Assembly (NCBI GenBank): GCA_030429705.1
Contig: JAUIES010000002.1
Span: 560,001-624,000, forward strand
Origin: Phycisphaerae bacterium
Lineage (GTDB): Bacteria > Planctomycetota > Phycisphaerae > Phycisphaerales > UBA1924
DNA: 64,000 bases
Direction: 5' to 3'
The notes under the pieces are model-generated. The model did no database searches. It saw only the letters and a program-made list of their open reading frames with translations, and was not told where the DNA came from. A program made the translations under genes and the position numbers. Positions within the stretch are counted from its first letter, which is position 1, and each line of letters begins with the position of its first letter. Below, in pieces: positions 1 to 64,000 of this stretch.

Positions 1-213
1 TGTGGGCAGATCAAGCATGGACTGCGCAGGAATCGTTGCTTGTTCCGCCATAGGGAAGACAGCGGCAGCGAGTGTGACCGCGAGAAGTGCTTTGTACCGT
101 CTTGGGATACTCGCACTCGAGATCAATGGCGTGAAGATGAAGATGCCGGTGATGCGTGTGAGCACCAGCATGTACGGAAGAGCGAGGGGTGTGAGGTAGG
201 TGACGACTTCCAC
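1..213 (-). CDS. fliR: Flagellar export protein FliR, N-terminal part only
   Basis: FliR is a membrane subunit of the flagellar type III export gate with FliP and FliQ. Only the first 71 codons are present; the gene leaves the window at position 1. Translation from a GTG at 213 gives a hydrophobic N-terminus followed by RITGIFIFTPL and IPRRYKALLAVTLAAAVFP, the typical FliR opening. The start lies 8 nt past the fliQ stop, as expected for the fliP-fliQ-fliR order. Start choice is inferred, since an in-frame ATG lies 14 codons further in. flhB and flhA may follow outside the window. Confidence 0.85.
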   Translation of the reverse strand, partial: MEVVTYLTPLALPYMLVLTRITGIFIFTPLISSASIPRRYKALLAVTLAAAVFPMAEQATIPAQSMLDLPT

Positions 214-221
214 GGGGTTTC

Positions 222-479
222 TCAGAACAGCGTGAGACGCGAGGCTGCAAACTCGACGAGTTGAATCGTAACCCAAGGCAAAAGCAGGGCTGCCACGAGA
301 ATCATGATCGTGATCTTGGGAACAAAAGTCAGCGTCTGGTCCTGAATACTCGTCACCGATTGAATCAAACTGATCAGCAACCCCACCGACATACCTGCAA
401 GGAGAATCGGTGCGGCGATCTTCAAGACCGTCAGCAGCGTTTCACGAACAAGATACACGGCGCTCTCGTCATAGATCAT
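222..479 (-). CDS. fliQ: Flagellar export protein FliQ
   Basis: Small inner-membrane subunit of the flagellar export gate, 85 aa, the usual family length. Two transmembrane helices are visible: residues about 13-38 (LTVLKIAAPILLAGMSVGLL) and 52-78 (FVPKITIMILVAALLLPWV), separated by the conserved SIQDQTL loop. The ATG overlaps the fliP stop as ATGA, so translation is probably coupled. It lies between fliP and fliR in the standard order. Confidence 0.95.
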   Translation of the reverse strand: MIYDESAVYLVRETLLTVLKIAAPILLAGMSVGLLISLIQSVTSIQDQTLTFVPKITIMILVAALLLPWVTIQLVEFAASRLTLF

Positions 480-1477
480 GGTTTCTCTCCGAGCAGTGGC
501 GGCGGCTTCGGCTTCTGAACCCGGCAGAACAGAATCAGAAGTGGTAACGCAGCCGCCTGCGCACTCATGCGTTGACTCATGCCATCTTGCACGAATGTTT
601 CGAGCAAACTACTGACAACAAGCGTCCAACCATCGACGAGCACAAACAGCAGGAGTTTGAACGGAAGCGAAATCAGGACGGGCGGAAGCATCATCATGCT
701 CATCGAGATCAACAGGCTTGCAATCACCATGTCGATCACCAGGAACGGCAGATACACGCGAAAGCCAAGCAGAAACCCGACCTTGAGTTCACTGAGCATG
801 TACGCAGGGATCAGCGACACCATGTCAACATCGGCGCGGGTCATTTCTTCCGGCTTTGAAGTATCGATGCCGCGGTAATTCAGAATGGTGTAGACACTGC
901 CCCAGTTTCCTGTTGCTTCGATCTGGTCAAACATATAGTCGCGAACGGGTTGCCGAGCGGCGAGCCAGAGTTCGTCATAGTCGCGGATCTCGCCTTGCTG
1001 ATAGGGAACAACCGCTTCTTCCCAGATTCGGTCGATTGTCGGGCTCATGACCAGGAGCGTCATGAACATCGCGAGCCCGGTGACAACCTGTGGGGGTGGG
1101 AGTGACTGAGCGCCCATGGCTTGCCTCAGAAGAGCAAGAACGATCAAAATGCGCACAAAGCAAGTCGTCATCAACATGATCGACGGCACAAGCGTGATCA
1201 CGGTCAGCAGCAGCATGATGTTGACGGCAACCGACAGTCCTGGTTCTTCGCCGTCTCCTGAACTCGAGTTTGAACCCTTGTCCATCACATGCGACGCCCC
1301 GGCAAGTACGCGAATGGGGTTGATCTGACCAGGGCTCGTCGGCAACTCAATGACGCTTGGTGTCGAAAACGATTCTCGAGGCTGTTCAGATGTCGTTCCC
1401 GGAATGGGAGGACCGATCAACTGCGCCGATGCCGATGAAGTCAGCACAATCAAAATGAGAGACGCGACCAACTTCAT
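476..1477 (-). CDS. fliP: Flagellar export protein FliP
   Basis: Core subunit of the flagellar type III export gate. At 333 aa it is longer than the usual 245 or so because of a cleavable-looking signal peptide (about residues 1-18, ending ASA) and a poorly conserved linker of some 60 residues before the first core helix near residue 85. The conserved core is clear: TCFVRILIVLALLRQAMG, then LVMSPTIDRIWEEAVVPY, and the C-terminal SLPFKLLLFVLVDGW. It overlaps fliO by 4 bp (ATGA) and fliQ by 4 bp. Confidence 0.95.
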   Translation of the reverse strand: MKLVASLILIVLTSSASAQLIGPPIPGTTSEQPRESFSTPSVIELPTSPGQINPIRVLAGASHVMDKGSNSSSGDGEEPGLSVAVNIMLLLTVITLVPSIMLMTTCFVRILIVLALLRQAMGAQSLPPPQVVTGLAMFMTLLVMSPTIDRIWEEAVVPYQQGEIRDYDELWLAARQPVRDYMFDQIEATGNWGSVYTILNYRGIDTSKPEEMTRADVDMVSLIPAYMLSELKVGFLLGFRVYLPFLVIDMVIASLLISMSMMMLPPVLISLPFKLLLFVLVDGWTLVVSSLLETFVQDGMSQRMSAQAAALPLLILFCRVQKPKPPPLLGEKP

Positions 1478-2286
1478 GCGGCATCTCCTTCGACGCGCAT
1501 CGCTGCAAGCCTTGCACGCAACCGACCAATGGATGGATCAACAGCCGACGAAGCCGCAGGCCGGGTCGGCATCTGAACCCGTTCATCCTGCCACGACACG
1601 CTGTCTCCCTCGGGCGACTCATATCGAAGGCTTCGCTCTGGAGACGCTGCCGATGTTTCCGGATCTGCTTCGGCGCCTTTGAGCGCTTCACGAAACAATG
1701 TTGAGTGACTTGTCCCATCTGCCTCACGAACACTTCTGAGAATGGAGGCGACTTCTTCAGGATCGGTGAACTCGGTCAGCGTGGTCATGCTGCCCGCGGA
1801 GGCTCGAACCCCCACCGACTGGTTGCACAAAACGACACGACGACCGATGCGCAGCAGTACGAGTCGCTGGGTGCGTGCGACCGGGTAACGAGCGAGCACT
1901 TCGATCACGCCGGATGGAGCACGCCCAGCTGCACCAAGCGAGGACATCAGCCCACCCTTGCGACGGCTGACCCACTTGAGCAGAAACGAAAGCAGAAAAA
2001 GGAGCCCGACAACGCCGACCAGCGCACCGAGTGTTCTGCTGAATCCGATGTTCCCTGTCCCCGTCGCTTCGCCGATGGCTGAGCGTTCGCGACTCGTGCT
2101 CGTTCCCTCGGCATCGGGAAGTCCGAGTGCAGACGACTCCGTGTTCGTCGCCAATTGTCGTTGAGAGACATCGCTGTTGCTCAACAACGCAGGCGTCGGT
2201 TGATCAACCACATTCGGCTCGGCGAGAGCGCTGCATGTGATCGCCGAAGCGACAATCAGAACTGTGCGGATCCTCCGCAATTGCAT
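1474..2286 (-). CDS. fliO: Flagellar biosynthesis protein FliO
   Basis: FliO helps assemble the FliP ring. The ATG at 2286 is preceded by AGGAGG and opens a signal peptide (MQLRRIRTVLIVASAITCSA). A periplasmic Ser/Thr-rich stretch leads to one transmembrane helix at about residues 95-120 (LGALVGVVGLLFLLSFLLKW). A cytoplasmic FliO domain follows, with VARTQRLVLLRIGRRVVLC, and then a long variable acidic tail. The family is poorly conserved, so the call rests on this architecture plus the position directly before fliP. At 270 aa it is longer than enteric FliO. Confidence 0.88.
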   Translation of the reverse strand: MQLRRIRTVLIVASAITCSALAEPNVVDQPTPALLSNSDVSQRQLATNTESSALGLPDAEGTSTSRERSAIGEATGTGNIGFSRTLGALVGVVGLLFLLSFLLKWVSRRKGGLMSSLGAAGRAPSGVIEVLARYPVARTQRLVLLRIGRRVVLCNQSVGVRASAGSMTTLTEFTDPEEVASILRSVREADGTSHSTLFREALKGAEADPETSAASPERSLRYESPEGDSVSWQDERVQMPTRPAASSAVDPSIGRLRARLAAMRVEGDAA

Positions 2287-2359
2287 ACGCCCTCCTGGCG
2301 ATGAGATGCACAATGACAGATGACACTATCCGGCGTGTCACGATGCGTGTGCTGACGGC

Positions 2360-2995
2360 TTACGAGCCGGGTTCTTTGGTCGTGACACTCACGATTTCAC
2401 TGATACGAACACAGAAACTGTCATTGAGAACCAGGACCTCGCCGCGTGCGACGAGTCGCTCGTTGACAAATACATCCACCGGATCGCCTGCGAGTTTGTC
2501 GAGTTCGACAACCGCACCAGACCCGAGTCGAAGCACATCCTCTACGAGCATGCGCGTGCGACCAAGTTCGATTTTGACATTGAGATTGACATCACTGAGG
2601 AGCGCAATTTCTTCGGGTGCATGCGCTTCAACTTCAGGAAGAAACTGCGGTAGATCCATCGGTGTCGCGCCGGTTGGCGGCGCAGCGACTGAGTTGACTG
2701 AGGCCTGGGCAGTCCCCACAGCCTGCGAGGCCATGTCGAGCATCGCTTGTTCTTCAGGTGTTGGCTTTTCATCGGTTTCTGATGTGTCACCGTTGGCCTG
2801 GGCGATGGCGGCTTTGGCCATATCGAGCATCGCCTGCTCTTCGGGTGTCGGCTGCTCCTCACCACCACCGACCGCATCCTGCGCCTGGTTCATGGCATCC
2901 TGGGCAGCGTCAAGTGCATCCTCAGCGGGATTCGGGGCCGCCGAATCAGGCGCGTTGTCTTCGTTCGGCGTGTCGATCGGTTCCTGGTCGGCCAT
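2360..2995 (-). CDS. fliN: Flagellar motor switch protein FliN with extended N-terminus
   Basis: FliN forms the lower C-ring with FliM and binds the export ATPase complex. The C-terminal SpoA domain (about residues 125-211) is clear: [57 protein letters not shown]. The first 120 residues are acidic, rich in Ala and Gln, and contain two copies of [12 protein letters not shown] about 32 residues apart. The ATG at 2995 was chosen; a longer in-frame reading from 3064 looks non-coding. No fliM lies between this gene and fliL. Confidence 0.92.
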
Positions 2996-3141
2996 GCGTA
3001 CTCCGATTCCGGCGAGAGTCCTTTCTCGCTCGTAATCAGGGCATCGGTCCGATCCCCTTGGCACGGTGCATTGTCAACTGTCGGAACACAAGGCGCACGC
3101 ATGACCCGATTGAAGCGCATAATCTGCGCGTCGTCGGTGCA

Positions 3142-3681
3142 TTAGCCGCCGGCGTTGATGCCGGTGCACTTGGGAATGATGATGCGCTCAATCAACGGCA
3201 GTTCATCCTTGTCAGTTCCAAACACATCGTTGAGATACGCTGTCAATTGGCGAACGATGGTGTCGAGTCCCGGATCATCGCGCAGATGTCGATCTTCAGC
3301 CCGTCGGAAGATCTTCGCAACACCTTCTTTGATCTCGGCTTCGCGTTGAAGCATGATCTTTTCAACCCGTTCAGCGTTCTTGTTGCGGATCTGCAAGTAA
3401 ATGCTGGTATCCCAGAGCCAAACCGTCCCTGAACTGACATTCTGGAATCGATCTTCGATCAGCAAGACCTCTTTGGTCTGCTGCCGTTCCTGATCTTCGG
3501 TGCCCTCGATCGACATCGCAGACGAGTTTGAGCCCGCGGTCATCGAGACGAGGAAGTAGACCCCTGCACCCTCCGCGATCATGAGCGCCGCCATGATGCC
3601 CAGCATCTTGATACCGAGACCCTTCTTCGGCGCCTTTTCTTCGTCACCTTGTTCGGTTGCCGCTGCTGCTTCGTCTGCCAT
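3142..3681 (-). CDS. fliL: Flagellar basal body-associated protein FliL
   Basis: FliL is a single-pass inner-membrane protein around the stator that supports motor torque. A short charged cytoplasmic N-terminus is followed by one transmembrane helix at about residues 25-48 (IKMLGIMAALMIAEGAGVYF). A periplasmic domain with the family pattern follows, including VRQLTAYLNDVFGTDKDELPL near the end. Its 179 aa match FliL. It follows motB by 12 nt, so it is probably cotranscribed with the stator genes. Confidence 0.88.
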   Translation of the reverse strand: MADEAAAATEQGDEEKAPKKGLGIKMLGIMAALMIAEGAGVYFLVSMTAGSNSSAMSIEGTEDQERQQTKEVLLIEDRFQNVSSGTVWLWDTSIYLQIRNKNAERVEKIMLQREAEIKEGVAKIFRRAEDRHLRDDPGLDTIVRQLTAYLNDVFGTDKDELPLIERIIIPKCTGINAGG

Positions 3682-3693
3682 GAGTCGCTCTCC

Positions 3694-4443
3694 TCAACCG
3701 CCGCGGCCCGTGAAGTTCGGATCGGGGTGCATCTCCTCAACCGTTTGCCCGGTCTGGTACAACTGGACTCGGCGGTTTGCCATCGAACCATCACCTATAT
3801 CAAGGGATGAAGTCATCGGCTCCTGATCCGCCGCCGCAACGACCCGCAGGATCTGTGGATTCACACCGCATTCTCGGACGAGGTATTCGCGGACCGCTTC
3901 GGCTCGCCGGAACGACAATTCGACATGGCTCAGACCGGACCGGGCTCGGTCAGGCTGACCCCACGCGTGTCCGGTGATCTGCACAATGTACTTCTGATCC
4001 GCGATCATCGGCGCGATTTCAAACTTGAGTTTGCGCTCGGTGCTGGTGCTCAACTGGAAGTCACCCGGATCGAATGGCATTGAGCTACCAATCGCGGTGC
4101 GATCGGACTGATGGACAACATTCGCCCGATCGTTCCGGCCAGAGATATTGGGAATGGGCTGCTGGTTTGTGTTCTTCTGTTGGTCGTCGCGTTTGGCAAG
4201 TTCCGGCATCAGAGAGTTGATAGAATTCGTGATGTCCGCATCAATCTCGGACAAGCCAAGCCCCCCACTCGATCCAAGAGCCTCCTTGATTGCTTCGAGT
4301 ACCTTGCGGTACTCACGAGGCTGCTTGATCTCACTGAACGCGGCGAGGAGGATGAAAAAGCACAGCAAGAGCGACATGAGATCGCCGTAGGTGAGCACCC
4401 ACTCTGGGATGCCGGGTGCCTCTGGTGCCTTGCGTTTTGGCAT
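3694..4443 (-). CDS. motB: Motor stator protein MotB
   Basis: MotB anchors the proton-driven stator to peptidoglycan. The N-terminal plug/transmembrane segment contains WVLTYGDLMSLLLCFFILL, with the proton-carrying Asp at about residue 21. The C-terminal OmpA-like domain has ITGHAWGQPDRARSGLSHVE and LSFRRAEAVREYLV for peptidoglycan binding. Length is 249 aa. It follows motA by 15 nt and precedes fliL. Confidence 0.95.
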   Translation of the reverse strand: MPKRKAPEAPGIPEWVLTYGDLMSLLLCFFILLAAFSEIKQPREYRKVLEAIKEALGSSGGLGLSEIDADITNSINSLMPELAKRDDQQKNTNQQPIPNISGRNDRANVVHQSDRTAIGSSMPFDPGDFQLSTSTERKLKFEIAPMIADQKYIVQITGHAWGQPDRARSGLSHVELSFRRAEAVREYLVRECGVNPQILRVVAAADQEPMTSSLDIGDGSMANRRVQLYQTGQTVEEMHPDPNFTGRGG

Positions 4444-4458
4444 GATTCAATCTCCGCG

Positions 4459-5235
4459 TCAGGCCGCCGCCTTCTCCAGTTCCATGCGCTTGCTGGGGGG
4501 GAGATAGGTCATGAGTTTGCTCTCAACGACGCGTGGATTGTCGCCTGACTGAATCGCCATGACGCCAGCAATAATGATGGTTTTCGCCATGACTTCTTCA
4601 GCATCGCGTGCCTGCAGTTTGTCGGCGAGCGGCCCGCACACGACATTGGCGATCATCGCGCCATACAGCGTGGTGATGAGCGCCACAGCCATACCTGGGC
4701 CGATCTTCGATGGGTCATCCATATTGCTGAGCATGAAGATGAGACCCATGAGCGTACCGATCATGCCGAACGCCGGTGCATATCGGCCGGTCGTATCGAG
4801 GATCTGCTTTCCCTGCCCATGCCGATCGATCACCGCTTCGAGTTCGATCTCCATGATCTGATTGATCAACTCGGGGTCTGTGCCATCCACCGCCATCTTC
4901 ACGCCGCGCACGATGAACTCGTCGTTCATGTCGGCGATGTGGTTTTCGAGAGCGAGGATGCCTTCGCGGCGAGCGACCTCGGCATATTGCACGAGGTTCT
5001 TGATGGTCTCAGCAGGATCGGTCGGCTTCGAGAAAACACTCTGCAGGACAACTGAGTGAATCTTGAGAACGCGGGCAAGGGGAAACGAGCAGATGATCGC
5101 CCCGGTCGTCCCGCCGAACACCACGGCGATCGATGGCGCATCAATCAGAGATGCAGGATTGCCGCCGCCGAGAAGGATCCCGACGAAGATCGCAACCACT
5201 GCGATACCCAAACCTGCCACAGTTCCAATGTCCAC
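4459..5235 (-). CDS. motA: Motor stator protein MotA
   Basis: MotA is the multi-pass stator subunit that converts proton flow into rotation. Four transmembrane helices are visible: residues about 4-24, 33-53, 150-170 (PAFGMIGTLMGLIFML) and 180-202 (MAVALITTLYGAMIANVVCG). The cytoplasmic loop between helices 2 and 3 carries the charged residues that contact FliG. It starts with GTG at 5235 behind GGGAGG. The 258 aa length is normal and motB follows directly. Confidence 0.95.
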   Translation of the reverse strand: MDIGTVAGLGIAVVAIFVGILLGGGNPASLIDAPSIAVVFGGTTGAIICSFPLARVLKIHSVVLQSVFSKPTDPAETIKNLVQYAEVARREGILALENHIADMNDEFIVRGVKMAVDGTDPELINQIMEIELEAVIDRHGQGKQILDTTGRYAPAFGMIGTLMGLIFMLSNMDDPSKIGPGMAVALITTLYGAMIANVVCGPLADKLQARDAEEVMAKTIIIAGVMAIQSGDNPRVVESKLMTYLPPSKRMELEKAAA

Positions 5236-5343
5236 CAGCCGACCTCCCGCGCTCAGTCATCGGACTTGCTGACCTCGTTCCGACGCACTCCATCATGGGG
5301 ATCGGTCGGGTCATGCACACACTTGACGGACTTCGTGTGAACT

Positions 5344-5541
5344 TCAGGTTGGAGGGAACATCTGGCGCAGATGGCGGCCGTATTCGATCGCTCGCTGGAC
5401 GACTTCACGCATGGTTTCACGGATGACGAAATGATCGCCGTTGGTGAGTGTGATAATCGTATCGGGTTTTTCTTCGATCGTGCGAATGAGATCGGCGTTG
5501 ATAATGAACGCCTTTCCATTCAATCTGGTGACCTCGATCAT
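5344..5541 (-). CDS. flbD: FlbD family flagellar protein
   Basis: Small 65-aa protein of the FlbD/SwrD family, commonly found between flgE and motA. It begins MIEVTRLNGKAFIINADLIR and continues with IEEKPDTIITLTNGDHFVIR, the family hallmark. In Bacillus the homologue SwrD raises stator power; the role here is not shown by sequence alone. It lies 15 nt after flgE and about 110 nt before motA. Confidence 0.9.
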   Translation of the reverse strand: MIEVTRLNGKAFIINADLIRTIEEKPDTIITLTNGDHFVIRETMREVVQRAIEYGRHLRQMFPPT

Positions 5542-5556
5542 GCGGACCCGCCTTTC

Positions 5557-7314
5557 TCACCGTCCGAGGACGAGAAGTTGCTGCATCAACTCATCGGCCG
5601 TTCGGATGATGCGTGATGAGGCGGAGTATCCGGTTGAGGTCGTAATGAGGTCAATAAACTCCTGCCCGAGGTCAACATTGGATAACTCGAGCGCACCCGA
5701 GATAACTGTGCCGGACCCTATTTCACCGGGTGAGACGATGCTGACAGGCCCGCTATTGGGTCCGACCTGCCACGCATTCCCGCCCATATCAACCATCCCC
5801 CCCTCGTTCGGGGCCTTTGCCACCACAACCCGACCAAGCGTCCGGAGGGCACCGTTATCGAACGCACCGAGGATATCGCCGTTGTCGACGATGCTGAACG
5901 CTTCGAGCGTCCCGGCGGGTAATCCGTCTCGGAACACACCGGCCATTTCAGACGGCCGATCGGCGAGGGCTGTCAATCGCCCGGACGGTCCGGTAAATGA
6001 CAGATCAAAAGTCAGCGGGCTCACCGCACCGGTCCCCGTTCGTGTCAGGCTGATGGTCGCCGGGTCTTCTGTGATGAGGCGACCAAAACTATCAAACGCG
6101 ATTGTTCCGCTTCCGACATTCAGGCTCGCGCCGAGCGCATCGTTTGCATCCACAAAGTACCGCCAGGTCGTCCCCGTATCCGACTTGTCTTCGAGTGTGA
6201 GAGAAACATCGGCACTGACCGGACTCCCGAGCGAGTCGTACACGACGATGGTCGTGCGAACGGCTTCACCATCGGCTGCCGCTTCCTTGCTCGGTACAAA
6301 CGGGGCGCCCGCGTAAGTGCCGCTTTCATCGAGCAACCGAAGGTCAGCAGCGTCGATCGTCAGGTCATTGACAGTGCCGACATTCCCGACGATTGACATC
6401 ACCCCGGTTGCCGAATCGAGTGTGACACCCGGCGTTGCGCCATCCGGGTTGGTGATACCTGTTGTCTGAATGCCGAGCGAGACCGCGAGGAAGTTCATCA
6501 ACTCCTGGACGGTTGTCGTCGCGGTGATCGGAAGCGAACGATCGGGTATCACGCCCAATCCTTTCTCAGCACCAGTCATCGAAAGAGTCTGCCCGGCTGC
6601 AAACCGTGGTGTTGCGCCGGTTGCGTCCGAGGGGTCTTGAATATCAACAAGCCGGGTCGCAGTTGACAACCGATCTGTTCCCGCCGGCGCAGGCGAGGCC
6701 GTATCCATCGCCACAAAGCCTTCGGTTGCGGTCGCCATGAGATTGACAAGCCCGCCGGTGGTCGGCTCCGCTCCATCCGTGTTCAGGTTCCCGGCGATGG
6801 TTGCGTTTTCCGTGGCCTCGGCGATGCGGATCTTGCCGAGCGGCAGATTCACCGGCACCAATGACCCTTCCTGCACATTGAAGTCGGCATCAACGCCATA
6901 ACCCATCAACAACTCACCGGTCGGCGTGACGAGATTGTCGTTCAGATCCTGACGAAATGCACCGGCGCGTGTGTAGAGTGTGTCACCCTCTCGTTCGACG
7001 ACGAAAAAACCCTGTCCGTCAATCGCCAGGTCGCGCGGATCGCCGGTGCTGTTGATTGCGCCGGTCCGGAAGTCGCGTTGAACCGCACCGATCGTGACGC
7101 CGAGTCCGATCTGCATCGGGTTGGTACCGCCTGTGTTCTCGTCGGGCTCAGAACCGATTTTGATATCTCGGCTAAACGCATTCTCAAACATCATGCGGCT
7201 CGACTTGAATGAAGTCGTATTCACATTTGCTATGTTGTTCCCGATGACATCAAGTCGGCGTGAGTGAACATTGAGCCCTTGCAAACCAGTCAGCAGTGCG
7301 GTCATCGATGCCAT
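5557..7314 (-). CDS. flgE: Flagellar hook protein FlgE
   Basis: FlgE builds the flagellar hook. The N-terminal rod-type motif is clear (GLQGLNVHSRRLDVIGNNIA, then NVNTTSFKSSR), followed by DLAIDGQGFFVV. The middle region (about residues 180-480) is variable and Thr/Ala-rich. The C-terminal helix has SNVDLGQEFIDLITTSTGY and ends in LLVLGR. The ATG at 7314 has AGGAGA 6 nt upstream; an upstream in-frame extension to 7413 lacks family similarity. At 585 aa it is a long FlgE, with the extra length in the exposed middle domains. Confidence 0.95.
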   Translation of the reverse strand: MASMTALLTGLQGLNVHSRRLDVIGNNIANVNTTSFKSSRMMFENAFSRDIKIGSEPDENTGGTNPMQIGLGVTIGAVQRDFRTGAINSTGDPRDLAIDGQGFFVVEREGDTLYTRAGAFRQDLNDNLVTPTGELLMGYGVDADFNVQEGSLVPVNLPLGKIRIAEATENATIAGNLNTDGAEPTTGGLVNLMATATEGFVAMDTASPAPAGTDRLSTATRLVDIQDPSDATGATPRFAAGQTLSMTGAEKGLGVIPDRSLPITATTTVQELMNFLAVSLGIQTTGITNPDGATPGVTLDSATGVMSIVGNVGTVNDLTIDAADLRLLDESGTYAGAPFVPSKEAAADGEAVRTTIVVYDSLGSPVSADVSLTLEDKSDTGTTWRYFVDANDALGASLNVGSGTIAFDSFGRLITEDPATISLTRTGTGAVSPLTFDLSFTGPSGRLTALADRPSEMAGVFRDGLPAGTLEAFSIVDNGDILGAFDNGALRTLGRVVVAKAPNEGGMVDMGGNAWQVGPNSGPVSIVSPGEIGSGTVISGALELSNVDLGQEFIDLITTSTGYSASSRIIRTADELMQQLLVLGR

Positions 7315-7339
7315 GAAGTCTCCTCGTCTCGCAAACGCG

Positions 7340-7810
7340 TCAATGTACAGAACGGTCGATACCACCAAGCCCACGCAGAATCGCATCGACTGATAGGCTG
7401 TCCTGGTTGGCATGGGTGATGCCTGTCAGTTTCCCGTCAATTCGAACAGCGGCATCGATACCCGTAACCAACCCATCCGGCCCGATCGGTGCGTTCGTCA
7501 ACACACGCCGCTCAACATCGAGCAGGTACTGCGCGTCGCCAACTGACACGAGGACCTGTTGAATGCCCTGCGCCTGCGCGATATCCGCGATGCGGCTCAT
7601 CAGTTCGGTTTGTTCCTGATTCAACTCAATGCCAGCGTCAACATCGGGGGTGACCGTCAGGCCGCTGCGTATCTCGCCTGTTCGAGCGCGATCGAGCAGT
7701 TTACCAAAGTCGAGCCCTGGCATGTTCGAAACGCGGCTCGGCGCCTCTATGGGCGTTACCCCCGAGCCGAGGGCCCGCAGCAAATCTGTTGCCCCCACCT
7801 CACTCATCAT
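7340..7810 (-). CDS. Flagellar operon protein (TIGR02530-like)
   Basis: A 156-aa protein between flgD and flgE, the usual place of the uncharacterised flagellar operon protein family. The C-terminal half carries the family look: GIELNQEQTELMSRIADIAQ, then QVLVSVGDAQYLLDVERRVL and a VTGIDAAV segment. Function is unknown; a role in hook assembly is inferred from position. It starts at a double ATG (7810/7807) behind GGAG and overlaps the end of flgD by 11 nt, implying coupling. The family name is recalled, not searched. Confidence 0.7.
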   Translation of the reverse strand: MMSEVGATDLLRALGSGVTPIEAPSRVSNMPGLDFGKLLDRARTGEIRSGLTVTPDVDAGIELNQEQTELMSRIADIAQAQGIQQVLVSVGDAQYLLDVERRVLTNAPIGPDGLVTGIDAAVRIDGKLTGITHANQDSLSVDAILRGLGGIDRSVH

Positions 7811-8249
7811 CTGACTCCGAGTCATCGGCGTCCGTGTCAACCGGCTTTGCAACCTCAATCACATCGTCCATCTTGACCCGCTGTCCGCCAAGGAGATTGA
7901 GAATCGGGCCGTCGTCCGTTCGGCTGACCGAGAAAACAACATCGATGGTCTGCTCGTTCTCAACGGTGATGCCGCTGATGATCTGCCCGATGAGCCCGGA
8001 AGCCGCTGCGAAGTCTGTTCGATCGACCATTTGTTCAAGCTGGTCTCCGAGTTTGATATCCGATTCTATCGAACGCAAACTTGACAGTTGATCGAGCATC
8101 GCCTGCGAGTCGCTCGGCTCGAGCGGATCCTGATTCGCGAGTTCAGCGAACATGATCTCGACGAACTGTTCGCTCGTCAGTTCACTGAACCCGTTCGGCT
8201 TGGTGGGTGTTGCCCCAGCGATTCCTCCGAGCGCGTCAACTGTTGGCAT
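7800..8249 (-). CDS. flgD: Flagellar hook capping protein FlgD, short form
   Basis: FlgD caps the growing hook. The conserved N-terminal region is present: SEQFVEIMFAELANQDPLEP, followed by DSQAMLDQLSSLRSIESD. The downstream part is shorter than in enteric FlgD (149 aa here against about 220), so the Ig/tudor-like domains are reduced. A hydrophobic stretch around residue 90 (ASGLIGQIISGITV) matches the family. It ends in an acidic DDSESDDE tail. The ATG at 8249 has GGGAGA upstream. Confidence 0.9.
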   Translation of the reverse strand: MPTVDALGGIAGATPTKPNGFSELTSEQFVEIMFAELANQDPLEPSDSQAMLDQLSSLRSIESDIKLGDQLEQMVDRTDFAAASGLIGQIISGITVENEQTIDVVFSVSRTDDGPILNLLGGQRVKMDDVIEVAKPVDTDADDSESDDE

Positions 8250-8274
8250 TTTTTCTCCCGCGATTGATAGGCGC

Positions 8275-9414
8275 TCATGCGAGCGCGTCGATCCGTACGA
8301 CACCGCTCGCATCCGTGCGAACAGGCATCACTGATTCCAGTCCCCCAGCCTCATGCTCCGCATTTCGACTGCCCTGCCCTTCGGTTTCCACCGACGACTG
8401 ATTCCTGTTTCTTGTCGTTCGCCAACTTCGGTCATGCCCTCGCTCCGCCGGGTGACCCTGGTGTCCGAGCCCTTCATTCGAGCGTCCTGAATCTGCACTA
8501 TCTGATGCAAGTGAAACATCGAGGTGTGCGACTGCAACTCCTCGCCGCTCGAGGGCGGATCGCAATGCTTCGATATCATGCACCAGCAAGTCGCGTGCCG
8601 CGGCCGATTGGGTTTCGAGTGACGCTCGCGCGACACCCTTCGTCACTTCCACATCAATACGCACTTCGCCCAGTGCATGCGGATTCAGCTTGAGCGTGAG
8701 TCGGCCACCACCATTGGTAACAACCCGTGCCAGCGCCCGCGATACTTGCGCAGGAACTTGCTCCTTTGTTGCGCGAAGCATCTGTGCCTGCGGCTTCTGC
8801 GCCAACTTCGAGAGCATCGCCTTGCCCCCCGCAGCCGCCGAAGTCACCGCTGAAACAGACCTGCTCCCACCGGTTTTTGAAGCAGAAATCGACTCCTGAT
8901 GCCCGGAACGGGTGAGCCCGACCGGCGCGAGCTGACTTGCCGCGATCGTCGATCTGGCAGATTCGCGCCCAAACACGCTTTGATTCAATTGCTTTGAATC
9001 GGTCTTCGACTCCGGTTGTGTCTGTATGCCGGATTGTTCGGTACCGACTTCTCGTTGGGGCGCCACCGTGTTAGACGATGGCGGCCGTGGCGGCGCAGCC
9101 GGTGACTGCCTGACCGATCCTTGCTCTCGCGTTCCGCGTGGCTGCCGATCGCGAAGCGTTTCGATTTTTTCTTCGCTCGGGCTGCGCATTTCCGCAGCGG
9201 CAATATCGTCAAGCTCGTAGGCATTGCTTTGATGCAGTTCGCTTGAAACCGCATCACGCATGCCCTGCGGCTTGATCGGCGTATGCGTCACAGATGCGAA
9301 GACACTTGAGAACAACTGTGCGACATCGGCTGTTTGTGCGCCCGCAACTTTGGCGCGTTCACGCACATCCGGCGTGCCTCTGCTTGCTTGCGTTAACTCA
9401 ACCGCCTGGTTCAT
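8275..9414 (-). CDS. fliK: Flagellar hook-length control protein FliK
   Basis: FliK measures hook length and switches export specificity. The first 220 residues are low-complexity, polar and Pro/Ser/Gln-rich, as expected for the secreted ruler part. The C-terminal Flg_hook domain (about residues 230-300) has the signature GGGRLTLKLNPHALGEVRID followed by a second helix with ALERRGVAVAHLDVSLA. Position before flgD supports the call. Its start overlaps the end of the MotE-like gene by 17 nt. Confidence 0.88.
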   Translation of the reverse strand: MNQAVELTQASRGTPDVRERAKVAGAQTADVAQLFSSVFASVTHTPIKPQGMRDAVSSELHQSNAYELDDIAAAEMRSPSEEKIETLRDRQPRGTREQGSVRQSPAAPPRPPSSNTVAPQREVGTEQSGIQTQPESKTDSKQLNQSVFGRESARSTIAASQLAPVGLTRSGHQESISASKTGGSRSVSAVTSAAAGGKAMLSKLAQKPQAQMLRATKEQVPAQVSRALARVVTNGGGRLTLKLNPHALGEVRIDVEVTKGVARASLETQSAAARDLLVHDIEALRSALERRGVAVAHLDVSLASDSADSGRSNEGLGHQGHPAERGHDRSWRTTRNRNQSSVETEGQGSRNAEHEAGGLESVMPVRTDASGVVRIDALA

Positions 9415-10105
9415 CCGGCGTCACTCCCGTCGCGACGGCTTCAAGCCCTCGCTGACGAAGTGACTCCAGCAAATCCGCTGCCAGATCTGCCTGGCCGTCT
9501 TTTACAAACTCGGTCATGACGCGTGACCGCGTCCGCTCTTCCATTGCGTTGAGATACGAAACGACCTGCTCGTTCTGCCCGTCGGTGAGCAGCACATCGA
9601 GCATCTCCTTGGCATCGGCAGACTTGAGACTCTCGAGCACACCGACAGACTTACGAAACTGCTCGGCCCCTTCGATCTCGGCAAGCCGTTCACGCATCAA
9701 GCGAAACTCCTCCCGCTCTTGCGCAAATGCTGCCGATTGCTCGTCGAGCATGGCCTGATCGCGACGGAGTTTGCGCTGCAGGTCCTCGACTTCGCGCCGG
9801 AGCCGCTCGATCCGTTGCATGTCCACTTCGGTCGCCGCCAACCGCATCGCCACGAGTTCGGACGCGGAGCGCGGCGGACCATCGGGCATGCCATCATCGG
9901 CAGCTGCGGCTTCTGCGGCTGCCTGCTCTGCCTCGGCATCAAGTCGCTTTTGCTCATCGGCGACCGTCTCAGTCAACATCGCTCGAATCTCACGCAGACG
10001 ATCGACACTGAGTCGACCGCTCGAACCGAGCCAGCCAACAAATCCGCCCAAGGCCACAACATTGGCTAAACCCAGGACCACGATGATTGTCCAGATACGC
10101 TTCAT
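9398..10105 (-). CDS. MotE-like coiled-coil membrane protein
   Basis: A 235-aa protein with an N-terminal membrane anchor (residues 3-25, IWTIIVVLGLANVVALGGFV). A long coiled coil follows at about residues 60-150 (RIERLRREVEDLQRKLRRDQ). The C-terminal domain resembles the MgtE N-terminal/FliG-like fold (SLKSADAKEMLDVLLTDGQN, then VVSYLNAMEERTRSRVMTEF). This architecture and the place after fliJ match the MotE/YlxF-like flagellar proteins. The ATG at 10105 overlaps the fliJ stop as ATGA. The precise role is unknown. Confidence 0.72.
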   Translation of the reverse strand: MKRIWTIIVVLGLANVVALGGFVGWLGSSGRLSVDRLREIRAMLTETVADEQKRLDAEAEQAAAEAAAADDGMPDGPPRSASELVAMRLAATEVDMQRIERLRREVEDLQRKLRRDQAMLDEQSAAFAQEREEFRLMRERLAEIEGAEQFRKSVGVLESLKSADAKEMLDVLLTDGQNEQVVSYLNAMEERTRSRVMTEFVKDGQADLAADLLESLRQRGLEAVATGVTPDEPGG

Positions 10106-10569
10106 CTTTGTGCCTCCAACCGTGATCGATTCGGCATGCCACAACTCGTGCTTGCGATTTCGTCTAGTTCGTTTTGCTCTCGCTTCATTGCTGCGGCCTG
10201 CCAAGCAGCACGCTGCCGATCTCGCAATGACTCAATGGCTCGTCTGCGGCCGGTCGCGTGCGCCAAGTCCTGTTTTGCTCGATCCAGTCTTGCGTACACA
10301 CCGGCAAGTTCGACCACACACGCATCTGCCTGATGCGTCAGAAACACGGTGGCATTCGCTTGCAAGCGTGCACCTGCAAAGTTGGTTCCTCCGACGAGTT
10401 GCTCGCGCAGTGCGGTTCGTTCATCCTCGATTTGAGCGTGGTACGATCGAATCTGACGCTCGAGTTCCACGCGATGATGCTGGATCTCGGCAACGACACG
10501 CTGTTGCGTCTGCTCTTCGCGTTCGCGCATATCGAGGACGGGTTGGAGCGTAAAGCGAAAGCGTGCCAT
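10102..10569 (-). CDS. fliJ: Flagellar export chaperone FliJ
   Basis: FliJ is the coiled-coil stalk protein that works with the FliI ATPase and the export gate. The 155-aa product opens MARFRFTLQPVLDMREREEQ, the typical FliJ N-terminus, and is almost wholly charged helix. It lies 6 nt after fliI and overlaps the next gene by 4 bp, the standard fliH-fliI-fliJ order. Confidence 0.9.
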   Translation of the reverse strand: MARFRFTLQPVLDMREREEQTQQRVVAEIQHHRVELERQIRSYHAQIEDERTALREQLVGGTNFAGARLQANATVFLTHQADACVVELAGVYARLDRAKQDLAHATGRRRAIESLRDRQRAAWQAAAMKREQNELDEIASTSCGMPNRSRLEAQR

Positions 10570-10575
10570 CTCGTT

Positions 10576-11943
10576 TTACGCCGCCTTCCGCTCAAGGGGA
10601 CCTTGCGTCGCAGCCGCCAGTTGCGCTTCGATCTCTCCTGCCAGCATCACGAGATGCTGACGACTGGTCACAAAATCTGCGTCATCGTTCGTGCTCTGCA
10701 CAAGCAGGCGGGCAATGTCCGCGTGACGATCGACAGCAATGTCGGTCTCAAGATCGACACCTCGCGTGTATGCACCAACCTGCAACAGTTCCTCAATCTC
10801 GTTGTAGCGTGCCTCAAGCCGCAGCAACTGTTGACGAGCAGCGAGATGTGTTGGATCTGAAACCTGGTCGGCAACACGGCTAACCGAGTCGAGCACATCG
10901 ATCGCGGGAAAGTGCCCGCGATGGGCCAGTCGCCGAGAAAGCACAAGATGACCATCCAGAATCCCCCGTGCAGCGTCGGCGATCGGCTCGGTCATGTCGT
11001 CGCCCTCCACAAGGATCGTGTAGAGCCCCGTCACAGACCCCCCACCAGTCTCGCACCCACCAGCACGCTCGAGCATGACGGCCAGCGTGGAGAACACACT
11101 CGGTGTGTAACCGCGTGTTGCCGGCGGCTCGCCGTTGGACAGCCCCACTTGTCGCTGAGCATGCGCGAATCGAGTGACCGAGTCCATCATCAACATGACA
11201 TCACGCCCGGCATCACGGTGATACTCCGAGATCGAGCAAGCCAATCTGGCAGCACGCAATCGCATGAGTGGTGATTCATCACTGGTCGCAACAACCACGA
11301 TTGATCGAGCCAACCCTTCCGCGCCGAGCGCCTCTTCCAAAAACTCCCGAACCTCTCGGCCGCGTTCGCCGATAAGCGCAATGACATTGACATCTGCTTC
11401 CGTGCCACGAGCGATCTGACTGAGCAGCGTCGATTTGCCCACACCCGGACCGGCAAAAATCCCGAGCCGCTGACCCTTGCCGAGCGGTGTCATCAAGTCA
11501 ATCGCACGAACACCGGTGCGTATTGGCTGATCGACGCGGGCACGCTCCATCGAACTATGCGGCTCAGGATTCAAGGGCCGCGGGCGACCACCTCGCAACG
11601 CAGGTCCTTTGTCGATCGGTCGACCAAGCCCATCAATCACGCGCCCGAGCATGTCATCGCTCACACGCACAGACTGTTCGCGTTGCTGGACCACCACGCG
11701 ATCACCCGGCCGAATACCGAGACTTTGACCAAGCGTCATCACGACCGACCGAGAGCCGGAGAACCCGACAACTTCACCTGGCGCGGCTCCAAGTCCCGGT
11801 GAGTGAACCGCAACAAGCGATCCTACTGCTGCAGGAAGGTCATCGACCAGAATGGTCAATCCTCGCAACTCGGTGACGCGGCCTTCGATGCGCATGGCTT
11901 CCGCTCCGGACAGCGCGTCGCGTTCTCCTGCAAATGCACTCAT
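10576..11943 (-). CDS. fliI: Flagellum-specific ATPase FliI
   Basis: FliI is the cytoplasmic ATPase of the flagellar export apparatus, related to the F1 beta subunit. Walker A is FAGPGVGKSTLLSQIARG (about residue 170) and Walker B is DVMLMMDSVTRFAHAQR. The C-terminal VDVLDSVSRV segment and helical tail are present. Length is 455 aa from the ATG at 11943, which overlaps the fliH stop as ATGA; a longer reading to 12045 lies inside fliH and was rejected. Confidence 0.96.
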   Translation of the reverse strand: MSAFAGERDALSGAEAMRIEGRVTELRGLTILVDDLPAAVGSLVAVHSPGLGAAPGEVVGFSGSRSVVMTLGQSLGIRPGDRVVVQQREQSVRVSDDMLGRVIDGLGRPIDKGPALRGGRPRPLNPEPHSSMERARVDQPIRTGVRAIDLMTPLGKGQRLGIFAGPGVGKSTLLSQIARGTEADVNVIALIGERGREVREFLEEALGAEGLARSIVVVATSDESPLMRLRAARLACSISEYHRDAGRDVMLMMDSVTRFAHAQRQVGLSNGEPPATRGYTPSVFSTLAVMLERAGGCETGGGSVTGLYTILVEGDDMTEPIADAARGILDGHLVLSRRLAHRGHFPAIDVLDSVSRVADQVSDPTHLAARQQLLRLEARYNEIEELLQVGAYTRGVDLETDIAVDRHADIARLLVQSTNDDADFVTSRQHLVMLAGEIEAQLAAATQGPLERKAA

Positions 11944-12653
11944 GCGTCGCCGCCAGATTCTGGAAGCACCGCGCTGACCAGTCGATCGAGTTTGGTGTCG
12001 ATGGACGCGTCGAGCACACCTTGTGTATCTGTCACCGCCACACATGATCCGCGAGGCAGAGCGCCGTCACTCTCAAGCGCAACATCGGCGTTGCTTGAAA
12101 ACTGTGTCAACAGTTTTGGCATGGCTTCTTCGAGAAACACCTGATCTTCGGGATGCACTCGAACAGTGAGCCGGCTTGATTGCAGAGCAATGCTCAGAAT
12201 CTCAGCAAGTTGGTTGACCACCAGTTGAGGCTCAAACTCGATCAACCGCGCCGTTGCACGCCCGGCGATGTCACACGCGAGTCGAATCAACTGCTCGTGG
12301 GCATCCGCAACCAAAGACGCACGAGCGCCTTCAAAGACTTCAAGCGCGTTCGACCATGATGCGGTGAGCGAATCGACCGCAGCGCTGACCGATTCAAATG
12401 CTTCTGATCGGCCGTCGCGTCGCCCTTCCTCCAATCCCTGCTGCCGACCTTCCTCCAGGCCAGCCTCGAAACCCGTCTTGTGTGCGTCTTTGATCAGGCG
12501 TGCACGCTCGGCTTGGCCTTCGGCGATGAGCGCCGCAGCCTGCGCTCGAGCCTGATTGATCAGCGCCTCGCCTCGGGCTTCAAGATTGCCCAGATCAAGC
12601 ACAATGGCATCGCGTGAAAACTCATCGGCATCGGCTCGTCGAATGACAGTCAC
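11940..12653 (-). CDS. fliH: Flagellar assembly protein FliH
   Basis: FliH regulates the FliI ATPase and docks it to the C-ring. The 237-aa product has a central helix rich in Glu, Gly and Arg (GFEAGLEEGRQQGLEEGRRD), the GxxxG repeat pattern of FliH. A C-terminal domain follows with RLIEFEPQLVVNQLAEILSI and VRVHPEDQVFLEE. It is followed by fliI with a 4-bp overlap and lies 11 nt after fliG. Confidence 0.92.
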   Translation of the reverse strand: MTVIRRADADEFSRDAIVLDLGNLEARGEALINQARAQAAALIAEGQAERARLIKDAHKTGFEAGLEEGRQQGLEEGRRDGRSEAFESVSAAVDSLTASWSNALEVFEGARASLVADAHEQLIRLACDIAGRATARLIEFEPQLVVNQLAEILSIALQSSRLTVRVHPEDQVFLEEAMPKLLTQFSSNADVALESDGALPRGSCVAVTDTQGVLDASIDTKLDRLVSAVLPESGGDA

Positions 12654-12664
12654 CAGAACGCTCC

Positions 12665-13705
12665 TTACACGATCAGATCGTTATCGCCGCCACGCCCTTG
12701 AATGATGACCTCGCCGGCTTCTTCGAGTCGCCGAACAATGTCGACGACGCGCTGCTGAGCAGACTCGACATCGCTCACACGCACCGGCCCCATGAACTCC
12801 ATGTCTTCCTTGATCAATGCCGAGGCTCGTTCGGACATATTGCCGAGGATCTTCTCTTGTAGATCGGGCGATGCTGTCTTGAGTGCAAGGGCCAGTTCGT
12901 CATTCTCAACTTCCTTGAGAACAGATTGAATTCCCTTGTCATTGACCAGCATGATGTCTTCAAATACGAACATCAAACGCCGAATCTGTTCAACCAGATC
13001 GGGGTCTTCGCTTTCGAGCCCCTCCATGATTGACTTTTCGGTCGCTCGATCGGCCAGGTTGAGGATCTCTGCGACCGTCGGCACCCCACCTGCCTTCTCC
13101 ATACTTTGCATCAACATGTTGCTCAACCGGCTTTCGAGGCCCTTTTCAACTTCTCGAATCACAGCAGGGTTCGTCTGCTCCATATTCGCCATGCGTTTGA
13201 TGACCTCGACCTGCTTCTGCATCGGCAAGCCGACGAGGATCTCCGCCGCCTTGTGATGGGGCAAGTGACAAGTGATCAACGCGATTGTTTGTGGGTGTTC
13301 GTCCTGAATAAATGTCAGGAGGTTCTCACTCTCCGCTCGCTGAAGAAAACTGAATGGGGTCTTCTGCACCTGCGTCTGAATCTGGCTCATCACCCGCTCG
13401 GCAACACTCGGATCGAGCGACTCCTTCAGCAGAGACATCGCATAGTCGAGGTTGCCTTCATTGGCGGCACCTGTCGCGATGACGGTGTGATAGAACTCCT
13501 CAATGATTGCGGCTCGAATCGATTTATCGACGCGTCCAAGACTGGCCAACTCGCGTGTCACTTCTTCGACCGCTTCAGCTGGCAGTGTTTTCAACATGAG
13601 CGTCGCTTCTTCCGCTTTCAAAGAAAGCAGTATCACGGCTGCCTTGGTCAACGGCGTGACCTTGGAGAAATCGCTCGGTATTTTCTCATTCGGATGGCGT
13701 GGCAT
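12665..13705 (-). CDS. fliG: Flagellar motor switch protein FliG
   Basis: FliG sits on the MS ring, contacts the stator and generates torque. The three-domain FliG pattern is present over 346 aa: an N-terminal FliF-binding part (LTKAAVILLSLKAEEATLML), a middle domain with LLTFIQDEHPQTIALITCHL, and a C-terminal domain with MFVFEDIMLVNDKGIQSVLK that carries the charged stator-contact helix. It follows fliF by 8 nt. Confidence 0.96.
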   Translation of the reverse strand: MPRHPNEKIPSDFSKVTPLTKAAVILLSLKAEEATLMLKTLPAEAVEEVTRELASLGRVDKSIRAAIIEEFYHTVIATGAANEGNLDYAMSLLKESLDPSVAERVMSQIQTQVQKTPFSFLQRAESENLLTFIQDEHPQTIALITCHLPHHKAAEILVGLPMQKQVEVIKRMANMEQTNPAVIREVEKGLESRLSNMLMQSMEKAGGVPTVAEILNLADRATEKSIMEGLESEDPDLVEQIRRLMFVFEDIMLVNDKGIQSVLKEVENDELALALKTASPDLQEKILGNMSERASALIKEDMEFMGPVRVSDVESAQQRVVDIVRRLEEAGEVIIQGRGGDNDLIV

Positions 13706-13713
13706 CAGATCTC

Positions 13714-15393
13714 CTATTCGTCCTCAATCCAACGCTTGAGCAGACTGGCAGCCCCGTCCGGATTCTGACCCACCAACTCCGCGACCTGATCGAGCATGTT
13801 CTGCACTCGCACCTCGTCGTCTTCGATTTCAATGCCCGCGAGTGGCGACTCGCCCGATCCGGCTTCACCAATGATGTCCGCATCCATCGCCAGTGCTGGC
13901 GGGACACCCACGAGTTCTGCCGGTGTCGGCAAGTCGATCTTCTTGCCGGAGCGCTTGACCATCATCAACATCATGCCGACCGCAACCATCGCAAGCGCCC
14001 CCAGGACGACCTTGTCAATCAGCCCCCCACCTGCAGCCAATCCGCCGCCGCCGAGTGAACCGAATAACCCTGCTTCACTAAACCCCGCAACCGGTCCGAA
14101 CTCGATCGGCACCATCGCGATTTTGACATCGCCTTGCACGGCTGTTCCGTCGGTCAGATTCGTCCGAAGATGCGGCGACACCGTGTCGCTGATCTGCTTC
14201 TCGATCTCGGCGAATCGAGTCGTCAACTCGTCGTATGGAATCGGCGTTGGTTCGGCAGACTCGTCTTCGCCTTTTTCCCGGCGAATCAACTGCTCGACAT
14301 ATCCCTCGGGCACATTGACAGAGGCGACAAGCGAGGTCGGCATCCCACGAGGATCGACGCGCTGCGTCACTTCGGTCCCAACCGCATTCTCAAACTCTTC
14401 CGTCGTTTCCTCCTGTTCAAACTTCGAGCCGGTGCCGCCCGCACCCTGATTGATGTCCAGCGTGGCATTCGATCGCACGCCGGGCTCAGCGCCACGAGAT
14501 GCATCAGACTGCGTCGAACTCGAAGTCTCGCTTCGCTTTGGCATCGACAGCGTGCCTTCGTTCTTTGGGAGGTGCTTTTGAATCTGGGAATTGACCTTGG
14601 TGATATCAACCTGCGCGGTCACCGCAACCATCACGCCGGGGATGTACGAAAGCAGCGATTCGAGTTTCTCTCGTGTCTCCCGCTCGACGAGCGACTGGTG
14701 CTCGAGGTAACTTGATGATGCTAGATCACCCTCATCGGTTGGCTTGCGCGGCCGACCTGTTGTTGCGTCAACAACACTCACATTCTTAACTTCGAGACCC
14801 GCCCGTGCACCGGCAACCAGCCGAGCTGCCGCATCGACCGTCGCTTGTGAGAGCGGCGTTCCGCTTTGTGTGGCAATTGAGATCGAAGCAGTTGGTGCGC
14901 GTGACGCGCGACCGAGCCCGGGCGATTCGGGTGCGTGAATAATGACCTTCGCCTTGTCGATGTCCTTGAACTGACTGATGACCTGCCCGAGTTCGTTCTG
15001 CAGTGCGAACATGTACTGCTGCCGGTCTTTGGCTGCACTATTGCGCCAATCCTGGACGCCAATCAGATTGTTAAAGAGCAGCGTCGAGTCGGAGGGCAAC
15101 GCGCCGTTCTGCCCGAGCGTCGCAAGTGCAGCCGTGCGTTCGGATGGCGGTATCAACACCTTGCCACCCTTCGATTGAACATCGAAGCCGGCAGCGTGCA
15201 ACTGTGCGTAGATATCCTGTTGCGGATCATCCGTCATCAGTTCGACCATGCCGGGCTGACTCGTGTATTGCACCACGAGAAACATCGCCATGAGCACGAT
15301 CACCGAGAGGCTGGTGATGAGCAGTTTTTGCGATGCACTCAGGTTCTTGAGTTGCGCCTGAATTTGTGCAAGTGCGATACGCAGCTTTTCCAT
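13714..15393 (-). CDS. fliF: Flagellar MS-ring protein FliF
   Basis: FliF forms the membrane-supramembrane ring. Two transmembrane helices are seen: residues about 24-43 (LLITSLSVIVLMAMFLVVQY) and 453-475 (VVLGALAMVAVGMMLMMVK). The first ring-building motif includes RQQYMFALQNELGQVISQFK and ARAGLEVKNVSVVDATTGR. The C-terminal tail ends GAASLLKRWIEDE, the FliG-binding signature. Length is 559 aa, normal for FliF. Confidence 0.96.
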   Translation of the reverse strand: MEKLRIALAQIQAQLKNLSASQKLLITSLSVIVLMAMFLVVQYTSQPGMVELMTDDPQQDIYAQLHAAGFDVQSKGGKVLIPPSERTAALATLGQNGALPSDSTLLFNNLIGVQDWRNSAAKDRQQYMFALQNELGQVISQFKDIDKAKVIIHAPESPGLGRASRAPTASISIATQSGTPLSQATVDAAARLVAGARAGLEVKNVSVVDATTGRPRKPTDEGDLASSSYLEHQSLVERETREKLESLLSYIPGVMVAVTAQVDITKVNSQIQKHLPKNEGTLSMPKRSETSSSTQSDASRGAEPGVRSNATLDINQGAGGTGSKFEQEETTEEFENAVGTEVTQRVDPRGMPTSLVASVNVPEGYVEQLIRREKGEDESAEPTPIPYDELTTRFAEIEKQISDTVSPHLRTNLTDGTAVQGDVKIAMVPIEFGPVAGFSEAGLFGSLGGGGLAAGGGLIDKVVLGALAMVAVGMMLMMVKRSGKKIDLPTPAELVGVPPALAMDADIIGEAGSGESPLAGIEIEDDEVRVQNMLDQVAELVGQNPDGAASLLKRWIEDE

Positions 15394-15541
15394 GTTCCGG
15401 CCTCCGTGCCGCGGCTAGGACCGATCCTCGGTCGTTGTCGCTCACAAAGTCGGCACGCTGGTGTCACTTGCTGGATGTTCAATCGCGTGGTACGAGTGCT
15501 GCGCGTCGAGCGCAGAAACTGCCGCGCAAGAACCGCCGAGA

Positions 15542-15850
15542 TCAGACGCGAATTGACTTGACCTCTTCGTAGGCGCCCATGACCTTGTTGCGGACGGACT
15601 GCAACATCTGAAAGGCCATGTCGGCCTTTTCAGTCGCCAGAATCACGCCTTCAACATCTTTGCGTTCGCCTGTAACCAGGTCTTCGACCGCGCGATCTGC
15701 ATCCTGCTGCGCCGCATTGACCTGTTCGAGGCTCTTCAGCATCGCTTGCTTGAATGAAGCAGGTTCATTGCCGCCCGATGTTCGTTGCACTGGATTGGGG
15801 CGCACAGGACCGGTTCCGCCTGTGCTGATGAGTCCTATAGGATCGCTCAT
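15542..15850 (-). CDS. fliE: Flagellar hook-basal body protein FliE
   Basis: FliE joins the MS ring to the rod. The 102-aa product has the family features in its C-terminal half: SLEQVNAAQQDADRAVEDLV, then ILATEKADMAFQMLQSVRNK and VMGAYEEVKSIRV at the end. It lies between flgC and fliF. About 150 nt separate it from fliF, a stretch in which I see no further gene. Confidence 0.93.
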   Translation of the reverse strand: MSDPIGLISTGGTGPVRPNPVQRTSGGNEPASFKQAMLKSLEQVNAAQQDADRAVEDLVTGERKDVEGVILATEKADMAFQMLQSVRNKVMGAYEEVKSIRV

Positions 15851-15930
15851 GGTTCATCTCCGCGCCGTTGCGCTGGTCGAACTCGTTGCCGCGCTCCGCG
15901 CGATGCTCGCCCGCTCCCGCAGGTCTCTGT

Positions 15931-16347
15931 CTATGCAAGCAACCGCAAAGCCTGTGCCATCATTTGTTTCGTTGTCTCGGCTGCCACAACATTGGCTTCG
16001 TACGACCGAGCGGCCTGCATGGCATTGATCTGTTCCATCGCCGGGCTGATGTCCGGATAAGGCACATACCCATTTTCGTCCGCGTACTCACTTCCCGGCA
16101 TATAACGCAACCGAATCGCATTCGGATCGCCCTCGATGGACGATACATGGACACCCATCGTCTGACCAGCGCGCGTACTTGCGCCAGGGTCACCTGGCGT
16201 GAACATCACCATCCGTTTGCGAAACGGGTTCACATTGCCCTGGGCATCGAGCACGGTTTCTGCGTTCGCAATGTTCGCAGCGATCGCCGCCATGCGCGTC
16301 CGTTGTGCGATCATGCCGCTTGTCGAGATATCGAGTGTGCCATACAT
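15931..16347 (-). CDS. flgC: Flagellar proximal rod protein FlgC
   Basis: FlgC is a proximal rod subunit. The N-terminal rod motif is LDISTSGMIAQRTRMAAIAA with NIANAETV. The C-terminal motif is YPDISPAMEQINAMQAARSY followed by EANVVAAETTKQM, both diagnostic. Its 138 aa are normal. It follows flgB by 20 nt. Confidence 0.95.
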   Translation of the reverse strand: MYGTLDISTSGMIAQRTRMAAIAANIANAETVLDAQGNVNPFRKRMVMFTPGDPGASTRAGQTMGVHVSSIEGDPNAIRLRYMPGSEYADENGYVPYPDISPAMEQINAMQAARSYEANVVAAETTKQMMAQALRLLA

Positions 16348-16367
16348 GCTGTTTTCCCTTCACTCAA

Positions 16368-16811
16368 TCAGCCGACGCGCTCACTGATCGCGTTCTTGAC
16401 GATACCTGCTCGGGCGCGATGGAGGTCTGCTGCCACACGGAACATGGCGGCATTCTCGACCAATGACTGCATGGTGCGCTCCAAATCACTCGCGTTGCGA
16501 TCATGCGCGAGCACGCCACCTGTGGGTGTACGAGGACGAAGAACCAGCCCTCCCCCTTTAGATTGACCGATCTCACGCGACGACCCCATCTTCAACTCGC
16601 CGTGCATGCCGCCGTTGCGCTCGCGTCGATCCTGCACTGCTTTGCCGAGGACTTCTTGAAACGCCTGCGGCTTCACATCGACCGGTACAAAGTTCGGTGT
16701 TTCAAAGTTGGCAATGTTGTGCGCGATCAACTGTTGTCGCTGCGAGGCATACCGCATGGCGGCTTCGAGAGCCGGCAGCGAGCCCGCGTTGGACAGTTGA
16801 TCAATGAACAT
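16368..16811 (-). CDS. flgB: Flagellar proximal rod protein FlgB
   Basis: FlgB is the first proximal rod subunit. The conserved ALEAAMRYASQRQQLIAHN, NIANFETPNFVPVDVKPQAF and the C-terminal NAAMFRVAADLHRARAGIVK with a terminal SERVG fit the family. Length is 147 aa. The ATG at 16811 has GGAGGG about 9 nt upstream. It opens the structural part of the locus, 33 nt after the regulator gene, and a sigma-54-like element lies in that gap. Confidence 0.94.
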   Translation of the reverse strand: MFIDQLSNAGSLPALEAAMRYASQRQQLIAHNIANFETPNFVPVDVKPQAFQEVLGKAVQDRRERNGGMHGELKMGSSREIGQSKGGGLVLRPRTPTGGVLAHDRNASDLERTMQSLVENAAMFRVAADLHRARAGIVKNAISERVG

Positions 16812-16824
16812 TCTTGCGCCCTCC

Positions 16825-16840
16825 GCAACTCTTATGCCAA
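16825..16840 (-). promoter_or_regulatory. Sigma-54-like -24/-12 element before flgB
   Basis: Read on the minus strand the sequence is TTGGCATAAGAGTTGC. It fits the sigma-54 consensus with the GG and GC pairs at the correct distance and an intact TTGGCA and TTGC. It sits in the 33-nt gap between the sigma-54 activator gene and flgB. The predicted start would fall only about 2 nt before the flgB ATG, past its Shine-Dalgarno, which weakens the call. Confidence 0.4.
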
Positions 16841-16844
16841 GGCG

Positions 16845-18344
16845 CTAGAGCGACTGGGCGACCAGATTGTCTTCTTTCCACTTCTTCAACTTCAAGCCAA
16901 GCGTCCGAACACCAATGCCCAGAGCCTCGGCGGTCTTTTGCCGATGCCCGCTAAATCGTTCGAGTGCATCCAGAATGGCATCGCGTTCAATGTCCGCCAG
17001 TTTCCGATGACCCCCCACCGTGACCTTGGGTTCATGCATGGAACCCAACTGCGTTTCACGACCGAGCGAACCATCAAGCCGTGACGGCGATTGCCCGGCG
17101 ACTGCTTGCGCGAGTGGCTTGGCGAGCACGCGCGTTGGGATCAACCAAGGTTCGATCAACTCACGCGTAATCTGACGGCTATCCCCTCCGGACGACCGAC
17201 GAACGCCACACAACACGACCGCACGCTCACAGATGTTCTGCAACTCTCGGACATTGCCAGGCCATTGGTAGTTCGTGAACAGTTTTACAGCATCAGAACT
17301 CATCTCGATCGTGCCGAGACCTTCACGCTCACAGATCTGACGCACGAACAACGCCGCCAGTTCCGGCACATCTGCCAGACGCTCGCGCAGCGGCGGCAGA
17401 TGAATCGGCAACACATTCAAACGGAAGAACAAGTCCTGCCGGAAATCTCCACGCGCGGCCGACTGCGGCAGGTCGCGATTACTGGTCGCAATCACACGCA
17501 CATCGACACCGATCGTCTGACTCGAACCAACCCGCTCGAATGCCCGCTCTTGCAGCACACGCAGCAACTTTGCCTGGATCTGTGGCGAAACCTCCGAAAC
17601 TTCGTCGAGGAGCAGCGTCCCGCCGTCAGCAAGTTCAAATCGACCCTTGCGCAACTTGTCAGCACCGGTAAACGCACCCCGTTCATGCCCAAACAATTCA
17701 CTCTCAAGGAGAGACTCGCTCAAGGCGGCACAGTTCACAGCAAGGAATGGCGTTTCGGCACGCTGGCTCAGTTCGTGGACTGCTTGAGCAACCACTTCTT
17801 TGCCTGATCCAGACTCTCCGGTGATCAAGACGGTCCCTTGCGACCCGGCGACGGCTTCGATTTGTGCTTTGACACGCCGCATCGCGGGAGAACTGCCGAC
17901 TATCCGATCAAGTCCGCGAACACCTCCCTCAGGCTTGGCTGGTCCTGTGGAACGACGGAGCAAGTTGTTTTCTTTGACCAACTTGGTGTGTTGGAGTGCT
18001 CGCTTGACAGCGATGATCAGTTCATCGCCTTCAAATGGCTTGGTGAGGTAATCAAATGCACCATGCTTGATGGCTTCGACGGCTGTCTCGATCGCGCCAA
18101 ACGCCGTCATCAGGACCACCGGCAACTCTTCGTCAATCGAGCGGATGCTTTCGAGCAATTGAACGCCGGTCATGCCAGGCATTTTCAGATCGCTGACAAC
18201 AGCGTCGGGTCTCTTCAGGCGAATCTTTTCGAGTGCGGCCCGTCCGCTTTCGGCGACCACCACATCAAACCCGGCGCGGCGTAGCGTGGTCCCCACGCTG
18301 TCACGCATCATTTCTTTGTCATCAACAACCAGAACTGTGCTCAT
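16845..18344 (-). CDS. Sigma-54-dependent flagellar response regulator (FlrC/NtrC type)
   Basis: A 499-aa NtrC-family activator. The receiver domain (residues 1-120) has the phosphoacceptor Asp in AVVSDLKMPGMTG. The AAA+ domain (about 160-390) has Walker A GESGSGKE and the sigma-54 contact loop GAFTGA. The C-terminal Fis-type helix-turn-helix is GHRQKTAEALGIGVRTLGLK. It starts at ATG 18344, directly MSTVLVVDD. With the kinase gene 44 nt upstream it forms an FlrB/FlrC-like pair likely to drive later flagellar genes. Confidence 0.93.
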   Translation of the reverse strand: MSTVLVVDDKEMMRDSVGTTLRRAGFDVVVAESGRAALEKIRLKRPDAVVSDLKMPGMTGVQLLESIRSIDEELPVVLMTAFGAIETAVEAIKHGAFDYLTKPFEGDELIIAVKRALQHTKLVKENNLLRRSTGPAKPEGGVRGLDRIVGSSPAMRRVKAQIEAVAGSQGTVLITGESGSGKEVVAQAVHELSQRAETPFLAVNCAALSESLLESELFGHERGAFTGADKLRKGRFELADGGTLLLDEVSEVSPQIQAKLLRVLQERAFERVGSSQTIGVDVRVIATSNRDLPQSAARGDFRQDLFFRLNVLPIHLPPLRERLADVPELAALFVRQICEREGLGTIEMSSDAVKLFTNYQWPGNVRELQNICERAVVLCGVRRSSGGDSRQITRELIEPWLIPTRVLAKPLAQAVAGQSPSRLDGSLGRETQLGSMHEPKVTVGGHRKLADIERDAILDALERFSGHRQKTAEALGIGVRTLGLKLKKWKEDNLVAQSL

Positions 18345-18387
18345 CGTACTGACTCCAGTCACTTTTTCAGGTGTTCGCGTCATGCGT

Positions 18388-19323
18388 TCACTCAACCCCA
18401 CACGCCTCCGGACAACCAGCCCGATCGACACACGCCTGAGGGATCGCGATATCAAACCGCGTTCCTCCAAACTGCCCGCCCGGCGAGACGCTCACGCGTC
18501 CACGATGGGCCTCAACGATGCGATGGACGATCGGGAGACCCAATCCCGTGCCAGTGGCTCTGGTTGTAAAGAACGGGTTGAACATGCGTTCGGTTACCTC
18601 TTCCGTTACACCCGGGCCACTGTCCTCCACACGAATCAACACCATCGGACCCAATCCCGAGTCATCCGCAAATTCCGCGCTCGTGCGCACATCAAGCGCC
18701 ACTCGACCCCCGCCTTCAGGGGCCTGTTCACCCGCTGCCTCGACCGCATTGCGAACAACATTCGTCAACGCCTGCACCAGTAAGCTTGAATCGGCAGCGA
18801 CGATCAGCGATTCTCCCGCGTCGGTAACCGTGATGGAGGGCGATTCATCACCCGCACAGAGATCCGCACAACGGGCGATCGCCTCATCGAGCACCATCGC
18901 GACCGGGACATCCTCCACATGAACGCGTAGCTCCCGGCTGCAGACAAGGACATCGTTCACGATCGCATCCAGCCCGCGGACGGCGCTTCCGATTCGTTCT
19001 GCCAGTGCTTGCTGCTCGGATTGCCCGACCAGATCAGAAACCAACATCCCCGCATAAAGCCCGATCGACCCGAGTGGATTGCGTACTTCGTGCGCGATGC
19101 CAGCCGCCATTTCACCCAGAGCCGCAAGCCGGCGCGATCGCTCCAACTCCCTGTTGGCATCATGCAACTCTCCCTTCAGCCGGACAACTTCCTCGCGCAG
19201 CTTGCAGTGGGTCTGCTCAAGGCGACTCGTCACCTGATTGAAGGACTCCATCAGGTCCGCAAGATCGCCTGCATTCACACTTGGTACTTTGACATCTATT
19301 TCGGCGTGGGTCGCGGTCGACAT
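18388..19323 (-). CDS. Cytoplasmic sensor histidine kinase (FlrB-like)
   Basis: A 311-aa kinase without a transmembrane segment or recognisable PAS domain. A short N-terminus leads into a coiled coil (about residues 30-75) and the H-box AALGEMAAGIAHEVRNPLGS with the phosphorylated His. The ATPase domain has the N-box TNVVRNAVEAAGE, VEDSGPGVTEE and GTGLGLPIVHRIVEAHRG. It probably senses basal-body or export state from the cytoplasm and phosphorylates the regulator encoded next. GTG at 19326 and ATG at 19323 are both possible starts. Confidence 0.92.
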   Translation of the reverse strand: MSTATHAEIDVKVPSVNAGDLADLMESFNQVTSRLEQTHCKLREEVVRLKGELHDANRELERSRRLAALGEMAAGIAHEVRNPLGSIGLYAGMLVSDLVGQSEQQALAERIGSAVRGLDAIVNDVLVCSRELRVHVEDVPVAMVLDEAIARCADLCAGDESPSITVTDAGESLIVAADSSLLVQALTNVVRNAVEAAGEQAPEGGGRVALDVRTSAEFADDSGLGPMVLIRVEDSGPGVTEEVTERMFNPFFTTRATGTGLGLPIVHRIVEAHRGRVSVSPGGQFGGTRFDIAIPQACVDRAGCPEACGVE

Positions 19324-19326
19324 CAC

Positions 19327-19803
19327 TCACCCCTCTCTGTCTTGAAAGATCGGGCGAGGCGTGGTGGTTGATACGCCCTGATACGCATTGGCAGCAGCCG
19401 ATTGACGACCGAGACCGTTGATCTCGTCCGCAATATCGGTTCGCGCCTGCTCCAGCCAAGCGCTTGTTTGCTCGTCACGCTGAGCGATCGATTCGGCCGC
19501 CTTCTCGATCGCTGACAACCGACGCATGAGCATCTGTTGGGTGGGTTCGGCGAGCGTGGCTGACAACTGAGTCCAACGAGCAACACCCGATTCAAATCGA
19601 GGAGCGAGTTGTTCCAGTTGATCAATGAACACCGTGCGTTGTTCGAGCAACCCCAACATGGGCTCGACCGCGCCTGCGTCCATCAGGTTCTGCTGTTGTT
19701 GTCCGAGCGCTTCGAGACGGTTGTACGCCTCGGTCATTTCGTCAAGCGTGTGCTCAAACTCTTCGCACCATTTGCCGGATCCTCCGGCTTGCTCGTGGGT
19801 CAT
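19327..19803 (-). CDS. FlgN-like flagellar chaperone candidate
   Basis: A 158-aa protein that is almost entirely charged helix: an N-terminal amphipathic helix (EEFEHTLDEMTEAYNRLEAL), then LGLLEQRTVFIDQLEQLAPR. Residues about 95-140 are again coiled-coil-like. Size, helicity and the EQR..FIDQLEQL pattern resemble FlgN/FliT export chaperones. It lies directly upstream of the kinase, with only 3 nt to its ATG. The family call is inference; similarity is weak by eye. Confidence 0.5.
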   Translation of the reverse strand: MTHEQAGGSGKWCEEFEHTLDEMTEAYNRLEALGQQQQNLMDAGAVEPMLGLLEQRTVFIDQLEQLAPRFESGVARWTQLSATLAEPTQQMLMRRLSAIEKAAESIAQRDEQTSAWLEQARTDIADEINGLGRQSAAANAYQGVSTTTPRPIFQDREG

Positions 19804-19820
19804 CCTGACCTCCTCTTTTT

Positions 19821-22274
19821 TCAACCGTCCCCGGCTGCATACAACACTGAACTCGATTCGAGCCAACGCTCCCAGTCACGCTGGGTCATTGGCAGATTTG
19901 GATCGTCCCACACTTCGGCGGGCAGACTCTCATAAAACAGTCGCGCCCGTTCGTTCGCGGTCTTGGCTGCTGACAGATTGCCCTCGCGGACATACGCATT
20001 GACAATCTGCACCAACGCAACCAGTGATGCCGGATCGCTCGGGTACCGCTCGCGTGCAGCGTTGTACAGCCGAACAGCTCGTTCGCTATCGCCAAGATCA
20101 AATGCGCAGTCACCGAGGTAGAAATACGCGTTGCGCAGGTGCAGATTCGCGAGCGCATCGCGCCGCTGAGGGTGCGTGGCTTCAAGATCGGTCCGTGCTG
20201 ATTCATACAGTTCCATCGCGCGGGTCAGGTTGTCCTGCCGCGTTGTCGTAAGCAGTTTGCGATCCTGATCTGTCAGCGAGTTTTCGAGTTGCTTGTCGAT
20301 GCTGTGCGCATTGAGTCTGTACGACTCCGCCAGGTTAAACCGCAGCCTCGGCGTTCCAACGCCACCCGCTCTCGCCAGCGCTTCTTCAAACCCCTCGATA
20401 GCCCGCGCGTGTTCACCACGCCTGAACCGAAACTCTGCAAGAGCGGAGAGTGCAGGGACATAGTTCTGGTTGTTCGGACCTCCAATATCACCAGCAATCA
20501 CACGCTCAAGAAGCAACTCGGCATCATCATCGTTTTCTGGATCGTCATCAAGCAGGTAGACCTGTGCGAGCGGCACATGGCTCATGTCGGCAAATCGACC
20601 AAGACCCGAAGCACTCAGCCCACGATCACGATCGTCAATCAGTTCCTTGTAGAGTTGGCCGGCTTCGCGATAGTGCCCGCGGGCACCCATTGTCTGGGCC
20701 AAATGGAATCGGGCTTCAGGTTGCCTCGCATCCGTGGGCAGATCGGTCATGAACTGGCGAAAAACATCGGCTGCCTCGTCTTGATCTCCTGCCCGGTCGT
20801 ACAGCGTCCCCGCTTCCCACAGCGAATCGGCATAGGTCTTCAGATTGCTCACGATGAACGCGCGGGCGTGCATCCGGTAGAAAGTCGCCGCCTGGATACG
20901 AAGTCGCTGCACTTCGCGCTCTGTCGACGGGTCAAGTTCTGGACCAAGCGGCCCTTCGATCTTCTGCGCAAGGGCAACAACGCGATCGGCCATGACGCGG
21001 TGCGCAATCGCCAACGCTTCCAAGACGCGCGGCGGTGCGGACTCAATTGGATACAAATGTCCGGCGAGTTCGGCGTATCGGAACGATACTTCAATATCCT
21101 GCTGCGCCAACTGATCGCGGAAGATACTCAACAGGCTATCGAGAATGACATCACGCTTGTCGATCGCAGCCGGTTCATTCGCGCGTACTTGTGCGCCGAG
21201 ATCACCAAAGATCTGCTGCGCGGATTCATGCTGTCCGAGTGTCGCTTCCATAAGCGCCATGCCATGCTGAGCGTGGACTCGAACATCGTCGGGCTGGAAG
21301 CGATCCAGAACACCCATGTACTCGTCTCGCGCGCTCGCGTAGTCTTCCTGCTGTTCGTAAAGACGAGCCCGAAGGAGTTGTTCCTGAGCTTGTTCAGGCG
21401 AACCTTCGGGGATCAGCCTTTGTGCCAAATCAAGTTGCAGCTGTGCCTGGTCTGTGGCGAGCCCATCCAGATAGGCCCGAGCGAGCAATAACTGCAACTG
21501 GGAACGAGGCAGCGCAGACGCACTGGCAATACGAGGCATCGCCCGCAACAATCGCGTGATGGCCGCTTCAGGCAGACCTTGCTCAAGTTCCGATTCACTC
21601 TGTTTACCGATGACCCACGCTCGATCGTCAACAGGTAGCGCCGGATCCGACAGCATCCGCGCGAGCAATTCTTCCGCTTCTTCAAAACGAGGGGGATTCG
21701 CGCGAAGATGCTTATCGACTATTTGTCGTGTCAGACGGACCTTGAGCCCGTCGCCGTCTCCGGTGATCTGTTCGATTCGAGCGCTCGCCGATTCAATTTC
21801 GCCTAATGAGAGATAGCAATTGGCGATGAGCGATTGATCGTCATCGGTCAGCCGCGCACCTGTTTCTTCTGCCAGTCGCATGGCCGCCAGTGCGTTGCGG
21901 TAGTTGACTTCCTGATCTAGACCGAGCGAGTTCTGTCCGCTATAAATGGAACGCGCCAGCAGTTGATGAAACCGAGCTGTTTGTTCCTGAGAAAGTTCGG
22001 AACGCCCGATGTAGGGCAGAATGCGCGTATTGAGCGCTTCGATCGCGCCGGCGTATTCTTCACGCTCCATCAGGGTGGTCACATGCTTGAACGCCGGTTC
22101 AAAATCGGGATCTGGTTTGGTGGCCACGGCATACGCCAACCCCGCGACCAGAATCGCCGCCGCCCCAACCAGTGCGGGGACCTGCCACAACTCACGCCAC
22201 CCAGCGCGAACCTGTTCGACAGGATCAAGCGTTGCGTCAACCGTAGGTTCGGTTGGTTGATCTTCTGTTGACAT
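19821..22274 (-). CDS. Membrane-anchored TPR repeat protein
   Basis: An 817-aa protein. After an acidic N-terminus of about 25 residues comes one transmembrane helix (about residues 37-56, ALVGAAAILVAGLAYAVATK). The rest is continuous helical repeats of TPR type, for example ELEQGLPEAAITRLLRAMPR and RRGEHARAIEGFEEALARAG. It is probably a scaffold on the outer face of the inner membrane. It lies 17 nt upstream of the FlgN-like gene, at the head of the flagellar locus. Whether it serves motility is unknown. Confidence 0.75.
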   Translation of the reverse strand: MSTEDQPTEPTVDATLDPVEQVRAGWRELWQVPALVGAAAILVAGLAYAVATKPDPDFEPAFKHVTTLMEREEYAGAIEALNTRILPYIGRSELSQEQTARFHQLLARSIYSGQNSLGLDQEVNYRNALAAMRLAEETGARLTDDDQSLIANCYLSLGEIESASARIEQITGDGDGLKVRLTRQIVDKHLRANPPRFEEAEELLARMLSDPALPVDDRAWVIGKQSESELEQGLPEAAITRLLRAMPRIASASALPRSQLQLLLARAYLDGLATDQAQLQLDLAQRLIPEGSPEQAQEQLLRARLYEQQEDYASARDEYMGVLDRFQPDDVRVHAQHGMALMEATLGQHESAQQIFGDLGAQVRANEPAAIDKRDVILDSLLSIFRDQLAQQDIEVSFRYAELAGHLYPIESAPPRVLEALAIAHRVMADRVVALAQKIEGPLGPELDPSTEREVQRLRIQAATFYRMHARAFIVSNLKTYADSLWEAGTLYDRAGDQDEAADVFRQFMTDLPTDARQPEARFHLAQTMGARGHYREAGQLYKELIDDRDRGLSASGLGRFADMSHVPLAQVYLLDDDPENDDDAELLLERVIAGDIGGPNNQNYVPALSALAEFRFRRGEHARAIEGFEEALARAGGVGTPRLRFNLAESYRLNAHSIDKQLENSLTDQDRKLLTTTRQDNLTRAMELYESARTDLEATHPQRRDALANLHLRNAYFYLGDCAFDLGDSERAVRLYNAARERYPSDPASLVALVQIVNAYVREGNLSAAKTANERARLFYESLPAEVWDDPNLPMTQRDWERWLESSSVLYAAGDG

Positions 22275-22412
22275 TGTCTCTTCAGACAAATCCGGACTCC
22301 CGACAGCGTGCACAAGACACTCTTTCGAGAGGTATCGGAACAGCCAATGACTCACAATCGAACTAGAGCGTTATGCGCATGAAGCAACACCGTCTTCGGC
22401 CAAAACTGCGCT

Positions 22413-23981
22413 TTATGACTCAGTTTCCGGACCTTCAGGCTCGACCCGCACGACCACGGCGACCTTCGCCAGTTGATCACCCCGGTGCCGACCGTTGCGA
22501 TCGACCATTGCGAGCGCAGCGACAGGTGGCATAAGCCACTTGATCGTGTTGCGAATCAGAGCCCGGCGCAGACCGATCGAAAAAGCCTGTTCAGGTGGAA
22601 TCCCAACCCGCACAATTCGAGCGCCTGTCATCCATTTTCCGATCGTTCTGGCTGCCCACCATTCAGACACCGTCCCAATAACCCCCCCGCAGAGGAACAC
22701 CGCGGGGATTGAAGTCCACGCATCGCCAGGCATGATCAGCACCTGCAGACTCAACAGCGTTCGGTAATTGATCCCGTAGAGAGCCGAGACGATCGCGACC
22801 GCGACCGCAAAATCGACACCCGTCGCTGCGAAACGGCGTGATGGTTCCGCAAGCACATACAACGGGGGGATCGAGATCGCATCATCGTCCAGATCACCCT
22901 TCAGAACGACGACGAGCACCGCGATCACGACAGCTGTGACAATCAGTGCCAAGAGCCGAAACTCGTCTCGCGTGAACACATCACGACTCGGCAATGGTCC
23001 TTCAAACAACACCGCGCCGGTGCCGAGTGAGACATCCCGCGCGTGCAGTGTCGCCATCGCAGCCGGGCGTCCGTCGACCTCCTGCCGCTCCCACTGAAGT
23101 GTCACAACCCTCGGTCCTTGTGCGAAAACCGGTACCACACCAGTTCGATCGCCCAGTGGCAGGTCGACCAGCACCGCAAGCTGACCGGCATCAAGAGCAG
23201 ATACTCGACCGACACCATCCCCTCGTTCGAACACATAGTTGCCAGAGCCGACCGACCAGACCTCCGAAGCGGCAGGCAGGACCTCCATCACGGAACTTCC
23301 ATCCAGGACGAGGTCACCATCAATCAACCGCAGCGTGCTCAGGGTCGTCTGCTCGCGATCGGTTGTTGCGACCATGATGCCCTCTGAACTGGACCACACG
23401 CGATGCACAGATGAAGCCGATTGAGCAATGCCAGTAAACTCGGTCCACGCTCCTCTCAGCAATACATGGACGGCAGCACGACCGTCGTCATCCTCCACGA
23501 CGACCACAACCAGTTGTGCTGAGGCCGCCATCGAAGTCACAATCCCGTCGCTCGCAAGAACCGTGTAAGGGTCGAATCGACTCGTCGGCTTGTATGCCCA
23601 CCCAATGCCCCGTTGCACCGCTCGCAAGCCCTGCACGCGAATCACTTCAGATTGATCAGGCCCGACACCTCGTAACGCGATGAGCACTTCGCTGTCGCGA
23701 GCTGTGATCGCCATCGGCCGGTCGTTGATGGTTCGTGCGAGTTGCGCCGAAGCGAGCAGGTCTTGCGAAGCATCGTCCTGAGGGGGGAAATGAACCAGAA
23801 CATTCAGCCCGCTCCCGGGTCGACTGCTGTGATCAGGCATGATGAGCCACGCGTGCGTCTGTCCGCCGAGCACACTCGGTGGACTAATCGCGGCATGTGA
23901 AACCTGCGCCGTTGCAACAGCAGGCAGGACAACAAACCAAATCAACAGAAGCAACTGCATCAACCGCCGGGGTGACTTCAC
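22413..23981 (-). CDS. RDD-family membrane protein with N-terminal extracytoplasmic domain
   Basis: A 522-aa protein. It has a signal peptide (about residues 1-25, ending ATAQ). An extracytoplasmic domain of about 320 residues rich in beta-strand follows, perhaps propeller-like. A helix near residue 345 (LLALIVTAVVIAVLVVVLKG) leads to an RDD domain from about residue 385 (RFAATGVDFAVAVAIV, TIGKWMTGARIVRVGI, RRALIRNTIKWLMPP). Substrate is unknown. The GTG start overlaps the upstream lipoprotein stop as GTGA. Confidence 0.75.
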   Translation of the reverse strand: MKSPRRLMQLLLLIWFVVLPAVATAQVSHAAISPPSVLGGQTHAWLIMPDHSSRPGSGLNVLVHFPPQDDASQDLLASAQLARTINDRPMAITARDSEVLIALRGVGPDQSEVIRVQGLRAVQRGIGWAYKPTSRFDPYTVLASDGIVTSMAASAQLVVVVVEDDDGRAAVHVLLRGAWTEFTGIAQSASSVHRVWSSSEGIMVATTDREQTTLSTLRLIDGDLVLDGSSVMEVLPAASEVWSVGSGNYVFERGDGVGRVSALDAGQLAVLVDLPLGDRTGVVPVFAQGPRVVTLQWERQEVDGRPAAMATLHARDVSLGTGAVLFEGPLPSRDVFTRDEFRLLALIVTAVVIAVLVVVLKGDLDDDAISIPPLYVLAEPSRRFAATGVDFAVAVAIVSALYGINYRTLLSLQVLIMPGDAWTSIPAVFLCGGVIGTVSEWWAARTIGKWMTGARIVRVGIPPEQAFSIGLRRALIRNTIKWLMPPVAALAMVDRNGRHRGDQLAKVAVVVRVEPEGPETES

Positions 23982-24847
23982 GGCCTTGTCTCGGCACCCG
24001 ACGGAGCATCGAGATCATAGATCATTTCTATTCGATAGCCGCGGACGAGCCGTTCGAGATCGAACGCAGCGGGCCGTAGTGGTTTCCGCTGCGGGTCATA
24101 GAGCGACATCCGAACGACCGTTCCATCAGCAAGCGACAGCGTGACCTTTTCAGCGATGCGAGGCTTGGATCGCGCATCGCCCACGACGGTCACATATCCA
24201 TACCGGTCCAGCGTCGACTCAACCTGCGTGGTGCCTTGTTCGGTGACGAAAGCGACGAATATCGGTTCAAGCGTTGCCGCATCAAACTGATATCGAAAGC
24301 GCCCGCCTTCGACAGTTGATTCAATCTGATATCGGCCATCGATTTGTTCGACGCCTCCGATGACCTTCAACGGGTCGATCGGCGTGATTCCAAGCAAACC
24401 AATGAGATCGCGTGGATATATCGGGACACCGAGTACGCCTGCCTTATCGAGGGAGACGAGTTCATGCCGCCCGACCACGACTGATTTGGCGTTCGGATCA
24501 ACCATATCGATCCACCAGTACACAGCGTCGTTTGAACCGAGGTACAACTGCACCTTGCCCAGTTTGCCTAATGAAAGTGCGACCTTGCCAGGTTGCTGGA
24601 TCTGCAAATGACCTTGGGCCTGTTCGCGCAGCGTGCTGCCGTCGGCTTGAGTCCCCGTGACCTGCACACTCGCGCGTGCCCACACCTCGCTCAGAGCGTC
24701 GGCTCGCATGTTGTGCGATTCGACCAGTTCAGTCAGTCCGATGTCGCGGATCGGGTCTGGGCCGCGCGGGGTTGTCTGACACCCGCCACAAAACCCGACA
24801 ACAAGGACGACTACAGCAAACCAACCACTCGAATGGATCCAAGACAT
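23978..24847 (-). CDS. LolA/LolB-like outer membrane lipoprotein
   Basis: A 289-aa product with a signal sequence and lipobox-like end (VVLVVGFCGGCQTTP, Cys at about residue 23). The body is a beta-rich domain with VWARASVQVTGTQADGSTL, GHLQIQQPGKVALSLGKLGK and RYQIESTVEGGRFRYQFD. These resemble the half-barrel of LolA/LolB and DUF4292-type lipoproteins. A role in lipoprotein or lipid handling is inference. It overlaps both neighbours, so it belongs to an envelope operon with the RDD protein. Confidence 0.55.
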   Translation of the reverse strand: MSWIHSSGWFAVVVLVVGFCGGCQTTPRGPDPIRDIGLTELVESHNMRADALSEVWARASVQVTGTQADGSTLREQAQGHLQIQQPGKVALSLGKLGKVQLYLGSNDAVYWWIDMVDPNAKSVVVGRHELVSLDKAGVLGVPIYPRDLIGLLGITPIDPLKVIGGVEQIDGRYQIESTVEGGRFRYQFDAATLEPIFVAFVTEQGTTQVESTLDRYGYVTVVGDARSKPRIAEKVTLSLADGTVVRMSLYDPQRKPLRPAAFDLERLVRGYRIEMIYDLDAPSGAETRP

Positions 24848-25407
24848 CAGCTTCCCTTTCTGGGTGATCCTGCATCCATATTCATGATGTTGCCGATCTG
24901 ATCAGTTGCCGCTTCGATCGCTTCATCGTCCATGCCCGGATCAATGACCTCACTGAGCGTCTTGTCTTGATCGCCGCGCCGTCGCACCTGCATCGATCCT
25001 TGCACACCGCGTTTGGCGTCGGCTGGGACTCCCCCCTCGTAGATCAAGAGCCGCTTGCGAATCAAAGCAAGAGCAAGCACGAAACGGAATGCAATTCGGC
25101 GTGGTTCGACGGTCTCGTGCAACTGCTCGAACAGGTCCAGCAGTTCTTCATCATCCAGAAGTTGTTTTGGTGTGCTCGTCTCATCTCCGATCACGCCACG
25201 CCAGAAACCAAACAACGCGAGGGGTGGTTGCGGCCGTGCTCCGGATTGCCAGGCATCTTCCGCAAAATCAAGCCTGGCGAGATCTTCCTGCTCAGGCACT
25301 TCGACGAGGGTGGCGACATAGCGTTCGCCCGTTTCCAGCACACGCCCGGATTGGGCGCATTGGCGAGTGGGTCGAGCAACGAGATACGACGGTCCGGCGA
25401 TAGACAT
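24847..25407 (-). CDS. Conserved hypothetical protein, probably planctomycete-specific
   Basis: A 186-aa soluble protein. The N-terminus has the pattern RQCAQSGRVLETGERYVATL, a Cys-plus-GExY element I associate with planctomycete proteins of unknown function. Helical segments rich in Asp/Glu follow (LDDEELLDLFEQLHETVEPR), then RRIAFRFVLALALIRKRLL. No catalytic motif is seen. It overlaps the lipoprotein gene by 1 nt and has a TAGACT box 6 nt before its ATG with no Shine-Dalgarno. Confidence 0.6.
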   Translation of the reverse strand: MSIAGPSYLVARPTRQCAQSGRVLETGERYVATLVEVPEQEDLARLDFAEDAWQSGARPQPPLALFGFWRGVIGDETSTPKQLLDDEELLDLFEQLHETVEPRRIAFRFVLALALIRKRLLIYEGGVPADAKRGVQGSMQVRRRGDQDKTLSEVIDPGMDDEAIEAATDQIGNIMNMDAGSPRKGS

Positions 25408-25413
25408 TGATAC

Positions 25414-25419
25414 AGTCTA
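25414..25419 (-). promoter_or_regulatory. -10-like box, leaderless pattern
   Basis: TAGACT on the minus strand ends 6 nt before the ATG at 25407. No Shine-Dalgarno lies between, so the predicted transcript would start at or next to the start codon. Confidence 0.4.
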
Positions 25420-25647
25420 TTCGCTCGAGTTGCCCCAGTTGTCGTCGCAAGTGACCTCGTAGAACCGTTCCTTCGAACCGCCCTCCCCGACGCGAAATCG
25501 AACGCATGATGCGCACTTGGGACATCGGGCGACATACGCTGCACCATCCCGACTCCGAGCCACCCGGCGATAGGCGCCGGCGCACAAAAACCGTACACCG
25601 ATCCAGTTCGCGTTGGTCTGTGGTTGGATTGCTTGTTTTCTGTGCAA
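25417..25647 (-). CDS. Small Cys-rich zinc-ribbon-like protein
   Basis: A 76-aa product with four or more cysteines: RFLCAGAYRRV, then ARCPKCASCVRFRVGEGG and a C-terminal VTC. The spacing suggests a small treble-clef or zinc-ribbon fold. Proteins with this WIGVRFLC...CPKC layout are, from memory, common in planctomycetes and uncharacterised. The start is a TTG at 25647 with GAGGGTG about 5 nt upstream. It ends about 10 nt before the next gene in the same direction, and that gene's -10 box overlaps its last codon. Confidence 0.5.
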   Translation of the reverse strand: MHRKQAIQPQTNANWIGVRFLCAGAYRRVARSRDGAAYVARCPKCASCVRFRVGEGGSKERFYEVTCDDNWGNSSE

Positions 25648-25899
25648 CGATCACCCTCGATTCGTCGTATCTATCGTCACCGCGAAGCCCACGCCACGAG
25701 CATTGACTGTGGCGAACGGACACGCTGGCCCGATAGAATTTGGCGGCGAAACCACTTTCGGGTCTCACAAGCCGATGTTCGGACAATTCTCGCACCTGCG
25801 ACGAGTTTTGGGCTTATGATTCCCGCTATCGCTGACATTTGTGCAATCGACTTTTTGTATGCTCATCTGAGTCGTTCCTGTTGGAGAACACCCGTCCCG

Positions 25900-26886
25900 A
25901 TGATCTCGAAGCCGACCTCAACCGCAGCTTCACTGACGGTCCTGCCGGACCCGCCAGACCCACCGACACCAATCGGGGTCATTGCGGGTGGTGGGCAATT
26001 GCCGATCGCGGTCGTCCGAGGTTTGCGTGAAGCAGGGCACGCAGTCCACGGGCTTGGCCTGAGCAGACAGTTTGATCGTGATCTCCCTCGGTTGTGTACG
26101 ACATTTCGCGAGGTGGGCCTGATGCGCATCGGCAGTTGGGCGCGCGTCCTTCGCAGGCTCAATGTTCACCACGCCATCATGGTCGGTTACGTCGACAAAG
26201 CAAAGTTGATGCACGATCCGTGGCGTGTGCTCAAGTACATCCCTGATATGCGGACGGCCAGAGCGTGGTATCGCCACTTGCGCCACGACCGACGGTCGCA
26301 CGCCCTTCTTGGCGCTATCGCCAGTGAACTCGATCACGATGGGGTGTCGCTGATTGACTCGACTTATCCGATCCCGGACCAGATGGCCGTCGCGGGGTTG
26401 ATGACTCAAAAGCGACCAACACCACAGCAGATCGCTGACATTCAGTTTGTCTGGCCCATTCTCAATGACATGCTGCGACTCGATATCGGGCAGGCCATCT
26501 CCGTGCGTGATCGCGATGTCATCGCGGTCGAAGCGGTCGAAGGCACAGATCGGATGATCGAACGCTCCGGCGTTTTGTGCAAAGCCCGCGGCTGGGTCTT
26601 GTGCAAAGGCGCACGAGTCGGTCACGACCGAAGAAGCGATGTGCCAACGGTCGGCCTGCGCACCATTGAAAAACTCTACGAGAATGGTGGGCGAACGCTG
26701 GCTGTCTCCGCCGGTAATGTCATCATGCTTGAACGAGAACGCATGGTGGATGCTGCCGATCGATTGGGCGTTTCAATTGTCGGTGTCCCTGTCGCAAACG
26801 AAAATCTCGCAACCATTCTCAGCGGAACCGTCGATGCCTCATTGCGTGAGCCCAAGACCTCAACAGTTGTGGCTCCGATTCGATGA
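25900..26886 (+). CDS. lpxI: UDP-2,3-diacylglucosamine pyrophosphatase LpxI
   Basis: LpxI hydrolyses UDP-2,3-diacylglucosamine to lipid X in lipid A synthesis, replacing LpxH. The N-terminal motif is IGVIAGGGQLPIAVVRGLRE. Later come RAWYRHLRHDRRSHALLGAI and GQAISVRDRDVIAVEAVEGT, and the C-terminal LAVSAGNVIMLERERMVDAA, all typical. The ATG at 25900 gives 328 aa with a Pro-rich N-terminal extension of about 25 residues. A possible -10 (TATGCT, 25858) and a distant GGAGA lie upstream. It shows the cell makes lipid A. Confidence 0.9.
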   Translation: MISKPTSTAASLTVLPDPPDPPTPIGVIAGGGQLPIAVVRGLREAGHAVHGLGLSRQFDRDLPRLCTTFREVGLMRIGSWARVLRRLNVHHAIMVGYVDKAKLMHDPWRVLKYIPDMRTARAWYRHLRHDRRSHALLGAIASELDHDGVSLIDSTYPIPDQMAVAGLMTQKRPTPQQIADIQFVWPILNDMLRLDIGQAISVRDRDVIAVEAVEGTDRMIERSGVLCKARGWVLCKGARVGHDRRSDVPTVGLRTIEKLYENGGRTLAVSAGNVIMLERERMVDAADRLGVSIVGVPVANENLATILSGTVDASLREPKTSTVVAPIR

Positions 26887-27479
26887 TTGAATCATTCGTC
26901 AGTCGAGGCGGACTCAAACTTCAACACGCGCTGAGTTCTTTTGATATCGACCCGACAGGGTGGCGTTGTGCTGACCTTGGTGCGAGCACAGGCGGGTTTA
27001 CCGACTGCTTGCTCAAAGCCGGAGCCAGCGAGGTGTACGCGGTCGATACTGGGTACGGCATTCTCGCGTGGTCACTGCGCAACGACGATCGCGTCCATGT
27101 TATGGAACGATCGAACGCGATTCACACTTGTCCCCCACCAGAGGTCGTGAGACTTGGCGGGCTCGACCTCGTCGTCATTGACCTGGGTTGGACGAGGCAA
27201 CAGCACGCCCTGCCGGCCGCCAGACAGTGGATTCACGACGAAGGTCGCGTGATTTCGCTCATCAAGCCCCACTACGAACAAGCACAGTCATCCGATCGTC
27301 GCTCGCCGCGCGGCATTCTCGATGACGCGGAAGCCGAACAGATCGTTGATCGGGTTGCAGCCGAAATCGCACAAAGCGATTGGTCCGTTCAGGGCCTCGT
27401 CGAAAGCCCGATTCGTGGCGGGAAAAAAGCGAGCAAAGGCAACCGCGAGTGGTTGGTTCATCTGACACCAACAAATTGA
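26883..27479 (+). CDS. TlyA-type rRNA methyltransferase lacking the S4 domain
   Basis: A 198-aa FtsJ-fold methyltransferase. It matches TlyA hemolysin/rRNA 2'-O-methyltransferases from FVSRGGLKLQHALSSFDID onward. It has the SAM motif CADLGASTGGFTDCLLKAG, then VYAVDTGYGILAWSLRNDD and VHVMERSNA. The TlyA N-terminal S4 RNA-binding domain (about 60 residues) is absent. The usual DxSF motif reads DLGWT, and LVKPQFE reads LIKPHYE. Its ATG overlaps the lpxI stop, so the two are cotranscribed. Target is not certain. Confidence 0.82.
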   Translation: MIESFVSRGGLKLQHALSSFDIDPTGWRCADLGASTGGFTDCLLKAGASEVYAVDTGYGILAWSLRNDDRVHVMERSNAIHTCPPPEVVRLGGLDLVVIDLGWTRQQHALPAARQWIHDEGRVISLIKPHYEQAQSSDRRSPRGILDDAEAEQIVDRVAAEIAQSDWSVQGLVESPIRGGKKASKGNREWLVHLTPTN

Positions 27480-27485
27480 CCACAC

Positions 27486-28532
27486 TCACACCGGCTTGGG
27501 TGCAGGCCAACCCGAAGTTGTTTCCACCTTCGCGTGCAATGAGGTCCAGAGTGTGTCCAGAAGATCTGGCAACCCATGTCCGGCAGCCGCGGATATAGAA
27601 AAAACCGGTACATCTGCACCGAGGCGCAGTTCGCTGCGAAACGCGCGCACAATCTCATCAAGCTCGGCGATATCCGGAAACAGGTCTGCCTTGTTCATCG
27701 CAATGATCTCGGGCTTTTCCGCGAGATCTGCCGAATAGGCTTCCAGTTCCTTGCGTATGAGCCGATAGTTGTCAACCGGTGTCCCCACCTCTGGCAGGGG
27801 GTCAATCAGATGGACAATCGCGCGTGTTCGTTCGGTATGTCTCAGGAATGAATGGCCGAGCCCGGCGCCGTCAGCCGCACCCTCGATCAACCCTGGAATG
27901 TCGGCGATGATGATTCGTCGCATATCGTCAAGAATCGCGATGCCGAGTTGAGGCGATAGCGTGGTGAATGGATAGTCCGCGATTTTGGGCTGGGCCTTCG
28001 TCAGTCGACTGAGCAAAGTCGACTTACCAGCGTTGGGCAACCCGACAAGTCCAACATCGGCGATCAGTTTCAGTTCGAGTCGAAGAAGACGCTCTTCACC
28101 GGGTTCGCCGGGAGTCGTCTTTCGAGGTGCCTGGTTGGTTGAACTCTTGAAGTGTTCGTTGCCGAAACCGCCGCGCCCACCTTTGCACACCACCACTCTG
28201 TCGCCCGGCCCGATGTCGTGCAGGAGTTCGCGTGTCTCTTCGTCATAGACCATTGTGCCAGCGGGTACGCGAATGATCAGATCATCTGCCGCCTTACCGA
28301 ACTGTTGTTTGCCGCGTCCCTGATCGCCGCTCTTGGCTTTCCAGAGCCTGACACCCTTGAAATCGATGAGCGTGTTGAGCCCTGGGTCTGCGACAAATAT
28401 GACATCACCGCCGCGTCCGCCGTCACCACCGTTCGGGCCACCCTTTGGAAGGAATGCTCCACGGTGAAAAGACAGACAGCCATCGCCGCCTTTGCCTGCT
28501 CGAACATCAATTATGGCGCGGTCAATAAACAC
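27486..28532 (-). CDS. obg: Obg GTPase (ribosome assembly)
   Basis: Obg/CgtA is an essential GTPase of 50S ribosome assembly. The Gly-rich Obg domain occupies residues 1-158 (VRAGKGGDGCLSFHRGAF, PNGGDGGRGGDVIF). The G domain follows with G1 GLPNAGKSTLLSRL, the G2 region TTLSPQLG, G3 DIPGLIEGA and G4 NKADLF. It ends at 348 aa without the C-terminal OCT domain. The start is a GTG with a TATCCT box 6 nt upstream and no Shine-Dalgarno. It is convergent with the TlyA gene, 6 bp apart. Confidence 0.96.
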   Translation of the reverse strand: MFIDRAIIDVRAGKGGDGCLSFHRGAFLPKGGPNGGDGGRGGDVIFVADPGLNTLIDFKGVRLWKAKSGDQGRGKQQFGKAADDLIIRVPAGTMVYDEETRELLHDIGPGDRVVVCKGGRGGFGNEHFKSSTNQAPRKTTPGEPGEERLLRLELKLIADVGLVGLPNAGKSTLLSRLTKAQPKIADYPFTTLSPQLGIAILDDMRRIIIADIPGLIEGAADGAGLGHSFLRHTERTRAIVHLIDPLPEVGTPVDNYRLIRKELEAYSADLAEKPEIIAMNKADLFPDIAELDEIVRAFRSELRLGADVPVFSISAAAGHGLPDLLDTLWTSLHAKVETTSGWPAPKPV

Positions 28533-28538
28533 GCTACA

Positions 28539-28544
28539 AGGATA
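28539..28544 (-). promoter_or_regulatory. -10-like box of obg, leaderless pattern
   Basis: TATCCT on the minus strand ends 6 nt before the obg GTG (28532). No Shine-Dalgarno lies in between, so a transcript starting at the start codon is predicted. No good -35 hexamer is visible. Confidence 0.45.
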
Positions 28545-28581
28545 CGCCGTCGAGATTCAGATGCACGCGGTTGGGGTCGAA

Positions 28582-28974
28582 TCACGCAACTCGGCGCATA
28601 AACCCATTTTGGAACGGCTTGAGCAGCCGATCGCGGTCGCCGGTCCTGGCAAATCGCGTGAACGCCACAGCCATTTTTGCCGGTCCGGGCTCTGCGATAT
28701 CGCACCATACGACATTGCCGATGACAAACACCGCTCGACCCGGGCCAACATCCCCGCCCTCGATCGCCGATTCAGGGAGCTGGATCTGAATGGCGATCTG
28801 TGTCCCCGGCTCGATCGGCACATCCAATTCGAATCGAGCACCACCCTCACTCAGGTCGTACGCGTGGCCATGCCGCGTGAACACGGTCTCATCCATCGTT
28901 CGGACAGAGAGTGTCGTGTACATCGGAGATGTGGAAAATCGTTCAAACTTGCGACGGTCGATTGGTTGGTTCAT
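28582..28974 (-). CDS. PilZ domain protein (c-di-GMP binding candidate)
   Basis: A 130-aa single-domain PilZ protein. The RxxxR element is in DRRKFERFSTSP near the N-terminus and the (D/N)xSxxG element is YDLSEGGARFELDVP, together the c-di-GMP site. A beta-barrel pattern follows (IAIQIQLPESAIEGGDV, FVIGNVVWCDI). It may link c-di-GMP to motility or surface functions, though it is not in the flagellar locus. AGGAGG lies about 9 nt before the ATG. Confidence 0.88.
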   Translation of the reverse strand: MNQPIDRRKFERFSTSPMYTTLSVRTMDETVFTRHGHAYDLSEGGARFELDVPIEPGTQIAIQIQLPESAIEGGDVGPGRAVFVIGNVVWCDIAEPGPAKMAVAFTRFARTGDRDRLLKPFQNGFMRRVA

Positions 28975-29097
28975 CAGGTTCAGCCTCCTGCTATCGGGTC
29001 TTCAACGACATCCATCGGCCGAACCGACGGTGCCGGGTCAACCTGATCACCCCGTTACACCCATTCATCCAGATTTTGGTGTTCAGACCACCCGATT

Positions 29098-29577
29098 TCA
29101 GGTAGATTCTAGCGAATCCACAGCGTTTGCCGAGATTTTCACCTCAACGCCCGTGATCTTCAGACCCAATCGGCGACCGAGTTCTGTGAGCGTCTCATCA
29201 GAGACTTGCCCGAGAATCTCAGCGCTCAAATCTTCTGGGACATCCATGACCTGCCCTTCCGGTGTCATGACATGCACATGGGCTGCGAGGTCTGCGTCAA
29301 ACCGACAAGGCATGGTGCCTCGCGCACTCGATATCCGCCGACAAAGCCCACTCTCGACAAATGAATCCAGCGAGTTGTACACCGTCGCAAGACTAATGGT
29401 CGGCTTTGCATCATCGAGGATGTGGAGTAACTCCAGAGCGGTCGGATGGGTTTCAGTTTGCGCAAGCGCCTGATACACCCGCGCACGCTTGGCTGTGAAT
29501 CGAAGCCCGTGCGACTGGAACAGCCGCCGCGTGGCGTCAATGTCGGGCGTTTTCTTCGAATGTCCGGCCGATGACAT
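29098..29577 (-). CDS. Fur-family regulator, PerR-like
   Basis: A 159-aa Fur-family repressor. The winged helix is RLFQSHGLRFTAKRARVYQA, with THPTALELLHIL and the recognition helix SLATVYNSLDSFVESGL. The regulatory metal ligands match PerR: His in THPTA, and FDADLAAHVHVM giving Asp-x5-His-x-His as in Bacillus PerR. The structural CxxC pairs of Fur/PerR are missing (TPEGQ stands where CENCG would be). TACAAT ends 7 nt before the ATG at 29577 and there is no Shine-Dalgarno. Peroxide sensing is inferred. Confidence 0.85.
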   Translation of the reverse strand: MSSAGHSKKTPDIDATRRLFQSHGLRFTAKRARVYQALAQTETHPTALELLHILDDAKPTISLATVYNSLDSFVESGLCRRISSARGTMPCRFDADLAAHVHVMTPEGQVMDVPEDLSAEILGQVSDETLTELGRRLGLKITGVEVKISANAVDSLEST

Positions 29578-29584
29578 GGTGTTT

Positions 29585-29590
29585 ATTGTA
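29585..29590 (-). promoter_or_regulatory. -10 box of the PerR-like gene, leaderless pattern
   Basis: TACAAT on the minus strand ends 7 nt before the ATG at 29577, with no Shine-Dalgarno between. It is a near-consensus -10 and predicts transcription starting at the ATG. It lies between the end of the polyprenyl synthase gene and the regulator. Confidence 0.5.
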
Positions 29591-29641
29591 CGCCGCGTGG
29601 TGGCGTGCGTCGTCAAGGTTCTCGGACGACGGGTGTTGGCT

Positions 29642-30661
29642 TCAGAAGGCCCGATCAACGACGGCTTTGGTCAAAAACTCGAGCAATGACTTCGCATCAC
29701 TTTTACCAAGACACGCCAGACACGATTTTGCTTGCTCAACTCGATCGACTGCCTCGCGGCGAGCGTGCTCGATCGAGCCTGTCGTGTCCAACGCCCCAGC
29801 GAGGTCTCGTGCATCAACGCCGTCTGCCTGCTCGGCAAGCAAGTCGAGCAGGCGGACCGTTTCGAGTCGCTGCGCATTGTCAGCGTTCACAAGATGATGA
29901 ATCACTGGAAGCGTCAGTTTGCCGGTTTTCGCATCTTGACCAACACTCTTCCCGACCACGCGTTCCCTCCCGGTCAGGTCGAGCAGATCATCCTGAATCT
30001 GAAACGCCGCCCCGAGATGCAACCCAAACGCGTCGAGCGCATCACAGACCTCTGCAGCCGCGCCGGATGCGAGCCCCCCAAGACGGCACGAAGCCCCGAT
30101 CAATGCGCCTGTCTTTCGGCGGACGATCGCTTCATAAGTCGTCTCATCGATCGAAAAGTTCTCGCGATGATGAAGTTGGAGCAACTCGCCCTCACACATG
30201 TCCATACTGGCGCGCCCGATGACGAGTGCCGCTTCGGGTCGCCGCGTCTGCGAACAGAGGTGGTACGACGAAGCAATCAGGAAATCACCGAGAATCACCG
30301 CTGCCTCATTACCTCGCAACTTGTTGACCGTCAGCCCTCGTCGGCGCACTTCTGCTTCATCGAGCACATCGTCGTGGACAAGCGTTGCCATATGCACCAT
30401 CTCTGTCACGGCTGCCAGCGTGATGTGATCGGCATCGAGGGTTTGGCTTGCATCTGCTCTGGTTGCGAGCCCGCACAAGAGCACAAGCGTTGGTCGGAGC
30501 ATTTTGCCACGATATCGCTCGATGTGCGCACATAACGCACTTACCGGAGGAAGCGCCGAGACGAGCTGCTCGTCAAACCTTGATTCAACTTCGACAATCT
30601 TGTCAGCAAGGAAAGACTGGACGCTCAAGAGGTTCTCGGGCAATTCGAGGAGTGCGTGCAT
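29642..30661 (-). CDS. Polyprenyl diphosphate synthase (trans-type)
   Basis: A 339-aa prenyltransferase that elongates farnesyl diphosphate with isopentenyl diphosphate, probably for menaquinone side chains or lipid carriers. The first Asp-rich motif is LVHDDVLDEAEVRRRG and the second is IQDDLLDLTGRE, both intact. GKMLRPTLVLLCG and the region between match octaprenyl/heptaprenyl synthases; chain length cannot be told reliably. TACTAT ends 6 nt before the ATG, with no Shine-Dalgarno. Confidence 0.92.
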   Translation of the reverse strand: MHALLELPENLLSVQSFLADKIVEVESRFDEQLVSALPPVSALCAHIERYRGKMLRPTLVLLCGLATRADASQTLDADHITLAAVTEMVHMATLVHDDVLDEAEVRRRGLTVNKLRGNEAAVILGDFLIASSYHLCSQTRRPEAALVIGRASMDMCEGELLQLHHRENFSIDETTYEAIVRRKTGALIGASCRLGGLASGAAAEVCDALDAFGLHLGAAFQIQDDLLDLTGRERVVGKSVGQDAKTGKLTLPVIHHLVNADNAQRLETVRLLDLLAEQADGVDARDLAGALDTTGSIEHARREAVDRVEQAKSCLACLGKSDAKSLLEFLTKAVVDRAF

Positions 30662-30667
30662 GCTGGA

Positions 30668-30673
30668 ATAGTA
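30668..30673 (-). promoter_or_regulatory. -10-like box of the polyprenyl synthase gene, leaderless pattern
   Basis: TACTAT on the minus strand ends 6 nt before the ATG at 30661, with no Shine-Dalgarno in the gap. It lies close to the stop of the upstream methyltransferase gene, so the two are probably separate transcripts despite their closeness. Confidence 0.45.
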
Positions 30674-30678
30674 TGCGA

Positions 30679-31509
30679 CTACTCGGCTCGTTCAGCGACG
30701 ATGTAGCACACGAAAGTCTCGCAGGCTTCACCTTTGAGAGTGGGCTTGAAGACTCCGTTACCCCCGCCCTTGCCGTCATCGCCTTCCCAGTACACCGTCA
30801 CGGGTCCAAACCCGCATTCCGCGAGCAGGTCACGCAATTCCGGAAGCGTCCAGACTCTCCAGTCATAGTGGAACGCACGCTTCATACGCGTGCCATCTTC
30901 AAAATCGAAGTGGATGTAGCACTGCACGCGGCCTGTGATTGGGTTGAATTTGTCCTGCTCCCACACATAAGTAAATCCATCGAGCGGGCGTTCTTCTTCG
31001 ACATCAAGAAATGCCTCTGAACCGCCGTAGAAATCAAGGAAAAAAACACCGCCAGCCGCGAGACTCTCTCGAACCGCACGGAAATACTGCGCGAGTTTCG
31101 CTCGCTCCTGGAAGATCCAGTAACTGAAGTTCATCGCCAGGATGCAGTCCATATCCCGAGCAGCGGTTGAATCCAGCACATCGCGACTGAGCAGATGGAT
31201 GCGTTCCTGCTGTTCGGCTGAGAGTTCACTCACATGGCGCTTCATGCCCCATTCGAGCGTTGGCTGGTCGATGTCCAGCCCCCACGCTTGGTTGGTTGAC
31301 CGACGGCGTACCCATTCGGCACACGAATTCCCGGTCCCGCAGAAGTCCTCTCTGAGTCGGTCTGCCCGTCGACCTCTCAGTTTCTTGAAAACTCGATCAA
31401 CAAAGTCGATCTCTGCTTCGACATTCTGCACGCTTCGTTCGTACAGATTGTGCTTGTCAGCGGTTTTAGCGGTCAGGGCACTCTTCTTTCGTTTGGGCTT
31501 CTTGCTCAT
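30679..31509 (-). CDS. Class I SAM-dependent methyltransferase
   Basis: A 276-aa methyltransferase. After a Lys-rich N-terminus, the SAM motif reads LREDFCGTGNSCAEWVRRRS with WGLDIDQPTLEWG as the acidic loop. MDCILAMNFSYWIFQERAKL and GGVFFLDFYGG follow. This DFCGTG type is seen in many predicted methyltransferases of unknown substrate. A TACACT box lies 9 nt before the ATG. It is divergent from ugd. Confidence 0.82.
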   Translation of the reverse strand: MSKKPKRKKSALTAKTADKHNLYERSVQNVEAEIDFVDRVFKKLRGRRADRLREDFCGTGNSCAEWVRRRSTNQAWGLDIDQPTLEWGMKRHVSELSAEQQERIHLLSRDVLDSTAARDMDCILAMNFSYWIFQERAKLAQYFRAVRESLAAGGVFFLDFYGGSEAFLDVEEERPLDGFTYVWEQDKFNPITGRVQCYIHFDFEDGTRMKRAFHYDWRVWTLPELRDLLAECGFGPVTVYWEGDDGKGGGNGVFKPTLKGEACETFVCYIVAERAE

Positions 31510-31554
31510 ACGGCGGTGAGTGTAGCGATCTTCGAGAGGTGTGTGGGGAGGGCC

Positions 31555-31560
31555 TAAACT
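31555..31560 (+). promoter_or_regulatory. -10-like box of ugd (with leader)
   Basis: TAAACT lies 25 nt before the ugd ATG. The leader that would result contains AGGAGA, so this gene follows the ordinary leadered pattern, unlike several neighbours. Confidence 0.35.
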
Positions 31561-31585
31561 CTGGCCGGCTCAGGAGACGCGACTC

Positions 31586-32929
31586 ATGCGATTGACAATG
31601 GTTGGAACCGGATATGTCGGGCTCGTCACGGGGACCTGCTTTGCCAACACAGGCAATGATGTGGTGTGTCTTGATCTCGATGCGTCCAAAATCGAGCGAC
31701 TGCGCAACGGCGAATGCCCAATCTATGAGCCCGGGCTTGAGGAGATCATCCGCAAGAACATCGCTGCAGGCCGATTGAAATTCACCACGGATCGCGACGA
31801 GGGCTACGCGAACGCCGATGCAGTCTTCATCTGCGTAGGAACGCCGACCGCGCCGGATGGTCATACCGATCTCAGCTTCATCGAATCGGCAGCCGATGAC
31901 ATTGCAGCCGTCATCGCTGCGCAGCCTGTCGGGAGCCAACCAAAAACAGTGGTCGTCAAAAGCACAGTTCCAGTCGGGACGACACTCGCTGTGCGCGACC
32001 GCATTCGAAAGGCGGTCGGCGATCGACCATTCCACATCGCCAACAACCCAGAGTTTCTCAAAGAAGGCGATGCGGTCAGCGACTTCAATCGGCCTGATCG
32101 TGTGGTCGTCGGTGTCGAAGACGAACCCACAGGCGAGTTCTTTCGTGACCTCTATGACCCATTTGTGCGCAACGGCCACCCAATCTATGTCATGGACATC
32201 CTGTCATCGGAAATGGTGAAGTACGCTTCAAACAACTTCCTTGCAACCAAAATCAGTTTCATCAATGAGATCGCCAACTTGTGCGAAGCATTCGGCGCAA
32301 ACATCAATCGCGTTCGCGACGGCATGTGCTCCGACAAACGCATCGGCCGACAGTTTCTCTACCCCGGCCTCGGCTATGGCGGCAGCTGCTTTCCAAAAGA
32401 CACTCTCGCCTGCATCGCCATGGGTGAGACCAGCGGCACGCCCGCTCATGTTTCCGTCGCGGTCAACAAGACCAACGAACTGCAACGCGAGCGTTTCTTT
32501 GAAAAGATCGTCGGTCACTTCGAATCTCGCGGCGGGCTCCAGGGCAAACGAATCGCTTTTTGGGGGTTGGCGTTCAAGCCTCGAACCGACGACATTCGCA
32601 AAGCGCCTGCCCTGACACTCGTAGAGCGTGTGACGGCGGCAGGTGCGACAGCGATCGGGTTCGATCCGGTCGCAGGTCCGAACGCCAAAGCCGAACTCGG
32701 GGACAGTCTGACGCTGGCGAACAACATGTATGAGGCCGCCCGCGGCGCTGATGCGGTCGTGATCTCCACCGACTGGGATGACTTCAAAAGTCCCGATTTC
32801 GGGCGTTTGGCCGACCTGATGAGAGAGCAAACAATCTTTGATGGCCGAAACCTGTACCGCAGACAACATCTTGGTCAACTCGGGTTCTGGTATCACTCGG
32901 TAGGCCGAGCGCCGGTTGTGCCGTCCTGA
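31586..32929 (+). CDS. ugd: UDP-glucose 6-dehydrogenase
   Basis: Oxidises UDP-glucose to UDP-glucuronate with two NAD+, feeding polysaccharide synthesis. The NAD motif is VGTGYVGLVTGTCFA at residues 6-20. The catalytic Cys268 lies in YGGSCFPKDTLA. The UDP-binding C-terminus has IAFWGLAFKPRTDDIRKAPA. The ATG at 31586 with AGGAGA 8 nt upstream gives 447 aa, normal for the family. Confidence 0.95.
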   Translation: MRLTMVGTGYVGLVTGTCFANTGNDVVCLDLDASKIERLRNGECPIYEPGLEEIIRKNIAAGRLKFTTDRDEGYANADAVFICVGTPTAPDGHTDLSFIESAADDIAAVIAAQPVGSQPKTVVVKSTVPVGTTLAVRDRIRKAVGDRPFHIANNPEFLKEGDAVSDFNRPDRVVVGVEDEPTGEFFRDLYDPFVRNGHPIYVMDILSSEMVKYASNNFLATKISFINEIANLCEAFGANINRVRDGMCSDKRIGRQFLYPGLGYGGSCFPKDTLACIAMGETSGTPAHVSVAVNKTNELQRERFFEKIVGHFESRGGLQGKRIAFWGLAFKPRTDDIRKAPALTLVERVTAAGATAIGFDPVAGPNAKAELGDSLTLANNMYEAARGADAVVISTDWDDFKSPDFGRLADLMREQTIFDGRNLYRRQHLGQLGFWYHSVGRAPVVPS

Positions 32930-32954
32930 CTGGCATTCCACCCTCAATTGCCAG

Positions 32955-32960
32955 TATGCT
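32955..32960 (+). promoter_or_regulatory. -10-like box, leaderless pattern
   Basis: TATGCT ends 6 nt before the ATG at 32967, with no Shine-Dalgarno in the gap. It would drive the four-gene group from 32967 to 35927 independently of ugd. Confidence 0.45.
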
Positions 32961-32966
32961 TGAACC

Positions 32967-34085
32967 ATGCTGAGTTCAGTCATGGTTTTCTGTGCGAGTG
33001 CGATAGCAGCCGTTGTCGCTGATCAACCGAACGGAGTCAAACAGCTCGATCGACCGAATATTCGTGGCACTGTCACATCCATCGATGGCGCCGCGATCGG
33101 TCAGGCTGTGGTGGTGATCGTTGATGCCGAATCGGGGCTACCGCTCTGCTCACCAGGTTGGGTGACCTTTGCCGAAGCATCGCGCGATGAAACACGCGAC
33201 CCAGTGCAGACGATCGTGTATGCCCAAACCGATGATCAGGGTCAGTTTGTGTTCAAGGATGTCCCCCCAGGTCGGTATCGACTGATCGCCCAGCGTTGGC
33301 CGAGCGACAAAGCGGCGCTCGCGCCACTCGCAGAACACACGGCGACGGTCGAGATGCTCGGCCAAACCAAAGCGTTCAGTGTCACCGATGTAGATATCGT
33401 TGACATGGCGCTGCGCCCTGAGGGCAAAGGCACACTGACTGTGCGGTGTGAATCTGCAAACAACGAGACGCTCCTTGTCCTGAGCACAGGAGCCACGCGC
33501 GCCGATCCAATTCTCAGTTTTGCCGGTTGGAGCGGGCCGTTCATGAAAAAGGGCATCGCCTGGAATCGCATGCCTAGCGGCGAAACGACTTTCATCGGAC
33601 TTCCCGACGGGACCTACCACGCCGCCATCTTCTCAGCAGACAACAATCCTGGGTTTGGTCAGGGCACCGTCGAGGTCAAAGAAGATCATCGCACGACGAT
33701 CGAACTCAACTGGGTCGCCGCCTGGTCGAATGGCATGCACGCCCCCCCACCGACACTGGTACCAACGGTTCAATTGCTTCGCGCGTCAGCAGTGAAAACC
33801 CCGGACCAACTCGTCACACTTCTCGAGTCGCAAGACATTCCGTTTCCCAAACCGCAGACGATGCTTGAGTATCTATCCATGGCGACACCTCTCGTCGGAC
33901 GGAAAGTCCGCCTGAACGATGATGCTGCTGCGATTGAGGCGCAAGACCTCCTTGCGGCATTTGGATACATCAGCATGGAGGAGAGTCTCAAAGCCCAGGG
34001 CCGAACACCGAACGCATGGCGGGCACCGAAAGTGACCGTGGTTCCAATCGAGGAACCCGTGGAATCGACCAACGATGGTGGATGA
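32967..34085 (+). CDS. Exported protein with carboxypeptidase-regulatory-like domain
   Basis: A 372-aa protein with a short signal sequence (VMVFCASAIAAVVAD). Residues about 30-130 look like a carboxypeptidase regulatory-like beta-sandwich: IRGTVTSIDGAAIGQAVVVI, then YAQTDDQGQFVFKDVPPGRY. A second beta-rich domain follows around 140-240. The C-terminal 120 residues are helical with no recognised motif. Function is unknown. It overlaps the next gene by 11 nt. Confidence 0.7.
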   Translation: MLSSVMVFCASAIAAVVADQPNGVKQLDRPNIRGTVTSIDGAAIGQAVVVIVDAESGLPLCSPGWVTFAEASRDETRDPVQTIVYAQTDDQGQFVFKDVPPGRYRLIAQRWPSDKAALAPLAEHTATVEMLGQTKAFSVTDVDIVDMALRPEGKGTLTVRCESANNETLLVLSTGATRADPILSFAGWSGPFMKKGIAWNRMPSGETTFIGLPDGTYHAAIFSADNNPGFGQGTVEVKEDHRTTIELNWVAAWSNGMHAPPPTLVPTVQLLRASAVKTPDQLVTLLESQDIPFPKPQTMLEYLSMATPLVGRKVRLNDDAAAIEAQDLLAAFGYISMEESLKAQGRTPNAWRAPKVTVVPIEEPVESTNDGG

Positions 34086-34584
34086 GTCATCATCAAAATC
34101 ACCCGTTGACGATCGTGGGCAGCCCTGTTCTCTGGCGATGCTGTCGCGAAGGCAGATTGCGTGGCGTGCGCTTGGCCTCCCAAGTGTCACTCCTGATGAT
34201 CAAACCAGAGAGGAGCAAGCATTCACGGTTGTTGGAGAGACCCTCGCTGCACTTGCAGGTGCTGTCGTTGGGGCGGTTGTTTATGCAAAGATTGTCATCC
34301 CGGCTGTGCCCATTCCCTTCGGCAATCTCGGGCTGTACACCGGATGGGTCGTCATCCCTGTCATCTTTGCTATGCTCGCGTGGTATTTTTTCCTGAACTC
34401 CATCCGCATGAAACGATCGGGGCGCATCATCAGCATTTACCTCGCTCATCGAAAGTGCGCTTCGTGTGGCTATAGCCTCGATGATCTGCCAAAAGCCGAC
34501 GATGGATGCGTTCAATGTCCGGAGTGTCAGGCAGCGTGGAGATTTGATCGCCTCGGTCCATCGAGCAAGCCGAGCAACTCATGA
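34075..34584 (+). CDS. Membrane protein with C-terminal zinc ribbon
   Basis: A 169-aa protein with two transmembrane helices (about residues 57-78, ALAGAVVGAVVYAKIVIPAV, and 88-110, GWVVIPVIFAMLAWYFF). The C-terminal zinc ribbon is KCASCGYSLDDLP, then CVQCPECQAAWRFD, with paired CxxC motifs. This CxxCGYSLxxLP ribbon is, from memory, frequent in planctomycetes. Function is unknown. Its stop overlaps the methyltransferase ATG as ATGA. Confidence 0.65.
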   Translation: MVDESSSKSPVDDRGQPCSLAMLSRRQIAWRALGLPSVTPDDQTREEQAFTVVGETLAALAGAVVGAVVYAKIVIPAVPIPFGNLGLYTGWVVIPVIFAMLAWYFFLNSIRMKRSGRIISIYLAHRKCASCGYSLDDLPKADDGCVQCPECQAAWRFDRLGPSSKPSNS

Positions 34585-35339
34585 CGACCGCAGTGTGTAG
34601 TCTTGGACCTGATGACAAACCAACTGTCGTGTGCGCTGATTGGCTTGCATTCTGCAAATATCTGCGTCCGACATCAGTCGATTTGTTCTATGTCGATCCG
34701 CCCTTCGCAACTGGACGGACACAGTCAGGATCGGTCAGCACCTATGACGACTCGTGGGCCAGTATTGATGACTGGGTCAGCTGGTTGCGCGAACGACTTG
34801 GTGCGACATTACCCCTGATGAAACCAAGCGGATCGTTGCTTCTGCATATCGACTGGCGAACCAGCCACCACGCTCGGCTCGTCCTCGATGATTTGCTCGG
34901 ACCGGATCACTTTGTCAACCACCTGATCTGGTCGTACGGGCTCGGCGGGTCGTCTCCTCGCCGATTTGCCCGCAAACATGACGACATTCTGTTCTACGCG
35001 ATTGATCCCGATCGCTATTGGTTTGAAGCGCCAATGGTCCCGGCACGCAGTCGACGGATGAAAGGGCAACAGAAAAAAGCAACGGATGTCCTCGATATCC
35101 CCTCATTGAACAATATGGCAGCCGAACGCACCGGCTATCCCACACAGAAACCGCTTGCGCTGCTCGATGTGCTTGTGCGATCATGCTGCCCACCTGACGG
35201 TCTGGTTTTTGATCCATGCTGTGGATCGGGGACTTCGCTCGTTGCCGCATTGAAAGCCGGGCGCAGGATTGCCGGATGTGATCAAAACCCGGATGCGGTT
35301 GCGCTAACCAACACGAGGCTGGCGGAGGTTGAACCATAA
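34581..35339 (+). CDS. Orphan DNA (N6-adenine) methyltransferase
   Basis: A 252-aa DNA methyltransferase. The catalytic motif IV is DLFYVDPPFATGRTQSG near residue 40, and DPPF points to N6-adenine rather than N4-cytosine. The SAM motif is C-terminal (LVFDPCCGSGTSLVAALKAG, GCDQNPDAVALTNTRL), the beta-group order. YPTQKPLALLDVLVRS precedes it. No endonuclease or specificity gene is adjacent, so it is an orphan enzyme. Target sequence cannot be read from the protein. It is translationally coupled to the gene before it. Confidence 0.88.
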   Translation: MTTAVCSLGPDDKPTVVCADWLAFCKYLRPTSVDLFYVDPPFATGRTQSGSVSTYDDSWASIDDWVSWLRERLGATLPLMKPSGSLLLHIDWRTSHHARLVLDDLLGPDHFVNHLIWSYGLGGSSPRRFARKHDDILFYAIDPDRYWFEAPMVPARSRRMKGQQKKATDVLDIPSLNNMAAERTGYPTQKPLALLDVLVRSCCPPDGLVFDPCCGSGTSLVAALKAGRRIAGCDQNPDAVALTNTRLAEVEP

Positions 35340-35369
35340 CGCCGGTGCCACGCCATACGATGTCTTGAA

Positions 35370-35927
35370 ATGCCCATCCGTCTGTTCCACCTCTATCAGC
35401 GCAAACGCGTCATCAACATTAATGTGAACGCGATCATCGCGGGGCTCTTGGGCATGATCCCGGCAGGGCTCGTCGTGCTGTATGCCGAATCAGTTCTGCC
35501 TGCCGAACCGCACTGGCCATTTCCTGTCATCGCCATCATCGCCGATGTTGTTTTTGATGTGATCATCTATTTCGCCCTGCACTGGTTTGCCAACCATTGG
35601 CGACCGGGTACGGCTCGCAACGAACGCACAAGAAAAGCGCTCGAAGCCAAGCCGCCCCCGTTTCTGCGCGATGCCGTTCTTGTGCAGATCGAACGAGCGG
35701 TGCTCAGCCCGCTCTTCTATGCTGTTTCGGGCGGCATCATGCACCTGCTTCAAATACAGGGGATGCGTCCATCCAGTGCGTTTCTCATCGCGTTTCCGTG
35801 CGGACTCTTGTGTACGCGACTCGCTCACACTGTGTGGGGGCTCAAGTCGGGGAGTTTCCACGATCACGATGTCCGGCAAGCCAACGAAGAGCAATCAGAC
35901 AATGCCGAGACCAATCAGGAATCATAA
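35370..35927 (+). CDS. Hypothetical integral membrane protein
   Basis: A 185-aa protein with predicted helices at about residues 17-38 (VNAIIAGLLGMIPAGLVVLY), 48-70 (PFPVIAIIADVVFDVIIYF) and 145-165. No family is recognised. It lies 30 nt after the DNA methyltransferase. TACGAT 8 nt before the ATG is a possible independent -10. Its last 6 nt overlap the end of xylA on the other strand. Confidence 0.6.
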   Translation: MPIRLFHLYQRKRVININVNAIIAGLLGMIPAGLVVLYAESVLPAEPHWPFPVIAIIADVVFDVIIYFALHWFANHWRPGTARNERTRKALEAKPPPFLRDAVLVQIERAVLSPLFYAVSGGIMHLLQIQGMRPSSAFLIAFPCGLLCTRLAHTVWGLKSGSFHDHDVRQANEEQSDNAETNQES

Positions 35928-37088
35928 GCCGAGCAGAATGTCCATCGTCCGTTGATCGAGTTCCTCGTATGGCAACGGTCTTGATGCGAGCTCACGACGA
36001 TCAAACTCCATGGCAAGCAGCGTTTCGGCGTGGCTCTTTGAATATGCACACAACGACTCCAAATCGCGGCTCTCGCGATTGATCTGCCGCAGCAGTTTTT
36101 TGATGACAGGATCCGAGTTCCACACTTTCACCCTGTGCTTGAGCATCATGTAGGTCCGCATCGAGCCTCTCGCGAAGGCGATGACATCGTCGCGGTCGGC
36201 GGTGCGGTATGCGTGGCTGTCAAAGTGTTTGAAACCATCCCATTTCTGGTCTTCCAGCAACTTGACGAGAAAGAACGCACTCTTGATATCCGCCGACCCA
36301 AACCGGAAGTCCTGGTCATATCGACCGAACTGCTGGTCGTTGAGGTCGATATGGAACAACTTGCCCGCACTGATAGCGCTCGCGACTGCATGCGTGAAGT
36401 TCAGCCCGGCCATGTGTTCGTGCGCCACTTCCGGGTTCACCCCCACCATGTCAGGATGCTCAAGCGTCGGGATCAACGCCAGATAGGCGGCGGTGGTCGG
36501 AAAGTACATGTGCCCGCGGGGCTCATTCGGCTTGGCTTCCAGTGCAAACTTGTAGTCGTAACCGCGTTCTTTCGAATAGCCGCACAAGAAATTCAACGCG
36601 TTGCGAAAACGCTGCTCCGCGAGGACCGGGTCTTTTGCTGCATCAGTCTCGATCCCTTCTCTTCCCCCCCAAAACACATAGACCTGCGCACCAAATTCTG
36701 CGCCGAGGTCCATGCCGCGCATGGTTTTCTGAAGTGCGTACGCCCGGACCTCGGCATCATTGTTGGTGAACGCGCCATCTTTGAATGCAGGATCAGAAAA
36801 CAGATTCGTTGTCGCCATGGGAACGCGAATTTTGTTCCGCTTGAGTGCCGCAGCGAAGTCAGCCTTGATGGACTCTGCCTCTGCTTCGGTCGCGTCGATC
36901 GGGATGAGATCATTGTCATGGAAGTTCACGCCGTGGACACCGCCAACTTCCCCGAGCAGATCAACGATTTCTGCTGGTGTCAGGACCGAGCGTGTGGGCT
37001 CGCCGAACGGGTCGCGCCCGGGGTTGCCCACGGTCCAGAGTCCAAATGTGAACTTGTGCTTCGGTTTGGGTGTGTATGCATCGACCAC
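35922..37088 (-). CDS. xylA: Xylose isomerase
   Basis: Interconverts D-xylose and D-xylulose (and glucose and fructose) using two divalent metals. The 388-aa length and sequence match the short class I (Streptomyces-type) enzymes. Catalytic His57 and Asp60 are in VNFHDNDLIP. The metal-binding Glu is in FALEAKPNEPRGHMYFPT, and GVNPEVAHEHMAGLNFTHAV and LFHIDLNDQQFGRYDQDF follow. The GTG start at 37088 has GGAGG 9 nt upstream. No xylulokinase gene is adjacent. Confidence 0.96.
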   Translation of the reverse strand: MVDAYTPKPKHKFTFGLWTVGNPGRDPFGEPTRSVLTPAEIVDLLGEVGGVHGVNFHDNDLIPIDATEAEAESIKADFAAALKRNKIRVPMATTNLFSDPAFKDGAFTNNDAEVRAYALQKTMRGMDLGAEFGAQVYVFWGGREGIETDAAKDPVLAEQRFRNALNFLCGYSKERGYDYKFALEAKPNEPRGHMYFPTTAAYLALIPTLEHPDMVGVNPEVAHEHMAGLNFTHAVASAISAGKLFHIDLNDQQFGRYDQDFRFGSADIKSAFFLVKLLEDQKWDGFKHFDSHAYRTADRDDVIAFARGSMRTYMMLKHRVKVWNSDPVIKKLLRQINRESRDLESLCAYSKSHAETLLAMEFDRRELASRPLPYEELDQRTMDILLGL

Positions 37089-37124
37089 AGCCGTCGTCCT
37101 CCAATCGGCCGGTCCTGATACTGC

Positions 37125-38090
37125 TCAGAAACTCCAGCCGATGTTGACAAAGTAGTCCAAATCGTTCGGCCGTGCATTGCCAGGGTCGCTGTCGTATCGA
37201 TTGGCAACACCCATCCGCAGATACATGTCACTTTCGGGGTCAATCTTGACCTCCCACGCTGCGTTTGCGTTCAAACGATACTCCTGCCATGTGGAGGTAT
37301 CAGGCAAGTACTCGACGGCTGCCTTGATGTTCTGTTGATCGGTCAACTTGTGCGACACATTGGCAGCCAGAAATGCCTCAGCCCGAAACTCGTCGTCATC
37401 GATGCCGATGCGCTGAGAACCGCCGAACCCGCTTCGACCCACCAGCGATGTCTTCTCATTCTTGATGAACTCGTAGCCAATGCCACCAAATCCGGAAACG
37501 CGATAGTCCCAAGGCTTCGCTTCATCCAGTTCAACCTTGCCCTCGGCAAAATACCGAAGTGATTTGATGTCCTGATTGAACCAGTCATTGCGGCCGTCCA
37601 AGGTCAGTTGGCGAACGGCGTCACTTGATTCCTGCTGCGTCATCCGCAGGAGCGAGTTGAAACTGGTTTCGATCTTTTCAGTCTTCCGCCGAGTCTTGAA
37701 CACAAATCGCAACGACTGACGATCCGTATTCCCCGCAGACCCGTTAAGTCCGAACTCGACTGAAGATTTCCAACCACGCAAAAACGCTGGCAGGTAGTGC
37801 TCGGGCTCGACAGCCTCAGTTGCTGGCTCTTCCTCAAGTTCAACATCAATAGAAGTTTCAACGGGTTCGACCGTTGCCGCGTGCGCAGGTTCACCCGCCG
37901 GCGGCACAGGCACCGTCTCAGGATTCTCCGCTTTCAAAATCGCTGCGAGTTCGGCTCGATGCGCGTTGAGTTCTGCTTCAAGAGCCGCGATCTTGTCACG
38001 CAGTTCTGTAGCCGGGTCAGGCTCCGCCGCGAACGCGGCTCCACTCACCGCCAAGAGCACACCTGTCCATACGATCGATCTCACTTTCAT
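37125..38090 (-). CDS. DUF481-type outer membrane beta-barrel protein
   Basis: A 321-aa exported protein. The signal peptide (residues 1-21, ending AFAAE) is followed by a short coiled coil (LRDKIAALEAELNAHRAELA) and a Pro/Glu-rich linker. A beta-strand-rich barrel starts near residue 105 (SSVEFGLNGSAGNTDRQSLR) and ends in NDLDYFVNIGWSF with a terminal Phe. This is the DUF481 layout. GGAGG precedes the ATG at 38090; the much longer in-frame reading to 38756 runs into asnB and was rejected. Confidence 0.8.
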   Translation of the reverse strand: MKVRSIVWTGVLLAVSGAAFAAEPDPATELRDKIAALEAELNAHRAELAAILKAENPETVPVPPAGEPAHAATVEPVETSIDVELEEEPATEAVEPEHYLPAFLRGWKSSVEFGLNGSAGNTDRQSLRFVFKTRRKTEKIETSFNSLLRMTQQESSDAVRQLTLDGRNDWFNQDIKSLRYFAEGKVELDEAKPWDYRVSGFGGIGYEFIKNEKTSLVGRSGFGGSQRIGIDDDEFRAEAFLAANVSHKLTDQQNIKAAVEYLPDTSTWQEYRLNANAAWEVKIDPESDMYLRMGVANRYDSDPGNARPNDLDYFVNIGWSF

Positions 38091-38182
38091 CCAGACCTCC
38101 GTGTCTGTGTGCATTCTGGGTCGCCTTGTCGCTCGAGACAAGCCCGGAGCGAACTTTCCCGCCCTGACGACCAGAAACGCGA

Positions 38183-38188
38183 TACCCT
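38183..38188 (+). promoter_or_regulatory. -10-like box of asnB, leaderless pattern
   Basis: TACCCT ends 7 nt before the asnB ATG at 38196, with no Shine-Dalgarno between. No clear -35 is seen. Confidence 0.4.
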
Positions 38189-38195
38189 CACCCGC

Positions 38196-40310
38196 ATGTG
38201 CGGCATCGCTGGCATCCTGAGAGTTCATCGGCCCGGTGACCCCGTTCCGTCCCACTATGATGCCATTCCAGACACATGGCTCGATATCCTCGACGAGTCC
38301 ATCAAGCACCGAGGCCCCGACGGAGCCGGCCGATTCCGCGATCGGGCAACCCGCCCGGATGGCACCGTCGTCGATGTCGCATTCGTCCACCGCCGCCTGA
38401 GCATCATCGACCACGCCGATGGAGCCCAGCCGATGGTCCATGTACGGTACCCGGACGGGACAGGTGAACTGCTCAAACCTCAGCGATTCATCCCCGACAC
38501 CATCGGAGACCGCCCGGAAGGCATCGGCATCATCGACCTCACCGGCGAAACTGACGAAGTGCCGGACCGCATCAGCGAGGCCAAAGACATCGTCGCCGTC
38601 GCCTTCAACGGGTGTATCTACAACCACCGCGAACTGCGCACAGAACTCGAAGCCCTCGGCCACCGGTTCGAGACGGATCACTCGGACACGGAGGTTTTGG
38701 TGCATGGGTGGAGAGAATGGGGCATGTACATGCAAGAAGAACTCGATGGCATGCACGCGGGGCTGATCTGGGTTAGGCGGACGGGGCAGCTGGCGTGGGG
38801 CCGGGATCGAGCAGGCGAGAAGTCTCTGTCGGAAGGACAGTTGGGACCGCTGACATTCACATTTGCTTCAGGTGTGTGCGGACATTCTCGTTTGCACTTT
38901 GAACGCTTCTCCGATGCCATGAGCGGCATCGTACCTTACAACACAATCGAGTGGTTGCGTAGCGGAGCGTCGCCGGACAGTTGCACCGCTCATGCATCAG
39001 AAATACCACCTTGCTCATTCCAAGTCTTCCCGTTTCCACCGCTTCATGGTGCGCGTGATTCCAACTCGGTGCCAGTTGACGATCAGCAGTCTGCAAAAAG
39101 ACATTTGACTCTGCCAGAAGAACGCGGAGTCATCCAATGGCTCGGGTCAGTCACCGCTACAAGTTTTATTGAGAGTGCCGTTCGATCCCGTCTTGAAGCC
39201 GATGTCCCTCTCGGCCTCTTCCTATCCGGCGGGCTCGACTCCGCCCTCATCGCGGCCATCGCACACAAGACTCGTCCCGACATCCGCGCGTTCACCGTTC
39301 GCATGCCTCACCCCGAGTATGACGAATCCGACGCTGCGGCAAAGACAGCCGCCGCCATCGGCATCGAGCATTCCATCCTCGAATGCCAGCCCGAACCAGC
39401 CGTCGACCTCGTGCATTTGATCGAACAACTCGGGCTGCCGTTTGGCGACAGTTCACTTCTGCCCACATACTGGGTCTCGAACGCAGCCCGCGAACATGTT
39501 AAAGTCGCCCTGTCCGGCGACGGCGGCGACGAACTCTTCGGTGGCTACCGCCGTCACACGATCAACAGCACGCTCAATCGCTGGCATCACCTGCTCCGGT
39601 TCATCCCGGATAGGCTGCTCAATCAGCGCAACCCGAAGGGACGAGGTTCCTATCTCGCCCGTCTCTCGGTGGCTGCCCGATATGGCGGCTACAACGAACT
39701 GCTCTCCATCTTCCCGACACCCGATCTGCGCCGACTTGTGAAGACGAACGATAACGACCTGCCGGACTACGACTCATTCCGCCGTGTCGATGACCCGCTT
39801 CGTCACGATTTTCTCAATTACCTCCCGGACGACATCCTCTGCAAGACGGACACCGCCTCCATGTCGGTCGGTCTCGAAGTCCGCGCTCCGTTCCTCGCCC
39901 GCGAACTCGTAGAAGCCGCCATGCGCACGCCGCTCGATATTCTCATGCCGAACGGCGAGCGCAAAGGTCTCCTCAAACAAGTCGCCCGAAAGTACCTCCC
40001 CCCCAAAATTGTCGATCGGCCCAAGCAGGGGTTTGCCATTCCCATCGGCGAGTGGTTCCGCACCGACTATGGCGGCATGCGGCAACTGCTCTACGACTAC
40101 CTCGAATCTGCAGACCCATTCCCAGGGCTCGGAGAAGCGGGGGTCGAGATCAACATGGGGTTTGTGCGGCAGATGCTCCTTGAACATGATGCGGCCGGGG
40201 AGAAGAGCCTGAACCCGTGGCATGGCCGCGACCATAGCCAACGCCTGTACATGCTGCTCGTCCTGAGTATCTGGGCCAAGTGGCTGGCGGGGATTCGGGG
40301 GGACGATTAA
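38196..40310 (+). CDS. asnB: Asparagine synthetase (glutamine-hydrolysing), variant glutaminase
   Basis: A 704-aa AsnB-type enzyme. The N-terminal class II amidotransferase starts MCGIAGILRV with Cys2 as nucleophile and has HRGPDG (Arg39) and VHRRLSIIDHADGAQPM. An insertion of about 50 residues follows (about 81-135). The motif normally NGEIYN reads NGCIYNHRELR, so the Glu that binds glutamine is Cys140. The synthetase domain has the PP-loop LFLSGGLDSALIAAI and ALSGDGGDELFGGYRRH. The start is fixed by the need for Cys2. Confidence 0.9.
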   Translation: MCGIAGILRVHRPGDPVPSHYDAIPDTWLDILDESIKHRGPDGAGRFRDRATRPDGTVVDVAFVHRRLSIIDHADGAQPMVHVRYPDGTGELLKPQRFIPDTIGDRPEGIGIIDLTGETDEVPDRISEAKDIVAVAFNGCIYNHRELRTELEALGHRFETDHSDTEVLVHGWREWGMYMQEELDGMHAGLIWVRRTGQLAWGRDRAGEKSLSEGQLGPLTFTFASGVCGHSRLHFERFSDAMSGIVPYNTIEWLRSGASPDSCTAHASEIPPCSFQVFPFPPLHGARDSNSVPVDDQQSAKRHLTLPEERGVIQWLGSVTATSFIESAVRSRLEADVPLGLFLSGGLDSALIAAIAHKTRPDIRAFTVRMPHPEYDESDAAAKTAAAIGIEHSILECQPEPAVDLVHLIEQLGLPFGDSSLLPTYWVSNAAREHVKVALSGDGGDELFGGYRRHTINSTLNRWHHLLRFIPDRLLNQRNPKGRGSYLARLSVAARYGGYNELLSIFPTPDLRRLVKTNDNDLPDYDSFRRVDDPLRHDFLNYLPDDILCKTDTASMSVGLEVRAPFLARELVEAAMRTPLDILMPNGERKGLLKQVARKYLPPKIVDRPKQGFAIPIGEWFRTDYGGMRQLLYDYLESADPFPGLGEAGVEINMGFVRQMLLEHDAAGEKSLNPWHGRDHSQRLYMLLVLSIWAKWLAGIRGDD

Positions 40311-40394
40311 TCTCCCCCGGTGGCGTGGGCCTCTGGCCCGTGCGCATGTGTTACACAATGACAAACGGGCCTGAGCCCCGTTCCACCTGTTCAT

Positions 40395-42263
40395 TCACCT
40401 TCGATGAAACAACTTTTCCAACTGTTCGATGGTCACCCGAACCGTCGTAGGCCTTCCATGCGGGCACGAACTCGACCGCTCGACCGCTGACCGCAGCCGC
40501 AGCAGTTCTTCCAGTTCGGGCTCGGTCATCGCGTCTCCTGCCTTGATGGCCGCCTTGCACGCCATCATGTCGAGCACCTCGTGCAGCGCCTCTTCACCGG
40601 TCGGCACAAAGTCCTCTGACTCGGCCCGCTCAAACAGCCCGGTCATGAATGAGAGCGGATCCACACCGCGTTCAAACAGCAGCGACGGGAACGCCTGCAC
40701 CCCCACCGCGGTCGGGGTCATAGGCTGGGCCTCGATGCCGCACCGTTCGAGGAGCGGCTGCAGACTGTCGAGTGTTTCCGCCTGCCGCCGCGAGACATCA
40801 ACGATGACAGGCGTGAGCAGCCGTTGCTGTTCCAGTGGCCCAGCCTGCACGCGTTCAATCAGCCGTTCAAACATCACCCGTTCGTGCAACGCATGCTGAT
40901 CAATGATCACGATACCGGTTTCGTCCTGCGTGACGATGTACGAGTTGTGAATCTGCAGCACGCGATCGCTTCGTTTTGGTGCGGGAAGTGTGCTTTCGTC
41001 GATCGCGCTGGCCGATTTATCGCTTGTGGGCAGTGAGGCGATCTCTGCATCCGTGCGATTCGGGTTTGATGCCGCCAACTCGGCCATGGCATCTCGAATG
41101 GCATTGGGTGCGGGTGTCGGGCCTTGTCGCAGAAACTCAACCAGAGAATCAGGCCGCACGACCGGGCCGCGGCTATCACCGTGACCCGGTAGATCTGGCG
41201 TACGCCCCCCCCATTTGGGAGCCGCCGGTGTCAGGTCCGCGGCCCGCAAAGCATCGCGTACAGCGTGCAAAACCGCCTGATGCACAACCGACTGATCGCG
41301 GAATCGCACTTCCAGTTTGGCTGGGTGAACATTGACATCCACCGCCGCGGGCGACATCTCGATCATCAGCACGGCTGTCGGATGCCTTCCCGGTTCGACA
41401 AGGCCGCGATACGCTTCCTTGAGCGCGTGCTGAATCGTCCTGTCCCGAATGGTTCGACCGTTCAGAAAGACATGCTGAGCGCGCGGCGTGGCCCGCGCGA
41501 TCGCGGGGCGACCGACCAATCCCCACAGCGCCAACCCCCGTGCATCGTCGAATTGATCGATCGAGACTTCAATCAGTTCGGGACGAAGATCTTTCCCGAG
41601 TAAAGCGAGCGCCCGATCAAATGCGCCCTGTCCGGCGGGCGCTTCCATCTTCAACTTGCCATCACACCGAACAACGAACCCCACCGCAGGGTGCGCCAGC
41701 GCCAGGTCTGTCAACCAATCGAGGCAGCGGCCGCGTTCGGTCGTTGGTGTGCGCAGGAACTTGCGTCGCGCCGGCGTGTTGAAAAACAAGTTGCGAACTT
41801 CGATCATTGTGCCGACCGCGCCAGATGTCGGCTTTGGCTCTTCGATGTCCCCCCCATCACCAGTGATTGCCCACGCTTCATCAGCGTCGGTCGGCTTGGA
41901 GACGATCCGCATTCGAGCGACGGATGCGATCGACGCGAGCGCTTCGCCGCGGAAACCCATGGTCACGATCCGATCGAGATCGTCAGCCAAACTGATTTTG
42001 CTTGTGGCGTGCGACGCGAGCGCGAGCGGCAGTTGATCTTTCGGTATCCCGTGCCCATCGTCACGAACCCGAATCAGTTCGACCCCGCCGTCGTCCAGAT
42101 CGACTTCGATCCGAGTTGCTCCGGCATCGAGGCAGTTTTCGACCAGTTCCTTGACAACACTCGCCGGACGCTCGATGACTTCGCCTGCAGCAATCTGATT
42201 GACCAACAACGGCGTTAGTCGCCGAATGATCGCTGTTGATGTGTTGGTTTCGGGCGCAGTCAC
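40395..42263 (-). CDS. mutL: DNA mismatch repair protein MutL with endonuclease motif
   Basis: MutL couples MutS mismatch recognition to strand removal. The N-terminal GHKL ATPase has GEVIERPASVVKELVENCLD, VRDDGHGIPKD and MGFRGEALASIASVARM. The C-terminal domain carries DQHALHERVMFE, matching the DQHA-x2-E-x4-E metal motif of nicking MutL proteins, and a CPHGRPT motif near the end. So methyl-directed MutH-type repair is not expected. 622 aa. The GTG start has TACAAT 5 nt upstream. Confidence 0.95.
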   Translation of the reverse strand: MTAPETNTSTAIIRRLTPLLVNQIAAGEVIERPASVVKELVENCLDAGATRIEVDLDDGGVELIRVRDDGHGIPKDQLPLALASHATSKISLADDLDRIVTMGFRGEALASIASVARMRIVSKPTDADEAWAITGDGGDIEEPKPTSGAVGTMIEVRNLFFNTPARRKFLRTPTTERGRCLDWLTDLALAHPAVGFVVRCDGKLKMEAPAGQGAFDRALALLGKDLRPELIEVSIDQFDDARGLALWGLVGRPAIARATPRAQHVFLNGRTIRDRTIQHALKEAYRGLVEPGRHPTAVLMIEMSPAAVDVNVHPAKLEVRFRDQSVVHQAVLHAVRDALRAADLTPAAPKWGGRTPDLPGHGDSRGPVVRPDSLVEFLRQGPTPAPNAIRDAMAELAASNPNRTDAEIASLPTSDKSASAIDESTLPAPKRSDRVLQIHNSYIVTQDETGIVIIDQHALHERVMFERLIERVQAGPLEQQRLLTPVIVDVSRRQAETLDSLQPLLERCGIEAQPMTPTAVGVQAFPSLLFERGVDPLSFMTGLFERAESEDFVPTGEEALHEVLDMMACKAAIKAGDAMTEPELEELLRLRSAVERSSSCPHGRPTTVRVTIEQLEKLFHRR

Positions 42264-42268
42264 GGACG

Positions 42269-42274
42269 ATTGTA
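42269..42274 (-). promoter_or_regulatory. -10 box of mutL, leaderless pattern
   Basis: TACAAT on the minus strand ends 5 nt before the mutL GTG at 42263, with no Shine-Dalgarno. It lies in the 53-bp divergent gap with the hit gene. Confidence 0.5.
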
Positions 42275-42304
42275 CGGCCCGGATACAGGCTGGCCGATTG
42301 GGTG

Positions 42305-42310
42305 TATTAT
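42305..42310 (+). promoter_or_regulatory. -10 box of the HIT gene, leaderless pattern
   Basis: TATTAT ends 6 nt before the ATG at 42317, with no Shine-Dalgarno. It faces the opposite way to the mutL box 30 bp away. Confidence 0.5.
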
Positions 42311-42316
42311 CTCGCT

Positions 42317-42739
42317 ATGACAGACTCCATATTCAGCAAAATGATCCGCGGCGAGATCGCTGCTCATCGCATCTATGAAGATGACCATTGCATCGCCATC
42401 CTCGATATCGGTCCGATCAGTCAGGGCCACGCTCTCGTGATCCCAAAGGAGCCCGCTGCCACTTTGGACGCACTTTCAGACGATGCAGCTGCAGCAGTCG
42501 GGCGTGTCCTCCCACGCATCAGCCGAGCCATTCTCAAGGTCACCGGTGCGACTGATTTCAATGTGTTGCAGAACAACGGCGCATCGGCGATGCAAAGTGT
42601 GCCGCATGTCCATTTTCACATTATCCCGCGCTTTGCCGATCGTGCAGATGGCCCGGGACTCGAAGCGCAATGGCGGCCCGGGTCGCCCGATGCTGAAGAA
42701 ACAGCCGAACTCGGTCGGCGCATCGCTCGGCTGCTTTGA
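42317..42739 (+). CDS. HIT family nucleotide hydrolase
   Basis: A 140-aa histidine-triad protein of the Hint/PKCI type that cleaves nucleoside phosphoramidates or related nucleotides. The opening MTDSIFSKMIRGEIAAHRIY and YEDDHCIAILDIGPISQGHA are typical. The triad is HVHFHIIPR, with His99 as the predicted nucleophile. The usual length supports the ATG at 42317, where a TATTAT box sits 6 nt upstream. Confidence 0.93.
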   Translation: MTDSIFSKMIRGEIAAHRIYEDDHCIAILDIGPISQGHALVIPKEPAATLDALSDDAAAAVGRVLPRISRAILKVTGATDFNVLQNNGASAMQSVPHVHFHIIPRFADRADGPGLEAQWRPGSPDAEETAELGRRIARLL

Positions 42740-42857
42740 TCGGCTGTCGTCCGAAAACACCATGAACCGCATGATCGGCGGGCTCGGTCCATGATCGTGG
42801 TGTCAATTGCAGATCGAGGCGAATGCCATCGCCCATCGGGTCGATTTCATACGACCC

Positions 42858-44384
42858 ATGAATGTTCCAAACTCAATCTCTGATTCCGGCGGCGAAGGTC
42901 TCAGGCGTCATGCCCCAGCGGCTGTCGTCTTGTGCGCTTCCGCAGCGATCGTGATCACCGCACACCTCCTCGGCGCACGCTGGCTCAGCGCTCCGCTCCT
43001 GGGTTTACCGTTCGGTCTTTGGATCATCGCGTTGGTCTTCGTCCTGTGGAGACGAGGCTGGCTCAATCTCCTCGACACCGCGATGCCATTGCGTGCTCGT
43101 CGACCTCGACTTGATCTATCACCGGTGACAGAACGAAAAATCGCACCACTCCTTCGGCCTTGGATCGCCGGAACGACTGCAGCCGGCAATGTGTTGCGAT
43201 CACTTTGGTCTCTTGATCGCACTTCGTTCGATGAGATCGGCGACAGCATGACCCGCGCACTCGATGGACGGCCGGAGCTCGCCGATCCAATCCACATCGC
43301 CATCAAAGGCACGCGATCGCAGGCTGAGCCTCTTCGCGATCAACATGCAGCCGTACCGGTTCGTTGGCAACTTCTTGAAGCAAGCGACGATACGAACGAG
43401 CACGAGTTTGATCTGGTGTTCCAGTTTGATGCGGAACAGGGCGGCATCGCAACGCTGCCCGAGCACGATCACCGCTCCGCAACCTGGTTCGACTGGGCCA
43501 AGCCTCGCCCGCTCTCGTTTGCCAGTGTCTTTCCGCACCAGAACGATCCGGCTCAGTTCACTGTGGGTGTTTTGCCCACCGTCGATGAACCCAACCCACT
43601 CATCGGCGCGATGCTCGTTGCAGCTGCGGTGCAAGGGAGGGTGCCGTCGAGGTTAACACTGTTCGATCGCTTGCGTGGCCGAATACCACTTGATGGCGAA
43701 GAGATGCCAGGCACGGTGGACCCGGGCGCATTTCGCGCCAAAGCCATGCGTCGAATTCACGAGTTGCTTGTGCAGTCGGACCCAGCCAATGCGACGGTCA
43801 TCGAACGAACTGCAGCGAGTATTCTCAATGCGTGGCTCGTCACGCCTTCCGCACGCATTGATATCGAGGAACGGCGGGACATGATGGAACGGTCGTGTCT
43901 TTTCATACCTGATCGCCCGGAGGCATGGCTACGCCTCGCAGCGGTGCGCATAGCAGATCTCGATGACAAGGCCGGCATAGAAGCGATCCTCCGGGCCGAG
44001 CCCCTTGTCCGCGCGACGCGTGAGCAACTCATATTTGATCAAACCGAGTTCGTCCAATCAGAACTCGAACTCGGGGGGGCCGGCAGCATGACCCTCGGTC
44101 GCGTGGCTGCCGGGTTCTGCCTCCTCGCCGGTCAACATGAGTTTGAACGCCTCGAATTCCTCCGTGACGATCTACTCGAAGAACTCGACCATGTCGGTTG
44201 GTTGGTCGGACGCGATCAAGACACCAATCTGCTGCGGAATATCATGAACGAGTTGCATCGTGTGCGCCGCGCTGAATCACGCGGATTGCCCAAGCCCTTT
44301 ACGCAAACGACGACCCCAGCCAAACCTGCTCGCAAGAAGTCAACCAAGCGAACGCCCAAGCGAGCCGTCAAACGAGCGGCTTGA
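42858..44384 (+). CDS. Hypothetical membrane protein
   Basis: A 508-aa protein with two N-terminal transmembrane helices (about residues 21-41, AAVVLCASAAIVITAHLLGA, and 46-66, PLLGLPFGLWIIALVFVLW). A large cytoplasmic helical region follows, and the tail is very basic and Lys/Pro/Ala-rich (about 485-508), like a nucleic-acid-binding tail. No family is recognised. Its start has neither a good Shine-Dalgarno nor the TAnnnT box. It is convergent with the next gene. Confidence 0.65.
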   Translation: MNVPNSISDSGGEGLRRHAPAAVVLCASAAIVITAHLLGARWLSAPLLGLPFGLWIIALVFVLWRRGWLNLLDTAMPLRARRPRLDLSPVTERKIAPLLRPWIAGTTAAGNVLRSLWSLDRTSFDEIGDSMTRALDGRPELADPIHIAIKGTRSQAEPLRDQHAAVPVRWQLLEASDDTNEHEFDLVFQFDAEQGGIATLPEHDHRSATWFDWAKPRPLSFASVFPHQNDPAQFTVGVLPTVDEPNPLIGAMLVAAAVQGRVPSRLTLFDRLRGRIPLDGEEMPGTVDPGAFRAKAMRRIHELLVQSDPANATVIERTAASILNAWLVTPSARIDIEERRDMMERSCLFIPDRPEAWLRLAAVRIADLDDKAGIEAILRAEPLVRATREQLIFDQTEFVQSELELGGAGSMTLGRVAAGFCLLAGQHEFERLEFLRDDLLEELDHVGWLVGRDQDTNLLRNIMNELHRVRRAESRGLPKPFTQTTTPAKPARKKSTKRTPKRAVKRAA

Positions 44385-44395
44385 TGACAGGCGAC

Positions 44396-44683
44396 TCAGC
44401 CGTTGAGATCGATCCGAGGACGATCAGCACGCGGTTGTTTATGCCCGTCGGAGCCATATGCCGGGTGCTCCTCATGGTCTTCCTGAGCTTCTTCCTGTGT
44501 CTCGTCTTTCAAGTTTCGCACGGCATCGGCGTGTTCAACTTCGACGACATCTTCCGCTTCATGGGGACTCGGTTTGGCTTTTTCAGCTCGGTCCTTCTCT
44601 TTGGACTTCTGACTCTGGGCCAATTTGGAAGCACCATGAGCACCTGACACAGATCCTGCGAGATTGGAGATCGCGCCTGTCAT
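44396..44683 (-). CDS. Small acidic hypothetical protein
   Basis: A 95-aa, highly charged protein (ASKLAQSQKSKEKDRAEKAK; EDVVEVEHADAVRNLKDETQ) ending RPRIDLNG. It is predicted to be helical or disordered. The start may be this ATG or an in-frame GTG at 44719 that adds 12 residues. The opposite strand also holds an 88-codon hydrophobic reading (44381-44647). I prefer this strand because its sequence resembles small planctomycete proteins of this layout that I remember. Confidence is limited. Confidence 0.45.
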   Translation of the reverse strand: MTGAISNLAGSVSGAHGASKLAQSQKSKEKDRAEKAKPSPHEAEDVVEVEHADAVRNLKDETQEEAQEDHEEHPAYGSDGHKQPRADRPRIDLNG

Positions 44684-44774
44684 GTACTCAACTGTCGGAT
44701 ACGACGAGTTGAAAAACACGCAGAAAAAGCGCGCGGTCGTACGAAAAAGTTGTTATCGGTCGTTCATTGGCCGC

Positions 44775-45560
44775 TCAGAGCCCGATGATGTTCACGCCGC
44801 AATCAACATAAATCGTCTCACCCGTCACGCCACGAGACAGATCCGAGGCCAACCACGCTGCCGTACCGCCGACATCCGCCCCCTCCACATTGCGTCGAAG
44901 TGGTGCACGCTCAAGATTGTGCTCGGCCATCGTGTCAGTCCCCCCCACAGCCGAACTCGCCAGCGTCCGCAGGAATCCACCAGAAATCGTGTTCACCCGG
45001 ATACCCTGCTTGCCCAATTCCGAAGCGAGGTACCGAGCGGTACATTCGAGCGCTGCTTTGGCGACACCCATGATGTTGTATCCGGGCACGACCTTCTCGG
45101 CACCGTAATAACTCATGGCCATAATCGATCCGCCCCCACCGGACGCCATCAACTCACGAGACCGATCCGCCATCGCAGCAAGCGTGTAGGCGCTGATATC
45201 AATAGCGCTCAGATAAGCCTCGCGGGGCGTACCGGTAAACCGGCCCGGCTGCAAACAGTCACGATCGGCAAACGCGATCGAGTGCACTAAAAAATCCATA
45301 CGGTCGAAGTCGTCCTGGTATCTGGCAAACGCTGCGTCAAGATCGTCGTCACTCGATGCATCGAGTGGCACAAGCCATGGTTCTGCGATGCCGAGTTTTT
45401 CGACGGCCCGGCGTGTTCGCCGCTCGTTCTTGTCTCCGGGCAAGTGCGTGAACGCGACCGTCGCACCCTGTTCATGCATCGCTTGTGCGATATGCCAGGC
45501 ATATGACCGATCATTTGCAACGCCGACGATCAGTCCTGTTTTTCCATCGAGCATGCCCAT
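44775..45560 (-). CDS. fabI: Enoyl-[acyl-carrier-protein] reductase FabI
   Basis: Reduces trans-2-enoyl-ACP with NADH in the last step of fatty acid elongation. The N-terminus has the variant nucleotide motif LIVGVANDRSYAWHIAQAMH. The FabI catalytic Tyr-x6-Lys is GYNIMGVAKAALE (Tyr161, Lys168). The end is GETIYVDCGVNIIG, as expected. Length is 261 aa. GGAGA lies about 7 nt before the ATG at 45560. Confidence 0.96.
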   Translation of the reverse strand: MGMLDGKTGLIVGVANDRSYAWHIAQAMHEQGATVAFTHLPGDKNERRTRRAVEKLGIAEPWLVPLDASSDDDLDAAFARYQDDFDRMDFLVHSIAFADRDCLQPGRFTGTPREAYLSAIDISAYTLAAMADRSRELMASGGGGSIMAMSYYGAEKVVPGYNIMGVAKAALECTARYLASELGKQGIRVNTISGGFLRTLASSAVGGTDTMAEHNLERAPLRRNVEGADVGGTAAWLASDLSRGVTGETIYVDCGVNIIGL

Positions 45561-45586
45561 GCCATTCTCCAGTGATTTGTTTCGCG

Positions 45587-46996
45587 TTAGTGTTCGACGC
45601 GCACGCCCAGCATTGGTGCGATCTCTTCGATCGCTGCTTCAAGCGTCTCAGTGTCCTTCGCTTCGGTATTCAGGCGGAGCAACGGCTCGGTGTTGCTCTT
45701 ACGAATGTTCGCCCACCATCCTTCATCATCGAAGCAGTCGATCGTGACGCCATCGAGCTCGTCAATCTCGCCACGATCGGCAAAGTGTGTACGCACCGCA
45801 TCAAGAGCTTCGTCTTTCTCTTCAATCTCAAAGTTCACTTCACCTGATTGCACATACCGCGCGATCGGCGCGATCAATGCACTCATCGGTTGATCCGCTT
45901 CAGCGAGCGTTGACAAAACCGTCGCCATCGCGATCGCACCCGAGTCGGCGTTGAAGTTCTTCGCAAAGTAGAAGTGACCGGACAGTTCGCCGCCGAACAC
46001 AGCCTTGTGTTCACCGAGCAGCGCCTTCATGAACACATGACCGACGCGGCCACGGATCGGCTTGCCACCCGCCTGTTTGACTTCCTCTGACACAGCCTTC
46101 GTCGAACGCAGGTCATACACGATTGCAGAACCCGGCTTCTTCTTCAAGAATCGTTTGGCGAGTAACGCGGTTAGATGATCACACCCGACGATCTGCCCTT
46201 GCTCGTCAACCACGACACACCGATCGGCATCACCATCGAAGCAGATGCCCAGATCCGCGCTGTTGCGTGTCACACTCTTCTGGAGTTGCTCAAGGTTGCT
46301 GGCGACCAACGGGTTGGGTTCGTGAGCAAACTCGCCTTTGCTGTTTTCAAAGTTCATTTCGATGATCTGCAGACCATCGATCGCTTTGCCGTTGCGGCCA
46401 AAAATCTTGGGAACCATCGTCCCCGCCGAACCGTTGCTCGCATCAACCACAATCTTGAGTGACTTCCCGCCCAAGTCGAGGAACGACAGCACATGCTTGG
46501 TATAGGGCTCCCACAAATCACGAGGTTCGCTCGTCGTGCCGTCTTGCGGCTCGAGACTGCGGTCAACCATCGCGGCGTGCTTGCGGACTTCCGCAAGTCC
46601 GGTGGTCTCGCCGACCGGTTTGGCGAGGCGCTTGGATACCTTGAATCCGTTGTACTGCGGCGGATTGTGACTCGCTGTCACCATCACACCACCCGAACAA
46701 TCGAGGTAGTTGATCGCAAAGTACACCATCGGGGTGTCGCAGAGACCCAGATCGATGACACTCGCACCGTGAGAACGAATGCCGTTCACCAACCGGTCGA
46801 CCAATTGCGGGCTGCTCTGACGCATGTCTCGACCCACGACGAGCGTGCGCATCATCGGTGTCGTTTCACCGGCGGCGGCTGCATCTTCCAGGAGAAACCG
46901 TGCACACCCAAAACCGATCTGCCACGCCATTTGGTCGTTCAGCAGGTCGGGATAGGTCCCGCGGATGTCATACGCCTTGAAGATCCGTCCAAGCAT
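45587..46996 (-). CDS. Phosphomannomutase/phosphoglucomutase
   Basis: An alpha-D-phosphohexomutase that interconverts hexose 1- and 6-phosphates, supplying nucleotide sugars. All four domain motifs are present: IFKAYDIRGTYPD, the phosphoserine loop VMVTASHNPPQYNGFK, the metal loop CFDGDADRCVVVDEQG and the sugar-binding GGELSGHFYF. A phosphate-binding RKSNTEPLLRLN closes the protein. The ATG at 46996 has GAGGTG upstream and gives 469 aa. It lies 26 nt upstream of fabI, same direction. Confidence 0.92.
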   Translation of the reverse strand: MLGRIFKAYDIRGTYPDLLNDQMAWQIGFGCARFLLEDAAAAGETTPMMRTLVVGRDMRQSSPQLVDRLVNGIRSHGASVIDLGLCDTPMVYFAINYLDCSGGVMVTASHNPPQYNGFKVSKRLAKPVGETTGLAEVRKHAAMVDRSLEPQDGTTSEPRDLWEPYTKHVLSFLDLGGKSLKIVVDASNGSAGTMVPKIFGRNGKAIDGLQIIEMNFENSKGEFAHEPNPLVASNLEQLQKSVTRNSADLGICFDGDADRCVVVDEQGQIVGCDHLTALLAKRFLKKKPGSAIVYDLRSTKAVSEEVKQAGGKPIRGRVGHVFMKALLGEHKAVFGGELSGHFYFAKNFNADSGAIAMATVLSTLAEADQPMSALIAPIARYVQSGEVNFEIEEKDEALDAVRTHFADRGEIDELDGVTIDCFDDEGWWANIRKSNTEPLLRLNTEAKDTETLEAAIEEIAPMLGVRVEH

Positions 46997-47061
46997 GCTC
47001 ACCTCTTTTTCTGGCCCCGCCCCATGCGGGACCAAGACTTTAGGGCCTCTGAACGCGAGCG

Positions 47062-48381
47062 TCAGCCTTGCTGCGACGGTTTCCCTATTTCCTGCATCTG
47101 AGCGCGAAACAAGCAGGTGCACGCACAGCTGCTGTGCACGCGGCAGGTCGTTCCAATCGGTGCAATTTGACCACTTGTCAGGCATCCACTCACCGGGATC
47201 GGGCTTTGCAGACCCGCGATCTCGTACCCACCCTTTGCCGATTCGGCACCCGGCGGAGCTACATCAAACGCGCGGGCAAGTGCTGTCGCATCGCTCCACT
47301 CGCCATCAAACATCGAATCGCCTCGGAGCCGATCACTCAACAGAAGTGCACCGACGGGCGGGGCGTGTAGTTTCTGTGCGTCAAGCAACAACTCCAGATC
47401 ACCACGAGCAAGGGTGGGATCGAGCAGGTGAACTTGCACTGTGCGCCCACGCCGCACGGGCTCATCAATAGCGATGGAGCCTGAAGCTCCATGGCCACCC
47501 AGAACCCGGCGCACGATGAAATCACCCCTTCCGAACCGCTCTCGGTACTCATCAATTGCGAGCCCGAGAAAAAGCCCGCGCGGCAAAAGGCGTTCACGCT
47601 CATCATCATCGAACTGCTGAGCGACCGCTTTGATCGCTTCGAGAGCAGGTCGGCCGCCCAGTTCCTGTATCAGGTTTCGATGCGAACCGGTCACCACCAT
47701 CGGAGGGCCCACTGGTCGGCACCCTTGAGCCACGATTGATTCGATATGAACAGCCCCCGCCAGCGTCAGCCCGACGAGTCCGCCGCGCTGCACGCGACCA
47801 CGGGCGAACAGCAACGCCTCGCACTCGTCCTGTTTTTTTCTCGACTTGGAACTCGAAGTGATCGCACCAACCAACGGCTGGCCCTTGCCCGCAGCATGAA
47901 TCGCTGGGAGTAACCTCGACAGTGCAATCGAAGAAGGGTCTGCAAAAAGGACTGTCCCGCGATGGGCATCCGTTGGACGAATCAAAGATGTAGCCCAATC
48001 ATCGAGATCGGCGTCTTCCTCAATCGGCTCTGCGTGGGCAGGCGAAACCACCGCCTTCGCCTGCACCCATGGAAATGAACCAACCAACATGGCAATTCCC
48101 GGACGATCTTCAATCGTTGATCGCCCGCCGATGACCCCCGAGACAGTCGTTCCGACCACATTCTCGGTCGCCAGCTGGGTCGAGCATCGACCCGCGATCG
48201 ACTCGAGGCTCGTTCCATGATGCTTACTGGCAAAAAGAAAAGCGAAGGTCGGCGTGCGCCCGTCGAGGCCTTCCTGTACCTGTTCAAGCACATGCCCGCA
48301 GGCTGTGGCTGCATCGTGATGACCGGAGAGACCCCAGGTCATCACCGCCGCCGAACCTGTTTGTTCGCTTGCATGCCCCAT
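47062..48381 (-). CDS. FIST domain sensory protein
   Basis: A 439-aa protein with FIST_N (about residues 20-230) and FIST_C (about 230-400) domains, thought to bind small ligands such as amino acids. Typical segments are PTFAFLFASKHHGTSLESIA, GTTVSGVIGGRSTIEDRPGI and, in FIST_C, RGDFIVRRVLGGHGASGSIA. No kinase, chemoreceptor or GGDEF gene is next to it. The ATG at 48381 was chosen because TACAGT lies 7 nt upstream; a GTG at 48399 is the alternative. Confidence 0.85.
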   Translation of the reverse strand: MGHASEQTGSAAVMTWGLSGHHDAATACGHVLEQVQEGLDGRTPTFAFLFASKHHGTSLESIAGRCSTQLATENVVGTTVSGVIGGRSTIEDRPGIAMLVGSFPWVQAKAVVSPAHAEPIEEDADLDDWATSLIRPTDAHRGTVLFADPSSIALSRLLPAIHAAGKGQPLVGAITSSSKSRKKQDECEALLFARGRVQRGGLVGLTLAGAVHIESIVAQGCRPVGPPMVVTGSHRNLIQELGGRPALEAIKAVAQQFDDDERERLLPRGLFLGLAIDEYRERFGRGDFIVRRVLGGHGASGSIAIDEPVRRGRTVQVHLLDPTLARGDLELLLDAQKLHAPPVGALLLSDRLRGDSMFDGEWSDATALARAFDVAPPGAESAKGGYEIAGLQSPIPVSGCLTSGQIAPIGTTCRVHSSCACTCLFRAQMQEIGKPSQQG

Positions 48382-48388
48382 ACGGGGC

Positions 48389-48394
48389 ACTGTA
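48389..48394 (-). promoter_or_regulatory. -10-like box of the FIST gene, leaderless pattern
   Basis: TACAGT on the minus strand ends 7 nt before the ATG at 48381, with no Shine-Dalgarno between. It decides the start in favour of this ATG over the upstream GTG. Confidence 0.42.
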
Positions 48395-48954
48395 CTCACA
48401 CAGTCGTCGTCGCAATGCCCCGGCCGCCCATCGTGTCCTGGACGCAGTCATGATTGATTCGCACGAGCACCGCCGGTTGCTCGACAGCAGCTTCGACCTG
48501 ACCCGTTGGTTCTTCATGCAGACCGATCACATCAAGCAACCGTTCTGCGACGACATCGAGAACATGGTCCTGCAAATGATCAAGCCGCGCGAGTTCACGC
48601 CGAAAAGATTGGATCTCCGCCTGGCGTGACCGACTTCTTCTATGCATTTGACACGAGACTGTACTTGTACCGTTCGAACGATTATTCATCGCCGCCTCCA
48701 CTTCGCGTATTGTGTGTTTCCCTTCGTCCGTGGAGGGCCGCGTCGCCGTTCGTTCACTCGGCATGCACCAAAGTGATGTGCGACTCGGTCGTTCGATCCC
48801 ATCCTTGGGAAGCCTCATATCGCGGTGCGATTGTGACCCACTCTTTCAACGGCTTGAAAAGCGCAGAACTTGAGCGACTTTTCGTACACTCGCACACAAT
48901 TGGCACAATTCATGCCTCGCGATCGGCAGACTGTGCGCTCTCGGACACGTGCAT

Positions 48955-48987
48955 CGGAAACCACCCGATTTGAGGATCGGGTTTCCG
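48955..48987 (+). other. 12-bp stem-loop
   Basis: CGGAAA and CCCGAT on the left pair with ATCGGG and TTTCCG on the right. There is a 3-nt bulge (CCA) between the two left halves and a 6-nt loop (TTGAGG). No T-run follows, so it is not an intrinsic terminator by itself. Confidence 0.6.
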
Positions 48988-48997
48988 CCGGATATGC

Positions 48998-49032
48998 GGG
49001 GGCACAAACCCCCGATTCGCGGGGCGCTTTTT
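48998..49032 (+). terminator. Possible intrinsic terminator with a competing hairpin
   Basis: GGGGG (48998-49002) can pair with CCCCC (49009-49013) around a CACAAA loop. Alternatively CCCC (49010-49013) pairs with GGGG (49021-49024), followed by CGC and five T. The two stems exclude each other, and only the second is terminator-like. It reads toward the 3' end of the SH3-protein gene. Confidence 0.35.
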
Positions 49033-50428
49033 ATGGCTGATCAAGTGCTTCAACACGATCGGCTGTGATGATGCGCACTCCCAGAGCATCGTCATATTGC
49101 GTATTGCCGACAATGCCAACGATGCCACCGACGAAGCGGGCAAAGTCTCGCTCGTCGTCGCCGCGAAGATACGCAGTCGTCCGACCGAACCCCGGGCCTT
49201 CGACAGACTCGATGCGGTACATCAGCGGCAAACGCTCGCCATTATAGAGTGAACTGCGAAGCACGCGCCCGATCACCGTGAAGGAACGCCCTTGACGCCA
49301 TTCGCTGACCTGCAAACTGATGGCACGCTGCCGCTGATTGGCTTGTTCAAGCGTTTGATCAAGTGCCCTGCGCTGATCGCGCAGTTTGATGCGCAGTTGG
49401 AGCCATTCCAGGCGTTGGTTGACCGCCTGCACCAGTTCCGGTTCACTTGCCAACTTGTCAGCCGTACGACGACACTCTGCCACCATCTCTTCAAAGGCAG
49501 CATCCGCGTCGTCCCGCGACATGTTCTGCAGATCGGCAAATGCAGCATTCAGTTCGTTGACCGTCAATGCGATGATTTCCTGCTGCGTTGGAACGACAGG
49601 CACCTGCGCGGTGCCACCGGTATTGGTCGCCAGGGTTGTCTGATCAACCGGGTCCGTTTCAGGACCCGTCGCAATGGCAGGCTCGACTGGTTCTGTTGCA
49701 GGATCGAGTGGACCGGTCTCGATCGGGTCGAGCAAACTGGTGTCGAGCCCTTCATCTTCAGGATCGGTCAGCGGCGACTCGGTTGCCGGGTCACCACTGC
49801 CTGCGCCAGGATCAACAGGATCGATGTCTCCACCGGTATCAGCGGACTCGTTTTCACCTTGCCCGGTCAGTCGTTGGACGGCTTCAATCTCGGAAGCGGT
49901 CGCTGCGCGGAGTTCGTCTGACCGCACAAAACCGCGCGATGGCGAAGTCGAAACGGGCGGTTGCGGCGCTTCGACCAAATATTTTGTAACCGTACCCCCG
50001 ATTCCAGTGATTTCCTCAACCACTTTGAGCGTCGTACCGACGGGAAGTGGTTCGGCGAATAACGGGCACCAGCTGCCTGATGCACCGAGCAACGCACTGG
50101 GGGCCAACAGACCGGATGCTTTCGTCAACCGCACGGTCTTGCTATTGATGGACTCAACTCGATCGGCTTCGACATAGGCGGTTGAACCGTTCGGATAGAC
50201 GACCTGGGTCCATCCGTCGGCTGCGCCCAGCGTTCGGACGACTGAACCTGCTGAAAGATCCATGACGCGGTAGAACCGAGGCATGTCGCCGCACCGCAGG
50301 ACTGTTCCGTCAGATTTGACGACCGCATACCCCTCCACCAAACCCTGAGCAAAGGTGAGCGAGCACAACAATGCCGGAAGCAGGACACACGCGATCAATG
50401 ACACGATCTGTGATTGAATTCGGATCAT
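49031..50428 (-). CDS. Exported protein with bacterial SH3-like domain
   Basis: A 465-aa secreted protein. The signal peptide is about residues 1-28 (IVSLIACVLLPALLCSLTFA). Two SH3-like beta-barrel stretches follow (about 30-95, GYAVVKSDGTVLRCGDMPRF, and about 100-170). An acidic Pro/Asp/Thr-rich linker spans about 185-285, then a helical region with a coiled coil and a C-terminal beta domain (VIGRVLRSSLYNGERLPLMY). It may bind cell wall or protein in the periplasm. The ATG at 50428 has GGAAAGGAG 8 nt upstream. Confidence 0.7.
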   Translation of the reverse strand: MIRIQSQIVSLIACVLLPALLCSLTFAQGLVEGYAVVKSDGTVLRCGDMPRFYRVMDLSAGSVVRTLGAADGWTQVVYPNGSTAYVEADRVESINSKTVRLTKASGLLAPSALLGASGSWCPLFAEPLPVGTTLKVVEEITGIGGTVTKYLVEAPQPPVSTSPSRGFVRSDELRAATASEIEAVQRLTGQGENESADTGGDIDPVDPGAGSGDPATESPLTDPEDEGLDTSLLDPIETGPLDPATEPVEPAIATGPETDPVDQTTLATNTGGTAQVPVVPTQQEIIALTVNELNAAFADLQNMSRDDADAAFEEMVAECRRTADKLASEPELVQAVNQRLEWLQLRIKLRDQRRALDQTLEQANQRQRAISLQVSEWRQGRSFTVIGRVLRSSLYNGERLPLMYRIESVEGPGFGRTTAYLRGDDERDFARFVGGIVGIVGNTQYDDALGVRIITADRVEALDQP

Positions 50429-50536
50429 GATGAACACTCCTTTCCGCTGCTCGTTCTAGCCGGCAAAGCGGATCAAGAGAGTGTACCCGGCTCGACGGTT
50501 CCGCATTTCAATTCGACCGGGCAAGTTGACTTGTCT

Positions 50537-50565
50537 TTGACCGCGTTCCGACTTGATCCTACTTT
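50537..50565 (+). promoter_or_regulatory. Sigma-70-type promoter of the TolC-like gene, leaderless pattern
   Basis: TTGACC (50537-50542) and TACTTT (50560-50565) are separated by 17 nt, a good housekeeping promoter. The expected start is about 50572, 3 nt before the ATG at 50575, and there is no Shine-Dalgarno. Confidence 0.6.
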
Positions 50566-50574
50566 CATAGCAGC

Positions 50575-52437
50575 ATGAACACACCATTGTTCGGGACGCG
50601 AGCGGGCGTCATTTGTACATCAGGATTGGTTCTTTGGATGTCCGGTTGCAGTTCCGGACCCTTGGGCGATCAGTCCGCGATGGAATTACGATCTGCTGTC
50701 CGGTCGGCGGTCGAACGCGAACTCGTTGATGCCCAGCGCAACCCGGCCTCACATCAGATTTCTCGCCGTGATTCGGCGAGTGAGTTGGGCTTGTCCGAAC
50801 GCGTTCTTGAACAACTCAATTCTGACTACAACCCGGACCACTATCTGCCCGGGCTCGCACCGGATGCAACGGATCCTTCAGATCAGATCGCGGCTCTCCT
50901 CGGCACAGATCTCAATGATCGACCGACGGCCGTCGTTGGCGTTGCCCTCGAACGCGCTGTCCGAGCCAGCATTCGCCACAATCTTGATATCCAGATTGCC
51001 CGGTTCGGGCCGGCATTGCGCGAAGCAGATGTCGTCGCGGCGCAGGCTGCGTTCGATTGGGCATTCGTCTCATCGCTCGAGTGGCATGACACCGATCAAC
51101 CGCGCTCGTCGTCCAGCATTCCGGGGTTTGGTGGAGGCGGTGTCGTCGTCAGTTCTGACCAGCGTGTCAACGGCTCGGTCGGGCTGGAACGGACCTTCCT
51201 GACCGGCGGCCGATTCTCCGTAAACCAACGGTATGGGTACACCGATACCCGCCCCACCTTTTTCGGATCCACGGCCACGCCCGATCCATCGACCGCCGCG
51301 AGCCTCGTCGTCGAGTTGAATCAACCACTGCTGCGTGGGTTTGGGTCTGATGTGGGCCGGGCGGATATCCGAATTCGTGAGAACGCCGAACGCCGAGCGA
51401 TTGCACAACTTGAACAGTCGCTCATTTCGACCGCGACTTCCATCGAAAACGCATACTGGGATCTCGTCGGTGCACATCGCGATCTGGTGATTCTGACGAA
51501 ACTCCTCGAACGCGGTGAAGAAGTCCGCGACGACATTCGCGTGCGCCAGGTGCTCGATGCCGACCCGGCTCAAGTCGCCGATGCGGTTGCCAATGTCGAG
51601 CGCCGACGGGCGGATGTCCTTCGCGCTCAGCGCCGTGTACGAGCCGCGAGCGACGCGCTGAAAGTGCTGATGAATGACCCGCGTATGCCGGTGGGCGGGG
51701 ACATTGTGCTTCAGCCAACCGATTCCGCGCTTGATCAACCAATCTCGTTCAGCATGCTCGATGCCATGACGACTGCGATCGATCATCGGCCTGACATTCG
51801 AGAGGCCATCCTGTCGATCAGCGACGCATCGATCCGCGAGTTGATCGCCAAGAACGCGAAGTTACCGCAACTCGATCTGACCGCACAACTGACGATGGTG
51901 GGTCTGGCTGAGGGGATGGATGACGCGACGAGTGATCAACTCGAGCGTGAGTTCATTGATAACTTCATGCTCGGTCTCCTGCTTCGTCAGCCGCTCGGCA
52001 ATCGAGCCGGTGAAGCCGGGTATCGGGCCTCACGCCTCGAGCGCATGCAGTCGGTCGTTGCGTATCGCAAGGCTGTTCAGCAAGCGATCGCCGATGTTCG
52101 TTCCGCACTTGACGATGTCGTCACCAACTACCGATTGATTGATCAGGCGCGAACGACGCAACTCGCGGCCGCCGAAGCGCTCCGAACGCTTCTTGTGAAA
52201 AAGGAACTCGGTCAGGGTGGGTACACCGTGGAACGGTTGAATCTTGAGTTGGGTCAACAGGCTTCACTGGCGGCAGCTGAACGCGGCGAGGTCCAAGCGC
52301 TGCTTGACTACAACCGTGCAGTTGCCCGGCTCCACCTGGCGATGGGAACAGCACTTGATCGAAACCGGATCAACTTCGTCGTGCCCGATGCCAACCAGCT
52401 GCTTGACGGCGAGTCGGCGGAAGATCTCGTTCCTTGA
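50575..52437 (+). CDS. TolC-family outer membrane efflux lipoprotein
   Basis: A 620-aa outer membrane factor that would form the exit duct of an efflux or type I secretion system. The N-terminus is a signal peptide with a lipobox-like LWMSGCSSG. Two OEP repeats of long helices are seen: about 255-400 (IENAYWDLVGAHRDLVILTK) and 455-600 (ADVRSALDDVVTNYRLIDQA). GNRAGEAGYRASRLERMQSV is typical of the family. No inner-membrane pump gene is adjacent; tsaC-like and rlmKL follow on the same strand. Confidence 0.88.
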   Translation: MNTPLFGTRAGVICTSGLVLWMSGCSSGPLGDQSAMELRSAVRSAVERELVDAQRNPASHQISRRDSASELGLSERVLEQLNSDYNPDHYLPGLAPDATDPSDQIAALLGTDLNDRPTAVVGVALERAVRASIRHNLDIQIARFGPALREADVVAAQAAFDWAFVSSLEWHDTDQPRSSSSIPGFGGGGVVVSSDQRVNGSVGLERTFLTGGRFSVNQRYGYTDTRPTFFGSTATPDPSTAASLVVELNQPLLRGFGSDVGRADIRIRENAERRAIAQLEQSLISTATSIENAYWDLVGAHRDLVILTKLLERGEEVRDDIRVRQVLDADPAQVADAVANVERRRADVLRAQRRVRAASDALKVLMNDPRMPVGGDIVLQPTDSALDQPISFSMLDAMTTAIDHRPDIREAILSISDASIRELIAKNAKLPQLDLTAQLTMVGLAEGMDDATSDQLEREFIDNFMLGLLLRQPLGNRAGEAGYRASRLERMQSVVAYRKAVQQAIADVRSALDDVVTNYRLIDQARTTQLAAAEALRTLLVKKELGQGGYTVERLNLELGQQASLAAAERGEVQALLDYNRAVARLHLAMGTALDRNRINFVVPDANQLLDGESAEDLVP

Positions 52438-52460
52438 TCATCACGCCGCAAGGCTCGGCC

Positions 52461-53423
52461 ATGCCTTCACAAGATGTCATTTCTGCCGCTGAGGAACTCC
52501 GCAATGGAGGTGTTGTCGCATTCCCGACAGAAACGGTGTACGGATTGGGGGCAGATGTGACGAACCACGCTGCGGTTCTGCGTGTTTTTGCACTCAAGGG
52601 ACGACCCGCGCACAATCCGCTGATCGTGCATGTCGCTGACGAATCGATGGCGACCACCGTCGCGGGTCATTGGCCGGAAGCCGCCAAGGCTCTTGCGCGA
52701 TCATTTTGGCCTGGCCCACTCTCGATCGTGGTCGAGAAGGCCGAGTTGATTCCGCCGGTCGTAACAGCAGGCGGCTCGACCGTCTGTGTCCGCTGCCCCC
52801 TGCACCCGACCGCTCTTGCACTCATTGAAGAAACGGCTCGACCACTTGTCGGTCCGAGCGCCAATCCCTCCGGGGGGGTGTCGCCCACCACCGCTGCTCA
52901 TGTACGCTCTGCCTTTCCAGATCTCACTGTTCTCGACGGCGGCCCGTGTCAGATCGGCATCGAATCAACGGTCGTCCGGTTCACAGACGATGGCATTGAA
53001 ATACTGCGACCCGGCGCGATCTGCGCCGAAAACATCGAACAGGCGACCGGACTCAAGGCAACGCTTTTCTCACACAAGGGCCTTGAACGAACGCTGCAGA
53101 GCCCTGGGTTGCTTTCAAAGCACTATGCGCCGACGACACGAACGCGAATCGTTTTCGGCGATGAACTGCTCACGGTCGATTTGAACCGGGCGGTCGTTTT
53201 GACGCAGTTTGACGACCCCGACATCCCACACAAGATCGTGATGCCGACTGATGCTCATGGGTATGCGGCTCGTTTATACGATGCACTCCGCTCGGCGGAC
53301 GAGTTGCAGGTGGACGAGATCATCATTGTTGCACCGACTGGCGATGGTCCACCCGGTGTGTGGCTGGCAATCGCCGACCGAATCTCGCGTGCGAGCGCGA
53401 CTGATGAGAACGGCGAGCCATGA
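52461..53423 (+). CDS. L-threonylcarbamoyladenylate synthase (Sua5/YwlC type)
   Basis: Makes threonylcarbamoyl-AMP for the t6A37 tRNA modification. The YrdC domain (residues 1-200) has GGVVAFPTETVYGLGADVTN, FALKGRPAHNPLIVHV and the P-loop-like SANPSGGVSPTTAAHV. The C-terminal Sua5 domain (about 215-320) begins after SPGLLSKHYAPTTRTRIV. Length 320 aa matches the two-domain Sua5 form rather than short TsaC. The ATG at 52461 has AAGG upstream; a TTG at 52434 overlapping the previous stop is less likely. Confidence 0.92.
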   Translation: MPSQDVISAAEELRNGGVVAFPTETVYGLGADVTNHAAVLRVFALKGRPAHNPLIVHVADESMATTVAGHWPEAAKALARSFWPGPLSIVVEKAELIPPVVTAGGSTVCVRCPLHPTALALIEETARPLVGPSANPSGGVSPTTAAHVRSAFPDLTVLDGGPCQIGIESTVVRFTDDGIEILRPGAICAENIEQATGLKATLFSHKGLERTLQSPGLLSKHYAPTTRTRIVFGDELLTVDLNRAVVLTQFDDPDIPHKIVMPTDAHGYAARLYDALRSADELQVDEIIIVAPTGDGPPGVWLAIADRISRASATDENGEP

Positions 53424-55585
53424 GCCGAACACACAAACTCGTGGCGGTTACGGCGTTCGGCATTGAAGCTGTCACCGCTCGCGAGTTGATCGGTCTGGGT
53501 TATGCGGATGCCAAGGCATTTGGCACTGGTCGTGTTGGTTTTTCCGGCACGCTGGTCGATGCGATGTATGCCAATCTGTGGCTTCGTACTGCCGAGCGCA
53601 TTTTGATTGAAGTTGGACGGTTTCCGGCTGACGATTTTGATCAACTGTTCGATGGTGTCGGGTCGCTCCCTTGGGAACAGTGGATCAGTCCTGATGCCCA
53701 TTTCCCAGTGTCGGGTCGATCTGTCAAGAGCACACTATCGAGTGTGCCCGCTGTCCAACGAGCGACAAAGAAGGCGCTTGTTGAGCGGTTGATGAATCAA
53801 CATCGCGTGAGCGCTCTGCCCGAAACCGGACCGACCTACGAAGTCGAAGTCTCGCTTCTGCATGATGAAGCGACATTGACCATTGACACCTCGAGTGTTG
53901 GACTGCACAAACGCGGATACCGTCGACTGGTGGGGGATGCTCAGTTGCGTGAGACGATGGCTGCTGCGCTGGTTTTGCTGAGCTTCTGGGAACCGGGTCG
54001 GCCGCTGCTCGATCCATTCTGCGGAAGCGGGACCATACCGATCGAAGCCGCCATGATCGGACGCAATATTGCACCCGGGCTTGGCCGATCGTTTGGTTTT
54101 GAACATTGGCCTCAGGTGGAGGCCAAAATCTGGGACGCAATGAAACAAGAAGCGTCCGATGCCATTCGTCCATCGCTCGAACATCGCATCATTGGAACTG
54201 ATTTCGATAGCGATGCGCTGTCGCTTGCTCGCAAGCATGCCGAACTCGCAGGCGTTGAGGATGACATTCACTTTCAGCAGCGCGCATTTGCTGACACGCG
54301 AGCCAAGGCTGAATATGGGTGCCTGGTCACCAACCCGCCTTGGGGTGAGCGCCTCGGTTTTGATGACGAAGTCAAGCGGCTCTACGAGTCGTTCCCCACG
54401 GTTCTCAAGGGGCTACCGACCTGGTCACACTTCATCTTGACGGCATTTCCTGAGTTCGAGCGGATCGTGGGTCAGGCTGCCGACCGACGCCGCAAGTTGT
54501 ACGCCGCGAATATCGAGACAACCTATTACCAGTTTCATGGCCCGAAGCCCGGGTCAGAATTCGACCGTACGACCTCGCACACGCACGGCGAAGATGCACA
54601 TGATGCCATGCCTGTTTTTGGTGGTACGAACGCCAAAGCAGATCAACAGGCAGAGATGTTCGCCACAATCTTGCGCAAGCGGGCTCGACACCTGCGGCGT
54701 TGGCCTGATCGCGGGGTGTCTTGCTATCGGTTGTATGAGCGTGATTTTGCCGAGGTCCCATTCGCAGTCGATTGGTACGAAGGGCACCTGCATGTGGCCG
54801 AATATGAGAGGCCGCACGAACGAACCCCGACACAGCATGCCGATTGGCTCGATCTGATGATGAGGACGGCGTGCTCGACACTGGGTGTGGAACCAGCAAA
54901 CGCATTCCTGAAAAAACGCGGACCGCAGCGAGGCCGGCGCGAAGGGCACGGACAATACGAGCGCGTTTCAGATTCGGGCAAACGCTTGGTTGTGGGTGAA
55001 CAGGGCTTGCGATTTGAAGTGAACCTGACCGACTACATCGATACGGGGCTCTTTCTGGACCATCGAACGACGCGCGCGATGGTGCGTGAACGATCAGCCG
55101 GCCAGCGCGTGCTCAACCTATTCGGCTACACCGGCGCGTTCACGGTGTATGCCGCGGCGGGCGATGCAAAGACAACGACCACAGTTGACCTTTCAGCCAC
55201 ATACCTTGATTGGTGTGAGCGTAATTTGCTTCTCAACGGCTTTCGCGGAGCCGAACACGAGTTGGTGCAAGCCGACGCGATGACTTATCTGCAGTCGCTC
55301 GATGGCGCGAGGACCTTCGACCTCGCGGTGGTAGACCCCCCGACATTTTCAAATAGCAAGCAGCTCGATCGTGTGTGGGATGTGCATGTTGAACACACGC
55401 CGATGCTGGCGAAGTTATGCGAGCACATGGTTGCTGACGGCTTGATCTATTTTTCGACAAACTTCCGCAAGTTCAAGCCGATGTTTCCGGCCTGTGTTGA
55501 TGCACACGAGATCAGTGCTCAAACGGTACCTGCAGACTTTCGCAATCGGAAGATTCACCGGTGCTGGGTCTTGCGGGTGCGTTGA
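53420..55585 (+). CDS. rlmL: Bifunctional 23S rRNA methyltransferase RlmKL
   Basis: A fusion that makes m2G2445 and m7G2069 in 23S rRNA. Residues 1-160 are the THUMP part (TAFGIEAVTARELIGLGYAD). RlmL follows with LLDPFCGSGTIPIEAAMIGR and the catalytic NPPWGERL near residue 303. RlmK occupies about 500-721 with VLNLFGYTGAFTVYAAAGDA and VDPPTFSNSK. Length 721 aa is typical of the fused form. It overlaps the upstream gene by 4 bp. Confidence 0.95.
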   Translation: MSRTHKLVAVTAFGIEAVTARELIGLGYADAKAFGTGRVGFSGTLVDAMYANLWLRTAERILIEVGRFPADDFDQLFDGVGSLPWEQWISPDAHFPVSGRSVKSTLSSVPAVQRATKKALVERLMNQHRVSALPETGPTYEVEVSLLHDEATLTIDTSSVGLHKRGYRRLVGDAQLRETMAAALVLLSFWEPGRPLLDPFCGSGTIPIEAAMIGRNIAPGLGRSFGFEHWPQVEAKIWDAMKQEASDAIRPSLEHRIIGTDFDSDALSLARKHAELAGVEDDIHFQQRAFADTRAKAEYGCLVTNPPWGERLGFDDEVKRLYESFPTVLKGLPTWSHFILTAFPEFERIVGQAADRRRKLYAANIETTYYQFHGPKPGSEFDRTTSHTHGEDAHDAMPVFGGTNAKADQQAEMFATILRKRARHLRRWPDRGVSCYRLYERDFAEVPFAVDWYEGHLHVAEYERPHERTPTQHADWLDLMMRTACSTLGVEPANAFLKKRGPQRGRREGHGQYERVSDSGKRLVVGEQGLRFEVNLTDYIDTGLFLDHRTTRAMVRERSAGQRVLNLFGYTGAFTVYAAAGDAKTTTTVDLSATYLDWCERNLLLNGFRGAEHELVQADAMTYLQSLDGARTFDLAVVDPPTFSNSKQLDRVWDVHVEHTPMLAKLCEHMVADGLIYFSTNFRKFKPMFPACVDAHEISAQTVPADFRNRKIHRCWVLRVR

Positions 55586-56077
55586 TCAGTCGCTGCTCGA
55601 CTCGCGCCTCATTCTCTCGACTTCATTGACGGCCTGATCAAGTTGCCGCTTGAGTTGGCGCACACGCAGCAATGAAGTGACGCGGGTGATCAGTTCCAGT
55701 CGATTGACGGGCTTGGTGAGGAAATCGTCAGCACCGGCATCCACAGCTCGTTCGACATCGCCCACTTCGTTGAGTGCTGTCACCATCACGACAGGAATGT
55801 CGCGCAGGGCATCGTCTGCACGAATCTTCTCACACACCTGGAACCCACTCATACGAGGCATCATGACATCGAGTACCACGATGTCTGGGTTGACTGCATG
55901 GACGCGTTCGAGTGCTTCGATGCCATCGCGTGCAACTTCGACCCGACACGGCAAGGTTTCGAGGTAGGCCTGCAGCAGTTCAAGATTCTGCTCGTTGTCG
56001 TCGACGAGCAGAATGGTGGGCGGCTCACCGGACATCTGTTCAAGCAGATTGACAGGTTCTGAGGCAGGATCGGTCAT
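55586..56077 (-). CDS. Single-domain response regulator with C-terminal coiled coil
   Basis: A 163-aa protein. The receiver domain (about residues 20-137) has PPTILLVDDNEQNLELLQAY, the phosphoacceptor in DIVVLDVMMPRMSGFQV and the Lys in DDFLTKPVNRLEL. A short coiled coil (RQLKRQLDQAVNEVERMRR) is all that follows; there is no output domain. A partner kinase is not adjacent. The ATG at 56077 has AAGGAGA 7 nt upstream. It abuts the rlmKL stop on the other strand. Confidence 0.9.
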   Translation of the reverse strand: MTDPASEPVNLLEQMSGEPPTILLVDDNEQNLELLQAYLETLPCRVEVARDGIEALERVHAVNPDIVVLDVMMPRMSGFQVCEKIRADDALRDIPVVMVTALNEVGDVERAVDAGADDFLTKPVNRLELITRVTSLLRVRQLKRQLDQAVNEVERMRRESSSD

Positions 56078-56170
56078 GCAGGGTCTCCTTGCTCGTTTTT
56101 GACCCATACACTGTATGGCTGGCCGAACACGCCGGCAGACCATTTGACTCATTCGTTGGAGCCGACCTGC

Positions 56171-56623
56171 ATGTCCACCATGGCCACATCATTTACGATC
56201 TGGAATGACCGATTCACCGAACCTACTGAGATTGACCTCGTCAGCGCACTCGGCGAAGAAGAACGAGAACTCGTTGAACGGCTTCTGAGTAAGAGCGAAG
56301 ACCTTGGAGCAGATGCCCGATCGATCAGATGGTTTGGAATCCCCTGGCGATGGACCACACAGATCGGAGTCAAGGATCATCCGCCGATAGCCTTTCTCAT
56401 TGCAGAGCCCGGTCGTCCACAGATTTCAATCCCGCTGAGTGCAGCCGATCTTGATAAAATACCGATGCGTCGGCTCTCCAAGGCTGTTCGTGAGGGTATT
56501 CTGGGCGCTCGAGCGGTGACAAATACCCTTTGGCCCGAGTGGGAACTCACCTCCAACACACAAGTCGACGAGCTTCTCGTCCTTCTTCGCGTTCGCTGCG
56601 AGGTCCTTCAATCGATGGCCTGA
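56171..56623 (+). CDS. Hypothetical protein
   Basis: A 150-aa soluble protein with no recognised family. It is acidic, with RFTEPTEIDLVSALGEEERE at the start and a helical end (QVDELLVLLRVRCEVLQSMA). The ATG at 56171 has GGAG about 9 nt upstream. It is divergent from the response regulator gene, 93 bp apart, and lies about 105 nt upstream of dacB. Confidence 0.5.
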   Translation: MSTMATSFTIWNDRFTEPTEIDLVSALGEEERELVERLLSKSEDLGADARSIRWFGIPWRWTTQIGVKDHPPIAFLIAEPGRPQISIPLSAADLDKIPMRRLSKAVREGILGARAVTNTLWPEWELTSNTQVDELLVLLRVRCEVLQSMA

Positions 56624-56728
56624 GCATGAGATTCAGCTCATCGAATTGCTTCTCCTGCATGTAGTATTGGGTCACAATCTGCCGATGCTAGAGGAGTTCG
56701 CTCGATTCAACCTCGGTGAGGATGCTGC

Positions 56729-58267
56729 ATGACCACGGTCCCTTTTCAGATCAGTTCGTTGTATTCACTTGCTCGGGTGGTCGTTGCCACTGTTTTCCTC
56801 AGCGTCGTCTGTGTGTCGACCTCGAATGCGCAAGAACTTCAAAATGCGTTTACAGCTCTGAAGAACCGCACAAATCTCGGATCGGCTTCGATTGGTGCCG
56901 TCGCGATTGATGCAACCGACGGTCGCATCCTCTTTTTGAGTGATGCCAAGACTCCAATGATCCCGGCATCGAATCAAAAATTGCTGACTTCGGGGGCAGC
57001 GTTGATGGTTCTCGGACCTGATTTTGTGTTTGAAACCACACTGATCGACGCAGGCAACCGGCTGGTCCTTCGCGGGTCTGGTGATCCGGCGCTTGGCGAC
57101 CCCGTGATTCTCAAAATGGGTGGCGACATCGGTATCGAAGATCTGCTGAACCAACTCGTTGAATCCGTCAAAAGGCGCGGCATTACCCAGATCGATGAAC
57201 TGGTCATCGACGATCGCGTGTTTGATCGAGAGTTCGCTCATCCCTCGTGGCCGATTGACCAACTCAACACCTGGTATTGCGCCGAAATCGGTGGTGTCAA
57301 CTTGCACACCAATGTGCTCAGCGTGTACCCCAAGCCGGCGGAAGGCGGTCGCGGCCAACCCGTCATATCCATCGAACCAACCGCCCCTTGGATGGAGTTC
57401 GAGAACTTTGCTCATTCTGTGACCAAAGGCCGACAGACCGTCTGGATCGCACGCCCAAAACCGGTCAACGAGTTTCAACTGCGAGGTGATGTTCGGTACC
57501 CCGGCACAGAGCCCATTCGAGTGGCGTTTCACAACCCTCCACTTTCGACCGGGCAGATTCTGGCCGATCGGTTGATGCAGGAAGGCATTCAGGTCGGAAA
57601 GCCCGGTGGGCCGTCGGGTATCGATGCCGTTCGATTGGTTGACGCTCACGAGGATCTTCCTGAGGGTCAGCCTCTGGCTGTTGTACGCACCGGCATGGAA
57701 GACATCCTCGCGCGGTGTAACACCAAGAGTTACAACCTGTATGCAGAAGCCATGATCAAAAGACTCGGCCACGAGATTAACAACGAGCCCGGTAGTTGGG
57801 ACAACGGCAGCGCGGTCATACGCATGTTGCTCACCGAACGACTCGGTCCGGATCATGCCATGAGCACGCGCATCGCGGATGGCTCTGGTATGAGTCGTGA
57901 CAATAAGGTCTCCGCAGAAACACTCGTCGCCTGGCTCATGCATATCGATGAAAATGAAGATCTGCGCGATGCCATGCTTCGTTCACTCGCCGTACCTGGC
58001 GAAGGGACACTTCGCACACGATTCTCAGAGTCCAAATTGAATAATAGTGTGCATGCGAAGAGCGGCTATCTCAACGGCGTGCGCTCGTTGTCAGGTTTGA
58101 TCGTCGCCGAGAACGGACGCCGCGTTGTGTTTGCCATGTTGATGAACGACATTCCAGCCGGTCGCCCGAATCAGAATGCCAAAGTGTTCCTTGAGCGCAA
58201 TGTTGAGATGCTCGACCAGTGGCTCGCTGATCGCGTCTTTGACGAGGTTGGCGCATTCGGCGGTTGA
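56729..58267 (+). CDS. dacB: D-alanyl-D-alanine carboxypeptidase DacB (PBP4 type)
   Basis: Trims or cleaves peptidoglycan peptides in the periplasm. A signal peptide (residues 1-34, ending SNA) is followed by the catalytic SxxK at Ser81-Asn-Gln-Lys84 (PASNQKLLTS). The SxN motif is in KSYNLYAEAMIKRLG and the KTG-equivalent in HAKSGYLNGVRSLSG. The large insertion domain of the PBP4 family spans about residues 110-260. Length 512 aa. GGTGAGG lies upstream of the ATG. The result implies the strain has peptidoglycan. Confidence 0.93.
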   Translation: MTTVPFQISSLYSLARVVVATVFLSVVCVSTSNAQELQNAFTALKNRTNLGSASIGAVAIDATDGRILFLSDAKTPMIPASNQKLLTSGAALMVLGPDFVFETTLIDAGNRLVLRGSGDPALGDPVILKMGGDIGIEDLLNQLVESVKRRGITQIDELVIDDRVFDREFAHPSWPIDQLNTWYCAEIGGVNLHTNVLSVYPKPAEGGRGQPVISIEPTAPWMEFENFAHSVTKGRQTVWIARPKPVNEFQLRGDVRYPGTEPIRVAFHNPPLSTGQILADRLMQEGIQVGKPGGPSGIDAVRLVDAHEDLPEGQPLAVVRTGMEDILARCNTKSYNLYAEAMIKRLGHEINNEPGSWDNGSAVIRMLLTERLGPDHAMSTRIADGSGMSRDNKVSAETLVAWLMHIDENEDLRDAMLRSLAVPGEGTLRTRFSESKLNNSVHAKSGYLNGVRSLSGLIVAENGRRVVFAMLMNDIPAGRPNQNAKVFLERNVEMLDQWLADRVFDEVGAFGG

Positions 58268-58286
58268 CTGAGCGGTCGATATCCCA

Positions 58287-60419
58287 TCACAAACCAAGTT
58301 CCGCATATCGTTTCGTCACCTTCTCAACGGTCTCGGGGTTCATTTTTATGATGGGCGGCCATGCTCGCGTGGGAAGCGTGTACGACGCCGACTCAACCTT
58401 CGGCGTTGCATCAATGACGGCGACAGCGCAGCCATCATCCATCGAATCAACAGTCAGGTCGCGAGCAAAATCGGCATTTGCGCACAGATGAAACATCGAT
58501 TCATCGATGTTGGCAACATCTACAGATTGGTCAAGCACCGCGCAGAATCGAACTCTGCTTTGAAGGCTGAGAACGCATTGTTTGATTCGATTCATCAACG
58601 CTCCCACTTCTGTCGGTCCTCGCAGTTCGGTCGAGATGAAGAGCCAGCCGGATTCGGGTGACACATCGGCTTGATGTACACCTTGAACGACTGATGCTGC
58701 CTTCGTGAGCGCCTGACACTGTTCGTGCGTTGCTCGTTCGAGCGGCGACCGCGGCTGATTCACAATGTCTTCGCCCACGATCTTCCGCGTGCAGTCAAAG
58801 CCGATCTTGCCACCGGCCCCAAGCCAAGGCGCCGCATGATCGAGGATGTCGAGCGGACCAAACTGCCGAATCAAATCGCGCGATGGATCACACCGATCGG
58901 CTGCAGCCCGCAACACGGCATTGGTATCGTGCACATCGATGTCCTGGTCAACAACAAAGATCATCTTTGTCCACGACATCTGCCCAGCACCCCAGACCGC
59001 GTTGATCACGCGATGGGCGTGCAGGGGAAACGCCTTGTTGATCTTGATACATGCGCAGTTATGGAATGCTCCAAACAGCGGCAGGTCATAGTCGTCGATG
59101 TCGTGAATCACCGTCTGAAGTAGCGGCTTCATGATGCGCTCGGTGGCTTTGCCGAGAAAGTAATCCTCTTGAGGAGGGAGCCCGACGATGGTCGTGGGAT
59201 AGATCGCGTTTTCGCGGTGCGTGATAGCGGAGACTTCGAGCAACGGGTAGCGGTCCGGCATGGAGTAAAAACCGGTGTGGTCGCCGAACGGCCCTTCAAA
59301 AACCGCCCCCGGACCAAGCGGCTCGGCATCAGGATCGCGTGGATCCCACCCGGGCAAGCCTGCATCCGTCCGTACGAATCCTTCAATGACTATCTCGGCA
59401 TCTGCTGGAACCCAAAGCGGAACGGTCTTGCCGCGACAAAGCCGTACGCCCTGCCCTTGCAAGAATCCGGCCATCAGCAGTTCCGAGATCCCTGGTGGGA
59501 GTGGGCAAGTGGCAGCATACGGCAGCACGCTTCCCCCACCTAAGGCGACTGCCACCGGCATGGGCTTGCCGAGTCGCTTCCACGATCGCCAGTGGCTCGC
59601 GCCGTCGTGGTGCATATGCCAGTGCATCGCGAGCCGATTGCGCCCGAGCAGTTGCAAGCGATACATGCCGATATTGTGTGATGCGGGCTTTGGGTCGTCC
59701 CGGTCGTCGGCGTGGATCGTGTGTATGCCGGCGAGTGTGATGAACCGGCCTTGATATTGCTCGAACCACTGTTCAGGCGAGATGTCGGCATGCCCGAGCC
59801 CGGCGACCTCGTCGTTTGTGCCGGCTGGGTATCCCATCGCGACAGGGTCGCCATCATCAGGCCAACACTTGATGATGGGTAGACGAGTCAGGTCAACATC
59901 GCCGCCTGTCTTGACGACCTGTTGACACGGTCCATCTCCACGCATGCGTTTGGGACCGATCTTCAGTAGAGGAGCGAAACGCCGAGCCGCGGCCAATGCC
60001 TCAGCGAGCGATCGGGGCGGCTGAGGCTTGACAAGTTCGGCGATACGATCTGCGATGGACTCGAAGCCGACCGGGTTGTCACCCACCGGTTGGAAACCGG
60101 TGCTATTGGGGGTAGAAGAGTTGCCGGGGCCTGCGCAGCCCAGAGCCATTTCCATTCGTCGATAGGACCCGAAAGCATTGATGAGCACGGGAAAGTCTGA
60201 CCCTTCGACATTCTCGAAGAGCAATGCGTGCCCGCCACGGTCGTGAAAGCGAGGGTCGTTGCGTTGAGCAGACGCCGAAGCGGGTGTTGGAGCCTTCGAT
60301 TGACTCTCTCGATCGGCGCATTCGGCGATTTCGAGGACGGGCGAAACGGGAGCCGAGATTCGTCGAAGTTCGCCTGATCTTTCGAGTGCGGCGACAAAGG
60401 CGTGCAAATCGGTATACAT
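58287..60419 (-). CDS. UbiD-family decarboxylase
   Basis: A 710-aa UbiD-type, prenylated-FMN-dependent decarboxylase. FENVEGSDFPVLINAFGSYR opens the core, then LTRLPIIKCWPDDGDPVAMG, FEGPFGDHTGFYSMPDRYPL, HRENAIYPTTIVGLPPQEDY and KAFPLHAHRVINAVWGAGQM follow, all family motifs. It is longer than E. coli UbiD (about 500 aa) and resembles the menaquinone/aromatic acid type, with an extended C-terminus. Substrate is not certain. A UbiX partner is not nearby. The ATG lies only 12 bp from the ATG of the divergent gene. Confidence 0.88.
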   Translation of the reverse strand: MYTDLHAFVAALERSGELRRISAPVSPVLEIAECADRESQSKAPTPASASAQRNDPRFHDRGGHALLFENVEGSDFPVLINAFGSYRRMEMALGCAGPGNSSTPNSTGFQPVGDNPVGFESIADRIAELVKPQPPRSLAEALAAARRFAPLLKIGPKRMRGDGPCQQVVKTGGDVDLTRLPIIKCWPDDGDPVAMGYPAGTNDEVAGLGHADISPEQWFEQYQGRFITLAGIHTIHADDRDDPKPASHNIGMYRLQLLGRNRLAMHWHMHHDGASHWRSWKRLGKPMPVAVALGGGSVLPYAATCPLPPGISELLMAGFLQGQGVRLCRGKTVPLWVPADAEIVIEGFVRTDAGLPGWDPRDPDAEPLGPGAVFEGPFGDHTGFYSMPDRYPLLEVSAITHRENAIYPTTIVGLPPQEDYFLGKATERIMKPLLQTVIHDIDDYDLPLFGAFHNCACIKINKAFPLHAHRVINAVWGAGQMSWTKMIFVVDQDIDVHDTNAVLRAAADRCDPSRDLIRQFGPLDILDHAAPWLGAGGKIGFDCTRKIVGEDIVNQPRSPLERATHEQCQALTKAASVVQGVHQADVSPESGWLFISTELRGPTEVGALMNRIKQCVLSLQSRVRFCAVLDQSVDVANIDESMFHLCANADFARDLTVDSMDDGCAVAVIDATPKVESASYTLPTRAWPPIIKMNPETVEKVTKRYAELGL

Positions 60420-60426
60420 TGTGTGG

Positions 60427-60432
60427 AGCCTA
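60427..60432 (-). promoter_or_regulatory. -10-like box of the UbiD gene, leaderless pattern
   Basis: TAGGCT on the minus strand ends 7 nt before the ATG at 60419, with no Shine-Dalgarno. It touches the start codon of the divergent methyltransferase gene. Confidence 0.35.
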
Positions 60433-61100
60433 TGTCAGATACACAGAACAAAGAACAGTCGTCCGCTTCCAAACCGATGCATTCGTACGCCGAGGTCCGT
60501 GATTGGCCTGGGTATTTCGCCGCGGCCAAGGGGCGCCCGCCACGAGACACGCTGCTCGAAGCGTTGGACCGTTTCGAGAAAGAAGGGGCTCTTGCCGACG
60601 GGGCTGAGCGGCCCTTGGCGGTGGACCTCGGGTGCGGCGAAGGTCGCGATACCGCAGAACTGCTCAGACGAGGATGGCGGGTCGTCGCGATCGACGGACA
60701 CACCGACGCATTCCAGTGCCTGCGTGCTCGCGACGACATCTCGGCGTGGGACAGGCTTGAGATGCGTGAGGCACCGTTTGAAGCCTGCCAGATCCCCGCG
60801 TGCAAATTGCTCAACGCGAGTTTCGCGCTTCCCTTCTGCGAGCCCAAGTGGTTTGACGCGTTGTGGAAGGTGATGACGATGGCCATCGAGCCGGGCGGGC
60901 GATTTGCCGGGCAATTGTTCGGTGTCAACGATTCATGGGCGAAATTGCCGGACCGATCTCACCAAACAAGAGATGAGGTTGAAGCATTGCTCAAGCCGTT
61001 CGCGATTGAGCGGCTGACCGAAGAGGAACGCGACGGAACAGACTGCACCGGCGAGGGCAAGCACTGGCATGTCTTCCACATCATTGCACGAAAGGTGTAA
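60432..61100 (+). CDS. Class I SAM-dependent methyltransferase (TehB-like)
   Basis: A 222-aa methyltransferase. The SAM motif is PLAVDLGCGEGRDTAELLRR with the acidic loop RVVAIDGHTDAF, resembling TehB and related small-molecule methyltransferases. It begins MSDTQNK with GGAG 4-5 nt upstream of the ATG at 60432. The substrate is unknown. The ABC transporter gene follows after 3 nt, so a shared operon is likely. Confidence 0.82.
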   Translation: MSDTQNKEQSSASKPMHSYAEVRDWPGYFAAAKGRPPRDTLLEALDRFEKEGALADGAERPLAVDLGCGEGRDTAELLRRGWRVVAIDGHTDAFQCLRARDDISAWDRLEMREAPFEACQIPACKLLNASFALPFCEPKWFDALWKVMTMAIEPGGRFAGQLFGVNDSWAKLPDRSHQTRDEVEALLKPFAIERLTEEERDGTDCTGEGKHWHVFHIIARKV

Positions 61101-61103
61101 CCA

Positions 61104-62132
61104 TTGGGACACGAAGGGGCACTGGCGATCGATCTGTCGCATGTCGAGAAGATGTACAAGGGCAAGGTGCACGCCTTGCGCGGGATCGAGATGCGGGTCG
61201 AGCGGGGGGAGGTCTTTGGGCTGCTCGGGCCGAACGGTGCGGGCAAAAGCACGCTCATCAAGATTTTGATGACCGTCATCAAGCCGACCAAATGCACCGG
61301 CACCATGCTCGGAAGTAAAGTCGGCGACACCGAGACCTTGTCACGGGTCGGGTACCTGCCCGAACACCACCAGTTTCCAGACTATCTGACTGCGCGGCAG
61401 TTGCTCAACTATGTCGGCGCGATGTGCAAGATTCCCAAGAACGCGCGCAACAAGCGAATCGACGAACTGCTCGAGATCGTCGAGATGACCGACTGGGGTG
61501 ACAAGCGCATCGGCTCGTTCTCGAAGGGGATGCGGCAGCGTGTGGGGCTTGCTCAGGCGCTCGTACATGATCCCGACCTCATCCTGCTTGACGAACCGAC
61601 CGATGGTGTCGACCCCATGGGTCGGCGAGATATCCGCGGCATCATCGCGCGGCTGAAAGACGAAGGCAAGACGATCTTCCTCAACAGCCACCTGCTCAGC
61701 GAACTCGAAATGGTCAGCGATCGGGTGGCGATTTTGCTCCAGGGGGTGGTGCGGACGCAGGGGACGATGGGCGAACTCATTGAGAGCCGGGCCAACTACT
61801 GCATCGACATTGAAGAGACCACCGCTGGGAATACGCTGGTCGAGATTGCAGCCAGGGCGGACGCAACGGTGGCGGATTCGGGCCGCGGCCTTGTGTTGCC
61901 GACGACCGATGCATCAGTCGCTCAGCCGGTCATTGACGCGCTGCGTGCCCACGGGCTGACGATTACGCGCTGCGCGATCAACAAGCCGTCGCTTGAAGAC
62001 TTGTTTATCGAAGCGGTGGTTGATCCGACGACGGGCAAGGCCTTGCCGCCCGGCGCATCGAAGGACAAGAAGCACAAGAAATCGAAACACGAGGCCGCCC
62101 CGGCGGATGCTGGCAACGGGAGGGCGCACTAA
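61104..62132 (+). CDS. ABC transporter ATP-binding protein
   Basis: A 342-aa ABC ATPase of the type that drives export or membrane processes (ABC-2). Walker A is FGLLGPNGAGKSTLIKIL, the signature is GSFSKGMRQRVGLAQAL and Walker B is LILLDEPTDGVDP. A C-terminal part (about 225-325) follows, with a Lys/His-rich tail. It starts at TTG 61104 with AAAGGTG upstream. The permease gene begins right after its stop. Confidence 0.92.
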   Translation: MGHEGALAIDLSHVEKMYKGKVHALRGIEMRVERGEVFGLLGPNGAGKSTLIKILMTVIKPTKCTGTMLGSKVGDTETLSRVGYLPEHHQFPDYLTARQLLNYVGAMCKIPKNARNKRIDELLEIVEMTDWGDKRIGSFSKGMRQRVGLAQALVHDPDLILLDEPTDGVDPMGRRDIRGIIARLKDEGKTIFLNSHLLSELEMVSDRVAILLQGVVRTQGTMGELIESRANYCIDIEETTAGNTLVEIAARADATVADSGRGLVLPTTDASVAQPVIDALRAHGLTITRCAINKPSLEDLFIEAVVDPTTGKALPPGASKDKKHKKSKHEAAPADAGNGRAH

Positions 62133-63326
62133 ATGCTCATGCAGACCTGGGCGATGGTGATTGATGCGTACCGCGAGTTGTGCGCCCGCAAGTTGTTCTG
62201 GATCACGATGGCGCTTTCGGGCCTGGTGGTGTTGATCTTTGCCGCAGTCGGAATCAGCAAAGAAGGGCTGACACTGCTGTGGTTCACCTTGCCCATTGAT
62301 GGTATCAACACCGATATCCTGACCAAGAAGTTTTTCTATCAGAACCTGTTCCAAGGGCTCGGGATCGGCATCTGGCTTTCGTGGATCGCGTCAATTCTGG
62401 CATTGGTGACAACCGCCGGGTTCTTCCCCAACCTCATCCAAGCCGGGTCGATTGAGATCCATCTCTCGAAGCCGATTGGCCGATTGCGTTTGTTCCTCAC
62501 GCGCTACCTGACCGGCTTGCTGTTCGTGGCGCTGCAGGTGGCGGTGTTTACGACCGCGTCCTTCTTTGTGCTGGGCATCCGGGGGGGCGTGTGGATCCCC
62601 ACAGTGTTTCTGGCGATCCCCATTGTGATCGTGTTTTTCAGTTACCTGTTCGCCTTTTGCGTGCTCATCGGCGTGATGACGCGCTCGGCGATGCCGGCGC
62701 TCCTGCTGACGATGTTGTTCTGGTTCGCGCTGTACATCGTGAATGTCGGCGATGCCACACTGGTGGGCTTTCGTGAGGGGAATCAGGCGATCGTCGACCG
62801 CAACACGCTCGCGCTTGAACGGCTCGAAGCCAACACACGCAAGATGGTCATCGAGATGAAGGCGTCAGAGGGGACTGAGAACTATGAGCCAACCGATGCC
62901 GATCTGATCGCGGCGATGCCTCTTATCGAGCGACGACGCACTGATCTTGTGGAGGAGCAGGAAGATCTGGAATCGCTCAAGAAATGGGCGGGGCGTATCT
63001 ACGCGGTCAAGACCGTGCTGCCCAAGACCGCCGAGACCATCGGGCTGCTCGGGCGATGGATGATTCCACAGGAAGAGATTGATGCCACGCGGGCGCGTTC
63101 AGACGCGGCCGATGGCGATGATGACGAAACCACGCCCAAACCGGAAGCGACGGTTGAGATCACGCTCGACGACGAATCCGACGATGCCGGGCAGGGCATG
63201 GACCCTGAAGCCATCGAGCGTGAGTTCCGCAGCCGCTCGGTCGCGTGGATCGTCGGGACTTCGCTGGCGTTCGAAGCGTTCATCCTGGGTCTGGCCGGGT
63301 TCATCTTTGTCCGGCGTGACTATTGA
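62133..63326 (+). CDS. ABC-2 type transporter permease
   Basis: A 397-aa membrane protein. Hydrophobic helices lie at about residues 20-43, 75-100, 125-150, 158-185, 190-210 and 370-395. A hydrophilic loop of about 150 residues (about 215-365) rich in Glu/Asp separates the last two and probably faces one side of the membrane. It partners the ATPase encoded just before it. The substrate cannot be named. Confidence 0.85.
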   Translation: MLMQTWAMVIDAYRELCARKLFWITMALSGLVVLIFAAVGISKEGLTLLWFTLPIDGINTDILTKKFFYQNLFQGLGIGIWLSWIASILALVTTAGFFPNLIQAGSIEIHLSKPIGRLRLFLTRYLTGLLFVALQVAVFTTASFFVLGIRGGVWIPTVFLAIPIVIVFFSYLFAFCVLIGVMTRSAMPALLLTMLFWFALYIVNVGDATLVGFREGNQAIVDRNTLALERLEANTRKMVIEMKASEGTENYEPTDADLIAAMPLIERRRTDLVEEQEDLESLKKWAGRIYAVKTVLPKTAETIGLLGRWMIPQEEIDATRARSDAADGDDDETTPKPEATVEITLDDESDDAGQGMDPEAIEREFRSRSVAWIVGTSLAFEAFILGLAGFIFVRRDY

Positions 63327-63600
63327 CCACGGGTTGCGTTGCCGAGGTCAAACCGGCCGTCCACCGAGATGGCGCCGCGATTGCTCGGTGGAGATGGAAC
63401 GGATCACGATGCGCGGCGCGCCATGGGCTCGGCGAGGGCGAGCCGGTTGGTTCGTACGATCGTTCGGGCCGCCGCTTGGATCGGGCGATGCCGATTCACG
63501 GGCACTCGGACACTCGTGTGGATCTGTGGCCCGGTTGTGTCGAGCCATGGCGTCCGGTGACTGACCCGTGCAACGGCTGAGCCGATCAATTGCACTGCAG
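63327..63600. other. Non-coding GC-rich stretch
   Basis: Between the permease stop and the tandem repeat I see no recognisable protein. Several frames on both strands stay open, which is expected from the base composition rather than from coding. No tRNA, riboswitch or terminator was recognised. Confidence 0.5.
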
Positions 63601-64000
63601 CATCGTTCGATGCACGGTCAGATTGGATCGATGCAAGAACACAATTGAACGATGCAAGAGCAAATCTGATCCAAGCAAGCGTTGCGTCGATCAATTCAGG
63701 AACAGAATTGATCGATGCAAGAACAGAATTGATCGATGCAGGAACAGAATTGATCAATTCAGGAAGGGAATTGATCAATGCAAGAACAGAATTGATCAAT
63801 TCAGGAAGGGAATTGATCAATGCAAGAACAGAATTGATCAATTCAGGAAGGGAATTGATCAATGCAAGAACAGAATTGATCAATTCAGGAAGGGAATTGA
63901 TCAATTCAATCGTTGAATTCGTCGTTTTCCGCCTCCAAACGACGATCGGCACAAAGTGCGCGGTGGGTGGTTTCGAGCGGCCAACCCACGGCACCGGCAC
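63404..64000 (-). other. Long open frame across the repeat, edge-truncated
   Basis: At least 198 codons stay open from the right edge down to 63404. The middle encodes heptads such as ALINSLPELINSV with regularly placed Leu and Ile. The flanks look unlike a normal protein. The opposite strand is also open (63590-63916), with Lys/Arg/Asp-rich heptads. Either could be a repeat protein, or both could be a by-product of the 21-bp period. Not claimed as a gene. Confidence 0.3.
63601..63915. repeat. Tandem array of 21-bp units with palindromic core
   Basis: About 15 direct units of 21 bp run without spacers. Most start AATTGATC and end CAGGAAGGG or CAAGAACAG. The last half alternates two unit types, giving a 42-bp higher-order period from 63748 to 63894. 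AATTGATCAATT, a perfect palindrome, recurs at unit starts; units before 63685 are degenerate. The unit is a multiple of three, so both strands encode 7-residue repeats (plus IDQFRKG/IDQCKNR; minus ELINSVL/ALINSLP). Confidence 0.9.

Follow-up and report, generated by a model that had tools for sequence, protein, structure and literature searches.

The divergent genes ubiD, encoding a UbiD-family decarboxylase, and MT, encoding a small methyltransferase, begin only 12 bp apart, and we propose that an 18-bp segment, 60415-60432, is probably a minimal bidirectional promoter built into both of their start codons. The layout itself, its conservation in relatives, the TANNNT hexamer in front of ubiD and the register of this hexamer with the MT ATG can be read directly from the genome sequences. 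Leftward-facing polymerase would use TAGGCT as its -10 element and begin at the ubiD ATG or one base before it, giving a leaderless-type mRNA, and rightward-facing polymerase would use TACATT and begin near 60427, so that the MT leader would measure about 5 bases. The two hexamers are six bases apart, a spacing at which the A predicted as +1 on either strand lies opposite the final T of the other strand's -10 element, and this puts the predicted start points approximately 7 bp from one another. A polymerase facing either way would melt the -10 element and the start of the other gene, and from this we infer that only one polymerase could occupy the site at a time.

The locus and its two genes

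The window, meaning the whole stretch of 64,000 nucleotides that was analysed, comprises bases 560001-624000 of contig 7 (790,817 bp, 23% of the 3.49-Mb genome). The features of the locus, in window coordinates, are:

58287-60419, minus strand: ubiD, UbiD-family decarboxylase of 710 aa, start ATG at 60419 (Pfam and NCBIfam matches; the start aligns in relatives)
60432-61100, plus strand: MT, small SAM-dependent methyltransferase of 222 aa, start ATG at 60432 (Pfam match; ATG position conserved)
60420-60431: 12-bp spacer between the two start codons, read directly (10-16 bp across the family)
60432-60427, minus strand: predicted ubiD -10 element TAGGCT (AGCCTA on the plus strand), at -13 to -8 of ubiD and including the A of the MT ATG
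60419-60420, minus strand: predicted ubiD transcription start, 7-8 bases past the end of TAGGCT, leaving a leader of 0-1 base
60415-60420, plus strand: predicted MT -10 element TACATT, spanning two bases of ubiD codon 2, the whole ATG of ubiD and the adjoining spacer base
60427, plus strand: predicted MT transcription start, 7 bases past the end of TACATT, leaving the 5-base leader AGCCT

The sequence at 60410-60439 reads cggtatacat tgtgtggagc ctatgtcaga, with the ubiD ATG occupying 60419-60417 on the minus strand and the MT ATG beginning at 60432 on the plus strand. An initial annotation of this DNA had described divergent ATGs at these two positions, 12 bp apart, and a simple codon-usage ORF caller agreed with the sequence in picking exactly 60419 and 60432 as the starts. 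On contig 7 as a whole the same caller found 606 genes and 103 divergent pairs, amongst which the ubiD/MT gap is the smallest, the next being 15, 18, 24 and 31 bp.

The ubiD product is certainly a UbiD-family protein, since the Pfam models UbiD (213.3 bits), UbiD_C (152.4 bits) and UbiD_N (73.3 bits) all scored above their gathering scores, and TIGR00148 was likewise above its cut-off. The best NCBIfam model was TIGR03701 (menaquinone decarboxylase), yet its score of 487.2 bits falls below the cut-off of 495.9, and this model of the UbiD of menaquinone synthesis has 433 positions whereas the product here has 710 aa. The futalosine-pathway model TIGR03699 had two matches in the genome, both below cut-off, and since the same profile search also matches 10 of 14 control genomes (above cut-off in 2), a menaquinone role for the ubiD product is only a guess. 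The MT product was above cut-off for Pfam Methyltransf_25 and Methyltransf_11, and its matches in the PDB were weak (best E 0.0007). Two repeats were also seen in the window. The palindrome ACCGGTTGGAAACCGGT lies inside ubiD at 60085-60101, where it encodes TGFQPV, and is present in a single copy on contig 7. Near the window edge, at 63619-63909, there is a tandem array of a 21-base unit that is open in several frames; as a 42-base double unit it matches at 94% over 5.3 copies.

Conservation of the start codons and of the ubiD element

The relatives of this UbiD protein are Phycisphaerales-type planctomycetes, the best 80 of 259 named records being mostly labelled Phycisphaerales, Phycisphaerae, Phycisphaeraceae or Planctomycetota. 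The family search covered 163 genomes, with a ubiD match in 158 and some MT match in 143, and the 152 genomes with a readable ubiD start and at least 60 bases upstream of it entered the counts. MT was the divergent neighbour within the stretch examined in 128 of these. The other 24 are referred to as having no MT seen, which means none in the stretch examined (often about 500 bases upstream, and 62 bases in G153), and at least 7 of them (G061, G069, G126-G128, G153 and G178) have MT elsewhere or on another contig. From other families 24 genomes were searched, of which 21 had a ubiD match and 17 were counted; the four left out were two without sequence round the start, one with ubiD split between contigs and one without an N-terminal match. 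A single in-frame stop was found inside the ubiD match in G020, G144, G155 and G169, and may be an assembly error. A genome was called tight when an in-frame MT ATG lay 10-16 bp from the ubiD start; in G154 the second of two in-frame ATGs was counted, the first being the one in register.

Both start codons, whose conservation in related genomes the initial annotation had put forward as a check, are kept: 92 of the 128 family genomes that have MT divergent from ubiD, and 37 of their 53 genera, show the tight ATG-ATG layout. The gap in these 92 genomes is 12 bp in 34, 11 bp in 24, 13 bp in 24, 10 bp in 4, 14 bp in 3, 15 bp in 2 and 16 bp in 1, so that 82 fall within 11-13 bp. The remaining 36 comprise 6 with a GTG or TTG start of MT at the tight place and 30 in which MT starts elsewhere. 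The same annotation had named an ATG at 60480 as a possible downstream start of MT. An in-frame ATG does exist, its true position being 60477 (MT residue 16), but a downstream start is ruled out as a family rule by the genomes that offer no such alternative, since in 59 of the 92 the tight ATG is the only in-frame ATG, GTG or TTG up to MT residue 24, and in 73 no other in-frame ATG lies between it and that residue. The recurrence of the layout in most relatives suggests selection rather than chance.

The divergent pair ribH/ubiA, with a gap of 31, lies on the same contig and was the one usable control for drift in start-codon spacing. It was measured in this genome (G000) and 20 relatives, and with G000 counted 15 of the 21 belong to the family and 6 to others; an arginase/TPR pair was dropped as a second control since its second protein matches many other places. 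Both pairs were scored alike, by counting all in-frame ATGs and taking the 7-bp-wide range of gaps that includes most genomes; this range holds 89 of 128 genomes for ubiD/MT (17 of 24 among the first relatives) as against 5 of 21 for ribH/ubiA (3 of 15 in the family), and the latter rises to 8 of 21 when GTG and TTG starts are allowed. Since the start-codon gaps of ribH/ubiA drift, constant spacing is, on this one control pair, not the default in these genomes. In the case of ubiD/MT, too, the distance between aligned protein anchors is variable: after correction its quartiles are 7 and 37, and it ranges from -18 to 1004. It is an unfair measure for such a control because the MT N-terminus varies in length. 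The control locus itself lies at 765736-767335 of contig 7 (L248) and encodes a UbiA-like prenyltransferase, with UbiA below the Pfam cut-off. In 17 of the 21 genomes the examined ribH ATG has a TANNNT no more than 22 bases away (in 13 of them at -16 to -12), and in G000 it is at -15 of the called start.

The hexamer TANNNT was found at -16 to -11 of ubiD in 88 of the 92 tight genomes, in 21 of the 24 with no MT seen, in 22 of the 30 in which MT starts elsewhere and in 10 of the 17 from other families, and in none of the 6 with a GTG or TTG start of MT. Five windows of equal width farther upstream of ubiD contained it in 0-1 of the 92 tight genomes and in 0-2 genomes per class. Since the hexamer is present with and without MT and is nearly absent farther upstream, it belongs to ubiD. 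Passages of PMC3160421 describe a TANNNT approximately 12 bases before the start codon as characteristic of leaderless genes in several other phyla, and leaderless genes of this kind are also a subject of PMC12340547 and PMC3898074; in the window the hexamer of ubiD is at -13. Contig 7 as a whole has a TANNNT peak at -12, where 4.8% of its 606 genes and 6.8% of the 207 with an upstream neighbour on the opposite strand carry the hexamer, the background being 0-1.3% of the 606 genes at each position from -40 to -16. This peak is a sequence sign of widespread leaderless-type promoters on the contig. Because the element persists without MT and because of this contig-wide peak, it is very probable that ubiD has a leaderless-type -10 element, and on this the initial annotation, which had taken TAGGCT touching the MT ATG for just such an element, seems to have been right. 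There are 60 contig 7 genes with a TANNNT at -14 to -11, half of which (30) have a divergent gene upstream, and TTGACA was found before none of these 60 leaderless-like genes at the offsets scanned. A sigma-70-type promoter with a -35 element was also considered for the ubiD/MT site and was rejected, as a scan of 60250-60650 found no such site, a result that counts against the proposed promoter.

The hexamer is held in register with the start codon of MT. In 87 of the 92 tight genomes the T that opens it lies opposite the A of the MT start codon. Numbered from MT, there is an A at -5 in 88 and a T at -1 in 87 of these genomes, and at -8, -7 and -6 the commonest base reaches 42, 43 and 31. The hexamer is also kept in seven genomes (G156, G159, G160, G168, G171, G172 and G113) in which the place of the MT ATG reads ATC and MT starts further on. 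Its absence from all 6 genomes with a GTG or TTG start is what the sharing of a base with the MT ATG predicts. Of these 6, two support base sharing, since the other four belong to a genus (g73, G098-G105) that has kept the compact layout and lacks the ubiD hexamer in 8 of 8 genomes, including the 4 in which MT starts with ATG. This genus counts against the proposed promoter.

The predicted MT element and alternative explanations

On the plus strand, TACATT was found in 57 of the 92 tight genomes, in 5 of the 36 others with MT as neighbour, and in none of either the 24 with no MT seen or the 17 from other families. The comparison of 57 of 92 with 0 of 24 gives a Fisher probability of 6.6e-9 on genomes, which are not independent; counted by genera exclusive to one class it becomes 24 of 35 against 0 of 19 (3.2e-7). 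In the genomes with no MT seen, G predominates at the first position of the spacer (21 of 24), and it does so in the other families too (15 of 17). Part of the motif is to be expected, because Met-Tyr at the UbiD N-terminus spells TACAT, also in genomes without MT (xTA codon in 10 of 24). In the 57 genomes with TACATT its distance from the ubiD element is 6 bases in 22, 5 in 17, 7 in 13, and 4, 8 or 9 in 5. The pattern TANNNT-N4-9-ANNNTA is present in 57 of the 92 tight genomes, the window included. Amongst the eight closest divergent pairs of contig 7 (gaps 12-51 bp), both elements were found only at ubiD/MT. Position 60427, the predicted start point of MT, is A in 88 of the 92 tight genomes, and it also pairs with the T that closes the ubiD -10 element.

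A leaderless MT would be expected to have its TANNNT about 12 bases upstream. In the window the hexamer lies at -17, and therefore a short leader is predicted for MT; in the 92 tight genomes 52 plus-strand TANNNT matches are at -18 to -16 and 15 at -13 to -11. Words resembling a Shine-Dalgarno (SD) sequence occur at -15 to -5 of MT in 11 of the 92 tight genomes compared with 42% of contig 7 genes, and this scarcity fits a very short leader. Nine MT loci were encountered without ubiD found alongside, and five of these have a TANNNT no farther than 18 bases from a candidate start, one of the five (G005) being near a contig end where MT may really adjoin ubiD.

It could be argued that ubiD alone has a promoter here, that the MT ATG merely overlaps a real TANNNT, and that MT is transcribed from elsewhere, either from a promoter inside ubiD or from a -10 element of a different kind. 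We regard this as unlikely, though it has several observations in its favour. The ubiD element is present whether or not MT is next to it, and 18 of the 92 tight genomes have no plus-strand TANNNT anywhere from -24 to -6 of MT. Furthermore, when the association of TACATT with the layout was corrected for descent with a tree (FastTree, UbiD N-termini) it was not significant (median p 0.125): supported branches yielded only 7 independent pairs, with an average of 3.6 differing in the expected direction, 0.1 in the opposite direction and 3.4 not at all. Against this stand the presence of TACATT in most tight genomes and its complete absence both where no MT was seen and in the other families; a distant MT promoter would also need a leader with a ribosome site, and an SD-like word is present in so few of the tight genomes. 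TACATT as the -10 element of MT thus has moderate support, weaker than that for the ubiD half. The initial annotation had set this hexamer over the ubiD ATG for the same purpose, which fits the 57 genomes and not the 18, and its wording that each -10 element must lie at or in the first codons of the other gene was too strong, given those 18 and the 36 of 128 that are not tight.

That the compact layout is simply ancestral, its start codons unmoved and its spacing devoid of any promoter meaning, is an explanation that we disfavour as improbable. All 128 genomes come from one family, so the genome counts overstate the evidence, and the protein-anchor distances of ubiD/MT vary as the length of the MT N-terminus does. 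However, inertia would hardly leave MT -8 to -6 variable and -5 and -1 nearly fixed, nor keep the TANNNT where the start place reads ATC. Identity to the window proteins within the family genomes first searched, which is 56-67% for ubiD and mostly 44-73% for MT, also speaks against it, as does the drift of the ribH/ubiA gaps. Even less probable, in our opinion, is that both are ordinary leadered genes with transcription starting inside the neighbouring gene, GGAG at 60425-60428 being the ribosome-binding site of MT and the TANNNT accidental. GGAG does precede the MT ATG in the window, and SD-like words are common enough before the genes of contig 7, but only 3 bases separate this GGAG from the ATG, the G at its first position (-7) recurs in only 20 and that at its second (-6) in only 28 of the 92 tight genomes, and any SD-like word at all is scarce there. 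The frequency of TANNNT at -16 to -11 of ubiD is, moreover, far above background. The proposed bidirectional promoter at 60415-60432 is the explanation that we carry forward.

Implications and relation to known promoters

If this promoter is real, it is a very compact divergent one: its -10 elements have bases in common with the start codons, and this overlap is visible in the pattern of conservation. The locus also gives evidence, at the level of sequence, that Phycisphaerales have leaderless-type promoters, and it would let the degree of interference between two interlocked promoters be tested in a natural setting. The initial annotation had gone further in stating that the layout forces mutual exclusion or shared control. 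This is too strong, since passages of PMC12825309 report that at E. coli bidirectional promoters double occupancy is sterically excluded with little interference at low basal activity. At ubiD/MT the exclusion of a second polymerase at the DNA is likely, whereas regulated switching from one gene to the other is put forward as a hypothesis. In its widest form, start codons would lie within both halves of the promoter, and the choice made by polymerase at the 18-bp site would set the ratio of decarboxylase (perhaps menaquinone-type) to methyltransferase across this planctomycete family. We offer such a conserved switch tentatively, as a possibility that is more doubtful than the promoter itself. 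Under it, start codons and promoters could not change independently, because the A of one ATG would be a key base of the opposite -10 element.

With regard to the lineage, neither PMC3160421 nor PMC12340547 mentions Planctomyc* in its main text. Passages of PMC5397173, a paper whose table includes one planctomycete genome, suggest leaderless mRNA and/or RPS1 for non-SD genes in this phylum, and a table in PMC10783764 gives anti-SD types by class. Among the matches listed from the open-licence literature there was no start-site mapping for Phycisphaerales, and no title or abstract opening described a layout of the ubiD/MT type.

Bidirectional promoters are defined in passages of PMC10268837 by divergent starts 7-25 bp apart, mostly 18. 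The ubiD/MT site would resemble these bacterial promoters in having starts a few bases apart, -10 elements and starts overlapping on opposite strands, and, as predicted here, one polymerase at a time, its predicted 7 bp being at the lower edge of that definition. The usual class, as portrayed in passages of PMC12825309 and PMC10268837, has one near-symmetric -10 element with starts 18 bp apart, 10 and 23 bp also being common. In contrast, ubiD/MT would have two separate -10 elements facing each other across about six bases, both within start codons of protein genes, and one of its transcripts is predicted to be leaderless-type. The site is also comparable with the known leaderless-gene systems, given the TANNNT peak of contig 7 at -12 and the lack of TTGACA, at the offsets scanned, among its 60 leaderless-like genes. 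It differs from those systems in its lineage and in that two such starts appear to be interlocked.
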